This document shows, one piece after another, positions 1-54,608 of a DNA stretch of 54,608 nt (the stretch's first letter is position 1; every line of letters starts with the position of its first letter). Location: contig JBFMEF010000143.1 in assembly GCA_040753495.1 (NCBI GenBank), positions 1 to 54,608 of the forward strand, in the 5' to 3' direction. Source of the stretch: Candidatus Zixiibacteriota bacterium (GTDB lineage Bacteria; Zixibacteria; MSB-5A5; GN15; PGXB01). The translations under genes were made by a program, and so were the position numbers. The notes under the pieces are model-generated. The model was not told where the DNA came from. It ran no database searches and worked only from the letters and a program-made list of their open reading frames with translations.

Positions 1-62
1 GGATTGATGACAGGATACCGATTACCCTGGTTTAATGAGCGCCCCGATGGACTGTCAGATTA

Positions 63-1562
63 TTATCTAAGAAGCACAATTTTTATGGCGGAGTGGAATT
101 GCTCGCTGCGCAACCGGAAGAAATAAATGCCGGATGCCACTTCCCTGCCGTTGCTGTCACAGCCGTCCCAGATTATGCTCTGCCGTCCGGCCGGCACCAT
201 CCCGACCGTCCAGCCGCGAACCATCTGACCCAAAAGATTAAAGATTCCGATTTCGACGGCAGTCTTTCTGGGCACAGCGAATTCTACCCTTGTTGTCTGG
301 TTGAAAGGATTGGGATAATTCTGATAGAGAGTAAACTGCTCTGGCATCAAAGGAAGGGTGTTATCGTCAACCGGTGTGGTTTCGCCCTGAATCTTTGCCA
401 GGTAAAGGTCAGAACCGCCGGAGCCAAAAGAATAGGTGTACCCTACCAGAATATAATCGCGGGAGCGGTCCTGGAAGACCATCCGGCCGTAGTCAGCCTT
501 AGCACCACCATAAGCGCGAGCCCAGATCTGGTCGCCTCCAGGATTGACACGAACGGCATAGAGGTCAATCATACCTGCCCCGTATGATTCAGTCGTGCCG
601 GTCAGAATATAGCTGCCGTCGCGGGTGGCAAAGATAGAGTAAGCGCGGTCATCCTTACTTCCTCCAAAAGTTTTTTCCCAGAGTTTAGTTCCGGCGGCAT
701 CGACCTTCAGCAGGTAAAAATCGGAGTAACCGGCGCCGAACGAGGCGGTGGCGCCGGCAATAAGAAAACTGCCATCCGGTGCGACCTCGATGGCGCTTCC
801 AAAATCGGCCGCAGACCCTCCATAATCTTTTGCCCAGAGGGAATCACCATTAGCGTCGGTTCGGACCAGATAGACACTGCTATACCCGGTGCCGAATGAA
901 CCGGTGGAACCGACCGCGACATATCCGCCACCGACAAGTTCTCGCACGGCCGCGCCAGATTCTCCGCCGGGGCCGCCAAAGGTTTTGCTCCAGAACGTTT
1001 GACCAAGAGAGTCTGTCTTTATCAAGAAGAGGTCAGAGTATCCGGCGCCGGTAGAGCTGCTGTTGCCACAGATAATGAAACCGCGGTCTGAAGTCTGACG
1101 AACCGACCAGCCTTCGTCGTCCTCAACGCCGCCGTATGTCCGCTGCCAGAGAAGATTCCCGGATGAATCGGTCTTTATCAGGTAAATATCTTTTTTGCCG
1201 CCGCCAAAAGATTTGGTGGAGCCGACCAGAATGAATCCACCGTCATACGTTGAATGGATATCATAACCATATTCGGTCAGCGCACCCCCGAATGTTCGAG
1301 TCCAGATAGTGTCGCCGGCGGCGCCAATCTTGAGAAGATAGATATCGAACTCACCGGCTCCAAAAGAGTAGGTGCTTCCTATGACCAGGTAAGAGCCGTC
1401 ATCAGACTGCACGGCGGCGTACCCGCCCTCATTATATATGCCTCCGTGCGGAATACCCCAGACCAGTGTCTGAGCGCTCAGGCCGGATATTAGTACTAAC
1501 AGAAGAAAAATAAGAGAAGAGAAAATCTTCTTGAGCAAATCAGTATGTCGCGTCAATGACAT
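63..1562 (-). CDS. Secreted repeat (beta-propeller-like) protein with T9SS-type C-terminal sorting domain
   Basis: About 499 residues. A signal peptide (positive start, then a Leu/Ile/Val-rich stretch ending LSA) is followed by about seven repeats of roughly 50 residues. Each repeat contains a 'W-x-K/R-T/D-F/Y-GG' strand, a 'G-x-x-L-V-G-x-T-x-SFG-x-G' strand and an 'D-x-Y-L-x-K-x-D' strand, which suggests a propeller fold. The last 90 residues carry the motif YQNYPNPFN and end in ASGIYFFRL, the hallmark of the type A (FlgD-Ig-like) sorting domain of type IX secretion substrates and related FCB proteins. The protein is probably exported and cell-surface or extracellular. A TTG start at 1592 is possible, but ATG at 1562 has a GGA-containing leader and places the signal peptide at the N-terminus. 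It is divergent from the pilus cluster; function is unknown. Confidence 0.85.
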   Translation of the reverse strand: MSLTRHTDLLKKIFSSLIFLLLVLISGLSAQTLVWGIPHGGIYNEGGYAAVQSDDGSYLVIGSTYSFGAGEFDIYLLKIGAAGDTIWTRTFGGALTEYGYDIHSTYDGGFILVGSTKSFGGGKKDIYLIKTDSSGNLLWQRTYGGVEDDEGWSVRQTSDRGFIICGNSSSTGAGYSDLFLIKTDSLGQTFWSKTFGGPGGESGAAVRELVGGGYVAVGSTGSFGTGYSSVYLVRTDANGDSLWAKDYGGSAADFGSAIEVAPDGSFLIAGATASFGAGYSDFYLLKVDAAGTKLWEKTFGGSKDDRAYSIFATRDGSYILTGTTESYGAGMIDLYAVRVNPGGDQIWARAYGGAKADYGRMVFQDRSRDYILVGYTYSFGSGGSDLYLAKIQGETTPVDDNTLPLMPEQFTLYQNYPNPFNQTTRVEFAVPRKTAVEIGIFNLLGQMVRGWTVGMVPAGRQSIIWDGCDSNGREVASGIYFFRLRSEQFHSAIKIVLLR

Positions 1563-1979
1563 AAAATTCCAATTACAGATTTCTCTGTCCAAAAATTGAA
1601 CAGGCTACTTTAACCGGAGTATCGGATTTTCCCCCCACTACTTTAGCGTCAGACTCGATAATTCTATTGCTTCATCTGAAATGAAGTCCTTAAACCGCAG
1701 CAATTAATCACTTCATTTTCGAATCTAAATGGCTGATTTCCGACCGGCAGAACGGAGGTATTTTTTTGTGATGGCGCGTAACTTTATACAGCCAGAGAAG
1801 TTGGCATTGTTCGTATGGGGAATCTCCCCTTCCGCATCACTCAAGAATACTGATTCAACATCCCCCTTATTCACCTAAGACTATTAATAGCATAGAATTA
1901 TATCAACTTGGGGCGGACGGCATCAGGATTGCCATAAATTCAGATGCAGAGGAACCAAGCCAATATCAAGGAGGAAATG
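1563..1979. other. Intergenic region between divergent genes
   Basis: No convincing gene is seen. It separates the minus-strand repeat protein from the plus-strand pilus cluster and holds a candidate promoter at 1870-1898. A perfect AAGGAGG ribosome-binding site lies at 1968-1974, just before the first subunit gene. Confidence 0.6.
1870..1898 (+). promoter_or_regulatory. Candidate sigma70-type promoter of the pilus cluster
   Basis: TTCACC at 1870-1875 and TAGAAT at 1893-1898 with a 17-base spacer, about 80 bases upstream of the first DUF4402 gene. Matches are 4/6 and 5/6 to the consensus. It was found by eye only. Confidence 0.35.
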
Positions 1980-2510
1980 ATGTCGCGATGGACATTCATT
2001 AAAGCAGTCAATTTTGTCTTTCTGGCGGCAATATTATTTTCAGTACCGGCGAACGGTCAGGAGCGGGGGGTAATTCATGCCACAGCAACAGTGCTACCCG
2101 CTATCAGAATTACCGGACTGAATGATTTGCGATTCGAGACGGTTGTCCCTGGAGTTGATAAGTCGGTAGATAAAGCCTCCATCGGCTTCGCCGGCGCCTT
2201 TGAGGTTATCGGGCATAACTCTGCCGAAGTCAGTTTTGATTTTGAACTCCCTCCAGCGCTCTTGCTCGATTCGACCGGATTTATGAATGTCGACTTCAGC
2301 AGTACTGACGCCTCGTATGATGACGGCAGCGGCGGTGGGCAGGGGACACCGGCCGGCGTCATCGACCCAAACGGACCATTTACCCTTCGTCTTGGTCCGA
2401 CCGGACGATTGGACCTATGGATTGGCGGAACGGTGCATCCGACCATTACACAAACCGGCGGTGATTACTCTTCTGAGGTTACTTTGACTGCCATCTATAC
2501 CGGTAATTGA
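1980..2510 (+). CDS. DUF4402-like pilus/coat subunit 1
   Basis: About 176 residues. A signal peptide ends near SVPANG. The mature domain carries the features shared by the four tandem genes here: an N-terminal 'AT-x-x-x' strand, an 'L-x-F-x-x-V-x-PG' motif, an Asp/Ser-rich middle, 'LRLGPTGRLDLWIGGTV', and a C-terminus ending in an 'A-x-YTGN' strand. This matches the DUF4402 family of small beta-sandwich secreted proteins, related in layout to spore-coat-U/CsuA-type fimbrial subunits. The ATG at 1980 sits 5 bases after AAGGAGG; the ATG at 1977 is too close and the one at 1944 has no site. It is the most diverged of the set and the first gene of the cluster, so it could be a minor or initiator subunit (inference). 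Confidence 0.75.
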   Translation: MSRWTFIKAVNFVFLAAILFSVPANGQERGVIHATATVLPAIRITGLNDLRFETVVPGVDKSVDKASIGFAGAFEVIGHNSAEVSFDFELPPALLLDSTGFMNVDFSSTDASYDDGSGGGQGTPAGVIDPNGPFTLRLGPTGRLDLWIGGTVHPTITQTGGDYSSEVTLTAIYTGN

Positions 2511-2586
2511 GAAGAGAGAATTATCAACAGGGGAAACGGATATTCTTCTGATTATAATTTAGCGGCTCGACATGTGGATTTATAAA

Positions 2587-2615
2587 TTGACTTTTATTCT
2601 CCGGTGCGATAGGTT
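2587..2615 (+). promoter_or_regulatory. Candidate promoter giving a near-leaderless transcript for subunit 2
   Basis: TTGACT at 2587-2592 and TAGGTT at 2610-2615 with a 17-base spacer. The predicted start of transcription would fall at or next to the ATG at 2622, which lacks a ribosome-binding site. The -10 element is weak, so this is tentative. Confidence 0.3.
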
Positions 2616-2621
2616 TTTTAT

Positions 2622-3110
2622 ATGCGCCGGCGATTTGGCATTTCGCAAAGGGTCTTGCTCTCTCTATTTCTGGTCTGGGGATTTACATTCTCTGCACCCA
2701 GGGGACAGAGTATTACCGTAAATAATGACCTCTCCTTTGGTGATGTTTTCCCCGGTATCCCAAAGTCGGTCGCGAAGACTACGCCCGGGTCAGCGGCCGA
2801 ATTTTTGGTCAGCGGAACGGCCGGCTCGGAGGTCAGCATCGATTTCACCCTACCGACATATATGAATTTCGGGGGGTATAATATGCAGTTAATATTCAGA
2901 GACAACGATTGTGCTCTGGATTCGAGCGCGGCGCCGGATCAGACCGCTCCCGGGGCGGACAATCTTGACCCCTGGCATACCATTACCTATCGGCTTGGCT
3001 CCAATGGACTCACCCTCTGGCTGGGGGGGACAGTGGTCCCCCGCCTGAATCAACGTCAAGGCAGCTATTCGGCGCTTATCGTCCTGACCGTTGCCTACAC
3101 CGGAAATTAG
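2622..3110 (+). CDS. DUF4402-like pilus/coat subunit 2
   Basis: 162 residues with a signal peptide ending near the SAPRG region. The mature part repeats the family pattern: 'DLSFGDVFPGIPKSV', an Ala/Gly/Ser-rich loop with DSSAAPD, 'RLGSNGLTLWLGGTV', and a C-terminal AYTGN. It is a little shorter than the others because the extreme N-terminal strand (the 'ATANV' segment of subunits 3 and 4) is missing. That matters if donor-strand exchange is used, because the N-terminal extension would be the donor. No Shine-Dalgarno sequence is seen before the ATG. It lies 111 bases after subunit 1 on the same strand. Confidence 0.75.
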   Translation: MRRRFGISQRVLLSLFLVWGFTFSAPRGQSITVNNDLSFGDVFPGIPKSVAKTTPGSAAEFLVSGTAGSEVSIDFTLPTYMNFGGYNMQLIFRDNDCALDSSAAPDQTAPGADNLDPWHTITYRLGSNGLTLWLGGTVVPRLNQRQGSYSALIVLTVAYTGN

Positions 3111-3346
3111 CGATAATATTTTGTATATCAATCAGATAGGCAGGCTTCCCAGGTTTCATTAATGGCTCTTTAGCCTCCAGGTCACGACTGCTTCTCTTTT
3201 TAATCAGTATAGTATCCCCGATTTTTTTGTCCAAATTTTTCGCAGTTACGGTCAAGTAATCCAATGGAATGTCGATTATAAGTCTGAATAGATATGTAAA
3301 CAATTTGGACAGATTCTTCTAAGATAGTTATAGAAGGGAGTTGTCT

Positions 3347-3904
3347 ATGCAGTTCATTTCAAGGATGAAATTTTACCGCACGGTCACTTTCATCCCGATT
3401 CTTTTGATGGCGCTTTTGCTGCCGTTGCTTGCCAGCGGTCAGGATGTGGCGGTCGGTCAAGCCACCGCCAATGTGCTGACGATACTGACGGTTACGGCAA
3501 CACAGGACCTGGACTTTGGCAATGTCCTGCAGGGGGTGCCGAAAAGCCAGCCGCGCAACGATGATGACAGTTCAGGGATTTTTACCATCACCGGCGCGGA
3601 GGGACGGGAAGTTTCGATGCATCTCCAGTTGCCTGATTATCTCTGGAACAGCACAGGTCAGGATCGGATGGTGATAGCCTTCAGCACTGCCGATGCGGCG
3701 ATTGACAGTTCCGCGGCGGGAACGCCCGGCACACCGGGCGGCGGCGCTCAAATAAACCTCGACCCGCATAACCTTCCCGATTTCGGGATTGGCAATGCCG
3801 GGCTGCGGATTTATCTGGGCGGCACGGTCTTCCCTACCGCCGACCAGAGGGCATCGGCTTACAGCGCTGATATAGTTTTGACAGTCGCTTATACCGGAAG
3901 CTGA
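3347..3904 (+). CDS. DUF4402-like pilus/coat subunit 3
   Basis: 185 residues. A signal peptide ends in LLASG; the mature protein begins QDVAVGQATANV. Motifs are 'DLDFGNVLQGVPK', 'EVSMHLQLPDYLWNSTGQD', DSSAAGTP, 'LRIYLGGTV' and the C-terminal AYTGS. The start is the ATG at 3347, 6 bases after GAAGGGAG; a TTG at 3341 is an alternative. It is a near-twin of the next gene across the whole mature domain, which points to a recent tandem duplication. It is likely a major structural subunit secreted through the chaperone and usher encoded downstream (inference from context). Confidence 0.8.
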   Translation: MQFISRMKFYRTVTFIPILLMALLLPLLASGQDVAVGQATANVLTILTVTATQDLDFGNVLQGVPKSQPRNDDDSSGIFTITGAEGREVSMHLQLPDYLWNSTGQDRMVIAFSTADAAIDSSAAGTPGTPGGGAQINLDPHNLPDFGIGNAGLRIYLGGTVFPTADQRASAYSADIVLTVAYTGS

Positions 3905-3959
3905 TTGTCTGACGAATTTGGGAGTAAGATTACACTTAACGCATACAGTGAGGTCTAAG

Positions 3960-4496
3960 ATGAGAAAGAGTTTACTAATCACAGGCGCAGCGGCCCTGAT
4001 AGTGGTCTTATCGGCGGGGCTGGCGACGGCGCAGGATGTCACCTCCGGTCAGGCGACGGCGAACGTTCTGGCCGTATTGACCGTGACGGCAACACAGGAT
4101 TTGGATTTTGGCAACGTGCTTCAGGGTGTCCCGAAAGCGCAGCCGCGGACTGACGATGACAGCGCCGGTGTCTTCACGGTAACCGGAGCCGAGGGTCAGG
4201 AAGTGTCGATGCATCTACAGCTGCCGGACTACCTCTGGAATTCGACCGGTCAGGACCGGATGGTAATTTCGTTTGGGACAACCGATGCCGCTCTCGATAG
4301 TTCCGCGGCCGGCACTCCCAGCGCTCCCGGCGGCGGCGCCCAGGTCAACCAGGACCCGCATAACCTGCCCGATTTCGGAATTGGAAACGCCAGTTTGAGA
4401 ATCTATCTCGGTGGCACAGTTTATCCGACGGCCGACCAGAGAGCATCGGCTTACAGCGCCGATATAATTCTGACAGTGGCTTATACCGGAAGTTGA
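3960..4496 (+). CDS. DUF4402-like pilus/coat subunit 4 (near-duplicate of subunit 3)
   Basis: 178 residues. The signal peptide MRKSLLITGAA... ends at ATA and the mature protein begins QDVTSGQATANV. It matches subunit 3 at most positions and differs mainly by conservative swaps (I/V, S/A, D/N). The ATG at 3960 lies 6 bases after GAGG; an upstream TTG at 3918 would put 14 polar residues before the signal peptide and is unlikely. It is the last subunit gene before the intercistronic hairpin and the chaperone gene. Two nearly identical subunits may supply dosage or antigenic variation (inference). Confidence 0.8.
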   Translation: MRKSLLITGAAALIVVLSAGLATAQDVTSGQATANVLAVLTVTATQDLDFGNVLQGVPKAQPRTDDDSAGVFTVTGAEGQEVSMHLQLPDYLWNSTGQDRMVISFGTTDAALDSSAAGTPSAPGGGAQVNQDPHNLPDFGIGNASLRIYLGGTVYPTADQRASAYSADIILTVAYTGS

Positions 4497-4535
4497 CAAT
4501 TGGCATAAAAATGCCCTGATTTTGACTAAAAATAA

Positions 4536-4567
4536 TCCGGAGGTAAGCTGCACGGCTTATCTCCGGA
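4536..4567 (+). promoter_or_regulatory. Intercistronic stem-loop between subunit and assembly genes
   Basis: A 12-base arm (4537-4548) pairs with 4555-4566 with one G-U wobble and a 6-base loop; the flanking T4536/A4567 adds a pair. No T-run follows, so it does not look like an intrinsic terminator. Its position just after the last subunit gene and before the chaperone gene suits an RNA-stability or processing element that keeps subunit mRNA above chaperone/usher mRNA. Confidence 0.6.
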
Positions 4568-4594
4568 ATCAAATAATAATAGGATGAGGTTACT

Positions 4595-5467
4595 ATGGAT
4601 AGTGCTTCGAAGTTCTCTTCTCGCTTTTCGTTAGTTCACCCCGCACTTTTATTCACTATCATGATTTCTCTGCTCATTGGAGCGGAAAGTCTCGCCAGCG
4701 TTCTGGTCGCTCCCACGGTGGTCTTTTTATCGGATAAAGACAAGACCGGAAGAATGACCATTCAGAATCCGACCGACAAGCCCAAAGAAGTCTCGATTTA
4801 TATCAGTTGGGGACTTCCCACCTCCGACAGCGCCGGCAATATCCAGGTCATCCTGAAGGACAGCGGCGTCACTGACCCGCATTCGGCAAAAGACTGGGTT
4901 AAACCGTTTCCATCGAAGATGATTCTGGGCGCCAATTCCTCGCAGGTGGTTCGCTTTCGCGCCAATCCGCCGGGGAATCTTCCGGATGGCGAATATTGGG
5001 CGCGGATAGTAGTCAAAGCCCAGGAAGGTGAAATGAATCTGCCGGTGCCATCAAGTCAGGACAAAATAACCACCAAACTGAATATGATAACACAGACGGC
5101 GATTATGCTCAAGTACCGCACCGGCAATCTGGTCTCGAAACTGGAACTGGTCAACGCCGAAGCCCGTCGCACCGACGAGGAGGTGGTGGTAACCGCCAGC
5201 TTTGAGAACAAAGGGAATGTGTCATATGTCGGGGTCCTGCGCTGCCGTCTGATGGACAACGACGGTAATCTTATTGCGGAGGACAAGCTTGATTTGGCGG
5301 TTTATTATTCTCTCACCAGAAAAGTAACTCTTCCTCTAAAAGAGAACCATGCCGGAAAGCCGCTGCGGGTGGAACTGGCAGTCAGCACCTCGGGACGGAC
5401 CGATATATCCGACCAGGACTTGATTCCCGGCAATTCTCTGGAGCGTTCCCTGGCGGTCAATCAGTAG
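4595..5467 (+). CDS. PapD-like periplasmic pilus chaperone
   Basis: 290 residues with a signal peptide (hydrophobic segment about 16-33). The N-terminal domain has the layout of fimbrial chaperones: 'VAPTVVFLSDKDKTGRMTI', then 'QNPTDKPKEVSIYI', then a strand with VRFRANPPG followed by 'LPDGEYWARIVV'. The C-terminal domain contains 'VTASFENKGNVSYVG', an Ig-like strand pair common in archaic or alternative chaperones. It is expected to cap pilin subunits in the periplasm and hand them to the usher. GGATGAGG lies 5 bases before the ATG. Only 8 bases separate it from the usher-like gene, so the two are co-transcribed. At 290 residues it is longer than classical PapD (about 220-240) because of a C-terminal extension. 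Confidence 0.75.
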   Translation: MDSASKFSSRFSLVHPALLFTIMISLLIGAESLASVLVAPTVVFLSDKDKTGRMTIQNPTDKPKEVSIYISWGLPTSDSAGNIQVILKDSGVTDPHSAKDWVKPFPSKMILGANSSQVVRFRANPPGNLPDGEYWARIVVKAQEGEMNLPVPSSQDKITTKLNMITQTAIMLKYRTGNLVSKLELVNAEARRTDEEVVVTASFENKGNVSYVGVLRCRLMDNDGNLIAEDKLDLAVYYSLTRKVTLPLKENHAGKPLRVELAVSTSGRTDISDQDLIPGNSLERSLAVNQ

Positions 5468-5475
5468 GCGAAAAA

Positions 5476-8067
5476 ATGCCCGGACTTGATGCCGACATAT
5501 CGAAGATGAGTCAAAAGGCTGCAGGCTTTGCGGCAGTAACGGCGTTGCTGGCGGTGTTCTTCCTGCTTAGCCTTCAGGCGAAGGCGGCAGAGCCGGCGGC
5601 TACCGAAGAAATCGTGGTCCGTTTCGAAATACCCAAATTCGTTCAAAAAGATATTATTGCCCATTATGGAGACAACCGCATCTACCTGCCATTGGTGGAA
5701 ATCTTCTCGACATTGAATATCAATATCAAAGCCGACTTTGAAAAAGGGAAAATTGTCGGCGAGTACTTCGGCAGCGGCAGAAAGTATGAACTGGACATGA
5801 CGGAGTTAAAGGCGAAATTTTCAGGGACAGAATTTCCCCTAGCGATTTCCGATTTTGTAGTCTCCCCCACGGAATTCTTTCTGGATATTGAGAAGATAAA
5901 AGAGATCTTTGGTCTGCGGCTGACCTTCAATTTTTCGGCGCTGAGCGTTTTCATGCCGCTTGACCGGGAATTTCCGGCCTATCAAAAGCTGCTGCGACGT
6001 CGCGCCCAGGAAGAGTTGAAAAAGTCGGCGCAAACCAGGAAGGATATAGTGGAACTTCCGCCGCGTCGGGAGAATCTCCGGGGCGGAGTAGCCGATTGGA
6101 CACTGGTATCGACACCGCTTGGCGGGGGCGGACATTATGGCAATCTCAACGTGGGAGGTATGCTTCTCGGAGGAGATGTCGCCGTCAATATGGCCGGTGA
6201 CAACCGCACCGGTTTTGACCCCAATCAACTGCGCTACCGCTGGCACTATTATTTCAGTAATAATAAGTATCTGACGCAGGGAGAGGCGGGAAATATTAAT
6301 ACGGTGGGGTACCTGGCACGCAGCCTGGAAGGGGTCAGTATCAGCAACCGACCGCAAACTCCCCGCAAGTTTTTCCAGTCATTGAACCTGGAAGGGTATC
6401 TGGGTGAAGGATGGGAAGTGGAACTTTATGTCAATAATGTTCTGACCGATTTCTGCTACACCGACCAGAACGGCGAGTACCGATTTATGACCGATATCCT
6501 CTATGGTTCCTCGCGCGTGATGCTGAAGATGTATGGTCCCGGCGGTGAGATTCGGACCGAAGAGAAATATATAAATGTCCCGTTCAATCTGGTGCCGCGG
6601 GGTGAAATTGAGTACACCCTGGCGGCGGGAGCGACCGAAGACCAGACCGAGGGACAGAAATATTTTCAGGGGATGGCATATTACGGAATTCTGCACAGCC
6701 TGACTGCCGGAATCGGGGGCGAAGCGCCCCTCGGTAATGAAGCGGTTTCCGATAACGCTTATGTCGGGGAAATGACTTTCCAGCCGCTGGGGAATCTGTA
6801 TCTCAATGGAGTTTTTTCGCCCGACAACGCCGCCCGCTTTTCACTCGGTTACACGCACTCTTCCATGATAGGCATTACCGGCGGCTACACCAGATATTAT
6901 GAGAATCCGCTGCGCAACCGCATTCGTCAGCGCGATAATACCACCGCCTCCCTTACCCTGCCGGTTAAAATCGGCGCCCGCAGAATCGGCTTGCGGTACC
7001 ACTTTGGATATAGCCGTTTTCCCAACTATGAAAATATGAACATGAATTACGGGTTGAGCGGCTCCGTTTACAAATTTCACATCAACTATCTGGGCAATTT
7101 CAAGAAATCGCGAAGCAACGGACGCGACGACCGGGAGTTGATTAGCCAGGTTTTTCTCTCATCATCGCTTCTGCGCTGGATAAAACCGCAGGTGCGATTC
7201 CATTACAGCCATACCGAGAAGCGGCTATCGTCAATCGGGCTATACCTCAACAAGAGGATATTCAAGCGGGGGCAGCTGGCTATGACATTGGAGCGGAATA
7301 TGATTTCCCGCAGCAACAGCATCATGTTCACCTTCAATTTCTTTGCCGGCGCCGCTGATTTCACCTCGAAGTATTACTCGGCGGCCGGCAGCGAATCATT
7401 CAGTCAAATGCAACGAGGCTCGGTTCGATTTGACCAAAGCGCCGGTTCTTTTCGATTTGACCGCCGCAATGGGCTGGGATTTGGAACGGCCGTGGTGGTT
7501 CCATATCATGACGCCAATTACAACTCAAAATATGACAGCGACGAGAGAATTCTGACCGATTTAAGAGCCAAAGTGGGAGGTGCCGCAGGTCGAAAACAGG
7601 GCGAGGAGCAGTTGTATCACTTTGATAATCTGAGGCCATATGAAGAGTATCTGGTGCAGATTGACCCAGTGAGCCTTGATGACCCGCAGCTTCGTCCGGC
7701 TCATGAAAATTTCCGCATCAATGTCAATCCGAATGTGGTGACCACAATTTATGTGCCGGTGGTGACGGCGGGCGAAGTGACCGGCACGGTCGACCGGCTT
7801 ATCCCGGACGGCAGTATCGGTGTTGGGGGGATAAGAATTCTGATTGAAAATATCAGCACCGGCAAAAGATATGATATCATTACCTTCAACAACGGCGAAT
7901 ATTATTACCAGGGGCTGGTCCCGGGAATGTACCGCGCCTTCATCGACCCCGAGCAGCTGAGTACTTTCGGATACAAAGCGGAGCCGTCGGAAATCCCCTT
8001 TCAGATTCAAACCATAGAAGGGGGCGACTATGTTGACGGCATAAATTTCCTGATTTCACCTGAATAG
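5476..8067 (+). CDS. Usher-like outer-membrane assembly protein with C-terminal carboxypeptidase-regulatory-like domain
   Basis: 863 residues with a signal peptide ending in LQAKA. The N-terminal 150 residues form an alpha/beta domain with 'IYLPLVEIFSTLNI' like that of archaic ushers. A long stretch of alternating amphipathic strands follows. Around residues 305-380 'GWEVELYVNNVLTDF', 'DILYGSSRVMLKMYGPGGE' and 'VPRGEIEYTLAAG' match the usher pattern of a plug region and strands ('YGPGGE..R.E'). The last 110 residues contain 'GEVTGTVDRLIPDG' and 'NGEYYYQGLVPGMYRAFI', a carboxypeptidase-regulatory-like beta-sandwich. It should translocate and polymerise the DUF4402 subunits at the outer membrane. 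An internal ATG at 5506 is possible, but 5476 gives an acceptable start. It is unusual in belonging to a probable FCB bacterium. Confidence 0.7.
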   Translation: MPGLDADISKMSQKAAGFAAVTALLAVFFLLSLQAKAAEPAATEEIVVRFEIPKFVQKDIIAHYGDNRIYLPLVEIFSTLNINIKADFEKGKIVGEYFGSGRKYELDMTELKAKFSGTEFPLAISDFVVSPTEFFLDIEKIKEIFGLRLTFNFSALSVFMPLDREFPAYQKLLRRRAQEELKKSAQTRKDIVELPPRRENLRGGVADWTLVSTPLGGGGHYGNLNVGGMLLGGDVAVNMAGDNRTGFDPNQLRYRWHYYFSNNKYLTQGEAGNINTVGYLARSLEGVSISNRPQTPRKFFQSLNLEGYLGEGWEVELYVNNVLTDFCYTDQNGEYRFMTDILYGSSRVMLKMYGPGGEIRTEEKYINVPFNLVPRGEIEYTLAAGATEDQTEGQKYFQGMAYYGILHSLTAGIGGEAPLGNEAVSDNAYVGEMTFQPLGNLYLNGVFSPDNAARFSLGYTHSSMIGITGGYTRYYENPLRNRIRQRDNTTASLTLPVKIGARRIGLRYHFGYSRFPNYENMNMNYGLSGSVYKFHINYLGNFKKSRSNGRDDRELISQVFLSSSLLRWIKPQVRFHYSHTEKRLSSIGLYLNKRIFKRGQLAMTLERNMISRSNSIMFTFNFFAGAADFTSKYYSAAGSESFSQMQRGSVRFDQSAGSFRFDRRNGLGFGTAVVVPYHDANYNSKYDSDERILTDLRAKVGGAAGRKQGEEQLYHFDNLRPYEEYLVQIDPVSLDDPQLRPAHENFRINVNPNVVTTIYVPVVTAGEVTGTVDRLIPDGSIGVGGIRILIENISTGKRYDIITFNNGEYYYQGLVPGMYRAFIDPEQLSTFGYKAEPSEIPFQIQTIEGGDYVDGINFLISPE

Positions 8068-8261
8068 AGATTCTTCAACATATACCGGGCTGAGCTACGT
8101 GTAATCGATTTCATATTCCATTTTCAGGATTAAACCGCGGCAATAAATAATTCTTCCTTCGGTGACGGAATATTCTCCGGAACCTGAGATGCAGAATTGT
8201 GGTTTAATCAATAAACCTGGATTTAGGGTTAAATCGACCAATATTTATTGGAGGGAATGCC

Positions 8262-8507
8262 ATGAACCGACCGGTTATGGCGGCGCGCAGCGCCATCGCG
8301 CTGGAACTGGAGCCCGGCAGATACTTCTGGTGCCGGTGCGGCCGGTCACAGAATCAGCCTTTTTGTGACGGTTCTCACAAGAATGGTACCGATTTTATGC
8401 CGCTGGAGTTTATAATAGAAAGTAAACAGAGAAGAACCTTCTGCCGCTGCAAACAGACGGCCAATCCCCCTTTTTGTGACGGCAGCCATAAGACTCTTTC
8501 CCTTTGA
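8262..8507 (+). CDS. Double-CDGSH iron-sulfur protein
   Basis: 81 residues with two copies of the CDGSH [2Fe-2S]-binding motif: CRCGRSQNQPFCDGSH near residues 24-39 and CRCKQTANPPFCDGSH near 61-76. Each motif supplies three Cys and one His, as in mitoNEET/CISD3-type proteins, and the duplicated form resembles soluble bacterial CISD3-like proteins. Likely roles are cytoplasmic redox or Fe-S cluster transfer. GGAGGG lies a few bases before the ATG. It lies 37 bases upstream of the yceI-like gene and may be co-transcribed with it. Confidence 0.9.
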   Translation: MNRPVMAARSAIALELEPGRYFWCRCGRSQNQPFCDGSHKNGTDFMPLEFIIESKQRRTFCRCKQTANPPFCDGSHKTLSL

Positions 8508-8544
8508 AATTGAACAAAGAGATACTCTTTAGAGGAGAACAAGT

Positions 8545-9138
8545 ATGAGCAAAAGATTGACACTCATGACGATTCTGGCGACGCTTCTGGCCGGAATGGC
8601 GTTTGCCGCCGATACCTACGAAATCGACCAGGCGCATTCCTATATCGGATTCAGCGTCAGGCATATGGTCATTGCGACTGTGAAAGGTAATTTTACCGAC
8701 TTTTCCGGAACGATTGTTTTTGATTCGACCGACTTATCCAAGTCATCGGTAAATGTAACCATTAAAACCGCCAGTATTAATACTTATAATACTCGCCGCG
8801 ATGACCATCTGCGCAGCGCCGATTTCTTTGATGCCGCTAATTTCCCGGAAATAACCTTTGTCAGTGAAAGCATTACCAAAACCGACAATGGGTATCTGGC
8901 TAAAGGGAAATTTACCATGCGGGGGGTGACTAAGGAAATAGAACTTCCCTTCCAAATCCTCGGCATCATTACTGGAAGCGACGGGAGCGCCAAGATGGGT
9001 GTCGATGTCACCCCCATTACTATCAATCGGCAGGAGTATGGCTTAAAATGGAGCAAACTGACCGAGACCGGTGGGCTGGTAGCGGGCGATGATATTACTA
9101 TCGAAATCCATCTGGAACTAAACAAGAAAACGAAGTGA
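8545..9138 (+). CDS. YceI family periplasmic lipid-binding-like protein
   Basis: 197 residues. A signal peptide ends MAFAA, followed by the YceI lipocalin-like domain: 'YEIDQAHSYIGFSVRHM' at the N-terminus, then 'RRDDHLRSADFFDAANFPE', 'FTMRGVTKEIELPF', and a C-terminal 'DDITIEIHLEL'. YceI proteins bind isoprenoid or other apolar ligands in the periplasm; the ligand here cannot be read from sequence. The length is typical of the family. AGAGGAG lies 7-8 bases before the ATG, and a rho-independent terminator follows at 9160. Confidence 0.92.
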   Translation: MSKRLTLMTILATLLAGMAFAADTYEIDQAHSYIGFSVRHMVIATVKGNFTDFSGTIVFDSTDLSKSSVNVTIKTASINTYNTRRDDHLRSADFFDAANFPEITFVSESITKTDNGYLAKGKFTMRGVTKEIELPFQILGIITGSDGSAKMGVDVTPITINRQEYGLKWSKLTETGGLVAGDDITIEIHLELNKKTK

Positions 9139-9159
9139 CGATTTAATATCGAACGAGAG

Positions 9160-9184
9160 AGCCGGGGAAAATCCCGGCTTTTTT
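9160..9184 (+). terminator. Rho-independent terminator after yceI-like gene
   Basis: GCCGGG at 9161-9166 pairs with CCCGGC at 9173-9178, followed by a run of six T. It lies between convergent genes. Confidence 0.85.
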
Positions 9185-9213
9185 GTTGTCTTTCAAGTTG
9201 TAATTGCCTGCCG

Positions 9214-9588
9214 CTAAATCGGGTAGTACCGCTTGTAAAGTTGATCAATCTTTGCCGCCAGAATGAAATCGTTTTCGTGCAGGCCTGCGATGGCATGTGT
9301 CCAAAGCATAAAGCGGACCCGGTTATAATGAACGCAGAAATCCGGGTGATGCCCTTCCGCTTCGGCGATTTCTTCCAGTTCTCTCAGGAACGCCATCGCC
9401 TCACGAAAATTCTTGAATCTTAGTTCTCGGCGAAGACAGAGAGAATTCTTGCCGGCCGCGCAGTCTGAATCTATCTGCCAATTGCTGACTTGGGAAGCCA
9501 AAGAGGCGATTTCTTCAGATGAAAGAGGCGGAATATCACCCCGGCAGGGGATACACCGCCTCTCTCTCAGCGGGAGATTATCAGACAT
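9214..9588 (-). CDS. phhB: Pterin-4a-carbinolamine dehydratase
   Basis: 124 residues. The core 'FLRELEEIAEAEGHHPDF' followed by 'VHYNRVRFMLWTHAIAGLHENDF' contains the EGHHPD signature and the downstream His of the PCD/DCoH fold, which dehydrates 4a-hydroxytetrahydropterin. The N-terminal 'CRGDIPPLSSEEIA' is also typical. The family recycles pterin for aromatic amino acid hydroxylases. No hydroxylase gene is visible nearby, and many bacteria carry orphan copies of unknown role. It starts 2 bases after the stop of the glutathione peroxidase gene with no obvious ribosome-binding site of its own, so translational coupling is likely. Confidence 0.92.
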   Translation of the reverse strand: MSDNLPLRERRCIPCRGDIPPLSSEEIASLASQVSNWQIDSDCAAGKNSLCLRRELRFKNFREAMAFLRELEEIAEAEGHHPDFCVHYNRVRFMLWTHAIAGLHENDFILAAKIDQLYKRYYPI

Positions 9589-9590
9589 AT

Positions 9591-10202
9591 TTATTTGGCG
9601 CTGAGAAGACGCTCCACGGTAGCGATAACTTCATCGCTGTCAGGAACAGTTTTGGGAGTGAAGCGCGCCGCCGGTTTCCCTGTCCGGTCGAGAATAAACT
9701 TGGTGAAATTCCATTCGATTTCGCCCGCGAAAGGCGATTCCTGAGTCAGGTAGGCATATAAAGGATGTTTGTCCTCTCCTTTGACGCTGATTTTGGACAT
9801 CATCGGAAAGGTAACATCAAATTTGCTCTGGCAGAAATTGAGTATCTCCTGGTCGGTACCCGGTTCCTGTCCGCCGAAATCATTAGCCGGGAATCCCACC
9901 ACCACAAAGCCTCTATCCTTGTACTTGCGATACAGCTCTTCCAGAGCGGCATACTGCTTGGTATTTCCGCATTTGCTCGCCACATTGACCAGCAAAACTA
10001 CCTTACCCTTGAAACTTTCGAGGGTAGTATCGTTGCCAGCAATAGTCTTAAGCGGCAGATGAAAATAATCAATTGCCGCGGTTTTGGCTTTTTCGGTCTG
10101 CTTCATATTCTTTTCCTCCGCTTTGTCTGACGCCAACGATGAGTTGCCGCCTGCCAGAAAAAGGAGCAGCAGCAACATAGAATATACGGGACGTAATTTC
10201 AA
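9591..10202 (-). CDS. Exported glutathione peroxidase family thiol peroxidase
   Basis: 203 residues from a TTG at 10202, which has GGAGG 6 bases upstream and gives a clean signal peptide (MKLRPVYSMLLLLL...). The ATG at 10241 has no site and would bury the signal sequence. Catalytic-tetrad regions are present: VASKCGNTKQY (peroxidatic Cys, near residue 78), FPANDFGGQEPG (Gln near 112) and EWNFTKFILD (Trp/Asn near 164-165). It uses Cys, not selenocysteine. It lacks the dimer interface loop, as in bacterial monomeric forms, which usually use thioredoxin as reductant. An exported position implies removal of peroxide in the periplasm. It forms an operon with the pterin dehydratase gene. Confidence 0.9.
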   Translation of the reverse strand: MKLRPVYSMLLLLLFLAGGNSSLASDKAEEKNMKQTEKAKTAAIDYFHLPLKTIAGNDTTLESFKGKVVLLVNVASKCGNTKQYAALEELYRKYKDRGFVVVGFPANDFGGQEPGTDQEILNFCQSKFDVTFPMMSKISVKGEDKHPLYAYLTQESPFAGEIEWNFTKFILDRTGKPAARFTPKTVPDSDEVIATVERLLSAK

Positions 10203-10440
10203 TTTATACCTCCGAATGATAATTGGACTTACTTTATCCATTATAGTCTGAAAAACAGCTGACCCCGGAGAATTGTTCCCCTATCTGAAAATGCGGCAAA
10301 AGCAATAAAGGAATTTTCTCAGCTGAACATTATTCGACCGCGAAAGGATTCCGAACCATTAGAATCAGTTACGAACCAGTCTCTAAACCGGGCAATTCCA
10401 TTTTATCGCCGCTAAAGAATCTCCCGAGTCTGAGGCTCTC

Positions 10441-12369
10441 TTACTCAATGCGACAGGGCGTCACGCCCCCTTTGAAGAGGTACTGTATAATAAAGGTGGC
10501 GTCGAGAATATTGACAATCCCATTGCACTGGGCATCGGCCGATTCCCTGGGGTATGGTTCGGGGCCACCCTTAAAGAGGTAACTTATTATGTAGGTGGCA
10601 TCCAGAATATTGATGACACCGCTTCCGTTGGCGTCGCCATTCATATAATGCCACTCCTCTTCCACTCGATATGTTGCCGTATCGACGACACCGGTGGTAG
10701 GAACGTCATAATTGTATGCAATCGTTGACTGAACGGAACCATCAATGCGGACACCAATGCTGTAGGTGGCTCCGGGAGGCGCGCCGTTCTCCGCTACGAC
10801 TTCGATCCGATAACTGCCGCCGATAGGGCGCGGGATAAGCACGGAGTCTTTCTGCGGGTCATCATAACTCGCCGGAAAGAGGGTCTGTTCGAGATTGCCG
10901 GCGGCATCACGACCGATATAGAAGCCGTTGGGGTCAGTAATTCTCAGGTTCACCGGCGAATAAGCAATCACTACCAGCGGTGACGGAATCAATATAATGT
11001 TGTTGCTGAATTCCGAGCTGTTCCCCTCGGGGTCGCTGGTGAGAATTGTGATAACCGAAAACTGCCGATATGTTTTCGGTATCAGATACTGAAAGGAACC
11101 ATCGATGCCGGCTGCTGCGGACCCGATGAACTGATATGCCTCGCCGTGACCGGAGGGGTCAGTCGGCTGGGCATCAACTCCTTCCGGGTGCGCCAGAAAT
11201 ATCTGATTAGTGCTGTTGGTGGATGATATGCCATATACTGAGAAACTGCTGTCGGGATTCATAATGACCGAATCTACTGTGGCATAATTCAGCATATTAT
11301 TGGGACCGGAGTCCAGATCGCCGTCATCGTTAAGCGTAACGCCGTCATTGTTCAGGTCAATTCCGAGACCGCCATTGCCAAATATGAGATTTTCACTTAG
11401 GCTGTTTCTGATCGCCGGAGAACCGAAAACGACAATGCCGTTGCCGGGGAAGTTGCGAATCACGAGCGCCTCGACACGACAGTCGCTCCCCTCGATAATC
11501 AAGCCATCGCCTGCCGCCAAAGCGGAACCATCGAGAATGACCGACCGAGCGCCGGAGGGAGCACTGAAACCGTCGAGCCAGGTGCTGTCATCACTCAATG
11601 AAGGCAGAGGTGTTTGAAGGGGAATAGTGCCCGATACCAGAAACTGGATGGTATCGTAACCGGTCAAGAGATTCGCCGATTCAATGGCATAGCGGAGACT
11701 GCCGTACCCATGGTCATTAAGATTGGTCACCATCGTGAGCGGCTCAAACGCCACCGGAAAGCAGAGCGGGTAACCGGCCTGGGAGGCATCAATTGGTCGA
11801 GCAATGGCATCGTCAAAATACCAGCCAAAACTCTCATTGGGCTCTTCCACCGAATCGATACAGAAAGTGCCGGACTGGTCAATCTGAAAATGAAACTCGT
11901 AAAAAGCAATCGTCCCCATGTTGGCGGGAAATCCGGTGGTGGAGCCGAAAGTATGCCCGAAGATATCAGGCAGAGTGCCATCAAAATTATCCTGATAGAA
12001 GGCGTAGGGCCAATCGGAGGGGCTTCCAAAGAAGTTCCAGTAGGTTATGTCTTCAAATCCGTTCTTAAGGACAACATTGTCATATGGAGCCGGCAGAGCG
12101 CCCGAAACTGTCAGTTTTGTGATGGTGGGAATGTCCGGTGAAGTGAATTCAAGCGTCATAGAGCCACCAATCATGCTGGAGTCATTCAGATAATTCCAGA
12201 GGATATCGATATAGAATGGCTCTCCCAATCGGATAGTGGGAGTTCCGCCATTATCCCACAAGAACTGGCCCGGAATTTGGGGAGTAATGGTTAGAGTCCC
12301 CTGGGCGAAAAGATTACAGAGAGGACAAATCGAAATGGCGATTATTGCGAAAATGACATATTTAGGCAC
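10441..12369 (-). CDS. Secreted beta-helix protein with C-terminal dockerin-type repeats
   Basis: 642 residues from a GTG with AAGGAGG 5 bases upstream. A signal peptide ends LFAQG. The N-terminal 200 residues are a beta-sandwich (cohesin- or anchor-like 'LTVSGALPAPYDN'). Residues about 215-430 carry the parallel beta-helix pattern 'TNLNDHGYGSLRYAIESAN' and 'GNGGLGIDLNNDGVTLNDD', as in CSLREA-type adhesins. The C-terminus has two dockerin-like calcium-loop repeats (GDANGSGVINILDATYII and ADAQCNGIVNILDATFII), each followed by 'YLFKGG'. In FCB lineages these repeats are common on non-cellulosomal secreted proteins. Role unknown; probably surface-attached or extracellular. Confidence 0.85.
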   Translation of the reverse strand: MPKYVIFAIIAISICPLCNLFAQGTLTITPQIPGQFLWDNGGTPTIRLGEPFYIDILWNYLNDSSMIGGSMTLEFTSPDIPTITKLTVSGALPAPYDNVVLKNGFEDITYWNFFGSPSDWPYAFYQDNFDGTLPDIFGHTFGSTTGFPANMGTIAFYEFHFQIDQSGTFCIDSVEEPNESFGWYFDDAIARPIDASQAGYPLCFPVAFEPLTMVTNLNDHGYGSLRYAIESANLLTGYDTIQFLVSGTIPLQTPLPSLSDDSTWLDGFSAPSGARSVILDGSALAAGDGLIIEGSDCRVEALVIRNFPGNGIVVFGSPAIRNSLSENLIFGNGGLGIDLNNDGVTLNDDGDLDSGPNNMLNYATVDSVIMNPDSSFSVYGISSTNSTNQIFLAHPEGVDAQPTDPSGHGEAYQFIGSAAAGIDGSFQYLIPKTYRQFSVITILTSDPEGNSSEFSNNIILIPSPLVVIAYSPVNLRITDPNGFYIGRDAAGNLEQTLFPASYDDPQKDSVLIPRPIGGSYRIEVVAENGAPPGATYSIGVRIDGSVQSTIAYNYDVPTTGVVDTATYRVEEEWHYMNGDANGSGVINILDATYIISYLFKGGPEPYPRESADAQCNGIVNILDATFIIQYLFKGGVTPCRIE

Positions 12370-12783
12370 AATGGCCTCCTTTTGACGCTCGCCTGATTAC
12401 AGGTTACGCCCGGCGCTCAAATTTATATTTATAGTGCGGTTCTTGCTTGGGGCTGTACCTAAAGTACATCATCAATTTAAATCATTATAGATATTTGTCA
12501 ATCTATTTTGATAGCGGCACTGCTGATATCGGTCAGTTTCGCAGCGGTTGGCGTCAGATGCAAAGGGGTGCCGACACAGACCCCTAATGAGTTGTTGCAC
12601 ATATCGTTAGCAAGATGGTTCGCGTTGCCGACATAACAATGATGGTGATAATGGTCATAAAAAGTCCATATTCCCAAACAAAAAATCTCCGGTCTCTCTT
12701 GAGCGTAACTGAGATTTTATCAGTCCGATTTGCTACCGGAAGAGCAGGAATCGCTTTTTCAGGGTAATGTCAAGAAATTAAAA
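12370..12783. other. Intergenic region, no gene recognised
   Basis: Lies between the dockerin gene and the tRNA gene, both on the minus strand. Apart from the dockerin gene's ribosome-binding site next to 12370 and a short inverted repeat (TGTAC/GTACA at 12454-12468), nothing convincing is seen. No T-rich hairpin that would end the tRNA transcript is obvious. Confidence 0.5.
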
Positions 12784-12857
12784 TACCCCCGGCAGGACTC
12801 GAACCTGCTACCCTCTGCTTAGAAGGCAGATGCTCTATCCAGATGAGCTACGGGGGC
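12784..12857 (-). tRNA. tRNA-Arg (anticodon TCT)
   Basis: Complete cloverleaf on the minus strand. The acceptor GCCCCCG pairs with CGGGGGT (one G-T pair at the end), with discriminator A at 12784. The anticodon stem TCTGC/GCAGA closes the loop CTTCTAA, giving anticodon TCT (reads AGA). The T arm is GCAGG-TTCGAGT-CCTGC. CCA is not encoded. No integrase gene is nearby, so there is no sign that it serves as an attachment site here. Confidence 0.95.
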
Positions 12858-12874
12858 GAATCTAAGTCAGCGGT

Positions 12875-12902
12875 AAGTTATGAATATTAAAGCAGTTGTC
12901 AA
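12875..12902 (-). promoter_or_regulatory. Promoter of tRNA-Arg
   Basis: Perfect TTGACA (minus strand, 12902-12897), 16-base spacer, TAACTT (12880-12875). Predicted transcription starts about 10 bases before the tRNA. Confidence 0.5.
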
Positions 12903-12941
12903 GACAGGAAGATTCTGGGGCGCCCCTCTTAATTCTTATTG

Positions 12942-12969
12942 TTGATTTATGCCCACATAAAAGTATATT
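12942..12969 (+). promoter_or_regulatory. Promoter of kinase operon, possibly leaderless
   Basis: TTGATT at 12942-12947 and TATATT at 12964-12969 with a 16-base spacer. The start of transcription would fall at about 12976-12979, at the ATG of the kinase, which has no Shine-Dalgarno sequence. The palindrome GGGGCGCCCC at 12917-12926 lies between this and the divergent tRNA promoter and could be an operator. Confidence 0.4.
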
Positions 12970-12978
12970 TGTCCCGAT

Positions 12979-14508
12979 ATGGAAAACCAATTTATCGGCA
13001 GCTATCAAGTTCTTCGGAAAATAGGCGCCGGCGGGATGGCTAAAGTCTATCTTGCCGTTCATAAGGATGTCCCCAATCTCAAAGTGGTTCTCAAGATTCT
13101 CAGCGACCCCAGCCTGGTGGAACGGTTTCGTCAAGAGGCGGACAAATTGGCGCTTCTTGATGGGCATCCCAATATCTGCCAGATAAAGCATTTCTTCAGC
13201 CATGGCGAGGATATGGTCATCGCCATGGAATATATTGACGGGACCACCCTCGATGAAATGATACAATCAAGACAGCGGCTGGAGATTCCGGAGGCGCTGA
13301 AAATCATATCGGAAGTGCTTGATGTGCTCGACTTTGCCCATCGTAAAGAGATCTATCATCGCGATATAAAACCGTCAAATATCATGATCGATATCACCGG
13401 CCGAGTGAAAATCATCGATTTCGGCATCGCCAAGGCGAAGACCGACCCGAACCTCACCACAGCCGGATTTGCCTGCGGGACCCCCGCCTATATGGCGCCG
13501 GAGCAATTCACCCCCAATGAGAAGACTGATTACCGTTTGATAGATGTTTACGCCGTCGGCACGACCCTTTTCTATATGCTGACCGGAAGCATGCCGTTTG
13601 AAGGGGATAATGAGTTCGCATTGCGAGACGCTAAATTATTCAATGACCCGCTCAAACCGCGTCTGCTTAACCCGGAAATCTCCAAACCGCTCGAGGAGAT
13701 AATCCTGCGCGCCATAGAAAGAGAGCCGCAAAGCCGCTTCAGCGCTGCCGCCGATATGAGGGAGGCGGTCGAAGAAACCCGCCGCAATATTACCAGCCCG
13801 ACTGTTGAAGGGGCTGCCACTACCGGCAAAACCGGCCGCCAGCCAAAATCGAAAAAAGTGGTTGTGGCGTCTGTGGTTGTGGCGGCACTGGCAGTCCTCA
13901 GTCTTGCCGGATATTTTCTGCTTTTCCCGGAGAAGGAAATCGCTGAAACGGAATCGTCAACCACTGATGTAGCCGCCGGTTCAGATTCACTCTCCTCGGC
14001 AACAGGGATCACCCCCGCGGTGAATATTCCCGGCGTGCTGGCGATGACCGTATCACCTCGCGGCGATATCTATATTGGAGGCAATCGAGTGGCATCGCAG
14101 GTGACGCAAAATACGCTCAGGCTTGATTCCGGCAGTTATATCCTGGAAATAAGAAACAGTCAGGCGGTAAATAAAAGCATAATGGATACTTTATTGCTGC
14201 TGCCGGGCGACACCGTAAGGCGAGACTACTCCTTTCAAATGCCGGAAATTAAACCGGCCGTGGTAGAGACACCGCCTCAGGTTGTGCCGGGGACGGCGAT
14301 AATCGGTTCGACACCCCGGGGGGCCTATATATTTATTGACAATGTTTTTCAGGATAAGCGGCAGACGCCGTACACCTTTCGTCTTGAGCCGGGAGAACAT
14401 CAGGTCACGCTTAAAATCAATCTTGACGGCACGGAGCTGGTGCGCGACACTACTATCGTCATTAAGTCGGGCGAGACGACCAAGGTTAACATAAATTTCG
14501 AAGAATAA
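12979..14508 (+). CDS. Membrane Ser/Thr protein kinase with C-terminal PEGA-type domains
   Basis: 509 residues. The kinase domain (about 8-270) has all key residues: glycine loop GAGGMAKV (16-23), Lys39 in VVLK, HRDIKPSN with Asp129, DFG at 147-149 and APE at 173-175, so it should be active. A Lys/Arg-rich stretch precedes a single transmembrane helix (about 294-316). The periplasmic part ends with one or two PEGA-like beta domains ('STPRGAYIFIDN', 'PYTFRLEPGEHQVTL'). Such Hanks-type kinases sense envelope signals. It heads a plus-strand operon with CsgG-like proteins, a barrel and a lipoprotein, so it may control or sense that outer-membrane module. The downstream operon converges with the T6SS operon, so a T6SS role is also possible (inference). 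Confidence 0.93.
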   Translation: MENQFIGSYQVLRKIGAGGMAKVYLAVHKDVPNLKVVLKILSDPSLVERFRQEADKLALLDGHPNICQIKHFFSHGEDMVIAMEYIDGTTLDEMIQSRQRLEIPEALKIISEVLDVLDFAHRKEIYHRDIKPSNIMIDITGRVKIIDFGIAKAKTDPNLTTAGFACGTPAYMAPEQFTPNEKTDYRLIDVYAVGTTLFYMLTGSMPFEGDNEFALRDAKLFNDPLKPRLLNPEISKPLEEIILRAIEREPQSRFSAAADMREAVEETRRNITSPTVEGAATTGKTGRQPKSKKVVVASVVVAALAVLSLAGYFLLFPEKEIAETESSTTDVAAGSDSLSSATGITPAVNIPGVLAMTVSPRGDIYIGGNRVASQVTQNTLRLDSGSYILEIRNSQAVNKSIMDTLLLLPGDTVRRDYSFQMPEIKPAVVETPPQVVPGTAIIGSTPRGAYIFIDNVFQDKRQTPYTFRLEPGEHQVTLKINLDGTELVRDTTIVIKSGETTKVNINFEE

Positions 14509-14575
14509 TTACCCGAATTCTTAAGATTCGTGGTATAAAAATTGACGGCATCAATTTTTTAGAAAGGAGTCAGTG

Positions 14576-15619
14576 ATGATTTCTATTCGGACATTTTTCA
14601 GGGTGGCGGCGCCATTGGGGCTTCTGTTTACGCTTATGGCGGCGACAAATCTTTCCGCGCAGGAACCGAATGTTGCGGAAAAAATCGGGGAAGCGTTAAA
14701 ATATTACAGTGAGCTGGAATTCGATAAGGGAATCAGTATCGCCGGTGAGCTTCTGAAGCGGACCGACCTGACCCCCCGCGACAGCATCGCCATTTTCGAA
14801 GCGTTGAGCATCATTACCTACGCCAAGGGCGAAGAGTATTACCGCAATTCCATCGACTATCTCAAGAAGATTTCCGATGTCGGTCCCTGCGTGACCCACC
14901 TGCCCCAGGACATTTGGCCCAAGGAGCTTCGGGACAAATGGTACGAGATACTGAAGAACAAGAATGCCCTCGCCTGCGATGAGGATAAAAGCAGCGGCGT
15001 CAAGACCATTGCCATCATGGAATTCGACAATTTCTCGGTCGGCAAATATCAACAGGAACTGGGATATCTTTCCAAGGGATTAGCCGACTTCTTCGAACAT
15101 GATTTTGGCAAAATCTCATCGCTGAAAGTTGTGGAACGAGATAAAATCGATTTCGTCCTCAAGGAGCAGGAACTTCAAAAGTCAGGAGGCGTTGACCCGG
15201 CTACGGCGGTAAAGGTAGGCAGGATTCTGGGGGCGCAGTATATGATATTCGGCAGCATTACGCAGCTTGACGACAAGAGTACCCGTATGATTGTTCGGGT
15301 GGTAAGCGTAGAGACCTCGGAAATAATCGCTTCGGTCGATAAAGAGGGAAAGCCGGAGTACGCCAAGTTGGAAAAGGAACTGGTGGAAGAGCTGGCGGCC
15401 CGGCTGGATGTGCAACTGACCGATGCCGTCAAGAATCTGCTTAAGGAAGGAGGCACCGAATCTCTCGACGCCACCACACTTTATTCTCGCGGTCTTGACT
15501 TCATGGACAAGTATGATTACAAGAATGCCTACGACTGTTTCAAGAAGGCGTACGAAATGGATAATTCTTTTGCCGAAGCCAAACGGAAAATGGAAATTTA
15601 TAGACCTCTGGCCGGGTAA
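14576..15619 (+). CDS. CsgG/FlgO-like secreted protein with TPR tail
   Basis: About 347 residues; a signal peptide ends NLSAQ. An N-terminal helical (TPR-like) region, to about 130, is followed by a CsgG-like alpha/beta domain: 'TIAIMEFDNFS', 'YLSKGLADFFEHDF', 'LKVVERDKIDFVLKEQEL', 'VGRILGAQYMIFGSI' and 'RMIVRVVSVETSEIIAS'. It ends with a TPR pair (about 305-345). CsgG-family proteins are outer-membrane or periplasmic components; FlgO-like members lack the pore-forming strands, and this one shows no clear barrel hairpins. The ATG at 14576 is 6 bases after AAAGGAG; a GTG at 14573 is less likely. It is followed after 6 bases by a lipoprotein with the same domain. Precise role unknown. Confidence 0.8.
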   Translation: MISIRTFFRVAAPLGLLFTLMAATNLSAQEPNVAEKIGEALKYYSELEFDKGISIAGELLKRTDLTPRDSIAIFEALSIITYAKGEEYYRNSIDYLKKISDVGPCVTHLPQDIWPKELRDKWYEILKNKNALACDEDKSSGVKTIAIMEFDNFSVGKYQQELGYLSKGLADFFEHDFGKISSLKVVERDKIDFVLKEQELQKSGGVDPATAVKVGRILGAQYMIFGSITQLDDKSTRMIVRVVSVETSEIIASVDKEGKPEYAKLEKELVEELAARLDVQLTDAVKNLLKEGGTESLDATTLYSRGLDFMDKYDYKNAYDCFKKAYEMDNSFAEAKRKMEIYRPLAG

Positions 15620-15625
15620 TTCAAG

Positions 15626-16945
15626 ATGCAGAAAACCAATAAGTTCAAGAAGTGGCTGTGGTGCCCGATTCTCCTTCTGGTAATCTCCGGATGCTCGCAC
15701 TCATTATACATGCAGGGAAGCAGTCTGGCGGAGCAGGGGGATTACGACCATGCTATAGAAAAATATTATGCTGAGATTAAGGCGAATCCGGCAAGCGCCG
15801 ACGCCTGGCGGGAACTGGGCATCGCCTATTACAAGAAAGGGGAGCTGATTAAGGCCGAAGACGCCCTTAAACAGGCGAATATCATCAAGCCGGAGCCTCT
15901 CGCCTACTTGTATATCGGGCTGCTGTCGGAGAAACAGAATAATATCGACGCCGCTATTGCCGCCTATTCGACGGCTCTTAATCTGAATCCTAAAGGCGAA
16001 ATCGGCGGAACCCTGCGTCAGTACCTGGAGAGAATGGCAAATCTGAAATTGCAGGCGGAGATTGCCGACGCCGTGAAGAATGAAAAGGAGATTGATGCGC
16101 AATCTATTCCCTCCAATACGATAGCCGTGGTTGATTTTGACGGTACCAGTCTGCCTGCGGAAACAGCCCCGCTGGCAAGCGGTCTGGCGGAATTCACTGC
16201 TATCGACCTCTCCAAAGTCAGCGCCTTGCGGGTAGTCGAAAGGCAGAAGATAGACGCCCTCTTAAGCGAGCTCAAGCTGGCGGAAACAGGCGTTTCCGAC
16301 CCGAATATAGCGCCCAGGGTAGGTCGAATTCTTGGCAGCCGCAATGTCGTTACCGGCAATCTTGTCGGAATCGGCAAAGAAGAGCTTCGCCTGGGAGGGG
16401 CCGTAGTAAATATTGCGGAAAGCTCCGCGGTTATGACCGACCCAAGTGAGGGAAAACTAAAGGGGATATTTAAGCTCCAGAAGGAGTTTGTCTTCAAAAT
16501 AATCGACAATCTCAAAATCGATTTAACTCAGGAAGAGCGGGATGCCATCCAGAAGGTCCCGACTGAGTCGTATCTGGCGTTTATGGCATATTGTCGCGGG
16601 CTCGGATATGCCCGTCGCGGAATGTATAAGCAGGCGGCGCAGGAGTTTCAGAGGGCCGTGAAGATGGACAGGGGATTTCAGCAGGCGCAGAGTCGATATC
16701 AACAGGCATCAATGGCGGCGAAAGCGGGACCGGGCGGCGAACTCTCATTCTCGCAGTTTGAGCAGAGCGTTGAGAATGAAGCCCAGGGTGAACGGGGCAA
16801 TCGCGGATTGGAAAGAAGACTCCGGTATGTCTTGAACAACTCCGGAGCCTTACGCAGTTCGCTGGTTGACCGCGCCAGCCAGATTCCACCCCAGGTTGAC
16901 AACTATGGGCGGGTCGTAATAGGAGGGAATCTCGATGCGAAATAG
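15626..16945 (+). CDS. CsgG/FlgO-like lipoprotein with TPRs
   Basis: 439 residues. The lipoprotein signal VISGC gives lipidation at Cys23. TPR repeats occupy about 28-135 ('AWRELGIAYYKKGELIKAE', 'AYLYIGLLSEKQNNIDAAI'). A CsgG-like domain covers about 160-300 ('IAVVDFDGTSLPAETAPLA', 'LRVVERQKIDALLSELKL', 'VGRILGSRNVVTGNL'). A further TPR (about 318-355) and a low-complexity tail follow. It is paralogous to the upstream gene, which has no lipobox, so one form may be lipid-anchored and the other periplasmic or hetero-oligomeric (inference). Its 3' end overlaps the next gene by 11 bases, which indicates translational coupling. Confidence 0.8.
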   Translation: MQKTNKFKKWLWCPILLLVISGCSHSLYMQGSSLAEQGDYDHAIEKYYAEIKANPASADAWRELGIAYYKKGELIKAEDALKQANIIKPEPLAYLYIGLLSEKQNNIDAAIAAYSTALNLNPKGEIGGTLRQYLERMANLKLQAEIADAVKNEKEIDAQSIPSNTIAVVDFDGTSLPAETAPLASGLAEFTAIDLSKVSALRVVERQKIDALLSELKLAETGVSDPNIAPRVGRILGSRNVVTGNLVGIGKEELRLGGAVVNIAESSAVMTDPSEGKLKGIFKLQKEFVFKIIDNLKIDLTQEERDAIQKVPTESYLAFMAYCRGLGYARRGMYKQAAQEFQRAVKMDRGFQQAQSRYQQASMAAKAGPGGELSFSQFEQSVENEAQGERGNRGLERRLRYVLNNSGALRSSLVDRASQIPPQVDNYGRVVIGGNLDAK

Positions 16946-18056
16946 AATGTTTATAGCCGCAATAGTTCTGCTGGGGATAGCATCGATTTTCTCGCTTAAG
17001 AGCGAGGCGCAGATTCTTCTGGGACAGCCGACCTCCGGCGGCGTTCAACCGGTTTTCAGTTACTGGGAGTTGAAGAACTCTGACGTCAAAATAAAACTGG
17101 CGCAACTGGCGACTCCTTTGAGCGGATTTGTCCCGCTGGGGGAGAATCTGGAAGCTACATTCTATTTTGCCGGCGCCTCCAATGAGCTGACCACTCCGAC
17201 CAGCGAGTATTCCCTCTCGGGCGTGGGGGATGCCCGTATCCAGTTTAGCCGCTCTTTTTCCAACGACCAGCTGCTTTTCAGCGGCGGATTCAATATCCCG
17301 ACCGGCAAAAAGAAACTTGACTTGAGCAAGGAATGGCTGGTCATCGAATATCTTTCGCAAAACTACCTTCAGTTTCCCTTTACCAAATATGGTGAAGGTT
17401 TTGGTTTCAATGCCCTTGTCGGCGGCGCCACCATGCTGGGGAAAATTCGCTGCGGCGGCGGCGCTATGTTTGAGTTTACCGGGGAATATGAACCATATGA
17501 AGGTCTGGATAAGTACAATCCCGGCGATATTTTTTCTCTAAACGGCGGCATAGAACTGGGCGAGAGTAACAGACTTCTCATGGCAAACGTCATTTATACT
17601 ATATTCACCACCGACCAGGTCGCCGGGAAGAAGATTTTCAAGCAGAGCCCGCTTCTGGAACTTCAGACAGCGGCCTCAGCCGGGAATGAATTCGGCACAG
17701 CCGCGGTTGATATACGTTATCTTGCCCGGGGCAGAAATACCCGTTACAGTGAGGATGAATCAACCCTGGAGCAACTGAAGTTCTTTGGGAATGAGCTTGC
17801 CGCCGGTTTGACTCTGGGGAAATATTTTTCCAGAAAATGGATTTTCTCCCTGGCGGGGGAGATGAGACTTCTCGGCTCCAACGAGCTCAATTTCGGAAAG
17901 TCCGAAATTTTCGGCGTTGGCGGCGGCATCGCCAGCCGTCCGGAAGAGCGCTTTGGAATCGGCGTGGACTACCGGTATTTTACCGGAAATGTTGATGACA
18001 ACCGGATAGAGCTGACCGGACATCAGGTACTGGTCAGTCTTTCAGCCAGTCTGTAG
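16935..18056 (+). CDS. Outer-membrane beta-barrel protein
   Basis: 373 residues with a signal peptide ending KSEA. The rest alternates polar and apolar residues in about a dozen strands with Gly/aromatic-rich turns ('GFNALVGGATMLGKIR', 'GVGGGIASRPEERFGIGVD') and ends in a strand 'HQVLVSLSASL', typical of a small or medium outer-membrane barrel. No family is recognised. AGGAGGG lies 7 bases before the ATG, inside the end of the upstream CsgG-like gene. Its tight linkage to two CsgG-like proteins suggests that it forms or supports an outer-membrane complex with them. Confidence 0.75.
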   Translation: MRNRMFIAAIVLLGIASIFSLKSEAQILLGQPTSGGVQPVFSYWELKNSDVKIKLAQLATPLSGFVPLGENLEATFYFAGASNELTTPTSEYSLSGVGDARIQFSRSFSNDQLLFSGGFNIPTGKKKLDLSKEWLVIEYLSQNYLQFPFTKYGEGFGFNALVGGATMLGKIRCGGGAMFEFTGEYEPYEGLDKYNPGDIFSLNGGIELGESNRLLMANVIYTIFTTDQVAGKKIFKQSPLLELQTAASAGNEFGTAAVDIRYLARGRNTRYSEDESTLEQLKFFGNELAAGLTLGKYFSRKWIFSLAGEMRLLGSNELNFGKSEIFGVGGGIASRPEERFGIGVDYRYFTGNVDDNRIELTGHQVLVSLSASL

Positions 18057-18068
18057 GAGGATATGATT

Positions 18069-18950
18069 ATGAACATTAGAAGAAGTATAATTCTCCTGAG
18101 CGGCCTGGTTTTGACTTTATTATTGATTTCCGGATGCTCGGAGAAGATTGTGGCGCCGGGACCGAATGGTGCGGTAACAATCAGTATGAAAATTGATGCC
18201 GCGCAGGCAAGCCAATCTATCAGCCGGATGCTGGTCTATGTGGTCCTACCGGAAAGAGAGACCGACCAGTTGCTGGTGGACAGCCTTATTGAAAAGGATG
18301 GGTATTTTGTCGGGGAACTGGCGATTCCTGCCGGTCGCGACCGCCGTTTTATTGTGGAGGGAATTGGAATGGGACGTCAGGATGTCCCGGTTTTACTCTA
18401 TAAGGGCGAAACCGTCGCCGATGTGCTTCCGGGCATCATCACCCGGCTGTCGATTGACCTTTATCCGGTGGTGCCGATGGTTAAGTTGGTGCCGCGATAT
18501 CTGGAGATTCCGTTTGAGACAACCTTTCGACTTGATTTAGTGGTGTATAATCTAAATCTTCTCGATTCCGCAGAATTTGGTGTTTTTTATGATATCGGTT
18601 CTCTCCATGTTGACAGCGTAGTTCGCAACAGGTCTCTTGGTGATGCGGTCTCAGAGGTGGACATCAAAGATATTACTGGCACAATCTTACAAGGGATCGT
18701 TATCTGGCATGTATCGCCATTGGGAACAATCGTCAATACCAAGGGAAATGCAACACTACTTTCGATATTTATGAGTAATTATCCCATGATAGATACTACG
18801 TCATATCCCGACACCACATATTTTGGGGTTTATCCCACCCATCTGTCAACATTCATCGGTGAGACGATACCCGTAAACGACGTGTATTACGAATCTTCGA
18901 AAATCGTGGTCGATAATGTATTCGGGGTAATTAAGCCTAAAGGCGATTGA
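18069..18950 (+). CDS. Lipoprotein with cohesin-like C-terminal domain
   Basis: About 293 residues. Lipobox LISGC at Cys23 implies a lipid anchor. Residues about 30-130 form a beta-rich region ('VTISMKIDAAQASQSI', 'RRFIVEGIGMGRQDVPVLL'). Residues about 135-290 resemble a cohesin fold: 'FRLDLVVYNLNLLDSAEFG' then VFYDIGSLHVDSVVRN and 'KGNATLLSIFM', the order seen in cohesin modules that bind dockerins. The match is by eye and needs a profile search. The ATG at 18069 is 8 bases after AGGAGG; the ATG at 18063 is too close. The second half is noticeably more A+T-rich than the first, so the domain may have been acquired separately. It is the last gene of the kinase-CsgG operon. Confidence 0.7.
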   Translation: MNIRRSIILLSGLVLTLLLISGCSEKIVAPGPNGAVTISMKIDAAQASQSISRMLVYVVLPERETDQLLVDSLIEKDGYFVGELAIPAGRDRRFIVEGIGMGRQDVPVLLYKGETVADVLPGIITRLSIDLYPVVPMVKLVPRYLEIPFETTFRLDLVVYNLNLLDSAEFGVFYDIGSLHVDSVVRNRSLGDAVSEVDIKDITGTILQGIVIWHVSPLGTIVNTKGNATLLSIFMSNYPMIDTTSYPDTTYFGVYPTHLSTFIGETIPVNDVYYESSKIVVDNVFGVIKPKGD

Positions 18951-19042
18951 TCAGAGTTGTAGTAGCGGACTTACGCGTTCGCCGTCCTGTCTGGGTCGAC
19001 ACGCGGGTCGACCCCTGCCGTACAATGGGACGGAAAGACACC

Positions 19043-19073
19043 AAAAAACGGGTCACCGGCTTAGGTGACCCGT
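19043..19073 (-). terminator. Rho-independent terminator of the T6SS operon
   Basis: Arms 19049-19057 and 19064-19072 (9 perfect pairs, 6-base loop) with a T6 run on the minus strand (A6 at 19043-19048). It lies 29 bases after the stop of the last minus-strand gene. It may also slow plus-strand read-through from the convergent kinase-CsgG operon. Confidence 0.85.
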
Positions 19074-19101
19074 TATGCTTTAGTGAGGCTCAAAGACTCT
19101 A

Positions 19102-19629
19102 TTAATTCTCCAGAATTATCCCTTCTCTTACCGTAGCGGTATAGATGCCGTTAGGGTCGATGGTTCCCTCTCCCCCTTTAATGAATAGACCGAAAATGAA
19201 GAGGTACGAGAGCAGTTTTTTCCCGCCCCCTTTCTTCTCGATGGTTCCGCTCAGTTTGATTTTCTCGCCGTCGGGCGATTTGAAATCTCCAGTCGGCTCC
19301 AGCTCGGTGAATTCGATTTTTATCATTCCCGGCTTTCCCGGTTTCCCGGCTTTCTTGACATCGGCCACCACCGCAGTTCCGGGGGCATCTTTGGGGACAA
19401 TGACCACCCCGGCGATTTCAATCGGCTCCACCAGGTAAATCTGCAGCGGCACCCCTTTTTCCAGTTTGCCGGAGGAGATCTTCATTTTGGGGTCGAAACG
19501 GACTTTTATCTCTTTCCCTTCCGGCAGCTGCACTTTGCCGGCATAAGCCAGCGGCGCCGCCAGAACGACAATCAGACACACCACTACAAAAATACGAAAT
19601 TCTGTCAACCGCTTTATCAACTGCTTCAT
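19102..19629 (-). CDS. Small exported protein at the 3' end of the T6SS operon
   Basis: 175 residues. A signal peptide (hydrophobic segment about 11-28) ends AYA and is followed by a beta-rich domain: 'LPEGKEIKVRFDPKMKISSG', 'VPLQIYLVEPIEIAGVVIVP', 'GTAVVADVKKAGKPGKPG'. No lipobox is visible. No family is recognised. It starts 21 bases after the TssM-position gene and is the last gene before the operon terminator, so it is co-transcribed with the T6SS genes. A periplasmic beta-domain protein next to the inner-membrane components could play the part that TssJ plays in classical T6SS, but this is only a positional guess. Confidence 0.7.
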   Translation of the reverse strand: MKQLIKRLTEFRIFVVVCLIVVLAAPLAYAGKVQLPEGKEIKVRFDPKMKISSGKLEKGVPLQIYLVEPIEIAGVVIVPKDAPGTAVVADVKKAGKPGKPGMIKIEFTELEPTGDFKSPDGEKIKLSGTIEKKGGGKKLLSYLFIFGLFIKGGEGTIDPNGIYTATVREGIILEN

Positions 19630-19650
19630 ATATCACTCCCTGAAATTAAA

Positions 19651-21852
19651 TCATGGTTCCAGTTTCGGTATCTGCTCCTCCAGTGGAGGGGCAAAGGAAA
19701 TTATAATCTTTTTTCCGATATTTCCAAAATTAATCTCGCCGTTCATTTCAAATATGGAATATTTTCCTTTCAGCGGTTTTCTGTCGCTGGGGTCTTTGCC
19801 CAACTGGCAAACATGCTTGGCGGTATCGATAGCGATATGAATATCATCGCCGATTTTCCAGAAGAATTCAATCTTATCCCCTTCAAAAATCTGATTGACC
19901 TCGCTCCATTTGGGGTCTTTCCCTTTTTCGGTCACCTCGATATGAAGATGCGCCTTCCCCGGAACCGATTCAATCTTGCAGGTAAATTTTCGCCGCTGCG
20001 ACCACTTGGCGGCATCCTGAAGGTACTTATTTATCATGGTGACATTCTGACGGTCAACCACCGGGTCAAGGTTGGCGAGAATCTGTCGCAGCTGCGTCAG
20101 GGCGGTCTCGAAGCGGAAAGCCGGGTCGGTGACGCTGTTAATCTGCTCCACAAATGAGCCCATTTCGCTGGTGATTTTCTGCGCCACCACCGCCTGTTCT
20201 TTCTTGGCTTTACGGGTGGAGAAGGCTTTCAAAAGGTCTTTTTCCGCGGAACTCAGTTCATGGCCAAAATCGGTCTGGAATATCTGCACCTGTTGGGCAA
20301 TCGCCAGCCAGGGGGTAGAGTCAGTCGGATTTTTTATCGCTTTTTCGAAATTGTCCCAGAGCTGTTTGCCGCGGTTGCTTCGCTTATAAAGCTCCGTGTA
20401 GTCGGTCGATTGACGGTAGCGGTTCAGCTGCTCCAGGATTTTGTCATGAATCGGCTGGTAGCGTATGGTGGAATCGGTCAGGTTAAAGACCGGCCACATG
20501 GAGGGGTCGCGAACGACCGAGGCAAAATCACGCAAGGCGCTGTCCAGCGTTTTGACGGCCATCCCCATATTGAAAGCGGTGTATGCCTCGCGAATCTCCG
20601 AGGAAGGGTACTTAAAATTCGGAAACAGATAATTTACCGTCCAGGAGCGCTCATACTTCCGATACTGGTCAATTATTTCCTGCCGCTGGTCGGTATTCAA
20701 TCCCAATACGGAACCGTTTGTGGCCGCCAGCACCACCTTCTCTTTGGATTCCAACCCGGGAAGGAGCATTTTGAAGTGATAGAGATTGGGGATGGAGTAT
20801 AGAACTATCCAGAGGAGGCTAAGCAACATGACAAATTTCGCCACCGCTCTGAAGCGAGAAACTTTGCGGCTCCGGAAAATCGATTTCAAGAGCCAGTAAA
20901 ATGGCTCCTTCACGCCGATAGGATGAATCTTCGCCGGCGGGACATATATGGAACGTCCTACCTCGGTCCCGATTTTTTCGGGGGTCTGGCCGGTATTGGA
21001 GATAAAGAAGATCTGGAAATCGAGAGTGCGCCCGACTACCACGTTCAAGAACTCCCTGAGTTTGAAAAGAACATTGCGAACGGAGCCGGCCCAGGCGGAA
21101 TTGGAGGCGATTCTGTTGCTGCTGAGAACACGGTCAAGAAATGTTTCAAAATCCTCCGCAAGAAAGTTTTCATCTTCGGGATTTATCAACACTATCTGAT
21201 TATCGCCGGTAAAACCGGGCAGAATATCGGCTTTGGTGACAACCAGAGCAATCGGCATCGGCAACCGGCTCTTGAGCGGCGCCAGTCGCTCCAGCATGCT
21301 GACGAAGGAGGCTACATGTTCCTGGCTCTGCAGTTCCGCCGCCAGGGTCTTGGGGTCGAAGAAGAAAAGTATCCCGCTACAGCCATCCATGAAATCAAGA
21401 ACTTTCTCCTTCAGTTCGATGCGGTCTGATATAGCAACAGCCCGCCCGTTATAGTCATAAGTCACCACAGAAACTTTCTTATTCTTATCAATGATGGCAT
21501 TGAATTTAAGCAGCCGGTCTCCTGCGGTCGGGTCGGGAAATTTTTTGTCGCCGCGGCGGTCGACAACGGTGCCGACATCGGTGGCGGCGCCAACCCCCCA
21601 GATGGCGCGGTAATTGGCGAGAAACTCTCCCGCGGTGGCATTGTCGATGACTGAAATCTGAAGGTCTTTGGCTATCTTGGATTCTTCATTGAGGACCGTG
21701 AAATAAACGGTCTTCCCGGAATTGGCGTGGCCATAGACGCCAATACGAATTCCCGGCGGCCAACCATACCCCGGCTCCCCCTTCTTTCCTTTCTGCTTGG
21801 CGGCAAATTTGGAACCCTTCTTGAATATTTTCAGAATTGAACCTGGTCGCAT
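19651..21852 (-). CDS. GTPase-transmembrane protein in the TssM position of the T6SS operon
   Basis: 733 residues. An N-terminal G domain carries a Walker A motif GHANSGKT (41-48), a G3-like DYNG (133-136) and a G4-like TKAD (206-209). A single transmembrane helix (about 339-357) follows, and then about 370 residues predicted to be periplasmic, mostly helical, with a beta-rich last 100. Classical TssM has about 1,100 or more residues, two N-terminal helices before its cytoplasmic domain and a 'GPPGAGKT'-type loop. This protein lacks the N-terminal helices and has a different nucleotide loop. It probably forms, with the preceding tail-anchored protein, the inner-membrane base of the secretion system (inference from operon position and topology). 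It may not be a true TssM orthologue. Confidence 0.75.
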   Translation of the reverse strand: MRPGSILKIFKKGSKFAAKQKGKKGEPGYGWPPGIRIGVYGHANSGKTVYFTVLNEESKIAKDLQISVIDNATAGEFLANYRAIWGVGAATDVGTVVDRRGDKKFPDPTAGDRLLKFNAIIDKNKKVSVVTYDYNGRAVAISDRIELKEKVLDFMDGCSGILFFFDPKTLAAELQSQEHVASFVSMLERLAPLKSRLPMPIALVVTKADILPGFTGDNQIVLINPEDENFLAEDFETFLDRVLSSNRIASNSAWAGSVRNVLFKLREFLNVVVGRTLDFQIFFISNTGQTPEKIGTEVGRSIYVPPAKIHPIGVKEPFYWLLKSIFRSRKVSRFRAVAKFVMLLSLLWIVLYSIPNLYHFKMLLPGLESKEKVVLAATNGSVLGLNTDQRQEIIDQYRKYERSWTVNYLFPNFKYPSSEIREAYTAFNMGMAVKTLDSALRDFASVVRDPSMWPVFNLTDSTIRYQPIHDKILEQLNRYRQSTDYTELYKRSNRGKQLWDNFEKAIKNPTDSTPWLAIAQQVQIFQTDFGHELSSAEKDLLKAFSTRKAKKEQAVVAQKITSEMGSFVEQINSVTDPAFRFETALTQLRQILANLDPVVDRQNVTMINKYLQDAAKWSQRRKFTCKIESVPGKAHLHIEVTEKGKDPKWSEVNQIFEGDKIEFFWKIGDDIHIAIDTAKHVCQLGKDPSDRKPLKGKYSIFEMNGEINFGNIGKKIIISFAPPLEEQIPKLEP

Positions 21853-21881
21853 TTATTTCCCGTCTTTTTTCATCTCAAGGG

Positions 21882-22805
21882 TCATTTCAGGCTCCCGCTT
21901 TGCACCTGGGTGACTTTGTCCTGAAGGCTTTGCAGTTGTTTCTGAGAATATTTATTCCAGCTTACCGGAACAAAAATGGCAAGAAACAAAAAGAGGAGAA
22001 TGAGAAATGTATAGTAAAAGTATGCCAGGTTTCTCTGCGTTAGAACCAGTCGAAAATACCGCGAATTGGAAAAGACTCCTTTGAATTTGCCCCCCAGAAC
22101 ACTGAAGAAGTCCTTAATTGTCTGCCAGAAGCTGGTCTTGGTCAGGTATTGCCATTCGGTAAGATACTGGTCCATCAGGCGGCTTTTCTGTCCCAGTTTG
22201 TTGAAAATATTCATCCGCTGCAGATTGAATTCCAGGCTGCTGCGGTCTTTAAGGATATCGTTTCCCAGCTCGACACGACGGCGCGCCAGTTCAAGGAATT
22301 TCATCGGGTCCGGCAACGCAGAGAACTCCTCAGGCGTCATCCCCAAATTGACCTTCTTCCCAAACTTATTTATGTACCGCGCCATCTCATTGAGGAAAAA
22401 TTGATTGAGGCGGAAATTGCCACCGAGACTCCCCTCTTTAAAAAGCAGCGGGAGAAGATAGTTCTCGAAGAAGGGAACATCCTGACGAACCCCGCGCAAT
22501 CCCCGGCAGTAAAGATACGACTTATTGGTTTGACCGTCGGTATCGGCTTCCGATTCGAAATAAGTTATCATGACCTGCACCGCCAGCTGGCGCAGGTCGG
22601 AGCTGGTCAAGGGGCTCTGACGAATCCAGTCATAAAAGTACTCGTCGACTTTAACGGCTTTGTCGCGCTGCTCCCGCAGCGCCTGAAAGACGGCATAAAT
22701 TCCGTTGTAGGTCTGCAAAAAGGCTTCCGTTTCAAAGCCGGCCGCCCCTTTCTCGAAGGATTCGATATATTTGAAAAGGTCTTGTATATAAGCGCGTATT
22801 TCCAT
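21882..22805 (-). CDS. C-tail-anchored protein in the TssL position of the T6SS operon
   Basis: 307 residues. A helical cytoplasmic part (about 1-255) is followed by one strong transmembrane helix (about 261-283) and a short, charged, possibly coiled tail. This is the topology of TssL (DotU-like domain plus C-terminal helix). However, the DotU signatures (an acidic 'Y-x-x-AxxDE' helix and 'GF-x-GRY') are not visible, so it may be an analogue or a highly diverged member. It sits between tssK and the GTPase gene, with gaps of 19 and 29 bases, so co-transcription is clear. Expected role: inner-membrane partner that docks the TssK baseplate. Confidence 0.65.
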   Translation of the reverse strand: MEIRAYIQDLFKYIESFEKGAAGFETEAFLQTYNGIYAVFQALREQRDKAVKVDEYFYDWIRQSPLTSSDLRQLAVQVMITYFESEADTDGQTNKSYLYCRGLRGVRQDVPFFENYLLPLLFKEGSLGGNFRLNQFFLNEMARYINKFGKKVNLGMTPEEFSALPDPMKFLELARRRVELGNDILKDRSSLEFNLQRMNIFNKLGQKSRLMDQYLTEWQYLTKTSFWQTIKDFFSVLGGKFKGVFSNSRYFRLVLTQRNLAYFYYTFLILLFLFLAIFVPVSWNKYSQKQLQSLQDKVTQVQSGSLK

Positions 22806-22824
22806 TCCGAACCTGTGCCGTCAA

Positions 22825-24273
22825 CTACATTGAATAAATTATCAAATCCATTTTCCCTAAACGGGAGAATTTAGAGGCATCCTTGGCGCCGCGGAAGATG
22901 AGAGTAATCTGCCGCACCGACGAGGAGCGCATCATATCTTTGGGGTGCAGCGCCACTTTATTGCCGAAAGTATTGGTATCGACATCGACCGGGTCGGTCT
23001 CCCCCAGCCCGCGGGCGTCATTCAAACCAAGCCGCACCTGCATATTATTCCATTCGGGGATGGTGAAAAGGTCTTTTGACATCAGCACTACGGCATCAGC
23101 CACCGCCCGCGGCTGCGCGACATCAATCATCAGATAGCAAAGCTCGCCGACCTGTTCCAGCCGATTGGAGCTGAAGGGTGCCACGCGGTAGGTCCTGCCG
23201 CTGTAGGTGAGAGTGTCGGTCGCCATCGCCTGCTCGCCCAGCTGCTCCCGTTTGGTCTGCGCCAGGAATCCCAGAACACCCCGCAGCACGCCCAGAATCT
23301 CATCAATTGCCTGTATATGCTCCCCGAGCGCTTGATGGTCATACTCCTTCATTATAAAGGCCTCGACGACTGAGATGAATTTCCCCACCTCGGTATTCAA
23401 CTCCTTGGTGAAATATTTCTCGTTGAGATAGTCTTTCAGACCGGGCTGGAGATTGATAAGAGTGGAAAAAACGCGGAAAAGCTTCTTGAAGAATATGACC
23501 AGTTGTAGCGGGTGAGCAGCATTCCGGCCAATGATAAAATCATCAATTGAAGCCGCCAGGTGATAGACCAGGAGATAGACCGTTTCCCGAAACGCCAGTT
23601 GCAGTTGGGTGCTTTCACCGGCCATGGCGCCGCTGACCGAGACGGCCAGATGCGCCCGTGACGCCAGCGCCAGCAGATTCTCTAAGCGGTTGCGGTAATC
23701 AATCGCTTTTTGAGAGAGCCGCTCATCCGCATTCAGGCTGAGACAGGGAGGAAAATAAGTATCAGAATTGCGGACATCACTGCCGCTGACAATAAGCTCA
23801 GCCACTTTTAGATAACTGGACTCCGGAAGACCGCTCGGCTTCTGCAGATGAACAGCATAGCTATTGACCAAATAGGGAATCCGCGGAAGGTCCTCGTCCG
23901 GGTCAGGGTCCCCGACCTGGCGCTTGGAGACGGCATCAACGCTGATATATACAGGAATGACCGGCTCGGTGACATTGAGCTCGCCTCCAATCGGATTGCG
24001 CAGGGTCTCGCTAATCTCAATATAGTTTCCATCCGGCGTGAGCGCCTGGCATCTGGTAATTTCCAGTTTGAGGCGATTTCCATTAATGACAGCCTTAAAG
24101 CCAATCGCCGGTTTACCGTCGAAACTTTTCCGCACCAGACCGTAGCGGTCGCCAATATGGAGGCTGTGCCAGCGGGTCAGCTCTTCAAAATACTTTTCCT
24201 GCTCTTTGAGATGGCGCTCGGTGATAAGCATGCCATCCTGCCAGTTCACGGAATATAAGTTCAAGTCATCCAT
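22825..24273 (-). CDS. tssK: T6SS baseplate protein TssK
   Basis: 482 residues, close to the usual 440-480. The N-terminus 'VNWQDGMLITERHLKEQEKY' matches the TssK opening pattern of a short strand, 'W-x-x-G-M-x-L' and a helix with H and Q/E. The shell domain contains 'PVYISVDAV' and 'YLKVAELIV'. The central helices (about 220-360) and a C-terminal domain beginning 'TYSGRTYRVAPFSSN' follow the three-domain plan. TssK trimers link the wedge TssF-TssG to the membrane complex; the C-terminal domain that meets the membrane proteins is the part expected to differ here. TTGAGG lies 8 bases upstream of the ATG. Confidence 0.88.
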   Translation of the reverse strand: MDDLNLYSVNWQDGMLITERHLKEQEKYFEELTRWHSLHIGDRYGLVRKSFDGKPAIGFKAVINGNRLKLEITRCQALTPDGNYIEISETLRNPIGGELNVTEPVIPVYISVDAVSKRQVGDPDPDEDLPRIPYLVNSYAVHLQKPSGLPESSYLKVAELIVSGSDVRNSDTYFPPCLSLNADERLSQKAIDYRNRLENLLALASRAHLAVSVSGAMAGESTQLQLAFRETVYLLVYHLAASIDDFIIGRNAAHPLQLVIFFKKLFRVFSTLINLQPGLKDYLNEKYFTKELNTEVGKFISVVEAFIMKEYDHQALGEHIQAIDEILGVLRGVLGFLAQTKREQLGEQAMATDTLTYSGRTYRVAPFSSNRLEQVGELCYLMIDVAQPRAVADAVVLMSKDLFTIPEWNNMQVRLGLNDARGLGETDPVDVDTNTFGNKVALHPKDMMRSSSVRQITLIFRGAKDASKFSRLGKMDLIIYSM

Positions 24274-24332
24274 TATCTTGCCTCAAGCTTAAAAAGCGAA
24301 TTTACCATCTATCCCTATTGTTGTCAAGCCTA

Positions 24333-25238
24333 TTAAATCTGGCTGGAAAAACCAAGGAAAGCTTGACGTTGTTTCTTGCCAATATGAACAGTTTTATCCG
24401 ATGAGACCAGCCTAATAATTCTGTTGAGATACCCCGGCATGCTGATATCAAGAACGGTCTCGAGCCTCTTCCTCTTTCTTCCTTTCGGCATCCAGTCGCG
24501 CATTTCCGTAGTGCCAATATCGCGAACTTCCACCAGATAGGTGGAGTCTGATTCATTGAAAGACCTGCCCAGAATGGTTTCTCTCCCGAGACGTCCGCTG
24601 ACGGTTCCCAGATGGTAACGAATACTCGCCGGAATGGCAAACTCGGCCCGCTGGTTCTCAATAATTCTGAATTCTTTCTCAAACAGCAATCCCAGGAATT
24701 GCGACATCAACTCCGGGTTGGCGGACCAATAGTGAAAGGATGGAAAGAGGGCCGCCCAGAGGAGAGCTTCGCGCATCTCATCGCCGCTTTGAAAAACATC
24801 GTAATCGAACAACTTCAGAAATCGCACGAGATGCTCGTATTCAACGACCCCGAGGTTGAATTTGAGAATCAGATTTCGGGCTATTGAAGTATACCTGATG
24901 ACGGCGGCATCAAAGGGGGCCATCAGTTCCCGCGACTGCATCTCCCATTCGCGCGAGCGCACCACATTGGTGTGCAAGCCATAGAAAAACTGATACGGCA
25001 TCTGGTCCACGGCGCTGGGATAACCGACATGCAGAACGATGCGGCTTTCGCTCGTAATTACCCGCCCCGGCGCCGGCTCCTGATATATGATTTCCCCCTT
25101 ATAATTTTCATATTCGCCTACCGCCAGGAGTTCTACCCGGTCGAGGTCAACCCCGATTCTTATCAGGGTATTGAGCGCCGTGGTAAAGTGAAATGGAGAT
25201 TTGCGACTGGTGAAGTCGGGCATGAGCTTTTCGGTCAT
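24333..25238 (-). CDS. tssG: T6SS baseplate protein TssG with PASTA-like N-terminus
   Basis: 301 residues. The C-terminal half fits TssG: 'LGLLFEKEFRI', then 'LGRETILGRSFNESDSTYLV', then an 'MPKGRKRKRLETVLDISMPG' segment that aligns with the second strand-helix repeat of the family. The N-terminal 75 residues contain 'GEIIYQEPAPGRVITSES' followed by IVLHVG, which resembles the second half of a PASTA domain and is not part of classical TssG. The ATG overlaps the tssF stop by 4 bases (ATGA), so translation is coupled and equimolar wedge subunits are likely. Assignment rests on position next to tssF and tssK plus the C-terminal motifs. Confidence 0.8.
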   Translation of the reverse strand: MTEKLMPDFTSRKSPFHFTTALNTLIRIGVDLDRVELLAVGEYENYKGEIIYQEPAPGRVITSESRIVLHVGYPSAVDQMPYQFFYGLHTNVVRSREWEMQSRELMAPFDAAVIRYTSIARNLILKFNLGVVEYEHLVRFLKLFDYDVFQSGDEMREALLWAALFPSFHYWSANPELMSQFLGLLFEKEFRIIENQRAEFAIPASIRYHLGTVSGRLGRETILGRSFNESDSTYLVEVRDIGTTEMRDWMPKGRKRKRLETVLDISMPGYLNRIIRLVSSDKTVHIGKKQRQAFLGFSSQI

Positions 25239-26902
25239 TGCCTGGTTATCTCCACGGTAAAATGGGTATTGATGGGACTGCGCGATTTAAGGAATGATTC
25301 CAGGCGCTGCGATAACAGGGAGGTTTCTTCGTCAGAATGAAACTCCGCCGGATTTATCTTCACTTTGATCATGATACTTCTTCGCACCCCCTGTCGCGCC
25401 CGAACCACCCCGTTTTCACAGGTGGCAGATTTGATACGGGGGTCAAAGGTTTTAGCCCAGTTGGCAATCTCGATAAAGGTCAGGGCGCGGTCGCGATTGC
25501 GAAGTCGCGCCGAAACTTCCATAAGCACCTGTTCCTCGGAACGGGCCGGAATGGCGCCTCCGGTTGAGGTGATATTCTCCGCCGAAACCAACCCCGGGTG
25601 GTTTTCATACAGCTCGCTGATTTTACCGGCATCAATGCCGTTAGCCGCCGTTCCGGATGTAACGGCATAGGTTACAGTGATGGAATCGGGCGGCAGTTCC
25701 AAGTCGGAGGCGAAATCAAACCAGATAAGCAACCGTTTGTCCCGCTCTTCAAGCGAATAGCCTCTTTGCCCTTTCTGATTCTGAATCATATGGCGCGGGG
25801 AATAGGTGCGTCCGCTGGAGTCGATGACGCCGGTGATTTCAAGGATATTATCGATATCTTCGGGAAGTTCCACTTCGACCAGTTTATTCCCGCCGGTATG
25901 TTTGAAGAGGGTCAGCTCATTTTTGTTGACGGCAATAAAACAATTGAAATTCATTTCGAAGGAAGAAAGCAGCTTCGCTTTATCGCCTCGCGGGGGCAAG
26001 GTGACCTGTACCCAATAGAGCGGACCGGAAGATTCAAGGGCAGAGCTTTCGGACGCGAGGGCCTCGACCAGTTCCGCCGGCGGTTTTCCTTTTTCCCAGA
26101 AGTGGGCGAAAGAGGAAGGGATGATTATAAAGTTATCCTCAAGAGATTTGAAGAGGTCGACACCGGTGCGCAGACCGCCCCAGTCAATAATCCGCTCATT
26201 GCTGGCAAAAAGCTGGGCGAAATCATTGGTCATGCCAGGGCAGAATTCGGCCGATTGGTGGAATTCGCCGCTGCGATTACCTGGAAACCAGTGGGACCAG
26301 CGGAGCTGGCGCAGCGCCTCCGGGGAACCTTTCAGAAAGATAGATGCGCCGGCAAAATCGGCAGGCTGCCCGGCAAATTGAATGCCGATATACAGCTGCC
26401 CCGAGCCGGTAGGGGCGCTGGTGAATTGAGAGCGAGACATTGAGCCGGTCTCGCTGCGCGAGGAGGGAGAAAGATTGACCACGGAGCGCCCAAATTTGAA
26501 GAAAACAAATCTTGCTTCGGCCGCCAGCAAACGCTCCCGGCGCAGCGAAGAAAAGAAAAAAGTCTGCCCCCCTTCCCGCTTTTCTTTGTAGTAAAAACGG
26601 GTGTGAGGGTCAATCTCCACCACCGGGTCGGCCGGCTTGCAACGCATAACCGCGTGCGCCGGAACAGGCCAATGCCTGCTTTCCGGACAGACCGCTTTCA
26701 CCAGGGCGTGGGCGGCGTTCTCCCAGACTTCGCCAATACGACGGTCAATAAGGGACAACTGGTGCGAATAGAGCTGCAGAAGGATCTTTAGTATCGGGTC
26801 GAGACGGTCCGGTGATTCCGGAATCTTGGAGTTCCAGGCGCGCAGTTCCCGATGCATTTCATAAAATATCTTCTCCGGAGAGCGGGCTTCTTCGATTTTC
26901 AT
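25235..26902 (-). CDS. tssF: T6SS baseplate protein TssF
   Basis: About 555 residues. The N-terminus 'LDPILKILLQLYSHQLSLID' and the following helix match the TssF opening ('R-x-L-E-x-x-A-x-L'). 'CKPADPVVEIDPHTRFYYKE' and 'YIGIQFAGQPADF' match the family's beta domains, as does 'LPPDSITVTYAVTSGTAANG' near the C-terminus. TssF is the main wedge protein around the spike. The ATG at 26902 is preferred; a TTG at 26908 is also in frame and closer to AGGA. It follows tssE by 6-12 bases and overlaps tssG by 4. Confidence 0.88.
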   Translation of the reverse strand: MKIEEARSPEKIFYEMHRELRAWNSKIPESPDRLDPILKILLQLYSHQLSLIDRRIGEVWENAAHALVKAVCPESRHWPVPAHAVMRCKPADPVVEIDPHTRFYYKEKREGGQTFFFSSLRRERLLAAEARFVFFKFGRSVVNLSPSSRSETGSMSRSQFTSAPTGSGQLYIGIQFAGQPADFAGASIFLKGSPEALRQLRWSHWFPGNRSGEFHQSAEFCPGMTNDFAQLFASNERIIDWGGLRTGVDLFKSLEDNFIIIPSSFAHFWEKGKPPAELVEALASESSALESSGPLYWVQVTLPPRGDKAKLLSSFEMNFNCFIAVNKNELTLFKHTGGNKLVEVELPEDIDNILEITGVIDSSGRTYSPRHMIQNQKGQRGYSLEERDKRLLIWFDFASDLELPPDSITVTYAVTSGTAANGIDAGKISELYENHPGLVSAENITSTGGAIPARSEEQVLMEVSARLRNRDRALTFIEIANWAKTFDPRIKSATCENGVVRARQGVRRSIMIKVKINPAEFHSDEETSLLSQRLESFLKSRSPINTHFTVEITRQ

Positions 26903-26914
26903 ATTCAAATATTC

Positions 26915-27289
26915 CTATCCGATATGGAAGGTCCCTTCATATTTTTTCTCCTCTCCGTCATCGCGATAGTTTCCGCTGACTTTGACGGCCATGCCCAGCG
27001 AATGAGGCGAGGTGTCGGCAACGCTGGAGAATGAAATGGAGACATTATAGAGACGTCTTTCAAATTTATCGATGGCGTTGCGCAGGCTGGCTCTGATATC
27101 AGCCTTATTGGCGGTGTACAGGTCGGAATATTCTTTTTCCCAGATATCGCAGCCATATTCCGGGTTAAAAGGCATGGTTCCGATACGGGTGCTGAGAAGC
27201 AGTCCAATAGAAAAGGTGATTGATTCTTCGAGATTAGCCCGGGAGAGATACCCCTCTCGCAAAATAAAAGGAAGCGCTAAATAATCCAT
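26915..27289 (-). CDS. tssE: T6SS baseplate protein TssE (gp25-like)
   Basis: 124 residues. The gp25/TssE core is clear: 'SIGLLLSTRIGTMPFNPEYG' with 'CDIWE', then 'ADIRASLRNAIDKFERRL' and a C-terminal beta-hairpin 'MAVKVSGNYRD'. The classical EPR motif of gp25 is replaced by the 'F-N-P-x-Y-G' form common in non-proteobacterial systems. It is a wedge protein that starts sheath assembly. It lies 7 bases after vgrG and 6-12 before tssF. Confidence 0.9.
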   Translation of the reverse strand: MDYLALPFILREGYLSRANLEESITFSIGLLLSTRIGTMPFNPEYGCDIWEKEYSDLYTANKADIRASLRNAIDKFERRLYNVSISFSSVADTSPHSLGMAVKVSGNYRDDGEEKKYEGTFHIG

Positions 27290-27296
27290 GGGCAGG

Positions 27297-29057
27297 TCAA
27301 TTCAGCTGGATGATGGCGCCTTTGACGGCGACCTGACTCTGACCTTTCAGGTTCAATGTTGCGCCCTCCATTTCCGCCGGTCCTGAGGCTTTGGCTTTCA
27401 GCCCGGCGGTTCCTTCCAACTCCATATTGCCGCCGGCTTTGGCTATGACATCCTTGTCTGCTTTTATTTCCACCTTATCGGTACTTTCCAGAGTGATATT
27501 CTTGGCTTTCAGCGTAATGTCGCCGTCGGTGCTCTCAATAGTAATTTTCGGAGAGCCGGAGAGGTCCATGGTAATGCTGTTCTTACCATCCTTCATGGCG
27601 ATTATCAGTTGCTCGCTGCCGCTTTCGTCTTTAAAATAGATGCGGTTTCCTCCCCGGGTGAGGAACATCTTTATATCGTTCTTATCATTGTTGGTATCGG
27701 AATGCGGCGCGTCATCTTTATGATAGAGTGAGCCAAGCGCCACCGGCAGGTCGGGATGACCCCGCTCGAATCCGACCAGGACTTCATCATCGATTTCCGG
27801 GAGGCAGTACCAGCCGCGGTCGGCGCCGGCGTGCGGAGTTAAAAACCGAATCCAGGGGGTCTCGTCAGAGGGAAGCCAGGGAAATTTGACTTTTATGCGA
27901 CCCATTTTTTCCGGGTCATTGTTGTCTGTAACAATCGCGCTCTGTATATCGGTAAGCGAAGGCGGCAATTTCCTTACGCTCGGGAAGGCGGTGTCAAGAG
28001 GAATGCATTCAAAAGTATTCTGGTATTTACCGCTTTCGTTGAATTGGTGCCGGACAGAGGTGACATAATAGGTGCCGTCAAATTTATCCATGCCGCGCAC
28101 TTTGACACAATTTCCGGGGACGATTTTGGGGACTATCGATTGCCCGGCGCAGATAATCATTTTTCCGATAGCGCCGCTTTTCTCATTCTTGAGGTGCTCA
28201 TCCAGCGACTGGGCATCGCTGACCAGACGCGGCTGATTGGAGAATCCCGATGACGTGTATATTTTTTTGGAGGCATCGGGCGAGATTTTGTACAGATTCG
28301 CCAGCGCCGTCGAGGAAGACATGGAGCTGGTATCCTGGGAGTAATCCTTATTTTGCTCGTAGCTGTAGAGGCTCGATTCAAATTCGGCCGATTGCGTTCC
28401 CAGACCGAGCGAGAAAGAACCCAGAGTTTCGCGCCAGGTAAGGTCTTCGGTATTGGAGCCGGAAGCTTTAGCCACCTGAAATTCCTTGCCGTTATAAAAC
28501 GCGAATTTTCCATAGCTGCCGGCAAGCCGCATAATGAAATCATAATCGGTTTCGTTATACTGCACACAGAATTTTAGCGTCCCGCGGGTGGCTTCCTGTG
28601 TTCCCATCGTTATGGGATATTTTCTGACGACGGAGCCGATAATATCAGTCGCTGTAAGTTCATTAAAGAAGGCGTTATGCCTGGGACCGTCAAGAGCGAT
28701 GGTCGGGCTATGACCGGTAATCAGAACGGTATTGAGCCCATCAATGCTGTTATCGAGACTCACCCTGGTTACAATCCCTATGAATTCCAGTTCCCGCGAG
28801 GCATCGACCATCCCGCCGCCGGGTTTGATGTTCAGCGCTATCGACTTGCCAAGGAAATTGGCATATTCGGTGGGGTCATCAAAATCCTTGCTGGAGGTCG
28901 CTTTTCCGACCTGCCGAATGCGAACCTGCAAAACATGATGGTTATCGACATACTGATGAAGGGCGACCGATGATATATCGTATTTGACCTGCTTATTGTC
29001 GATTTGAACCGAGCAGAGCGCCGGTGTCTCAAGTAAGGTTGTTTTTTCTTCAGGCAT
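27297..29057 (-). CDS. vgrG: T6SS spike protein VgrG (TssI)
   Basis: 586 residues. The gp27-like base covers about 1-370 ('CVQYNETDYDFIMRLAGSYG' is the typical VgrG motif). The gp5 OB-fold follows ('MGRIKVKFPWLPSDETPWIR', 'GWYCLPEIDDEVLVGFERGH', 'PVALGSLYHKDDAP'). A beta-prism needle of short repeats ('ITIESTDGDITLKAKNITLE', 'GGNMELEGTAGLKAKAS') extends to the C-terminus at QLN. No C-terminal effector domain is present, so it needs a PAAR tip and separate cargo. It is preceded in the transcript by a strong hairpin (29070-29094) just downstream of hcp, which leaves only a weak AAAGACGG as ribosome-binding site. Confidence 0.95.
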   Translation of the reverse strand: MPEEKTTLLETPALCSVQIDNKQVKYDISSVALHQYVDNHHVLQVRIRQVGKATSSKDFDDPTEYANFLGKSIALNIKPGGGMVDASRELEFIGIVTRVSLDNSIDGLNTVLITGHSPTIALDGPRHNAFFNELTATDIIGSVVRKYPITMGTQEATRGTLKFCVQYNETDYDFIMRLAGSYGKFAFYNGKEFQVAKASGSNTEDLTWRETLGSFSLGLGTQSAEFESSLYSYEQNKDYSQDTSSMSSSTALANLYKISPDASKKIYTSSGFSNQPRLVSDAQSLDEHLKNEKSGAIGKMIICAGQSIVPKIVPGNCVKVRGMDKFDGTYYVTSVRHQFNESGKYQNTFECIPLDTAFPSVRKLPPSLTDIQSAIVTDNNDPEKMGRIKVKFPWLPSDETPWIRFLTPHAGADRGWYCLPEIDDEVLVGFERGHPDLPVALGSLYHKDDAPHSDTNNDKNDIKMFLTRGGNRIYFKDESGSEQLIIAMKDGKNSITMDLSGSPKITIESTDGDITLKAKNITLESTDKVEIKADKDVIAKAGGNMELEGTAGLKAKASGPAEMEGATLNLKGQSQVAVKGAIIQLN

Positions 29058-29069
29058 GACCGTCTTTCA

Positions 29070-29094
29070 GCGGGTGGGAAAAACTCCCACCCGC
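29070..29094 (-). promoter_or_regulatory. Intercistronic stem-loop between hcp and vgrG
   Basis: Perfect 10-base-pair, GC-rich stem (29070-29079 with 29085-29094) and a 5-base loop. It starts 13 bases after the hcp stop and ends about 12 bases before the vgrG ATG. No T-run follows. It probably protects or processes the hcp end of the mRNA and lowers vgrG translation, which would suit the large Hcp excess needed for the tube. Confidence 0.65.
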
Positions 29095-29107
29095 AAAATG
29101 AAAAAAT

Positions 29108-29512
29108 CTACTCCTGCCAGCGGTTGTCAATCTCGGCATCGCCGATACTGAGCTTATGACAGGATATTTCGAAATACTCGAAAATCTGGTCGTCAGGACG
29201 CTGTTTAATATGAGGAATCATCTCCTCATAGCGGGTGATGAAACCTTCTTCCCAAGCGAGCTCTTTCATGGTGGCGTCATCGGGATTTTTGAAAGTCACT
29301 TTCCCGGCTTTCCAATTGGGCTTGCTGGAATCCATTGCCCAGCGGGCGATGTTGGCATTCTCATCCGACTCGCGGGTTATTTTAATAACCCCGGCATGGG
29401 CCCGGTCGGCAGGGCGTCCGGTTTCATCTTTTGCGGTATAAAGTTCGTACGAGACCTGGTAAACGTTTTTGTAAACCACACCATCGATCTCAAGAATCGG
29501 TCTCCGAGCCAT
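29108..29512 (-). CDS. hcp: T6SS tube protein Hcp, Bacteroidota (TssD) type
   Basis: 134 residues. 'LEIDGVVYKNVYQVSYEL', DETGRP, 'DDATMKELAWEEGFITRYEE' and the C-terminal 'KLSIGDAEIDNRW' match the TssD family of Bacteroidota T6SS subtype iii rather than the classical Hcp1 family. It forms hexameric rings of the expelled tube. A strong ribosome-binding site (GAAAGGAG, 6 bases before the ATG) and the hairpin after its stop both fit high expression. It lies between tssC and vgrG. Confidence 0.88.
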   Translation of the reverse strand: MARRPILEIDGVVYKNVYQVSYELYTAKDETGRPADRAHAGVIKITRESDENANIARWAMDSSKPNWKAGKVTFKNPDDATMKELAWEEGFITRYEEMIPHIKQRPDDQIFEYFEISCHKLSIGDAEIDNRWQE

Positions 29513-29615
29513 AAGCTACTCCTTTCTATTAATTCTATGACTTAGGGCTTAAAAACTCATGATTTGCTTTTGTAATTCTCCGCCGGTTACGGCATAACGG
29601 CAAAACTCTTCGCGC

Positions 29616-31040
29616 CTACTTGTCCTTTACGTTGGTCTGATTATCCTGGTTCCAGGCGACAAATTCAATGTTGAATGTCCGCGCCGGATACTTGGGATTA
29701 AGACTGATTTTGACGTCTACTTCCTGACGCTTGCGCATCTCTTCATCGGCGAAGATTTCGACTTTATAATCCTGAAGGATATTGTCGCCACCGGTAATTG
29801 CCTTCATAAATTTATCGATGTCCTTGCGCATGGTATCGATAAATTTCTGGTCGATGACCGTGAAGGTCTGCTTATTCAGATAATTGCGCATTGTCTTGTA
29901 AACATAGTCATAGGTGCGCCGGATGGAGTAAACGTTAAAGGTTTCTTTGGAGAAAAGCGTAGCCGCGCCCATGGCTACCGCCGTCCCCTCGAAGTTGACC
30001 AGCGGGTTGACACCCTTTTCATTAATCTTGGAAGCGTCAGGCTGGTTGGCTTTAAAGCGAAGATATTTGGCATCGGCTATTTTGCCGAATTTGAAGCCGG
30101 CCATCGGCTGCTGCATTCCGACCGTCAGGTCACCCTGATACATCTTGCCGGCAACAGCTGCGGAGGGGGGAATCCACATATCATCATCTTCGTACTGGTT
30201 GGCGTTGCGGGCAAGGACATAGTTGGCAAATACCGAGACATACTGCTTGTAGCTGTCGATACCCATCATGTTGGCATAATTGGGGTCTTCCAGCATATCC
30301 ATGACTTCTTCGAATTTCTCGAAGTTAGGCAGGTCGGTGAGGATATGCACCTTGTTCGGCATCCCCAGCTGACGGGCAAAGGTATCGATATTCTCAACAC
30401 TTCCGAGATAGCCGGGAACGACCGCCATGGCAAAGCATTCCTTGATGCTCCACTCGCGGTACAGGTCAGCCACCGCTTTGGAGAGCTGCTCGAATTTTTC
30501 CCGGTCATCGGGATTGGCCAGTTCCTCGGCGGAGACATTGGCGAAATAGGCGTTGACCTTTTCATCCGGTTCCTGCTGGGCATTGGCAAAAAACTTTTCG
30601 ATAGCGCGATAGGTGGTTTCCAGTTCTCGCGCCGCCTGATGAACGCGGCGCATATTCTTTTCGAGATTAGCCTCCAGTTTGGCGGAATCCTCGCTCAGCT
30701 GTTTGCGGATTTCATCGAGGTCGCCGCTGCGTGAAAGGTAATCGAGCCAAATTTTGAGTCTCTGCGCAAGCAGTTTTCTCTGTTTGGCGAATTCCTTTTT
30801 GGTCAGAAATTCCTTGCGCTGGAAATCCTTTTTGGGGTCGAGCCATTCCACCCCGCGGACCAGGTCGCCATCGGCCGTTTTAAAGGAAGGAAGCAGATTT
30901 GCCAGCTTGCTGAAGTCGGCAAAATTGTCCCCCATTATTGACTGGAATTCTTTGTCGGATATTTTTTCTGCGGCTTTCTCAGCCCTTGCTTCCGCCGGCG
31001 CCGCCTGCGGCTGCATTTCTCTTTTTTCTTCTTCAGCCAT
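29616..31040 (-). CDS. tssC: T6SS contractile sheath large subunit TssC
   Basis: 474 residues, typical length. An acidic/Ala-rich N-terminus and a coiled-coil region come first. The conserved sheath core follows: 'ECFAMAVVPGYLGSVENID', 'IPPSAAVAGKMYQGD', 'NPLVNFEGTAVAMGAATLFS', 'RRTYDYVYKTMRNYLNKQTF' and the C-terminal strand-helix 'ISLNPKYPARTFNIEFVAW'. TssC with TssB makes the cytoplasmic sheath whose contraction drives Hcp-VgrG out. AGGTG precedes the ATG by about 6 bases; tssB ends 14 bases upstream. Confidence 0.95.
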   Translation of the reverse strand: MAEEEKREMQPQAAPAEARAEKAAEKISDKEFQSIMGDNFADFSKLANLLPSFKTADGDLVRGVEWLDPKKDFQRKEFLTKKEFAKQRKLLAQRLKIWLDYLSRSGDLDEIRKQLSEDSAKLEANLEKNMRRVHQAARELETTYRAIEKFFANAQQEPDEKVNAYFANVSAEELANPDDREKFEQLSKAVADLYREWSIKECFAMAVVPGYLGSVENIDTFARQLGMPNKVHILTDLPNFEKFEEVMDMLEDPNYANMMGIDSYKQYVSVFANYVLARNANQYEDDDMWIPPSAAVAGKMYQGDLTVGMQQPMAGFKFGKIADAKYLRFKANQPDASKINEKGVNPLVNFEGTAVAMGAATLFSKETFNVYSIRRTYDYVYKTMRNYLNKQTFTVIDQKFIDTMRKDIDKFMKAITGGDNILQDYKVEIFADEEMRKRQEVDVKISLNPKYPARTFNIEFVAWNQDNQTNVKDK

Positions 31041-31054
31041 TTAAATCACCTCAC

Positions 31055-31495
31055 TTATTCGCTGAGCAAGTCGATATAGTATTTTGCCACTTTCAGAAGA
31101 GCCTCTTTCTTTTCCTTATCCTCCAGAGTTTTCTTAAGGGCGTTGTTTTTCTTGAGTTGCTTCTCCAGGTCGGAAAGCATCTCTTTTCCATAGTACGCTT
31201 CCGACAACTGGTCGTTTTTCTCAATCAGTTCCTTGGACGTGAAATCCTTCATGGCGCGCACTTCAAAATTGGCGTTGACCGTCTGCCCTTCGGTATTCTC
31301 CAGTTCCGCCGAGAACGAGGGACGAAACTTCTCGAATACCTCTTTTAAGTTGGTGCACTTGGTCGGCGTGACATCGGCGTCTTCCTCGCTGTTTAAACGC
31401 GCCGCATAAAGAATCTTGTTGGACGGAAGCAGTTCCACCGGGATGGAGTCATCCTGCTTGATTCTCTCCGTAGCGCCCAGTATAAATTTCGCCAT
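31055..31495 (-). CDS. tssB: T6SS contractile sheath small subunit TssB
   Basis: 146 residues. 'IPVELLPSNKILYAARLN', 'CTNLKEVFEKFRPSFSAEL' and 'NANFEVRAMKDFTSKELIEK' match TssB; the C-terminal 60 residues are a charged helix, as in the sheath handshake region. GCGGAGG lies a few bases before the ATG. It sits 19 bases after the tssH C-half and 14 before tssC in one transcript. Confidence 0.93.
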   Translation of the reverse strand: MAKFILGATERIKQDDSIPVELLPSNKILYAARLNSEEDADVTPTKCTNLKEVFEKFRPSFSAELENTEGQTVNANFEVRAMKDFTSKELIEKNDQLSEAYYGKEMLSDLEKQLKKNNALKKTLEDKEKKEALLKVAKYYIDLLSE

Positions 31496-31514
31496 TTATT
31501 CCTCCGCTCTATGT

Positions 31515-32615
31515 TTAAATTGTTTTTGCCATTCTGTTAAAAATATAGCCGTCATCTTTTACGTCAATAATGACCTCGTCGCCGGGCATGACATTACCGG
31601 TGATGATGTCAACCGACAGTTTGTTTATGATTTCCTTCTCTATTATACGTTGAATCGGGCGCGCCCCTAACTCGAAAGTATAGCCGTCCACGGCCAATTT
31701 GTGACGGGCGGCCGGACTTAGGGTGGCCTTTATCTCCTGGTCTTTGAGAAGCTGGTTAACCTGCTCGAATTCCAGACCGGCAATGACCTCCACCTGCTCC
31801 TGTGAGAAGGAGTGATAGATAATGATGTCGTTCAGGCGGTTGAGGAACTCGGGACGAAACTTGGTGAAAAGAAAACCCCGCACTTCGTCCATATCAACTT
31901 CCCGTCCCTCGCGGTCGGCGTCGAGAATCTTGTCGGCAGCATAATTCGAGGTGAGGACCACGATGGTATTGGAGAAGTCGACCGTGCGACTCTGACCATC
32001 GGTCAGGCGGCCGTCGTCAAGAAGCTGCAGCAGGACATTGAAAACATCGGGATGCGCCTTCTCCACCTCATCAAAAAGGACAATGGAAAACGGTTTGCGC
32101 CGAACAGATTCGGTAAGGACTCCCCCCGCTTCGTACCCGACATACCCGGGAGGAGCGCCAATCATCTTGGCGACGGAGTGAGATTCCATGAATTCGGACA
32201 TATCGAGGCGCACCATGGCATTCTTGTCGTCAAAAAGGAATTCCGCCAGAAGTTTGGGAAGATAGGTCTTGCCGGTCCCGGTCGGTCCGAGAAAGAGAAA
32301 GGAGCCAACCGGGCGATGCGGGAGTTTCAGTCCGGCCCGGGCTTTCCGAACGGCATTGGCGATAGCCTGTATCGCTTTCTGTTGCCCGACAATCTTTTTT
32401 GAGAGGAATTCTTCCATCTTGAGAAGGCGGTCTTTTTCAGCGGTCATCATCTTGGAAAGCGGGATGCCGGTGCGGCGAGCCACTACGGCGGCGATGTCGG
32501 CGTCATCAATCTTATGCTCCAGACTCTCGATAATCTTCTTGAGGTCACCAAAGACCTGGCGTTTCTCGCCGAGGTCCTTTCGAATATCTTCTACTTTCGG
32601 TTTCTTAGCGCTCAT
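31515..32615 (-). CDS. tssH: ClpV/TssH C-terminal half (second AAA+ domain) as a separate protein
   Basis: 366 residues. It begins with a short linker and helix ('DADIAAVVARRTGIPLSKM', the end of the ClpB/ClpV middle region), then the second AAA+ module: Walker A GPTGTGKT (110-117), pore loop GYVGYEAGG (157-165), Walker B IVLFDE (178-183), 'LTSNYAADKI', and the C-terminal small domain 'KFRPEFLNRLNDIII' and 'GARPIQRIIEKEIINKL'. Everything from this region of a normal ClpV is present, so it should be a working ATPase ring. It starts at an ATG overlapping the stop of the N-half gene by 4 bases (ATGA), with GGGGTG 6 bases upstream of the ATG. This is a real, separately translated start and not obviously a sequencing frameshift. 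Confidence 0.9.
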   Translation of the reverse strand: MSAKKPKVEDIRKDLGEKRQVFGDLKKIIESLEHKIDDADIAAVVARRTGIPLSKMMTAEKDRLLKMEEFLSKKIVGQQKAIQAIANAVRKARAGLKLPHRPVGSFLFLGPTGTGKTYLPKLLAEFLFDDKNAMVRLDMSEFMESHSVAKMIGAPPGYVGYEAGGVLTESVRRKPFSIVLFDEVEKAHPDVFNVLLQLLDDGRLTDGQSRTVDFSNTIVVLTSNYAADKILDADREGREVDMDEVRGFLFTKFRPEFLNRLNDIIIYHSFSQEQVEVIAGLEFEQVNQLLKDQEIKATLSPAARHKLAVDGYTFELGARPIQRIIEKEIINKLSVDIITGNVMPGDEVIIDVKDDGYIFNRMAKTI

Positions 32616-34069
32616 GATGTCACCCCCGTTTTGACTTCGAGGCGATGCCCCCAGAAGCCTTTGAATCGGTCGAAACTGCGTTGAAATTCATCATAGGCGG
32701 AATAGAGCTTCTCAAAGAGTTCCTTATCCTTTTCCGGGTCTTTTCCCTCGCACTCCTGAACTAATTTCTCGAGCGCTTCTATCTGGGCGGAGACAACCGG
32801 CATCTGCTCTTTGGCGAATTCTTCCTTTACGCTGTACTCGGAAGCGGCTTCATCGACAATGTCAATGGCGATATCGGGAAGATTCCTTTCGCTCAGATAC
32901 CGCTGGGCGAACTTAACCGATGCCACAATCGCCGGTTCGGTGTAGGCGACCTTATGATGTGATTCATACTTGGGAACCACGCCTTTAACAATCCTGACCG
33001 CTTCATCAAAATTCGGCTCTTCCACTTTTACCCGCTCGAAGCGGCGGTCGAGAGCCTTATCTTTCTCAATATACTTGGTATATTCTTCTTCGGTAGTCGC
33101 GCCGATAATACGAATCTGTCCCCGCGCCAGGGGGGGCTTTATCAGATTCGCCGCATCCATACCACCGCCGGAGCTGCCGCCACCGCAGAGAGTATGAATT
33201 TCATCTATGAAAAGGATAATCTTGCCGCCGGATTTGACCACTTCGCCTACCAGCCCTTTGAATCTCTCCTCGAATTCCCCTTTGTATTTGGCTCCGGCGA
33301 CCAGCGAACCCATATCAAGGGAAAGCACTTTAACTCCAGAAAGAGTCTTCGGGACCTTGTTGGCGATAACCGCCTGGGCGAATCCTTCAACAATAGCCGA
33401 TTTTCCGACACCGGCGCCCCCGACAAGAACCGGGCTGTTTTTCCGACGGCGCAGCAATATCTGAATTACCTGCTGCAGCTCTTTTTCCCGGCCTATCATC
33501 GGGTCGAATTCGCCGGCGGCCGCCATATTGGTCATATCGACGCAATACTTCAGGGTGCCGGCAACCTCCGGTTTACCTTCTTCGCCGGTGGCGCCGACTG
33601 AGGGAGTAACCGACGAGGCAATCTCCTGCACCGACTTACTTTCTGCAATCGCCCGGTAGATGTCCTCTTTGGTGATATCAATCTTATCGCGGAGATAGGC
33701 GGACAACTTGGAGCGGGGGTCAAATATGGCAATGAAGATATGCTCCGGCTCGACCAGAGCATCATATAGTTTCCCTTTCTCTTCAATTGCCTGTGTCAGC
33801 GTTTCCTGCACCGAGGGCGATATTGTAAGGCTGTCCTTGGCGGTCGCTTTGCGCGGCTGCTCTTTTAAGAATTCCTCGGTCATCGATTCGATTATGGAAG
33901 GATTCTTCTTGAGTTGATTCAGAATCGACTCCACCCCGGAGCTTTCGGAGCGGATGACAGCAATCAAGAGATGCTCCAATTCGATTTCAGGATGCCGAAA
34001 AGTGGCGGCGATTTCGCGGGCGTTCTTTATTACAACCCGTGAATCCGATGAGTAATTAGCAATATCCAT
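32612..34069 (-). CDS. tssH: ClpV/TssH N-terminal half (N domain and first AAA+ domain) as a separate protein
   Basis: 485 residues. A double Clp-N repeat (about 5-75 and 80-150; '[11 protein letters not shown]', '[11 protein letters not shown]') precedes the first AAA+ module: '[19 protein letters not shown]', Walker A GGAGVGKS (217-224), Walker B ILFIDE (285-290), '[20 protein letters not shown]' and the small domain '[20 protein letters not shown]'. It stops inside the middle domain after a 60-residue coiled segment; the second AAA+ domain is the next gene. ClpV recycles contracted sheath. It is the first gene of the T6SS core transcript, about 80 bases from its promoter; no Shine-Dalgarno is seen before the ATG. 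Confidence 0.9.
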
Positions 34070-34151
34070 AGGAAAATAAGACTTCCCAAAACAGGGTTAA
34101 TCCTGCCAAATAAAAAATGGTTCTTTTTTGGCTAAGTTGCGATGTCACAAT

Positions 34152-34180
34152 ATATTAAATTTCAAGCGTCCAAAAGTCAA
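34152..34180 (-). promoter_or_regulatory. Promoter of the T6SS core operon
   Basis: On the minus strand: TTGACT (34180-34175), 17-base spacer, TAATAT (34157-34152), with start about 34145. It lies between the payload block and tssH-N and shares the TTGACT -35 with the payload promoter. Confidence 0.55.
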
Positions 34181-34237
34181 GTATAAAACCACGGCATCAA
34201 TCAATCTGTCGCGGCAGGGCGGTTATTTCTATTCCTC

Positions 34238-35086
34238 CTATCTTGGTGTAGGCGGAGTCAATTGACCGTGATGGAAACATTGTGCCGCAATCGGCTGGTC
34301 CAGTTTATAGAACGGAATGGGGCACATCATATGACGTCCCATCGTCTGCTTATCGGCGGTGGTCTGATCGGCATCCCATCCAAGGGGCGAAGCCAGGATA
34401 CTGGCGCCTGAAACGTCATGGATAGAGCCGCTGATGGCGCTCTGCCATCGGGTACCGCTGGCGCGATTCTCGCATTCTGCTTTGCAGTGAGCGATTTCAT
34501 GATAGGCGGCGCGGGCTAACAGATTCCCCTGGATTTCAATCCAATTGGTGGCATCATAAGACATGCGGGCATTGCCAAAGGCTTCGGCGCAGGCCGGCAT
34601 CAGGTCAGTAGCATGCAGAGCGGCGCCCTCCAGGTCGCCGGTATTACCGGTTATCATGTTACGCCAGGTGGAAATATTGGAGCTGGGGAACTCCTGAAAA
34701 CGGCCATCTTCAAGCGCCTGAAGCATGACCAGACTGGGCCTCCTGTCGATAGGATTGCTTGGTCTTCTCTCCGCCTCTTTTCTGGTTATATAGACAATCG
34801 GTTCATACATGGATATAGTCAGACCGCTGAAATTGGGAACACCGGGGGAAGTCGCCGGTATTTCGGTTACACGGACAGTGTATGCCGGATGCGAACCGGG
34901 AATATACTGGACTGCCGCCTGCATCAGTGTCTGCAATGTGGTCCGAAACAGGGTTAAGACCTGGGCGCGGGATTCCCGCACATAAGTATCGTTGTCAGTC
35001 AACTGAGCCGGGGTGCCGCTGGAACCCTCGCGCTCCGGCACAAATGTCGGCTTCACCACAAAATAATAGACATTATAATTCGGCAT
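34238..35086 (-). CDS. Metallopeptidase-like protein with HEIAH motif (candidate T6SS cargo)
   Basis: 282 residues, no signal peptide. The zinc-site motif HEIAH is at 196-200 in 'LLARAAYHEIAHCKAECE', a further His in 'SGSIHDVSG' (about 223) could be the third ligand, and 'GRHMMCPIPF' (about 250-258) could provide a Met-turn. The N-terminal 190 residues have no clear domain. No family is recognised. GAGG lies 5 bases before the ATG. It is the last gene of the payload block, with 151 bases between it and tssH-N. The lack of a signal peptide fits a T6SS-delivered protein better than Sec export (inference). Confidence 0.6.
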   Translation of the reverse strand: MPNYNVYYFVVKPTFVPEREGSSGTPAQLTDNDTYVRESRAQVLTLFRTTLQTLMQAAVQYIPGSHPAYTVRVTEIPATSPGVPNFSGLTISMYEPIVYITRKEAERRPSNPIDRRPSLVMLQALEDGRFQEFPSSNISTWRNMITGNTGDLEGAALHATDLMPACAEAFGNARMSYDATNWIEIQGNLLARAAYHEIAHCKAECENRASGTRWQSAISGSIHDVSGASILASPLGWDADQTTADKQTMGRHMMCPIPFYKLDQPIAAQCFHHGQLTPPTPR

Positions 35087-35113
35087 CTTACCTCAGCGAT
35101 TTCTCAATTTCAA

Positions 35114-35992
35114 TTACCCTTCCCAATTGGGGAAGACAATGCGAAACTTTCCGGGGGGAACATCCTCCACACGGGCTTTGCCGTCGCCGTCCAGCTGACC
35201 CCGCTTCTCGGTGCCATCGGGAAGTCGCAGGATATAATCCTGATTCGGAACCGGCTGGCTATTGCTGTCGAGAAGTTCCACCTCAATCCAATCCTTAAAG
35301 AGAAGCAAGCCTGACTCCTGCTTCTTGCCATATTCTGTATCGCCCAGCTTGACGGTGAAAAAGTATTCCGGGGGATTGTACGATTTGCCGTACTCTTGAA
35401 GTTCCCACTCTGACGGAATCTCATCGGTATCTTCGAAATACTGATATTCCCATTTGACTTCGATTTTTTGATTTTTGACCTCTACCGGCAACTCCACAAT
35501 TCTGTCGTTGAGGCCGTCACGGTCATATTCATATATGGTGACAGTCGCCTCGGTCTTATCTTTGACGCCGTAAACTTCAGCCGAAAGAGTAAGGACATCA
35601 CCCCGACGTGCCTCTTTGGCGCTCCATTTCATGTTGGTGACTTTTACCGGCGGATAAACGGGTATCCGATTCGATTCTCCCGAAATACCGTTCTTGGGAA
35701 AATCAATCTCGAAATAAATCAGGTCATCCATATCCGTATCATCGGGGATGTCGAATTTTCCGACATAGCAGTTATTGAAGATGGTGTCTTTAATTTTCCC
35801 CAGTTTATCTCCGTTTTCGCTTTTGCCGGTGACCTTGATTTCGGCGCCATTACCCACGAAGGCAGTAAATACTTCAAACAATGCCTGCTGTCCGGCAATG
35901 GCGAAACCCTGCTTCCACGTGGCCGTAATCAGAGACGGTTCAAGCTTTTCTTTATGCTCTTCATCTGTTGACTTGTTGAATTTCAGCGGCAT
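35114..35992 (-). CDS. Ig-like protein sharing the PAAR-protein extension domains (candidate adaptor)
   Basis: 292 residues, no signal peptide. The central domain ('MKWSAKEARRGDVLTLSAEV', 'KWEYQYFEDTDEIPSEW') and C-terminal carboxypeptidase-like domain ('LLFKDWIEVELLDSNSQPVP', 'GQLDGDGKARVEDVPPG') align with the same two domains of the PAAR protein at 39036-40106. The C-terminal type ('D-x-x-G-x-PVP', 'G-x-L-D-x-x-G', 'V-x-x-VPPG') is often found on proteins attached to T6SS spikes. The N-terminal part is different and has no PAAR motif. It lies 5 bases after the Eag-like gene and 27 before the HEIAH gene. A spike-docking or cargo-bridging role is the best guess. Confidence 0.7.
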   Translation of the reverse strand: MPLKFNKSTDEEHKEKLEPSLITATWKQGFAIAGQQALFEVFTAFVGNGAEIKVTGKSENGDKLGKIKDTIFNNCYVGKFDIPDDTDMDDLIYFEIDFPKNGISGESNRIPVYPPVKVTNMKWSAKEARRGDVLTLSAEVYGVKDKTEATVTIYEYDRDGLNDRIVELPVEVKNQKIEVKWEYQYFEDTDEIPSEWELQEYGKSYNPPEYFFTVKLGDTEYGKKQESGLLLFKDWIEVELLDSNSQPVPNQDYILRLPDGTEKRGQLDGDGKARVEDVPPGKFRIVFPNWEG

Positions 35993-35997
35993 GACTC

Positions 35998-36435
35998 TTA
36001 GTCGTCTTCTGATTCGGGTTTGGGATTGAAGGAATTGATAATTCTATCAACCTCGGTCCCGATGGTCTTGATGGTTTTCTTGGAGAAGTTGGCGGAAAAG
36101 ATATATCCGATTTCATCGACAATTAAAAAGACCTGCTTTCGATATATGATGCTCTCGTCTGAGGGTACCCATTTAAAAACAATCTCTACTGCAGGAAATC
36201 CGCTATCGAGAGTCTTTTGCTCCTCTTTGAGCATCTCCATTCCCGGCATCGTATTAAGAGTTAAATCCCGTCTCTCGCGAACATAGTCAGCCAGTTCGGT
36301 CTTGCCGGCAGATCTGTCTACGACGAGCGTGAGGAGGTGCTGTACTCCGCTGTCTTCGGGACCCATGTAGGTGTAAATGGTTTGGTCTTCCCAGTCGGGC
36401 GGGAGCTTTATTTGAAATGGTGCGCCGGAATTCAT
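35998..36435 (-). CDS. DUF1795 (DcrB/Eag-like) T6SS effector chaperone
   Basis: 145 residues. 'FQIKLPPDWEDQTIYTYM', then 'LTLVVDRSAGKTELADYVRE', then 'GFPAVEIVFKWVPSDESIIY' and a C-terminal 'FSKKTIKTIGTEVDRIINSF' follow the DUF1795/DcrB fold used by Eag chaperones, which shield hydrophobic segments of PAAR-linked T6SS effectors before loading. There is no signal peptide, consistent with a cytoplasmic chaperone. Its client is likely one of the neighbours (the 591-residue metallopeptidase-like protein or the PAAR protein), although no obvious transmembrane segment is seen in them. It ends 5 bases before the next gene. Confidence 0.75.
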   Translation of the reverse strand: MNSGAPFQIKLPPDWEDQTIYTYMGPEDSGVQHLLTLVVDRSAGKTELADYVRERRDLTLNTMPGMEMLKEEQKTLDSGFPAVEIVFKWVPSDESIIYRKQVFLIVDEIGYIFSANFSKKTIKTIGTEVDRIINSFNPKPESEDD

Positions 36436-36478
36436 AAGTACTTGCGATTCCTTACTTAGAGGGTTTTAATAAGTCTCA

Positions 36479-37210
36479 TCATAAAGACTCCGCCTGTAGC
36501 AAGAGTGTATCCATCTGGGGATTATTGCGGTTTTCCTGCCACCAGCTGAGAAACTCAGCAACTTTGAGGCTGATTTGCTTCTCTTTTTCCTTTCTCACAT
36601 CCGGGGTATCTTCATCATACGGAAGGTCTAATTGAAAGCGGGGATATAGTTTTCTCAGCCAGTCGCCGGCCCATTCTCTCCGACCATATATCATATTTGG
36701 GTCTCGCGCGACTTGCACCAGCGGTATTACCGATTCCCGTTGATAATGTACGGCCAAGGCTACCCGGTTGGACTCCTTTTCCCCCTCCGTGAGATAGCAG
36801 ATGAAATTGCCCGGCCTTAGATACAATCGTTCATTGAGGTCAGATTTAAAACTTATCCCGGAGTCCGGCGGAATCGTCACCAATTCCTTTTTGGGAACAG
36901 TTGTAACATACCGGTCGGATGCTTTGTCAATTACCAAGGTTTCAGTTTGTCCCAGAGTGTAATTGAAACCCTCTCCTGACGCCGAGTCGAGCAAGTGCAT
37001 GTTGATATCCAGGGATTTGGCGGGATTCTCAACCAGGATTTTTTCCGAAGTGGAATTCATGTAGTTTATTTCCGCCGGAATTGATTCCCCGAGGTAGTAC
37101 GACGTCTTGCCGAATTTTATTAACATCAAGATTTCTCCTTCCACTTTATTGGCACAGGCGATAACTGCCGTGATAGCCGTAAATAATCCGCATAGTAATG
37201 CCCAGATCAA
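36479..37210 (-). CDS. Probable lipoprotein overlapping the metallopeptidase-like gene (candidate immunity protein)
   Basis: 243 residues. The N-terminus is hydrophobic with a lipobox-like VIAC at Cys19. A beta-sandwich follows ('ESIPAEINYMNSTSEKILVE', 'LNERLYLRPGNFICYL'). The last 50 residues are helical ('SLKVAEFLSWWQENR'). No family is recognised. The start is a TTG at 37210 sharing the TTGA of the stop of the upstream metallopeptidase-like gene, with AGAGGA 8 bases before it. A periplasmic lipoprotein translated in step with an unsecreted putative peptidase is the usual design of a T6SS effector-immunity pair (inference). If the TTG is not used, the next Met would remove the lipobox. Confidence 0.65.
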   Translation of the reverse strand: MIWALLCGLFTAITAVIACANKVEGEILMLIKFGKTSYYLGESIPAEINYMNSTSEKILVENPAKSLDINMHLLDSASGEGFNYTLGQTETLVIDKASDRYVTTVPKKELVTIPPDSGISFKSDLNERLYLRPGNFICYLTEGEKESNRVALAVHYQRESVIPLVQVARDPNMIYGRREWAGDWLRKLYPRFQLDLPYDEDTPDVRKEKEKQISLKVAEFLSWWQENRNNPQMDTLLLQAESL

Positions 37211-38982
37211 GGGATAATTCCTCTGAGAATTTTCTTCTCGCGTTCTGTAAATGTTGTGCCTCCGGCAGTAGTCTCATACATTATGCCGGCATTGGACGTC
37301 GAGTGATCAAGATTAGGTCCAAAATCCTCTCTTTGGAAATATGATTTAGTAGCGTGACCAGCCTCATGGCGCACAACCTGCTTTACCGTGGCATCAGAGA
37401 GACCCTTTGGAGAAGTTATAATTCCATTACCGTGACTAAGGCCGCCCCAGCTGGCTTGCAATGTGTGGTTTGTTCTTGCCGCGGCGAGATCTGCGGCAGT
37501 CGTCGGTCGCTCAATCCAGCACAGGTCGGGATCGCGGTCGCGATAGAAATGCCCGCCTCTGCCATCAGGAAAAACATTTACTCCCAGCCACGATGGAGTT
37601 GTTCCGGTCCCCTCGATATCCCATTCATTGGTTATCGAATCTCCGCCTCTGGCAGAGTATTTGGGATGATAGAATTTGATTGCCACCAGAGTGTTATTGG
37701 GAATCGCGGCATCTCTCACCCAGGTGCCGATCGCGGCATGGAAAGCATTGTCTATACGACTTGCCCAGGCCTGCGCTTTGTTCCTAATTGCAGTTCTAGC
37801 AGGCGCCACCAGCGCAGTCAGGGCGGCATCAGCGCCGGAATAGGTGGCATTAGCTATCTCCTCGGCAGTCGGAGTCTCCGCGGCAGTTTTGGCTTTTACC
37901 GTCGCCCAGTTCTCCTGAGGCGTCGCGGAATTCCTCCAGAGCCCAATATATTTTACGCTATGAGCGGCATCAATAGCCGTAGCGGCGCCTGCTCGATAGT
38001 CGACAAAAGCCGGGTCGTACACAGGGGAGATAATCGCCCTGGTAGCATTTCGGGAAACATGATTTTCGCCTTGCATCTCATATATGCTTGAAAATGAGAC
38101 CTGCCTCCAGACCGTCAGCCAGTTCGTTTGGGCCGTAACCTCCTGCCTGGCTCCTCCAGCCCCAACCACGCCGGAATCAGCCGCCAGTACCCGCGCCGTC
38201 AATCTGAACTTATCGCCACCGACTCCCGAGGGCTTGAATTTAATGAAAGCTTTTCCCTGGTCGCCGCCGTCAGCAGTTAAAGTCCTGACCCGGCACGTAG
38301 TGCGATAGCCGTTGTCACTGTTGGTATGGGCGGCGTCGGGATGGTAAGTTGCATTTCTTTCCCAGTATACCTCTGCCGCATCACCCTTCTTGCCCAGTCG
38401 GTGTCCCGGGCTGTATTCATATGATGATGTTTTAGCAGTATTATTGGCGTCTTCCTCGAAGGAAAAGTGAACATCTACGGGTGTCTTGATCCGCCGATTC
38501 ACATTGTTGGAGTCCTTTATGAATATGGTGGCGGCCAGGTCGAGCATATTGGTGGGATTGTTCATTATAATGCTGTCGGTCACAAAGCTGTTGGTGCGAT
38601 GCCAGAGACTGATTGAGTGCACTTTTACTTCAACCGTCCTCGTGCGAGTCAGCGCGCGCCCCACGGTGAGTGTCACGGTGTAAGGAGACTTTGCCGGAGT
38701 CACCAGTTGACCTCGTGTATCACGGCCATCCCACTCCCGGACAGCGCGCCGGTCTCCGGCGAGAGCCAGTACTCCACCAGTGTCCAGAACGATAGCATTA
38801 TCTTTATCTTTTATCGTAAGAGAGACCGCCGCTCCCTGCAGACTTTCACCGCGCCGAAATTCATATTCAATATTGAGATTTTCATGTCCCGGGGCGAAGC
38901 GAGACGGACAATTCAGGGAGGCGGAGCCATCAACAACAACCACTTCACCGACCCGCACTCTCCCCATTCTAACTCGGCACAT
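37207..38982 (-). CDS. Metallopeptidase-like T6SS effector candidate (HEAGH, Met-turn)
   Basis: 591 residues, no signal peptide. The N-terminal 120 residues include a FlgD-Ig-like strand set ('WDGRDTRGQLVTPAKSPYTV'). A beta-rich middle (about 120-330) follows, then an Ala-rich helical segment, then a C-terminal catalytic-type domain. Its zinc motif HEAGH is at 539-543, with His560 in 'FGPNLDHSTSN' as possible third ligand and a metzincin-like Met-turn 'NAGIMYE' (565-571) before the last helix. The order HExxH ... H ... IMY suggests a metzincin-like zinc peptidase with an insertion in the usual spacing. It lies 53 bases after the PAAR gene. Best guess: peptidase toxin delivered by the PAAR/VgrG spike. 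Confidence 0.7.
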   Translation of the reverse strand: MCRVRMGRVRVGEVVVVDGSASLNCPSRFAPGHENLNIEYEFRRGESLQGAAVSLTIKDKDNAIVLDTGGVLALAGDRRAVREWDGRDTRGQLVTPAKSPYTVTLTVGRALTRTRTVEVKVHSISLWHRTNSFVTDSIIMNNPTNMLDLAATIFIKDSNNVNRRIKTPVDVHFSFEEDANNTAKTSSYEYSPGHRLGKKGDAAEVYWERNATYHPDAAHTNSDNGYRTTCRVRTLTADGGDQGKAFIKFKPSGVGGDKFRLTARVLAADSGVVGAGGARQEVTAQTNWLTVWRQVSFSSIYEMQGENHVSRNATRAIISPVYDPAFVDYRAGAATAIDAAHSVKYIGLWRNSATPQENWATVKAKTAAETPTAEEIANATYSGADAALTALVAPARTAIRNKAQAWASRIDNAFHAAIGTWVRDAAIPNNTLVAIKFYHPKYSARGGDSITNEWDIEGTGTTPSWLGVNVFPDGRGGHFYRDRDPDLCWIERPTTAADLAAARTNHTLQASWGGLSHGNGIITSPKGLSDATVKQVVRHEAGHATKSYFQREDFGPNLDHSTSNAGIMYETTAGGTTFTEREKKILRGIIP

Positions 38983-39035
38983 ATTGGAATTTCACTCTCT
39001 CATGGTAACTATTATCAGTCAACCGACCTGGTCAG

Positions 39036-40106
39036 CTATGTCGAGGCCTGTGTCACCGACCCCTGCCCGGGAAAAGATACCGACCATTCGCCCGGCGGAA
39101 CTTTTTCAACTTTCTTGTACCCGTTGGAATCGAGAGTTCCTTCAAGGATTTGCCCATTGGCGAAATAAAGACGATAGGCAGCGTTGGGAACCGGGTTACC
39201 GTTGTGGTCTTTAAGATATATTTCAACATAGTCTTTGAATCTCAGCAGCGGTGAACGGGCGGTCGCTTTCTCAATCCGTACGATAAAATAGTACTCAGGA
39301 AGTGAATATCCCAGTTTCTTATCTTGCTCGGTTTGAACGTCATCGGTGTCTTCGACATACTGGTATTCCCAGTCAACTTCCACTTTGTCGCCGGACGTCT
39401 GTCCCTCTATCGTGGCAATAAGGTCATCGGCGGAATTGAAATCCTTCTCAAAAATCTGAAATTGCGCTTTAGTTCCCGATACAAACCCGGAAATCTCCGC
39501 TTTGAGCTTCACAGTTTCTCCCACTCGAGCTTCTTTGGCTGACCACTCCGCCTTGGTAATCGCCTTAAGCGTCACCTCATAATTCCCCTCCGGGACTCCC
39601 CCTTTCTTGATCTGACCGGCCAGGGTGCCTGAAACAACTTTATTATCGGGGGACTTTACCGAATAGGAGACGCCCGTAATCGGTTTACCGGCTTTATCAG
39701 TAAACTTGACATTCAGGAAATGCCCCTTTTCCTGTTCCACCGCGCCGGACTCCCCTTCGCCGGAGCCACCGCCTCCACCCCCGGCTCCTCCCCCACCGCC
39801 GCCACCGCCGCCGCTGCTAATCATAACAGTGGGACATCCCGGCGGGGCAATACTATCTGGGGGACCGGTGCAGGTTACCATGTCGCCGACCACGGCTGCC
39901 GGCATCCCTCCGATAAGCACGGTAGGGGCGCCGGGACCGACAATAGGCCCACCCACATGAGGCACCGGACCGGTCGTCATAGGACAGGTGTGCATGTCAC
40001 TTAACCGGGCGGCCGGCATCCCTCCGATAAGGACGGTGGGGCATCCCGGAGGCATGATCACTCCGCCATGAACGGTCATATCGCCAACTCGCGCTGCGGG
40101 CGGCAT
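39036..40106 (-). CDS. PAAR-domain spike-tip protein with glycine linker and Ig-like extensions
   Basis: 356 residues. Residues 1-100 are a PAAR domain ('MPPAARVGDMTVHGG', 'GCPTVLIGGMPAARLSDMH', 'GAPTVLIGGMPAAVVGDMV', 'GCPTVMISS'), which sharpens the VgrG spike and carries cargo. A glycine-rich linker (about 101-125) leads to an Ig-like domain ('FTDKAGKPITGVSYSVKSPD'), a second one ('EWSAKEARVGETVKLKAEIS', 'DWEYQYVEDTDD'), and a carboxypeptidase-like C-terminus ('VEIYLKDHNGNPVPNAAYRL', 'GYKKVEKVPPGEWSVSFPG'). The last two are shared with the protein at 35114-35992. It is the first gene of the payload transcript. No catalytic motif is visible, so it probably displays or docks effectors. Confidence 0.92.
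   Translation of the reverse strand: MPPAARVGDMTVHGGVIMPPGCPTVLIGGMPAARLSDMHTCPMTTGPVPHVGGPIVGPGAPTVLIGGMPAAVVGDMVTCTGPPDSIAPPGCPTVMISSGGGGGGGGGAGGGGGGSGEGESGAVEQEKGHFLNVKFTDKAGKPITGVSYSVKSPDNKVVSGTLAGQIKKGGVPEGNYEVTLKAITKAEWSAKEARVGETVKLKAEISGFVSGTKAQFQIFEKDFNSADDLIATIEGQTSGDKVEVDWEYQYVEDTDDVQTEQDKKLGYSLPEYYFIVRIEKATARSPLLRFKDYVEIYLKDHNGNPVPNAAYRLYFANGQILEGTLDSNGYKKVEKVPPGEWSVSFPGQGSVTQAST
39762..39813 (-). repeat. Poly-glycine coding low-complexity tract
   Basis: GGN/GGC-type codons encode about 17 residues, almost all Gly, forming the flexible linker between the PAAR tip and its Ig-like extension. It is prone to slippage, so length may vary between strains. Confidence 0.8.
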
Positions 40107-40146
40107 ATAGCAATTTACCTTTTAATTAGTTCAGTTCCTGCTTCTA

Positions 40147-40174
40147 AATATAAAACGTAAACCAATTAAGTCAA
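40147..40174 (-). promoter_or_regulatory. Promoter of the T6SS payload block
   Basis: On the minus strand: TTGACT (40174-40169), 16-base spacer, TATATT (40152-40147), about 40 bases before the PAAR ATG. It has the same -35 as the T6SS core promoter. Confidence 0.5.
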
Positions 40175-40192
40175 CTATTGAACTTTTCCTTA

Positions 40193-41176
40193 TTAGAATT
40201 TAGGCTGCAATTTGAAACCTTCCGGCACTTCAAAAACAGACGGCGCCACCGCTTCCTCTTTGATATCCAGTATTTCCACGTCCATCGCCATAACCGTGGT
40301 CATGCCGTCCTCGGATTTCGATTTCGCCATCTTCTCCGGCGATAAGCCCATCTTGCTCATCATCTCAGCCATCTTCGCCTTCGCCTCTTGCTCCTCTTCA
40401 TCCATCTCCTCTGCGGCTTTTTCCATTGCCTCACCCATCATCGCCGACATATCGTCTCCACCGGAATTCTTGACCACCATCGAGACTTTGACCGGGTAAC
40501 CGCCGGCTTTCTTGATTTTCTCAAAGAAGTCTCCGAACTGTTTCTTGTATTTAGATGCGGCTTGCTCTATCTGAGCGTTGAATCCGGCTTCGTCCATGCC
40601 CACAGCTTTGGCATAATTCTCATAATACTTCTGCATCTCATCCATTCCGGTCAGGTTCTGTCCTATCCAGTATTCCATCTGAACCACAGTCTTGTCTTCC
40701 GGGTCATCCTTCTTAGTACCGGTCGCGGTAGCCTTGAAACGCTGGCAGTCGAAGCTCTTGAATCTGTCGGCAACGGGACCTTCCGTCTCAACTTTCCAGT
40801 CGTATTCTTCGTCAGTATCTGCGCCGGGCATCTCCCTATCCATTTCGCTGAACTGTTTCATCATCTCCCGAACAGATTCCAGTGTCGTTTCGGTGTACTG
40901 TTTTTTCTTGGGGTCAACCGTCCAGATGACTCCTTTATCGAGCCGGGTAATCTCAGTATTTCCGGCTCCTCCTGAGGCTGCCGCCACCAGGGAGGGGTCC
41001 CCTTTGCTTTCGACACAGACACGGTCAGAGCCGATATATTGGGTCATTTCCGATTTCTGCGATGCCATGCCCATCATATCAATCGACATGGTCATTTTCA
41101 CGACCACTTCCGCTTCGGACATGGCGAAAGCTGTCAAAAACGACAGAACCAGGACGCCGGTAATTTTTGCCTTCAT
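40193..41176 (-). CDS. DUF4412-like exported protein
   Basis: 327 residues from the ATG at 41176, which has AGGAGG close upstream and gives a signal peptide ending AMSEA; upstream in-frame starts have neither. The mature part runs 'VVVKMTMSIDMMGMASQKSE', 'YIGSDRVCVESKGD', 'GVIWTVDPKKKQYTETTLES', a pattern of LolA-like or DUF4412 proteins (periplasmic beta half-barrel with 'what was set / what was measured' strands). A Glu/Lys/Met-rich helical stretch lies at about 260-305, and the protein ends in 'FEVPEGFKLQPKF'. Ligand unknown. It lies just upstream of the payload promoter on the same strand; any link to the T6SS is unproven. Confidence 0.7.
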   Translation of the reverse strand: MKAKITGVLVLSFLTAFAMSEAEVVVKMTMSIDMMGMASQKSEMTQYIGSDRVCVESKGDPSLVAAASGGAGNTEITRLDKGVIWTVDPKKKQYTETTLESVREMMKQFSEMDREMPGADTDEEYDWKVETEGPVADRFKSFDCQRFKATATGTKKDDPEDKTVVQMEYWIGQNLTGMDEMQKYYENYAKAVGMDEAGFNAQIEQAASKYKKQFGDFFEKIKKAGGYPVKVSMVVKNSGGDDMSAMMGEAMEKAAEEMDEEEQEAKAKMAEMMSKMGLSPEKMAKSKSEDGMTTVMAMDVEILDIKEEAVAPSVFEVPEGFKLQPKF

Positions 41177-41343
41177 ACTTCCTCCTGTGATTGATTCTGC
41201 CGTATAGATAGAGAAGCGGCCAAATCTATACAAGGATTTTTTGCAAATTTTTAATATCACCTTTTGGTATCTATAATATCCTTTTTTGAGGGCAGCAGTA
41301 CATTTACAAGAGCCGGATAAGGACGATTTCGACAAAAAGTACT

Positions 41344-41352
41344 TGCTATAAT
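41344..41352 (+). promoter_or_regulatory. Extended -10 promoter upstream of second kinase
   Basis: TGCTATAAT: perfect TATAAT with the TGN extension, 117 bases before the kinase ATG. No good -35 is visible at the usual distance, which is typical of extended -10 promoters. Confidence 0.45.
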
Positions 41353-41468
41353 ATATTACAGTAACTTAGTTTAGGTAATTTCCTTTAAGGCTTAGAAGGT
41401 CTGCAAGACAGACACGATACTATGACCTATATCTTCATCGCAGGATATTTTCATTGGGAGAATAAGAA

Positions 41469-43157
41469 ATGACCGGTAACGGCGACGAGACCTTTCGCGA
41501 TTTCGGCGGCAAAGAGAGCCAGAACGACCCCCTCGGTATCATCGGATGGACCGTCGGGGGGAAATACCGTATCCGCTCCTATATTGGCGGAGGCGGCTTC
41601 GGGGAGGTATATGATGGATATAATGTCAACCTTCCGGAACAGAGGCTGGTAATCAAGTTCTTCAAACGAGTGCAGTCCCGGGATAAATTTGCCAAAGAAG
41701 CGAAAATCCTCTGCCTGCTGGACCATCCCAATATCCTGCGCATAATCGATTATCTTCCGGAGGAAGGGGCGCTGGTGGTGCCGTTCATCGACGGCAAAGA
41801 TGGCGCGACCATTTTGAAAGACTCGGGGGTGCTTCAGGAGAAGCTGTTTTTGCGGGTGGCGCGGGCGATGACCGATGCGCTGGCGTACGCCCATGAGAAA
41901 AAAATCGCCCATCGCGACTTGAAGCCGGGGAATATCCTGATTGACAAAAATGAGCATATTTACCTCATCGATTTTGGCATCGCCAAAGAGATGGGGGGTT
42001 CGGCAACCAAGACTGCCTATGTGGCCCTGACACCGCTGTTTGCGGCGCCGGAGAGGCAGAGCGGCGACCAGGATTACAATCCGTTCTTGAGCGATATCTA
42101 TGAATTGGGGGTAACGCTTTTCAACTTTGCCACTAATGAAATGCCATACAGGAATCCGAGTCATCCCAATCCCAACGAATGGGGCGGCGCCACCGCCATC
42201 AAAAGACTCTCGCCGGAATTGCGGCGGATACTGCGCAAAGCGACTCACCCCGACCCTTCGGAGCGGTATGCCACCGCATCCGACTTTGCCCGTGAAATCA
42301 GAAATCTGGAAATCGCCTTCGGCGGTGGTAAAGGGAAATCAAAAGTTTTCGCTATTGCGGCGGCAGTGGTGGTGGTCGCCGGTGGGGCGTATCTTGCCAG
42401 CCAATTTCTGTCAAAGGAGCCATCGCCTGCCAGTGCCGTGGAGCAGCCGACGGTAGTCAATAAAGAGGAACCGAAAGCGACACCTCCGGTGCCGGATGAC
42501 ACCCAGAAAGGGGTGAAAGTGGTCGCCTCACCTCCGGTCGAAACCAAACAGGATGAGCCAAAACCGATAGTATCAACTCCCAAAGATACCGTGCCGACGA
42601 CTCCACCTAAACCGCAGCTGGCGAACTTGACGGTTCGGGTGGTGCCGCAGTACAACGTTACGTTGTATGTGGATGGCCGGGAACGGGGGCTGGAGAGAAA
42701 AATCGAACTGGAGCCGGGAAGACATGAAGTGCGGGTGCTTCACCCCGATTATCCCATTCTTATTGACACGTTGGATGTCTCCGTGGACAAGAGCCATGAA
42801 TACAACCTGGCGTCAATCTATGAAGGGGCGCAGGAGGTGAATTTCCGCATCGGGGTGGTGCCGGATGACTTGAAAGATGCCTCGCTGCAGGTCTCCTTTA
42901 ACGGCAAGAGGAAGCAGTTCAAGAACGAGGAACTTCCGGTTCTGGACTGGCCGGTGAAGATAGGGCGATGGCAGATGCGCTTTGACATTACCACGGCGGC
43001 GCGCGCCGCCAAAAGGATTGATTCCCTGGTGACATTTCCGCACGGAGGGGGTCCACGGGTGCGGTTCGGCGGCAACAGTGCCACCGTTGACTTTGGCGAT
43101 GCCCGCTGGCAGAATCTCGAAAATATTGATGTCGTAATCTATTGGCAGGGTCATTAA
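41469..43157 (+). CDS. Membrane Ser/Thr protein kinase with PEGA-like domain
   Basis: 562 residues. The kinase domain (about 32-282) is complete: glycine loop GGGGFGEV (40-47), Lys63 in LVIKFF, HRDLKPGN with Asp150, DFG at 168-170, APE at 193-195. A transmembrane helix (about 293-313) follows, then a Pro/Thr/Lys-rich linker (about 315-375). A PEGA-type domain comes next ('VRVVPQYNVTLYVDGRERG', 'KIELEPGRHEVRVLHPDYP') and a final beta-domain of unknown type. GGGAG lies 10-13 bases before the ATG. It heads an operon of three secreted or membrane proteins, and lies divergent from the T6SS payload block on its other side. Likely sensor of envelope or secreted-protein state. Confidence 0.93.
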   Translation: MTGNGDETFRDFGGKESQNDPLGIIGWTVGGKYRIRSYIGGGGFGEVYDGYNVNLPEQRLVIKFFKRVQSRDKFAKEAKILCLLDHPNILRIIDYLPEEGALVVPFIDGKDGATILKDSGVLQEKLFLRVARAMTDALAYAHEKKIAHRDLKPGNILIDKNEHIYLIDFGIAKEMGGSATKTAYVALTPLFAAPERQSGDQDYNPFLSDIYELGVTLFNFATNEMPYRNPSHPNPNEWGGATAIKRLSPELRRILRKATHPDPSERYATASDFAREIRNLEIAFGGGKGKSKVFAIAAAVVVVAGGAYLASQFLSKEPSPASAVEQPTVVNKEEPKATPPVPDDTQKGVKVVASPPVETKQDEPKPIVSTPKDTVPTTPPKPQLANLTVRVVPQYNVTLYVDGRERGLERKIELEPGRHEVRVLHPDYPILIDTLDVSVDKSHEYNLASIYEGAQEVNFRIGVVPDDLKDASLQVSFNGKRKQFKNEELPVLDWPVKIGRWQMRFDITTAARAAKRIDSLVTFPHGGGPRVRFGGNSATVDFGDARWQNLENIDVVIYWQGH

Positions 43158-43179
43158 CAGATATTTAACAGGAGGATGA

Positions 43180-43890
43180 ATGCCCAAGAAGTTGAACTTC
43201 ATGAGGGCGGTGGCGTTAACGCTCGTGGTGGCGTATGCCCAGGCGTTTCTGCTGCCGTCGTCGCTTCTGGCGCAGTCGCCCGGGTGCGATTACAACCCCC
43301 AGGCGCCGTCGCTGGAAAACGCGCGCAAGAATTTCAAATCACTTAATTATCGCTGCGCCGAAGAGGAACTGAATTTACTGCTGAAATCAGATACGCTCAG
43401 TTTGGAAGACAAATCGAACGCGCATATTCTGATGGCGGCTGTTTACTACGCCATGCTGAAAGACAACACGGAAAAGAAGAATATGGTGATGGAGCAGTTC
43501 AAAGCGGCATTCAAGGCGTACCGCGACTGGAAGGGGGAGCTGGATATCAAGTCGCCGGAATTTGCGCAGATGATGCAGGAGGCGCAGCAGCAGGTTGACC
43601 AGGAAGTCGCCAAACAGCCGACCGAACAGGAGAAGCCGACTGTCGCCAAGGAAGAGAAAGAAGAGAAGCCGAAAGCGATGGCGGTGACCGGCGAGGAGGG
43701 AAAGAAAGAGAAGAAAGCCTGGTACAAAAACTGGTGGGCGATAGCCCTTGGAGTCGGCGTGGTTGCCGGAGCGGTAGCCCTTGCCGGAGGTGGCGGGGGT
43801 GACGGCGGCGGAACCACTCCTGACCAGCCTCTCCCCGGCTTTCCGCCTCCCCCGGCCGGCAAAACGGATAGTGGGAACAGCAAGAAGTAA
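43180..43890 (+). CDS. Exported protein with C-terminal membrane anchor, downstream of kinase
   Basis: 236 residues. A signal peptide ends SLLAQ. A helical TPR-like part follows ('LENARKNFKSLNYRCAEEEL', 'AHILMAAVYYAMLKDNTEK'), then a Glu/Lys-rich coil (about 125-185). A transmembrane helix with a Gly-rich run (about 188-212: 'WWAIALGVGVVAGAVALAGG') and a Pro-rich tail end the protein. Family not recognised; proteins of this plan are common next to kinases and outer-membrane complexes in FCB genomes. AGGAGG precedes the ATG by 4 bases. Possibly a periplasmic partner of the kinase's PEGA region (inference). Confidence 0.7.
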   Translation: MPKKLNFMRAVALTLVVAYAQAFLLPSSLLAQSPGCDYNPQAPSLENARKNFKSLNYRCAEEELNLLLKSDTLSLEDKSNAHILMAAVYYAMLKDNTEKKNMVMEQFKAAFKAYRDWKGELDIKSPEFAQMMQEAQQQVDQEVAKQPTEQEKPTVAKEEKEEKPKAMAVTGEEGKKEKKAWYKNWWAIALGVGVVAGAVALAGGGGGDGGGTTPDQPLPGFPPPPAGKTDSGNSKK

Positions 43891-43935
43891 ACAGTACCGC
43901 CTGTACAGGCAATATAAATTTCAAAGGAGTATGAA

Positions 43936-44832
43936 ATGTTAAGAAAAGCGATCATTATGGTTTTTGCGGTAGCGGCAGTTTTCCTTATGGGGGCACAGTC
44001 ACTTCTTGCCCAGTCACCGAACACTATCACCTACCAGGGGAAATTGACCAATGCCACAGGCGCCCCGATTACTACCGCGACTAATGTGGTCTTTCGGATT
44101 TATGCCGCATTGTCGGGCGGAACCGCCCTCTGGACCGAAACACATAACGGCGTCACTCCCGATGCCAACGGAGTTTTCACCCGGGAACTGGGCGCCACGA
44201 CCGCTTTCCCGGCGACCCTGTTTGACGGAAGCAAGAGATATCTTGGTATTACAGTGGGCGGCGATGCCGAGATGACCCCGCGCCAGGTTTTGAATAATGC
44301 GCCTTATGCTTTCGCGGTGGAGAATGTACCGGGGATAGCAAGAGGAAAGAATAGCGGTTCGGTCTCAATTGCTACTACTGGGGTGACCAATATAACCAGT
44401 GCGACCATAGTAGTCCCTGGTCCAGGATATGTTGTTGCTAGAGCTCATGCCTACGCCCAAATACTCGGCACGCCAATAGGAAATATAATTTCCTATATCG
44501 AAACAAGCGCAACGGCCACCGCACCGTCGGGCGAATTCATAGCAACTGGATTCGGTGACTATCCTGCCGGGGCATATTACTTCTGGGTATCTGTTGCGCC
44601 AGAGAGAACATTTGTAGTTGGTGCAGCCGGGTCCTATACCTATTATTTTAATAGCTCCAGAGGATGGTCAGGGGGAACGGCAAGTATGTGGTATTCGAAA
44701 CTGACTTTGACATATTTCCCAGTCGCTTATGGCACAGTGACTACAAGCTCTTCTGCGCCAGAAATAGAGCCCGACAGTCCTGAGTGGAATCCGGTTTTTG
44801 GACCCGACCCCAGTACTCCCCAGGAGAAATAG
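43936..44832 (+). CDS. Secreted fibre-like protein
   Basis: 298 residues. A signal peptide ends SLLAQ. The N-terminal 110 residues match a common extracellular or tail-fibre module: 'ITYQGKLTNATGAPI', 'VFRIYAALSGGTALWTETHN', 'NGVFTRELGA' and 'DAEMTPRQVLNNAPYAFAV'. From about residue 135 on, a different beta-rich domain follows ('NIISYIETSATATAPSGE'), encoded by DNA that is clearly more A+T-rich, so the second half may have been exchanged. AAAGGAG precedes the ATG by 6-7 bases. It ends one base before the next gene. Probably a surface or fibre component. Confidence 0.75.
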   Translation: MLRKAIIMVFAVAAVFLMGAQSLLAQSPNTITYQGKLTNATGAPITTATNVVFRIYAALSGGTALWTETHNGVTPDANGVFTRELGATTAFPATLFDGSKRYLGITVGGDAEMTPRQVLNNAPYAFAVENVPGIARGKNSGSVSIATTGVTNITSATIVVPGPGYVVARAHAYAQILGTPIGNIISYIETSATATAPSGEFIATGFGDYPAGAYYFWVSVAPERTFVVGAAGSYTYYFNSSRGWSGGTASMWYSKLTLTYFPVAYGTVTTSSSAPEIEPDSPEWNPVFGPDPSTPQEK

Positions 44833-44833
44833 C

Positions 44834-46714
44834 ATGAAAGCATTCAAACTCTTTCTGATAATTCTCGCCGCCCTGCTGTTTCTGCCGCCATCGAATTGGG
44901 CTCAACTCGGGAGCACCAATTACAGGATGGCCGGAGGGTATGCGGTAGGAGGCGGCGGGCGTTCCGGCAGCACCAATTACATAGCGGTGGGGAATGTCCC
45001 GTCGGGCCCGGTCGGGCGGGCGACCTCGACCAGTTATATTCTCAATGGCGGTGTCGGCGCCGTGATTGGGGCGTCGGCATTCAGCGTCTCCACGCCCCTT
45101 GACCCGATTGATTCCTTAAGCGCCACCGGTGTATTTTTGAAAGTGGCGTATTCCGGCGCATCCGGCGCAGTGACCGGCACGATTTACTATCGCCCTGGCG
45201 GCGCCACCAACTACACGTCTCTGGCGATGACGGCCGGCACCGGCGATACATTAATTGCCCAGCCTCCCGGGGCAGCGTATATTCCTCGCGGCATTGAATA
45301 TTACTTTGTGCTGACAGCCAGCAACGGCACCGCCATGATTGCCTCCCCGTCTAATCCGCATATTATCGTAGCCCATATGACCAATGACCAATTGCGGTAC
45401 ACGTTGCCCAATACTTCTTACCGGATTATCGGGGTGCCGGCCGGTATCACCGGCGGTAATTCGGTCCTGACCGTGTTCGGCGATGACCTTGGCGCATACA
45501 ATAACACGCAGTGGCGGCTCGCCGGTTATGATACCACCAGCGCCAGTTACGAGGAATACCCCGGCGCCGACCCGGTCGTGCCGGGACGAGGATATTGGAT
45601 AATCGCCCGGGGCGGACGGAGTTTTGGGGCGACAGGTTATTCCAACCGTCCCAATCATGCGCCGGTTATCGGCGGAGAGCCGGGAACGTATGAAGTCGAA
45701 CTGAAGCAGGGATGGAACCTGATTGCCAATCCCTTTGCTTTCCAGATAAATATGGATGATGTCGTCTATGACGACAACGGCGTGATTTTGACCGAGGATG
45801 CCGCTAATAATGCCGTTGACACAGTCGCTTACGCCTATAACGGCAGCAGTTATTACTCGGCGGCGACAGTTCCGGCATGGAACGGCTTTTTCATCTATGC
45901 CAAAAAGACCGGAGTCTCGGTTCATTTTCCGTACTTCCAGTTCCCGACCGGTTCGCCGCCCAAGGCGATAACCCCGCTTTCCGCGCAGAAGGTCGGCGAC
46001 GGTTGGAGCCTGCATTTAGAAGTGGAAGCCAATGGGCGGCTCGATGACGGCAATTTTGCGGGAGTCTCGTCGGGGGCAGCGGTTACCTCCGATGGTCTTG
46101 ACTTCTACGAACCGCCGGCGGCGCCGGAGGCGCCATCGCTGGCGTTTCAGATTCCGGGTGACGAGAGAGCGCTTCGGAGAACCGACCTCCGTCCGGTCTT
46201 TGAAGATGGCGCCGAATGGATAATTAAAGTCTCGCCCATGAGCGGCAGGACGGTTCGAATCTCCGGAGTGGAATCGATTCCGGAAAATATGTCGGCGGTC
46301 CTGATACTTGACAACGGCTCGGAGATTCCGCTGGAATCTGACGCCTCATTTGCCCTCGATGACGGCGTTGAGGAAGGGCGATTGATTGTCGGCACGAAGG
46401 AATATCTGGAAGGAGAGGGAGTGCGCTTGCTTCCGACCGTCTATTCTCTGGAGCAGAATTTCCCCAATCCATTCAATCCTTCGACCAATATCAAGTTTGC
46501 GCTTCCGAAGAGCGGCCATGTGGCGCTGGATATTTACAACATACTGGGACAGAAGGTTACCACGTTGCTCAACCGGGAACTTCCGGCCGGCTATCATACC
46601 GTCGCCTGGGATGGCGCCGACACGGAAGGGCGACCGGTGGCAAGCGGGATATATTTCTATAAGATTATGTCCGGAAACTTCGCTCAAAACCGGAAGATGG
46701 TGCTGTTGAAATAG
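44834..46714 (+). CDS. Secreted protein with T9SS-type C-terminal sorting domain
   Basis: 626 residues from the ATG at 44834 (AGGAG 8 bases upstream; the earlier in-frame ATG at 44798 would put 12 residues before the signal peptide). A signal peptide ends NWAQ. Beta-sandwich regions follow, including 'SGAVTGTIYYRPGGATNYTS' and 'YEVELKQGWNLIANPFAFQ', a motif of FCB secreted proteins. The C-terminal 85 residues are a type A sorting domain: YSLEQNFPNPFNPSTNIKF, 'LDIYNILGQKVTTLLNRELP', 'GRPVASGIYFYKI' and final 'RKMVLLK'. It is expected to be secreted and surface-anchored through type IX-like machinery; no such machinery is encoded in this window. It is the last gene of the kinase operon; a terminator follows. 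Confidence 0.88.
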   Translation: MKAFKLFLIILAALLFLPPSNWAQLGSTNYRMAGGYAVGGGGRSGSTNYIAVGNVPSGPVGRATSTSYILNGGVGAVIGASAFSVSTPLDPIDSLSATGVFLKVAYSGASGAVTGTIYYRPGGATNYTSLAMTAGTGDTLIAQPPGAAYIPRGIEYYFVLTASNGTAMIASPSNPHIIVAHMTNDQLRYTLPNTSYRIIGVPAGITGGNSVLTVFGDDLGAYNNTQWRLAGYDTTSASYEEYPGADPVVPGRGYWIIARGGRSFGATGYSNRPNHAPVIGGEPGTYEVELKQGWNLIANPFAFQINMDDVVYDDNGVILTEDAANNAVDTVAYAYNGSSYYSAATVPAWNGFFIYAKKTGVSVHFPYFQFPTGSPPKAITPLSAQKVGDGWSLHLEVEANGRLDDGNFAGVSSGAAVTSDGLDFYEPPAAPEAPSLAFQIPGDERALRRTDLRPVFEDGAEWIIKVSPMSGRTVRISGVESIPENMSAVLILDNGSEIPLESDASFALDDGVEEGRLIVGTKEYLEGEGVRLLPTVYSLEQNFPNPFNPSTNIKFALPKSGHVALDIYNILGQKVTTLLNRELPAGYHTVAWDGADTEGRPVASGIYFYKIMSGNFAQNRKMVLLK

Positions 46715-46733
46715 GCGCCAGATCATATCTATC

Positions 46734-46767
46734 AAAAAAAGACCGGCGAAATGCCGGTCTTTTTTTT
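46734..46767. terminator. Bidirectional rho-independent terminator
   Basis: Stem GACCGGC (46741-46747) / GCCGGTC (46753-46759), flanked by A7 on one side and T8 on the other, so it can act for both convergent genes. Confidence 0.92.
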
Positions 46768-46871
46768 GACCAGACCTGTTTTTAAATTGAGGCCGCCCAG
46801 TAAATCTACTATTCAAATCCAAATCTTGGAAAGATGCTCAATCCCGAGTATTCGGCGAAGAGAGGTTGATA

Positions 46872-48584
46872 TTACTCATTGATTCTGGCGCCGTGCAGTA
46901 TTTTTCCGGCGATTTCCAGGAGAAATCCAACAGGCGCACCCTGCTCATCGAGATGAAAGGTAATCTGGAAGTCAGCGTCGCTATGAAAGAATCGGGTTGG
47001 CGAATTGGGATAGACCGCGACCGCCTCGCTGTTACCAATGGAAATGTGCAGGCAATTATCTTTACTTTCTGCTCTCAAAAAAAGGTTATCCTCAGAACTG
47101 CCGGCATCGTAATCAATCCTATATAGTCCGGCGAATTTCGCGAGAGAGGCGGAATCATGCAGAAAAGGGGTCCGGTCAATCATCAGGGCGGCGGTGTCTG
47201 GCCCGAAAATTCTGAGAGCGGTAAGATAATAGATGTCGTCGGTTATATGCAGGTGGTCGACAGCACCTTTGTCGTTTCTTCCGAATGATAGCAGTTTGTT
47301 GTTGTCGGAGGCGTAAAAGAAATTGTCTCGGGAAAGGGGGAGCAGTACCTGGCGGGGCATTCCTCGGAAGTTAGTATAGAGGGTATCTTCGTGTAAACTG
47401 ATGAACTGGTAGGTTGCATCCTCATATTTGTAAACTCCGGCGTATTCTCTCAGTTTTTTTGAATCTGTCCTGGTTGCTTTCCTGCGAAGCGGTCTTTCAT
47501 ACGGCTCATCAAAGACAATTGCGGAGAGCCCGCGAGCAATCTTAGCGACCGGCGCCTCATCTTCGTTGCTGAAAACAATGACGGTGACGGAGTCATCAAG
47601 CCAGCGATATAAGACGGCATTGTAGCCGTCAAGGAAACCGCCGTGGAAGGCAAGACGTCGCTCAAAGAGGGAGTCGATATACCAACCGTACCCGTAATTA
47701 TGCTGCGAAGGGGCAAATATCTCGGCAATAGTCGCTCGATTCAGAATGGCATCGGTATAGAGAAGACTATCCCAGCGGTAGATATCCAGGACGGTGGAGT
47801 AAAGAGCACCGGCGGAAAACATGATGGAAAAGTCAATCGGAAGGGCGCTTATAATATTGCCTATCTGGTCTATGGTATAGCCATCGGCGCGGTCGGGAAT
47901 CCCTGATTCGCGCCTGCCATAACCGGTACTGAGCATTCCGGCCGGCTTCAGTATGCGTCGATGGAGAAAGGCTTCATATGACTGCCCGGAAGCCACTTCG
48001 ATAATTTTGCCCAGAAGAATATATCCGGAATTACTGTATTGAAAAGAGGTCCCCGGCGCGAATTTAAGGGGACGATTGCGAAAGAGATCGATAATATCGT
48101 CGGGAGCCAAAGGTTCCGTTCGCATCAAGACAATTTCCGGGTCATCGGTATAGTTGGGGATGCCGGAGGTATGAGTAAGGAGGTGGCGGATAGTAATCAG
48201 GCGTCCCGGGACGGGCGGGTAGTCAGGCAGGTAATCGATTATGGGGGAATCTAAGTTCAGAACTGAATCATCACGCAGCGCGAGAATGGCGGCCGCGGTA
48301 AACTGCTTCGTGATAGAACCGATAAAGAAGCGGGTCTGGGGGGTGTTGGGCTGACCGAAGTCCTTATTGGAAAAGCCATAACCGCGGCAGAGAAGGATTT
48401 CTCCCCGGTCAGCCACCAGCACGGTACCATTAAAGCGCCAGAGTTCATTAGCCAGGTTGAGATATTCATCCATTTTCTCGTATCGGCTTTCGCTCTGAAG
48501 AGGAACGGAGACAGTGAGAAAAGTCAGGAAAAGAATCAGAACTGCTGATATTGACTGAAACATAGGGCTAAATACTCGCGCCAT
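46872..48584 (-). CDS. Serine beta-lactamase-like hydrolase (class C/esterase family)
   Basis: 570 residues with a signal peptide ending SVPLQS. The beta-lactamase/penicillin-recognising fold covers about 40-370: catalytic SITK (Ser-x-x-Lys) in 'RFFIGSITKQFTAAAILAL', 'HLLTHTSGIPNY', Tyr-Ser-Asn in FQYSNSGYILLGKIIE, and HGG in 'LAFHGGFLDGYNAVLYRW'. The remainder has two lipocalin-like DUF3471-type repeats ('LREYAGVYKYEDATYQFI', 'LAKFAGLYRIDYDAGSSE'). Such proteins are usually peptidases or esterases of the periplasm and not antibiotic-resistance enzymes. It is convergent with the sorting-domain gene and divergent from the TonB receptor. Confidence 0.9.
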   Translation of the reverse strand: MARVFSPMFQSISAVLILFLTFLTVSVPLQSESRYEKMDEYLNLANELWRFNGTVLVADRGEILLCRGYGFSNKDFGQPNTPQTRFFIGSITKQFTAAAILALRDDSVLNLDSPIIDYLPDYPPVPGRLITIRHLLTHTSGIPNYTDDPEIVLMRTEPLAPDDIIDLFRNRPLKFAPGTSFQYSNSGYILLGKIIEVASGQSYEAFLHRRILKPAGMLSTGYGRRESGIPDRADGYTIDQIGNIISALPIDFSIMFSAGALYSTVLDIYRWDSLLYTDAILNRATIAEIFAPSQHNYGYGWYIDSLFERRLAFHGGFLDGYNAVLYRWLDDSVTVIVFSNEDEAPVAKIARGLSAIVFDEPYERPLRRKATRTDSKKLREYAGVYKYEDATYQFISLHEDTLYTNFRGMPRQVLLPLSRDNFFYASDNNKLLSFGRNDKGAVDHLHITDDIYYLTALRIFGPDTAALMIDRTPFLHDSASLAKFAGLYRIDYDAGSSEDNLFLRAESKDNCLHISIGNSEAVAVYPNSPTRFFHSDADFQITFHLDEQGAPVGFLLEIAGKILHGARINE

Positions 48585-48671
48585 TTAGATAAAATCCTAA
48601 TACACTGATATTAAACAACAATCGGCAGAAGTTAGCCAGAGATTTTCTGGCGTTAGAAGCGCGGATAGTTG

Positions 48672-48717
48672 ATTTTGAGGCAAACTTGCGGTCCTGCAGA
48701 CCGGTTTCCCTCAAAAT
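48672..48717. repeat. Interrupted inverted repeat upstream of TonB receptor
   Basis: ATTTTGAGG (48672-48680) pairs with CCTCAAAAT (48709-48717). After one mismatch, AAAC/GTTT adds four pairs, and an inner GGTC/GACC stem closes around CTGCA. It is about 160 bases before the receptor gene, in the divergent intergenic region. It may be an operator or mRNA leader hairpin; there is no known riboswitch core around it. Confidence 0.55.
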
Positions 48718-48875
48718 AACCGCTCCGGGTCAGCCAAAAAACTAACTAAATCTGAACAATTCACTAAAGAGAGACTAACATCAAAAAGGTTAAATGGGGC
48801 GTCAATGCAAAGGAAGGATTCTATCCTGTTGAAAGGCGATAGAGAAAATTGGACAGATCAGACTAGGAGGAATAG

Positions 48876-51776
48876 GTGCGAGTAACAAATGACAAGTGTA
48901 AAGCGACAGCGCAGACGATATCAGGGATGATGCTGTTACTGCTTCTGCTAATCGGTTTGGTTCCTGCAATCAGCGCAAAAGCGGCCGACACCGGCCAACT
49001 TAGCGGTAAAGTAGTCGATGCCAAAACCGGCGAGTTACTGCTGGGAGTGACGGTGATGCTGGAAGGAACGACCAAGGGCAGCACCACCAACGTTGACGGA
49101 ACATTTGTCATTAAGAGTGTTCCAGTGGGAGTATACAATCTGGTAGTCAGCAGTGTTGGATATATCACAAAAAAATATGACAGCCTGGAGGTCAAAAAAG
49201 GGGTGCAGAATTTCGACCTTTCGCTGGAGCAGCAGACCGTTGACCTGAACAAGAAAATAGTGGTTACAGCAAAGATGGCGGAGAGTTCGGATGCGGCGGT
49301 GCTCCGGAATCGTCAGAAGGCGGTGACAGTAAGCGACGCTATCGGCGCCCAGGCGATATCTCGCGCGGGAGGGGGCAATACGGCACAGGCTTTAATTCGT
49401 GTTACCGGCGCCTCGACCGATGGGAAATTTGTCTTTATTCGGGGTTTGGGAGACCGTTATTCCAACACGCAGATGAACGGCACGGTTCTTCCGACACCGG
49501 ACCCGGACAAGCAGGCGGTGCCATTAGACCTGGTCCCCTCGGACCTGCTCGAGAATGTGGTGGTCACCAAGAGTTTCATGGCTGACATGCCGGGGAATTT
49601 CTCCGGCGGAAGCATTAACCTGATTACAAAGGATTTCCCGGAGAAAAGGACCATCAGTTTTGCGACCGGGACATCTTATAACAGCATTGTGACCAACTCC
49701 ACGGTACTGGGAACCTCCACCAGTTCAACAGACTGGAGAGCCAGTGATGATGGGATGAGGCAGCTGCCGGAATTCCTTCAGAATCCAGATAACATTGATG
49801 ATCTTCCTAAAGGAAATACGATTATAAGAGATTCTACTGTGGCGGAAGCGATAAAGAAAGCGAGCCAGTCGTTTCGGAATGATTATTCCCCCAAAAAGCG
49901 GACGGCTCCACTCAATCAGAGTTACGCCATAAATGTTGGCGACAATTTTCAATTGTTCGGCAACTCCCTGGGGATAGTAGGCAGCCTGGCTTATTCGCGC
50001 CAGCAAAAGTATTATGAGAACGGTGAGATTAGATTATCGTACGCCGCCAACGACAGCCTGCTGGAAACTTACTACGAATTTACCGACTCGCGCGGGGTGG
50101 ATGAAGTCCTCTGGGGCGGTCTGGCGAGCGCATCGTATCGGCTGGGGACAAATCATATCCTTGGTATGAACTATATATACAATCGTAACGCTGAATCGGA
50201 AGCCCGCTACCTGGTAGGGCATGAGTATTATAATGACCCCTACAGCTGGCTGGAGTCGCGGGTGGTAAGTTATACAGAGCGGAATCTGGGGAGCCTCCAG
50301 TTCAAAGGGGAGCATCGGTTTTCACTATTGCTTCCGCTGCATCTGGAGTGGCGGTTTGGCAATTCGACAACGCGGCAGGAGCAACCGGATCTGCGCGAAT
50401 TTGAAAACAACTATTTCGTAGATTCTTCAATTTATCCGGAAATTGATACTCTGTACGGAATCGGGTCAGGCTATCGCTGGCCGGCCCGGTTCTGGCGCAG
50501 TTTGGAAGAATCCAATAATGAATACAATTTCAATCTGGCCGCCAAGTTATCGCGCGATGTCAGAATGAAGATTGGCATGAGTTATCTGAAAAAGGAGCGG
50601 GAAAATCGTCAGATTCAATTCAACATGACCGGCGACCCCAATCTGCTCAATGATTTCAACGGGGATGTGGACCGTTTTGCCGACACTGCCGGCTATTATA
50701 CCCGGTACGGGTCGAACCCCTCGAATTACTCTTATGTCTTTTCGGCGTACTACATTAACGGCACGCAGTTGCGCGACCAGTATGACGGTACCCAGAAGAT
50801 TACGGCGGAGTATCTGATGCTGGAGATGCCTCTGATCGGCAGACTTAATTTTGTCGGCGGTATCCGTCATGAGAACACAGATATGGCGGTCACCAGTTTT
50901 GACCCCTCACGTCGCGGCGGAAAGATTGACGGCAGTGACTGGCTGCCGTCGTTAAGCCTGATTTACGAACTCAGCGACAGGATGAACTTCCGTCTGGCGT
51001 ACGGCCGAACGCTGGCGCGTCCCAATCTTCGTGAGATTGCGCCGTATGGCGCTGAAGAATTTGCCGGATCGCGGCTATTTATCGGAAACGACAGCCTGAC
51101 TTATACGAAAATAAAGAACTATGATATGCGGTGGGAATGGTTTATGCGGCCGGGCGAGATTGTAGCGATTAGCGCTTTCTATAAAAAATTCAAAGACCCG
51201 ATTGAGTTGACTTTTTTCTCATCCAATTACGATATCTGGCCGGTCAACGCCCCGGAGGCGAAAAACTACGGGCTGGAGTTGGAGTTCCGGAAACGACTTG
51301 ATGTTGTTGCCGATTTTCTGCGGAATTTCAATCTGGGGGGAAATATGACACTGGTCAATTCCAAACTGGAGATACCGGAGAAGGAATGGCAGGAAATGTT
51401 AAGTGTTGACCGGAACGCGCCGCGCCATCGTCCCATGGCAAACCAGTCCCCATATATCATTAATGCCAATATAGGATTCAGCAGTTTTCGGTCGGGCACT
51501 ACCGCAGACATATTTTATAATGTCTTCGGCCGGCGTTTTTACTACAACGCCCAGGGGGGAGCGCCTGACATATATGAAATGCCAAGACATTCGCTTGACA
51601 TGACCTTCTCGCAGGCGATCTGGCGAGGAGTTAGTCTGAAACTGTCAGGTAAGAATCTTCTCAATGCCCATTTCGAGGCAGATTATTACTACCTTGGTAC
51701 TGGGGAAAAGGTTGTCTACCGGAAGTATGATATCGGACGGACATTCGGAGTAAGCCTCAATTACCGGGTGCTCTAA
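48876..51776 (+). CDS. TonB-dependent outer-membrane receptor
   Basis: 966 residues from a GTG 5 bases after AGGAGG. A signal peptide ends ISAKA. A carboxypeptidase-regulatory-like domain follows ('GQLSGKVVDAKTGELLLGVT', 'NVDGTFVIKSVPVGVYNLVV'). The plug covers about 120-260 ('RVTGASTDGKFVFIRGLGDR', 'DLVPSDLLENVVVTKSFM', 'FSGGSINLITKDFPEKR'). A 22-strand-type barrel ends in 'TFGVSLNYRVL'. 'RYSNTQMNGTVLPTPDPDK' is typical of receptors of the CirA/outer-membrane calcium- or phosphate-related groups in FCB bacteria; the substrate cannot be assigned. It imports a substrate using TonB-ExbBD, none of which is in this window. A dockerin protein follows after about 300 bases and may act with it. Confidence 0.93.
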   Translation: MRVTNDKCKATAQTISGMMLLLLLLIGLVPAISAKAADTGQLSGKVVDAKTGELLLGVTVMLEGTTKGSTTNVDGTFVIKSVPVGVYNLVVSSVGYITKKYDSLEVKKGVQNFDLSLEQQTVDLNKKIVVTAKMAESSDAAVLRNRQKAVTVSDAIGAQAISRAGGGNTAQALIRVTGASTDGKFVFIRGLGDRYSNTQMNGTVLPTPDPDKQAVPLDLVPSDLLENVVVTKSFMADMPGNFSGGSINLITKDFPEKRTISFATGTSYNSIVTNSTVLGTSTSSTDWRASDDGMRQLPEFLQNPDNIDDLPKGNTIIRDSTVAEAIKKASQSFRNDYSPKKRTAPLNQSYAINVGDNFQLFGNSLGIVGSLAYSRQQKYYENGEIRLSYAANDSLLETYYEFTDSRGVDEVLWGGLASASYRLGTNHILGMNYIYNRNAESEARYLVGHEYYNDPYSWLESRVVSYTERNLGSLQFKGEHRFSLLLPLHLEWRFGNSTTRQEQPDLREFENNYFVDSSIYPEIDTLYGIGSGYRWPARFWRSLEESNNEYNFNLAAKLSRDVRMKIGMSYLKKERENRQIQFNMTGDPNLLNDFNGDVDRFADTAGYYTRYGSNPSNYSYVFSAYYINGTQLRDQYDGTQKITAEYLMLEMPLIGRLNFVGGIRHENTDMAVTSFDPSRRGGKIDGSDWLPSLSLIYELSDRMNFRLAYGRTLARPNLREIAPYGAEEFAGSRLFIGNDSLTYTKIKNYDMRWEWFMRPGEIVAISAFYKKFKDPIELTFFSSNYDIWPVNAPEAKNYGLELEFRKRLDVVADFLRNFNLGGNMTLVNSKLEIPEKEWQEMLSVDRNAPRHRPMANQSPYIINANIGFSSFRSGTTADIFYNVFGRRFYYNAQGGAPDIYEMPRHSLDMTFSQAIWRGVSLKLSGKNLLNAHFEADYYYLGTGEKVVYRKYDIGRTFGVSLNYRVL

Positions 51777-52090
51777 GCACGATCTTTAATTGATTTCGAA
51801 CAAAAGCCTAATCTCAACAAAATGGGGAAATACTAAGTTGCCGGCCGGCTCACTAAGAAGGAGCCGGTTTGAGCGCGTGTTAAGTAGAACTGCGGTTGCA
51901 TCCGAGAGCCACACCAGATACAACCGGAGAAGCGGGATTACCGAGAAAAATCTGAGGAAAAGGCAATAGCAATAGAAATCAGAGACTAAGCCAAGAGAAA
52001 GGCATGAATTCAGAGATTTCGACGATTCGACTGAAGAGTAAGAGTTTGCCAAAAAGAAGATTTATAACCAAAATGGTAGGAGGACAGAAG
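51777..52090. other. Intergenic region between TonB receptor and dockerin gene
   Basis: No gene is recognised. It contains a hairpin (51845-51867) after the receptor gene. The in-frame ATG at 52004 is not used as the start because AGGAGG at 52078-52083 points to the ATG at 52091. Confidence 0.55.
51845..51870 (+). terminator. Weak terminator-like hairpin after TonB receptor gene
   Basis: CCGGCTC (51845-51851) / GAGCCGG (51861-51867) with a 9-base loop, followed by only TTT. It could attenuate rather than stop transcription into the dockerin gene. Confidence 0.4.
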
Positions 52091-53893
52091 ATGCGAAAGT
52101 CTTATCTAATGCTTATCGTAATGCTGCTTGTGGCGCCCGTTGCGGCGTTTGGGCAGCTGTGTGAGACGGGGTGGCCGATTATCGATGTCGGCAGTCCCGC
52201 TCCAAGCACAACCATACTTCCAACCGGAACCACTACCTGGTCGGCTGGTAATGTCTATCATATGCAGGGTTTTATATTTGTTCCTGATGGGGCAACCTTA
52301 GTTATAGAGCCGGGTACAATTGTAAAGAGCGACCCGGGTCAGGGCTCCAATGCTACGGCTCTGATTGTCGCCCGTGGCGGGATGTTAATGGCACAGGGGA
52401 CTCCAACTTTGCCGATTATCTTTACTTCGATAAGCGACATGGTATGTGATACCGGTGATATTCCTGATTTAGCCACCAGCCGTGGACTCTGGGGCGGCGT
52501 CATAATTGAAGGTAAGTCATACGCCTGCGTCTCTGGCGGTGAAGCCTCTATTGAAGGAATTCCCGACCTGGGCGCCCTTACCAGATACGGCGGCGGGCTC
52601 AATCCGGATTGCGCTGATAATTCCGGAATTCTGCAGTATGTATCGATTCGTTATCCCGGTTCGATAATAGGCGCCAATAATGAAATCAACGGCTTGACTC
52701 TCGCCGGTGTCGGCACCGGTACAACTGTTGACCATATCGAAACCTATTATGCGCTGGATGACGATGTCGAATTTTTCGGCGGTTCCGTCAATATCAGTTA
52801 TGTTGCCGCTTTCTATGGCGACGATGACTGTATCGATACTGATGAGTGCTACAGCGGCACCCGCCAGTTTATATTTCAGATTAAAGACCCGCGCTGGGGC
52901 GACCGTTTGACCGAGACTGACGGTCGGCAGTCTGCCGTGCTTACCGACACCACCAGCGCCGGCGTGGCTCCGGCGGCAGTCCCATCGGGATGGGGATGCG
53001 CTTACCCGAGTTATTCCCTCTCTACCAACTTCACCTGTATCGGACAGGGACCGAATTTCACCGGCACCAACGGTAACCGGCAACTGTTCACCGACAACTA
53101 TCGCGGTTACTGGTATAATAACTTGTTCATGGAGCAGCCGAAGACAGCTCTCGAAATTCAAGTAGTGGGAGGTGACGCCGGCATTGATGCGCAGCCCAGT
53201 TCGACCCGAAACCTTCCTTCCGGTGCAGCAAGTATAGCCGCCGGTCATCCTCTCCTTGACTTTGTCGGCAATTTCTGGTACAAGTCGTATAACGGCACCA
53301 ATCCCCCGACCGGGACTTCTCTCAGCCATTTCTTTGCCACCGGCGATGCGTCGGCTCCCAATGCTACCGCACGCGTCCGCAATGACATCTTTCCGGGCGG
53401 CGATACCACGCTTACTGGCAAAAACCACGCCGGAATCGACCCGAAATTGACCAGTTATGAAGTGGTCAATCCTCCGCTACGTCATGGTATCATCAATCCT
53501 GTGCCTGCGACAGGAAGCCCGCTGGCCATCAATGCCGCCGCTGTGCCCGGTTACGCCGTCTCGTCTTACTACCAGCCCGTAAGTTATGTCGGCGCTTTTG
53601 ACCCGAATGTCGGCATTGAGGACTCCTGGATATGGGGGTGGACATTTGGCTCGGTCGCAAATATACTGGGGTCTCCGAGCTGCTGCAATTTGGCAGCGGA
53701 CGCCAATAATAATGGTACCGTCAATATCCTCGACGCAACTTATATCATTGCATACCGCTTCAAGGGAGGTCCTGCCCCGGCCTGCCTGCAGGAAGCCGAT
53801 GCCAACGGCAACGGCACGATTAATATTCTTGATGCTACATATATTATTGCATATCGTTTCAAGAGTGGTCCGGCTCCGGTTTGCGGACCGTAA
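52091..53893 (+). CDS. Secreted beta-helix-like protein with C-terminal dockerin-type repeats
   Basis: 600 residues from the ATG at 52091 (AGGAGG 7 bases upstream). A signal peptide ends AAFGQ. The body (about 40-520) contains 'GATLVIEPGTIVKSDPGQG', 'SRGLWGGVIIEGKSYACVSG', 'GALTRYGGGLNPDCADNSG' and 'LDDDVEFFGGSVNISYVAAF', a pattern found in surface proteins encoded beside TonB-dependent receptors and read as a right-handed beta-helix. The C-terminus has two dockerin-like repeats (ADANNNGTVNILDATYIIAY and ADANGNGTINILDATYIIAY, each followed by RFK). It lies next to the TonB receptor, so it may be its surface partner or capture protein. A terminator follows. Confidence 0.87.
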   Translation: MRKSYLMLIVMLLVAPVAAFGQLCETGWPIIDVGSPAPSTTILPTGTTTWSAGNVYHMQGFIFVPDGATLVIEPGTIVKSDPGQGSNATALIVARGGMLMAQGTPTLPIIFTSISDMVCDTGDIPDLATSRGLWGGVIIEGKSYACVSGGEASIEGIPDLGALTRYGGGLNPDCADNSGILQYVSIRYPGSIIGANNEINGLTLAGVGTGTTVDHIETYYALDDDVEFFGGSVNISYVAAFYGDDDCIDTDECYSGTRQFIFQIKDPRWGDRLTETDGRQSAVLTDTTSAGVAPAAVPSGWGCAYPSYSLSTNFTCIGQGPNFTGTNGNRQLFTDNYRGYWYNNLFMEQPKTALEIQVVGGDAGIDAQPSSTRNLPSGAASIAAGHPLLDFVGNFWYKSYNGTNPPTGTSLSHFFATGDASAPNATARVRNDIFPGGDTTLTGKNHAGIDPKLTSYEVVNPPLRHGIINPVPATGSPLAINAAAVPGYAVSSYYQPVSYVGAFDPNVGIEDSWIWGWTFGSVANILGSPSCCNLAADANNNGTVNILDATYIIAYRFKGGPAPACLQEADANGNGTINILDATYIIAYRFKSGPAPVCGP

Positions 53894-53952
53894 GCAACTT
53901 AAACTGGCTGTGGGAGAAGTTTCTAAACCCAATATCTTAGCCGAATTGAAGA

Positions 53953-53978
53953 GAGACCGCCGGAAGGCGGTCTCTTTT
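53953..53978 (+). terminator. Rho-independent terminator after dockerin gene
   Basis: GAGACCGCC (53953-53961), GGAA loop, GGCGGTCTC (53966-53974), then TTTT. Confidence 0.88.
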
Positions 53979-54104
53979 CAATTTTGGTGGATTGGGAGGT
54001 TAACAGAATTCTTGCAAATCCTTAACAGAGATTTTGTCATGGTTCCCTAAAATCAGGTGTTAGATTGTAAAGAACGTGACAAAATATTGAACTGAAGGAG
54101 AGAT

Positions 54105-54608
54105 ATGATAAAACTACTGGTCTTCCTTACGGCGCTTCTGACATTTCCGGTATCCGGCCCCTCGGCGCAGGACTACCCGTCGCAACGGGCGGCACGGCTG
54201 GGATATGAGAAGATTGCGGATTTCTATGATATACTGGCGCCATTATGGCATGAGGCATTCCCCTCAAAAGACTATGGTACGTTGATGGCGGCGGCGCCTT
54301 TGCTCGATTCGGCGATAACGGCGATTCATGAAATGAAATATTCCTCGCGGTATGAGCGTAAATTCGAGGGTTACAAAGCGAAACGTCATGAACTGCTGAG
54401 CCTGGTGATGGAGTATGAAAAGGCGGCCAAAGAGAAGGACAGCGCGAGAGTATATGACATATTTCCGCAAATCCAAGCGGCTTTCGAATCAACGGCGGTT
54501 TTCCTGCTGCCTCTACCCTATCCGGCTTTTGACCGGGCTCTGACAGAAGTCTCCCGATTTACAGCCGCATTGCCGGTGGTGAAGGATGTGAACGAACGCG
54601 CGAAAGCC
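54105..54608 (+). CDS. Exported helical protein, 5' part (cut by window end)
   Basis: An open reading frame of 168 codons from the ATG at 54105 to the window end with no stop. GAAGGAG lies 6-7 bases before the ATG. A signal peptide (MIKLLVFLTALLTFPVSG) is followed by a mostly helical part: 'RLGYEKIADFYDILAPLWHE', 'LMAAAPLLDSAITAIHEMK', 'KAKRHELLSLVMEYEKAAKE'. No cytochrome CxxCH motif is present in the visible part. No family is recognised. It is separated from the dockerin gene by a terminator and so has its own promoter. Confidence 0.75.
   Translation, partial: MIKLLVFLTALLTFPVSGPSAQDYPSQRAARLGYEKIADFYDILAPLWHEAFPSKDYGTLMAAAPLLDSAITAIHEMKYSSRYERKFEGYKAKRHELLSLVMEYEKAAKEKDSARVYDIFPQIQAAFESTAVFLLPLPYPAFDRALTEVSRFTAALPVVKDVNERAKA

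Follow-up and report, generated by a model that had tools for sequence, protein, structure and literature searches.

A putative ClpB-like T6SSiii-type ATPase encoded by two coupled half-genes in Zixibacteria

Hsp100 motors are classically single chains, and their ATPase tiers are thought to communicate via the covalent link between them and a regulatory middle domain (M-domain). Division of a related motor has been described in eustigmatophyte plastids, where clpC is split between the AAA modules into clpC_A and clpC_B, and in Nannochloropsis into clpC1 and clpC2 (PMC3999925, PMC11528492). Separation has also been engineered in ClpB, and PMC2689388 (citing Beinker 2005) states that separate NBD1 and NBD2 associate non-covalently if NBD2 is lengthened to take in the last NBD1 helix. 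Among T6SS ATPases, an N-terminal helix alpha-0 before the Clp_N repeats is specific to ClpV (PMC4239648), and Francisella ClpB serves as a T6SS ATPase without alpha-0, also when DnaK-contact residues are mutated (PMC7182274). A literature search of mainly open-access papers found no report of a split ClpV or a split T6SS ATPase.

The window (the whole 54,608-nt stretch of DNA that was analysed) contains a T6SS cluster on its minus strand, and all features described here lie on that strand. Family models match TssB (sheath small subunit, 31055..31495; TIGR03358/PF05591), TssC (sheath large subunit of the T6SSiii type, 29616..31040; PF17541), the Hcp/TssD tube protein (29108..29512; PF17642), VgrG/TssI (27297..29057), TssE (gp25; 26915..27289), TssG (24333..25238) and a TssK-like protein (22825..24273) whose match to TIGR03353 (E=8e-13) is under the model cut-off. 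PF17541 and PF17642 are Bacteroidota-type Pfam families, and in the plasmid collection the window TssC best matches TssC proteins of Bacteroidota T6SSiii (27–29% identity). None of the neighbouring ORFs tested has an NCBIfam or Pfam match to the accessory genes TssN, TssO or TssR. A 733-aa protein (19651–21852) occupies a TssM-like position, with weak IcmF/double-GTPase matches.

The tssB gene is directly downstream of two half-genes, whose lengths and positions are exactly those of the two ORFs named in the original prediction. The first ('tssH-N', 32612..34069, 485 aa) encodes a Clp N-domain, AAA+1 (D1), most of the D1 lid, the first two M-domain helices and a 12-residue tail, with Pfam matches to Clp_N (residues 17–68), AAA (214–346) and AAA_lid_9 (355–451). 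The second ('tssH-C', 31515..32615, 366 aa) encodes the returning M-domain helix, the end of the D1 lid and D1-D2 linker, AAA+2 (D2) and D2-small, with matches to AAA_2 (101–264) and ClpB_D2-small (271–350). The split is confined to the T6SS ATPase, as ClpB and ClpC of the same genome are each encoded as one chain.

Alignment with E. coli ClpB and the genome's own ClpB shows that the first ORF covers wing 1 of the M-domain (32654..32881) and stops just past a conserved W-G-x-R. The second opens with the returning helix (about residues 8–33, 32517..32594; placed by alignment and the model of a fused relative), followed by the end of the D1 lid and the D1-D2 linker (DDADIAAVVARRTGIPLSKM, residues 37–56, 32448..32507; placed by alignment to E. 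coli ClpB). An AlphaFold2 model of the first chain has helices at residues 397–440 and 449–472, the second at high confidence, and a disordered tail at 474–485. The corresponding model of a fused protein from Krumholzibacteriota, built from a thin alignment (18 rows; mean pLDDT 78, pTM 0.51) and with ClpC and ClpB as its best PDB matches, has helices at 402–441, 448–469 and 485–507; the position of the cut falls in the loop at 470–484. In these models the junction is in a loop between M-domain helices, and the predicted break inside the middle coiled-coil is thus borne out by both alignment and structure prediction. The accompanying suggestion that the middle domain may be lacking holds for wing 2, which is absent, and fails for wing 1, which is kept; the domain is shortened to half size and not lost. 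Wing 2 is also absent from fused relatives and from Bacteroidota T6SSiii ATPases, so its loss goes with the lineage and is not a consequence of the split.

The two modules together contain the catalytic motifs of a double-AAA+ Hsp100 motor, including both Walker A/B sets that had been described as intact. Across 32 N-halves and 28 C-halves, little or no variation is seen in the motif columns for Walker A and B, the pore-loop tyrosines, the arginine fingers and sensor 2. D1 has a Walker A motif in invariant columns (GGAGVGKS, residues 217–224, 33398..33421), an invariant arginine finger pair (R342-R343, 33041..33046) and, in the aligned columns, a pore loop (KYKG, 261–264, 33278..33289) and Walker B (FIDE, 287–290, 33200..33211). 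D2 has an invariant Walker A (GPTGTGKT, 110–117, 32265..32288), with a pore loop (GYVG, 157–160, 32136..32147), Walker B (179–183, 32067..32081), arginine finger (R260, 31836..31838) and sensor-2 motif (GAR, 317–319, 31659..31667) all in the corresponding alignment columns.

The split is shared by relatives, a point that the original prediction had marked for checking. The C-half of the T6SS ATPase is in a short frame in about 57 of 132 Zixibacteria genomes sampled, and five genomes (families f13 and f18) have an unsplit T6SS homologue of 813–815 aa, beside tssB/tssC where this could be read; the split form is thus present in about 57 of the 62 sampled Zixibacteria species with this ATPase. 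At every locus where the contig permits a check, the halves are neighbours and the sheath genes lie next to them. Unsplit ATPases of families f13/f18 (L078, L080, L081, L083) have a degenerate D1; that of L078 keeps the D1 Walker A, has D-D in Walker B and is missing the R-R arginine-finger pair, and its D2 looks intact.

In Krumholzibacteriota the same protein is a single chain of 840–845 aa, encoded next to tssB/tssC, in which a short linker comes after W-G-x-R-L-D where the Zixibacteria proteins are cut. Their sequences group with four split Zixibacteria loci (G005, G008, G011 and G014) in three trees, with SH-aLRT support of 99 in the larger ClpV tree, 89 in the TssB+TssC tree and 97 in the combined tree. 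Topology tests do not reject a tree in which the split sequences are held together as one clade (p-AU 0.45 and 0.29). With one reduced taxon set the Krumholzibacteriota are placed outside the split clade with a support of 44. The nesting of Krumholzibacteriota among split loci suggests transfer followed by fusion, and natural re-fusion is the favoured, although not proven, origin of their one-chain form. Treating Krumholzibacteriota as a plain unsplit ancestor is not favoured, as three trees put them beside the four split loci. The Bacteroidota outgroup is unsplit, and one chain is therefore likely to be the ancestral state; the later history would be either a single early fission and subsequent re-fusions or fission on two or three separate occasions. 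Relatives with one continuous frame, which had been named as grounds for refuting the split, do therefore occur in both five Zixibacteria and Krumholzibacteriota, but appear to represent a derived or parallel state and not a sign of error.

The arrangement probably reflects gene fission in the M-domain loop of a ClpB-like T6SSiii sheath-recycling ATPase, giving two coupled chains that are obligate partners in a two-tier ring. An ancestral ATPase gene would have been split inside the loop of the middle-domain coiled coil, with the two chains made at about 1:1 and pairing via the M-domain helices that the cut separates and via the D1 lid, the final elements of which open the second chain. Six such pairs (six N-chains and six C-chains) would assemble an ordinary two-tier hexameric ring that recycles the sheath by pulling contracted TssB/TssC subunits through the pore, and the chains would act as obligate partners and not as two independent motors. 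The absence of helix alpha-0 leaves sheath recognition unaccounted for in this proposal.

The split T6SS ATPase is most likely a natural counterpart of the engineered non-covalent ClpB, in that both have a second chain that includes the last D1 element. They differ in that the engineered form is a laboratory construct, whereas the Zixibacteria split is natural, coupled and conserved, and association of its chains is predicted from sequence. The original prediction had held that a two-part ring would need new subunit contacts; these are probably not needed, because the cut is in the M-domain loop and leaves the final part of the D1 lid on the second chain, as in the engineered split ClpB that re-associates. 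Plastid clpC fission likewise divides a double-AAA+ Clp protein between its two AAA modules, but it concerns the ClpC family in an organelle, the N-domain is also detached, and the genes are not described as coupled.

A more elaborate scheme is unlikely, in which the split is functional and not neutral: D1 and D2 would form rings that can be exchanged or regulated independently, partner association would build or dismantle the motor on demand, and fission and re-joining of the motor would have happened repeatedly in the T6SSiii-like lineage. It is also distinctly improbable that the halves act separately, for instance with the C-chain as the motor and the N-chain forming a ring for docking or regulation, or that they exchange with other Clp subunits. 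Each half does have a complete AAA+ core, and separately expressed ClpB NBD1-M is reported to have ATPase activity and to link nucleotide binding with oligomerisation (PMC4239642); however, the genes are coupled neighbours at every locus where both can be read, each chain carries part of the D1 lid, and the one-chain version in Krumholzibacteriota is consistent with a 1:1 partnership.

The name ClpV needs qualifying: by position and architecture the protein probably works like ClpV, but scores, the N-terminus and phylogeny place it outside the TssH family. The two halves score 392.5 and 311.2 bits against TIGR03345 (ClpV/TssH; cut-off 884.95) and 423.5 and 465.4 bits against the ClpB model TIGR03346 (cut-off 1232.1), and are thus below both cut-offs. 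One-chain relatives and Bacteroidota T6SSiii ATPases likewise score higher with ClpB than with TssH and below both cut-offs; for example, one-chain L065 has 683.7 bits with the TssH model and 864.1 with the ClpB model, compared to 1249 for a true TssH on its own model. Helix alpha-0 was not found by alignment or in AlphaFold2 models, with few residues preceding helix alpha-1. In the tree, the Zixibacteria and Krumholzibacteriota ATPases are apart from proteobacterial TssH and join the Bacteroidota T6SSiii ATPases, represented by two examples, with bootstrap 91 and SH-aLRT 98, just under the star threshold. The cluster also carries the TssC and TssD families of the T6SSiii-type lineage (PF17541 and PF17642), and by these sequence comparisons the split ATPase probably belongs to a ClpB-like lineage of that type, outside the curated ClpV/TssH family. 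A plasmid hit lacking annotation (H2) proved to be ClpB-like and was rejected.

Bacteroidota T6SSiii ATPases (annotated 'ATP-dependent Clp protease ATP-binding subunit') share the tree group (91/98), the TssC/TssD families and the shortened M-domain, but are single chains, of 812–849 aa in the two examples read. Proteobacterial ClpV/TssH shares the T6SS cluster location, domain order and inferred sheath-recycling role, whereas the Zixibacteria form has two chains, no helix alpha-0 and a sub-cut-off score, and is very distant in the tree. ClpB/Hsp104, which includes the Francisella ClpB, is the closest by family models and PDB sequences, but is a single chain with a full two-wing M-domain; the second wing, which in ClpB carries motif 2 (the Hsp70 contact), is missing from both split and fused forms of the T6SS ATPase. 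The higher ClpB scores of both halves could indicate a second ClpB-type disaggregase that merely adjoins the T6SS genes. This is very improbable, as the ATPase adjoins tssB/tssC in both split loci and fused relatives, groups with ATPases of Bacteroidota T6SSiii clusters, is without wing 2 and hence the DnaK-binding motif of ClpB, and coexists with the genome's own one-chain ClpB.

The two half-genes share a 4-nt ATGA stop/start overlap (32612..32615) indicative of translational coupling, and a Shine-Dalgarno-like sequence (GGGGGTGA, 32620..32627) has a G run (GGGGG) 7 nt before the second ATG. The coupling originally proposed from this overlap and ribosome-binding site is thus present, and it recurs in dozens of independent assemblies. 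Among 51 distinct junctions, 46 have an overlap of 1–8 nt: 32 are ATGA, ten TAATG, and one each GTGA, TGATG and a GTG with a −8 overlap, together with L064, counted as TTGA although its second start is either this or 2 nt past the stop. The remaining five have gaps of 36–75 nt. A Shine-Dalgarno-like motif is located upstream of the second start at 48 of the 51 junctions, as compared to 16% of control positions inside the first ORF. Four loci of family f8 (L076, L077, L084 and L085) have a split ATPase with a 36–75 nt gap and, in three of the four, no clear Shine-Dalgarno sequence; the f8 split is possibly an independent fission.

Most loci place the second gene in the −1 frame of the first, and some overlap windows contain slippery-type heptamers, such that programmed −1 frameshifting, or stop read-through, might fuse the halves at the overlap. 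This is extremely improbable: no slippery heptamer is conserved across the 51 junctions, the two frames are related differently in some relatives (L019, L066), and the overlap usable for a frameshift join ranges up to 322 nt but is just 4–7 nt in L061, L074, L031 and L057 and nil in L066, L076, L077, L084 and L085. With the joining window so variable, the slippery site not conserved and the frame relations differing, the conserved property is separate translation of a coupled second gene, marked by its Shine-Dalgarno sequence and start codon.

Both halves are under strong purifying selection, with dN/dS for close pairs of 0.02–0.11 for the first ORF and 0.01–0.09 for the second, ignoring pairs with saturated dS. 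The presence of the split in about 57 of 62 ATPase-bearing Zixibacteria species means that the two-half arrangement is a real, selected design and not a sequencing error. That the gene is truly one frame or dead, through a sequencing or assembly indel or recent pseudogene formation, has next to no probability, for although the window derives from a 221-contig MAG, a few relatives have one frame and the C half of G027 contains a TAG, the split recurs among these species with varied overlaps and a constant Shine-Dalgarno sequence and start, has a dN/dS of 0.01–0.11 and appears in sequence records whose titles call them chromosomes (CP070766, CP070777, CP070674 and CP070756). The TAG of G027 (L013/L043) is in frame and points to an assembly error or to decay of this copy. 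An apparently split ATPase in G152 (L108) was rejected as a ClpB with a disrupted frame, outside this system.

Natural fission and probable re-fusion offer a comparison for how much tier-to-tier coupling needs covalent linkage, and in a two-component motor each tier would be separately mutable, titratable and labelable. The T6SS ATPases of ClpB-like type, a lineage separate from proteobacterial ClpV, appear to extend beyond Bacteroidota, and annotation keyed to full-length ClpV would miss the split ATPase.

Several further genes are located upstream of the ATPase. These include a PAAR-motif protein (39036–40106) with a SpaA/carboxypeptidase-regulatory-like C-terminal domain and a DcrB-domain protein (35998–36435). 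The region from the PAAR gene to the ATPase also encodes two unclassified proteins (37207–38982 and 34238–35086) that match no Pfam or NCBIfam family. They contain HExxH-like motifs (HEAGH; YHEIAH) and are possible candidates for metallopeptidase-type T6SS cargo.
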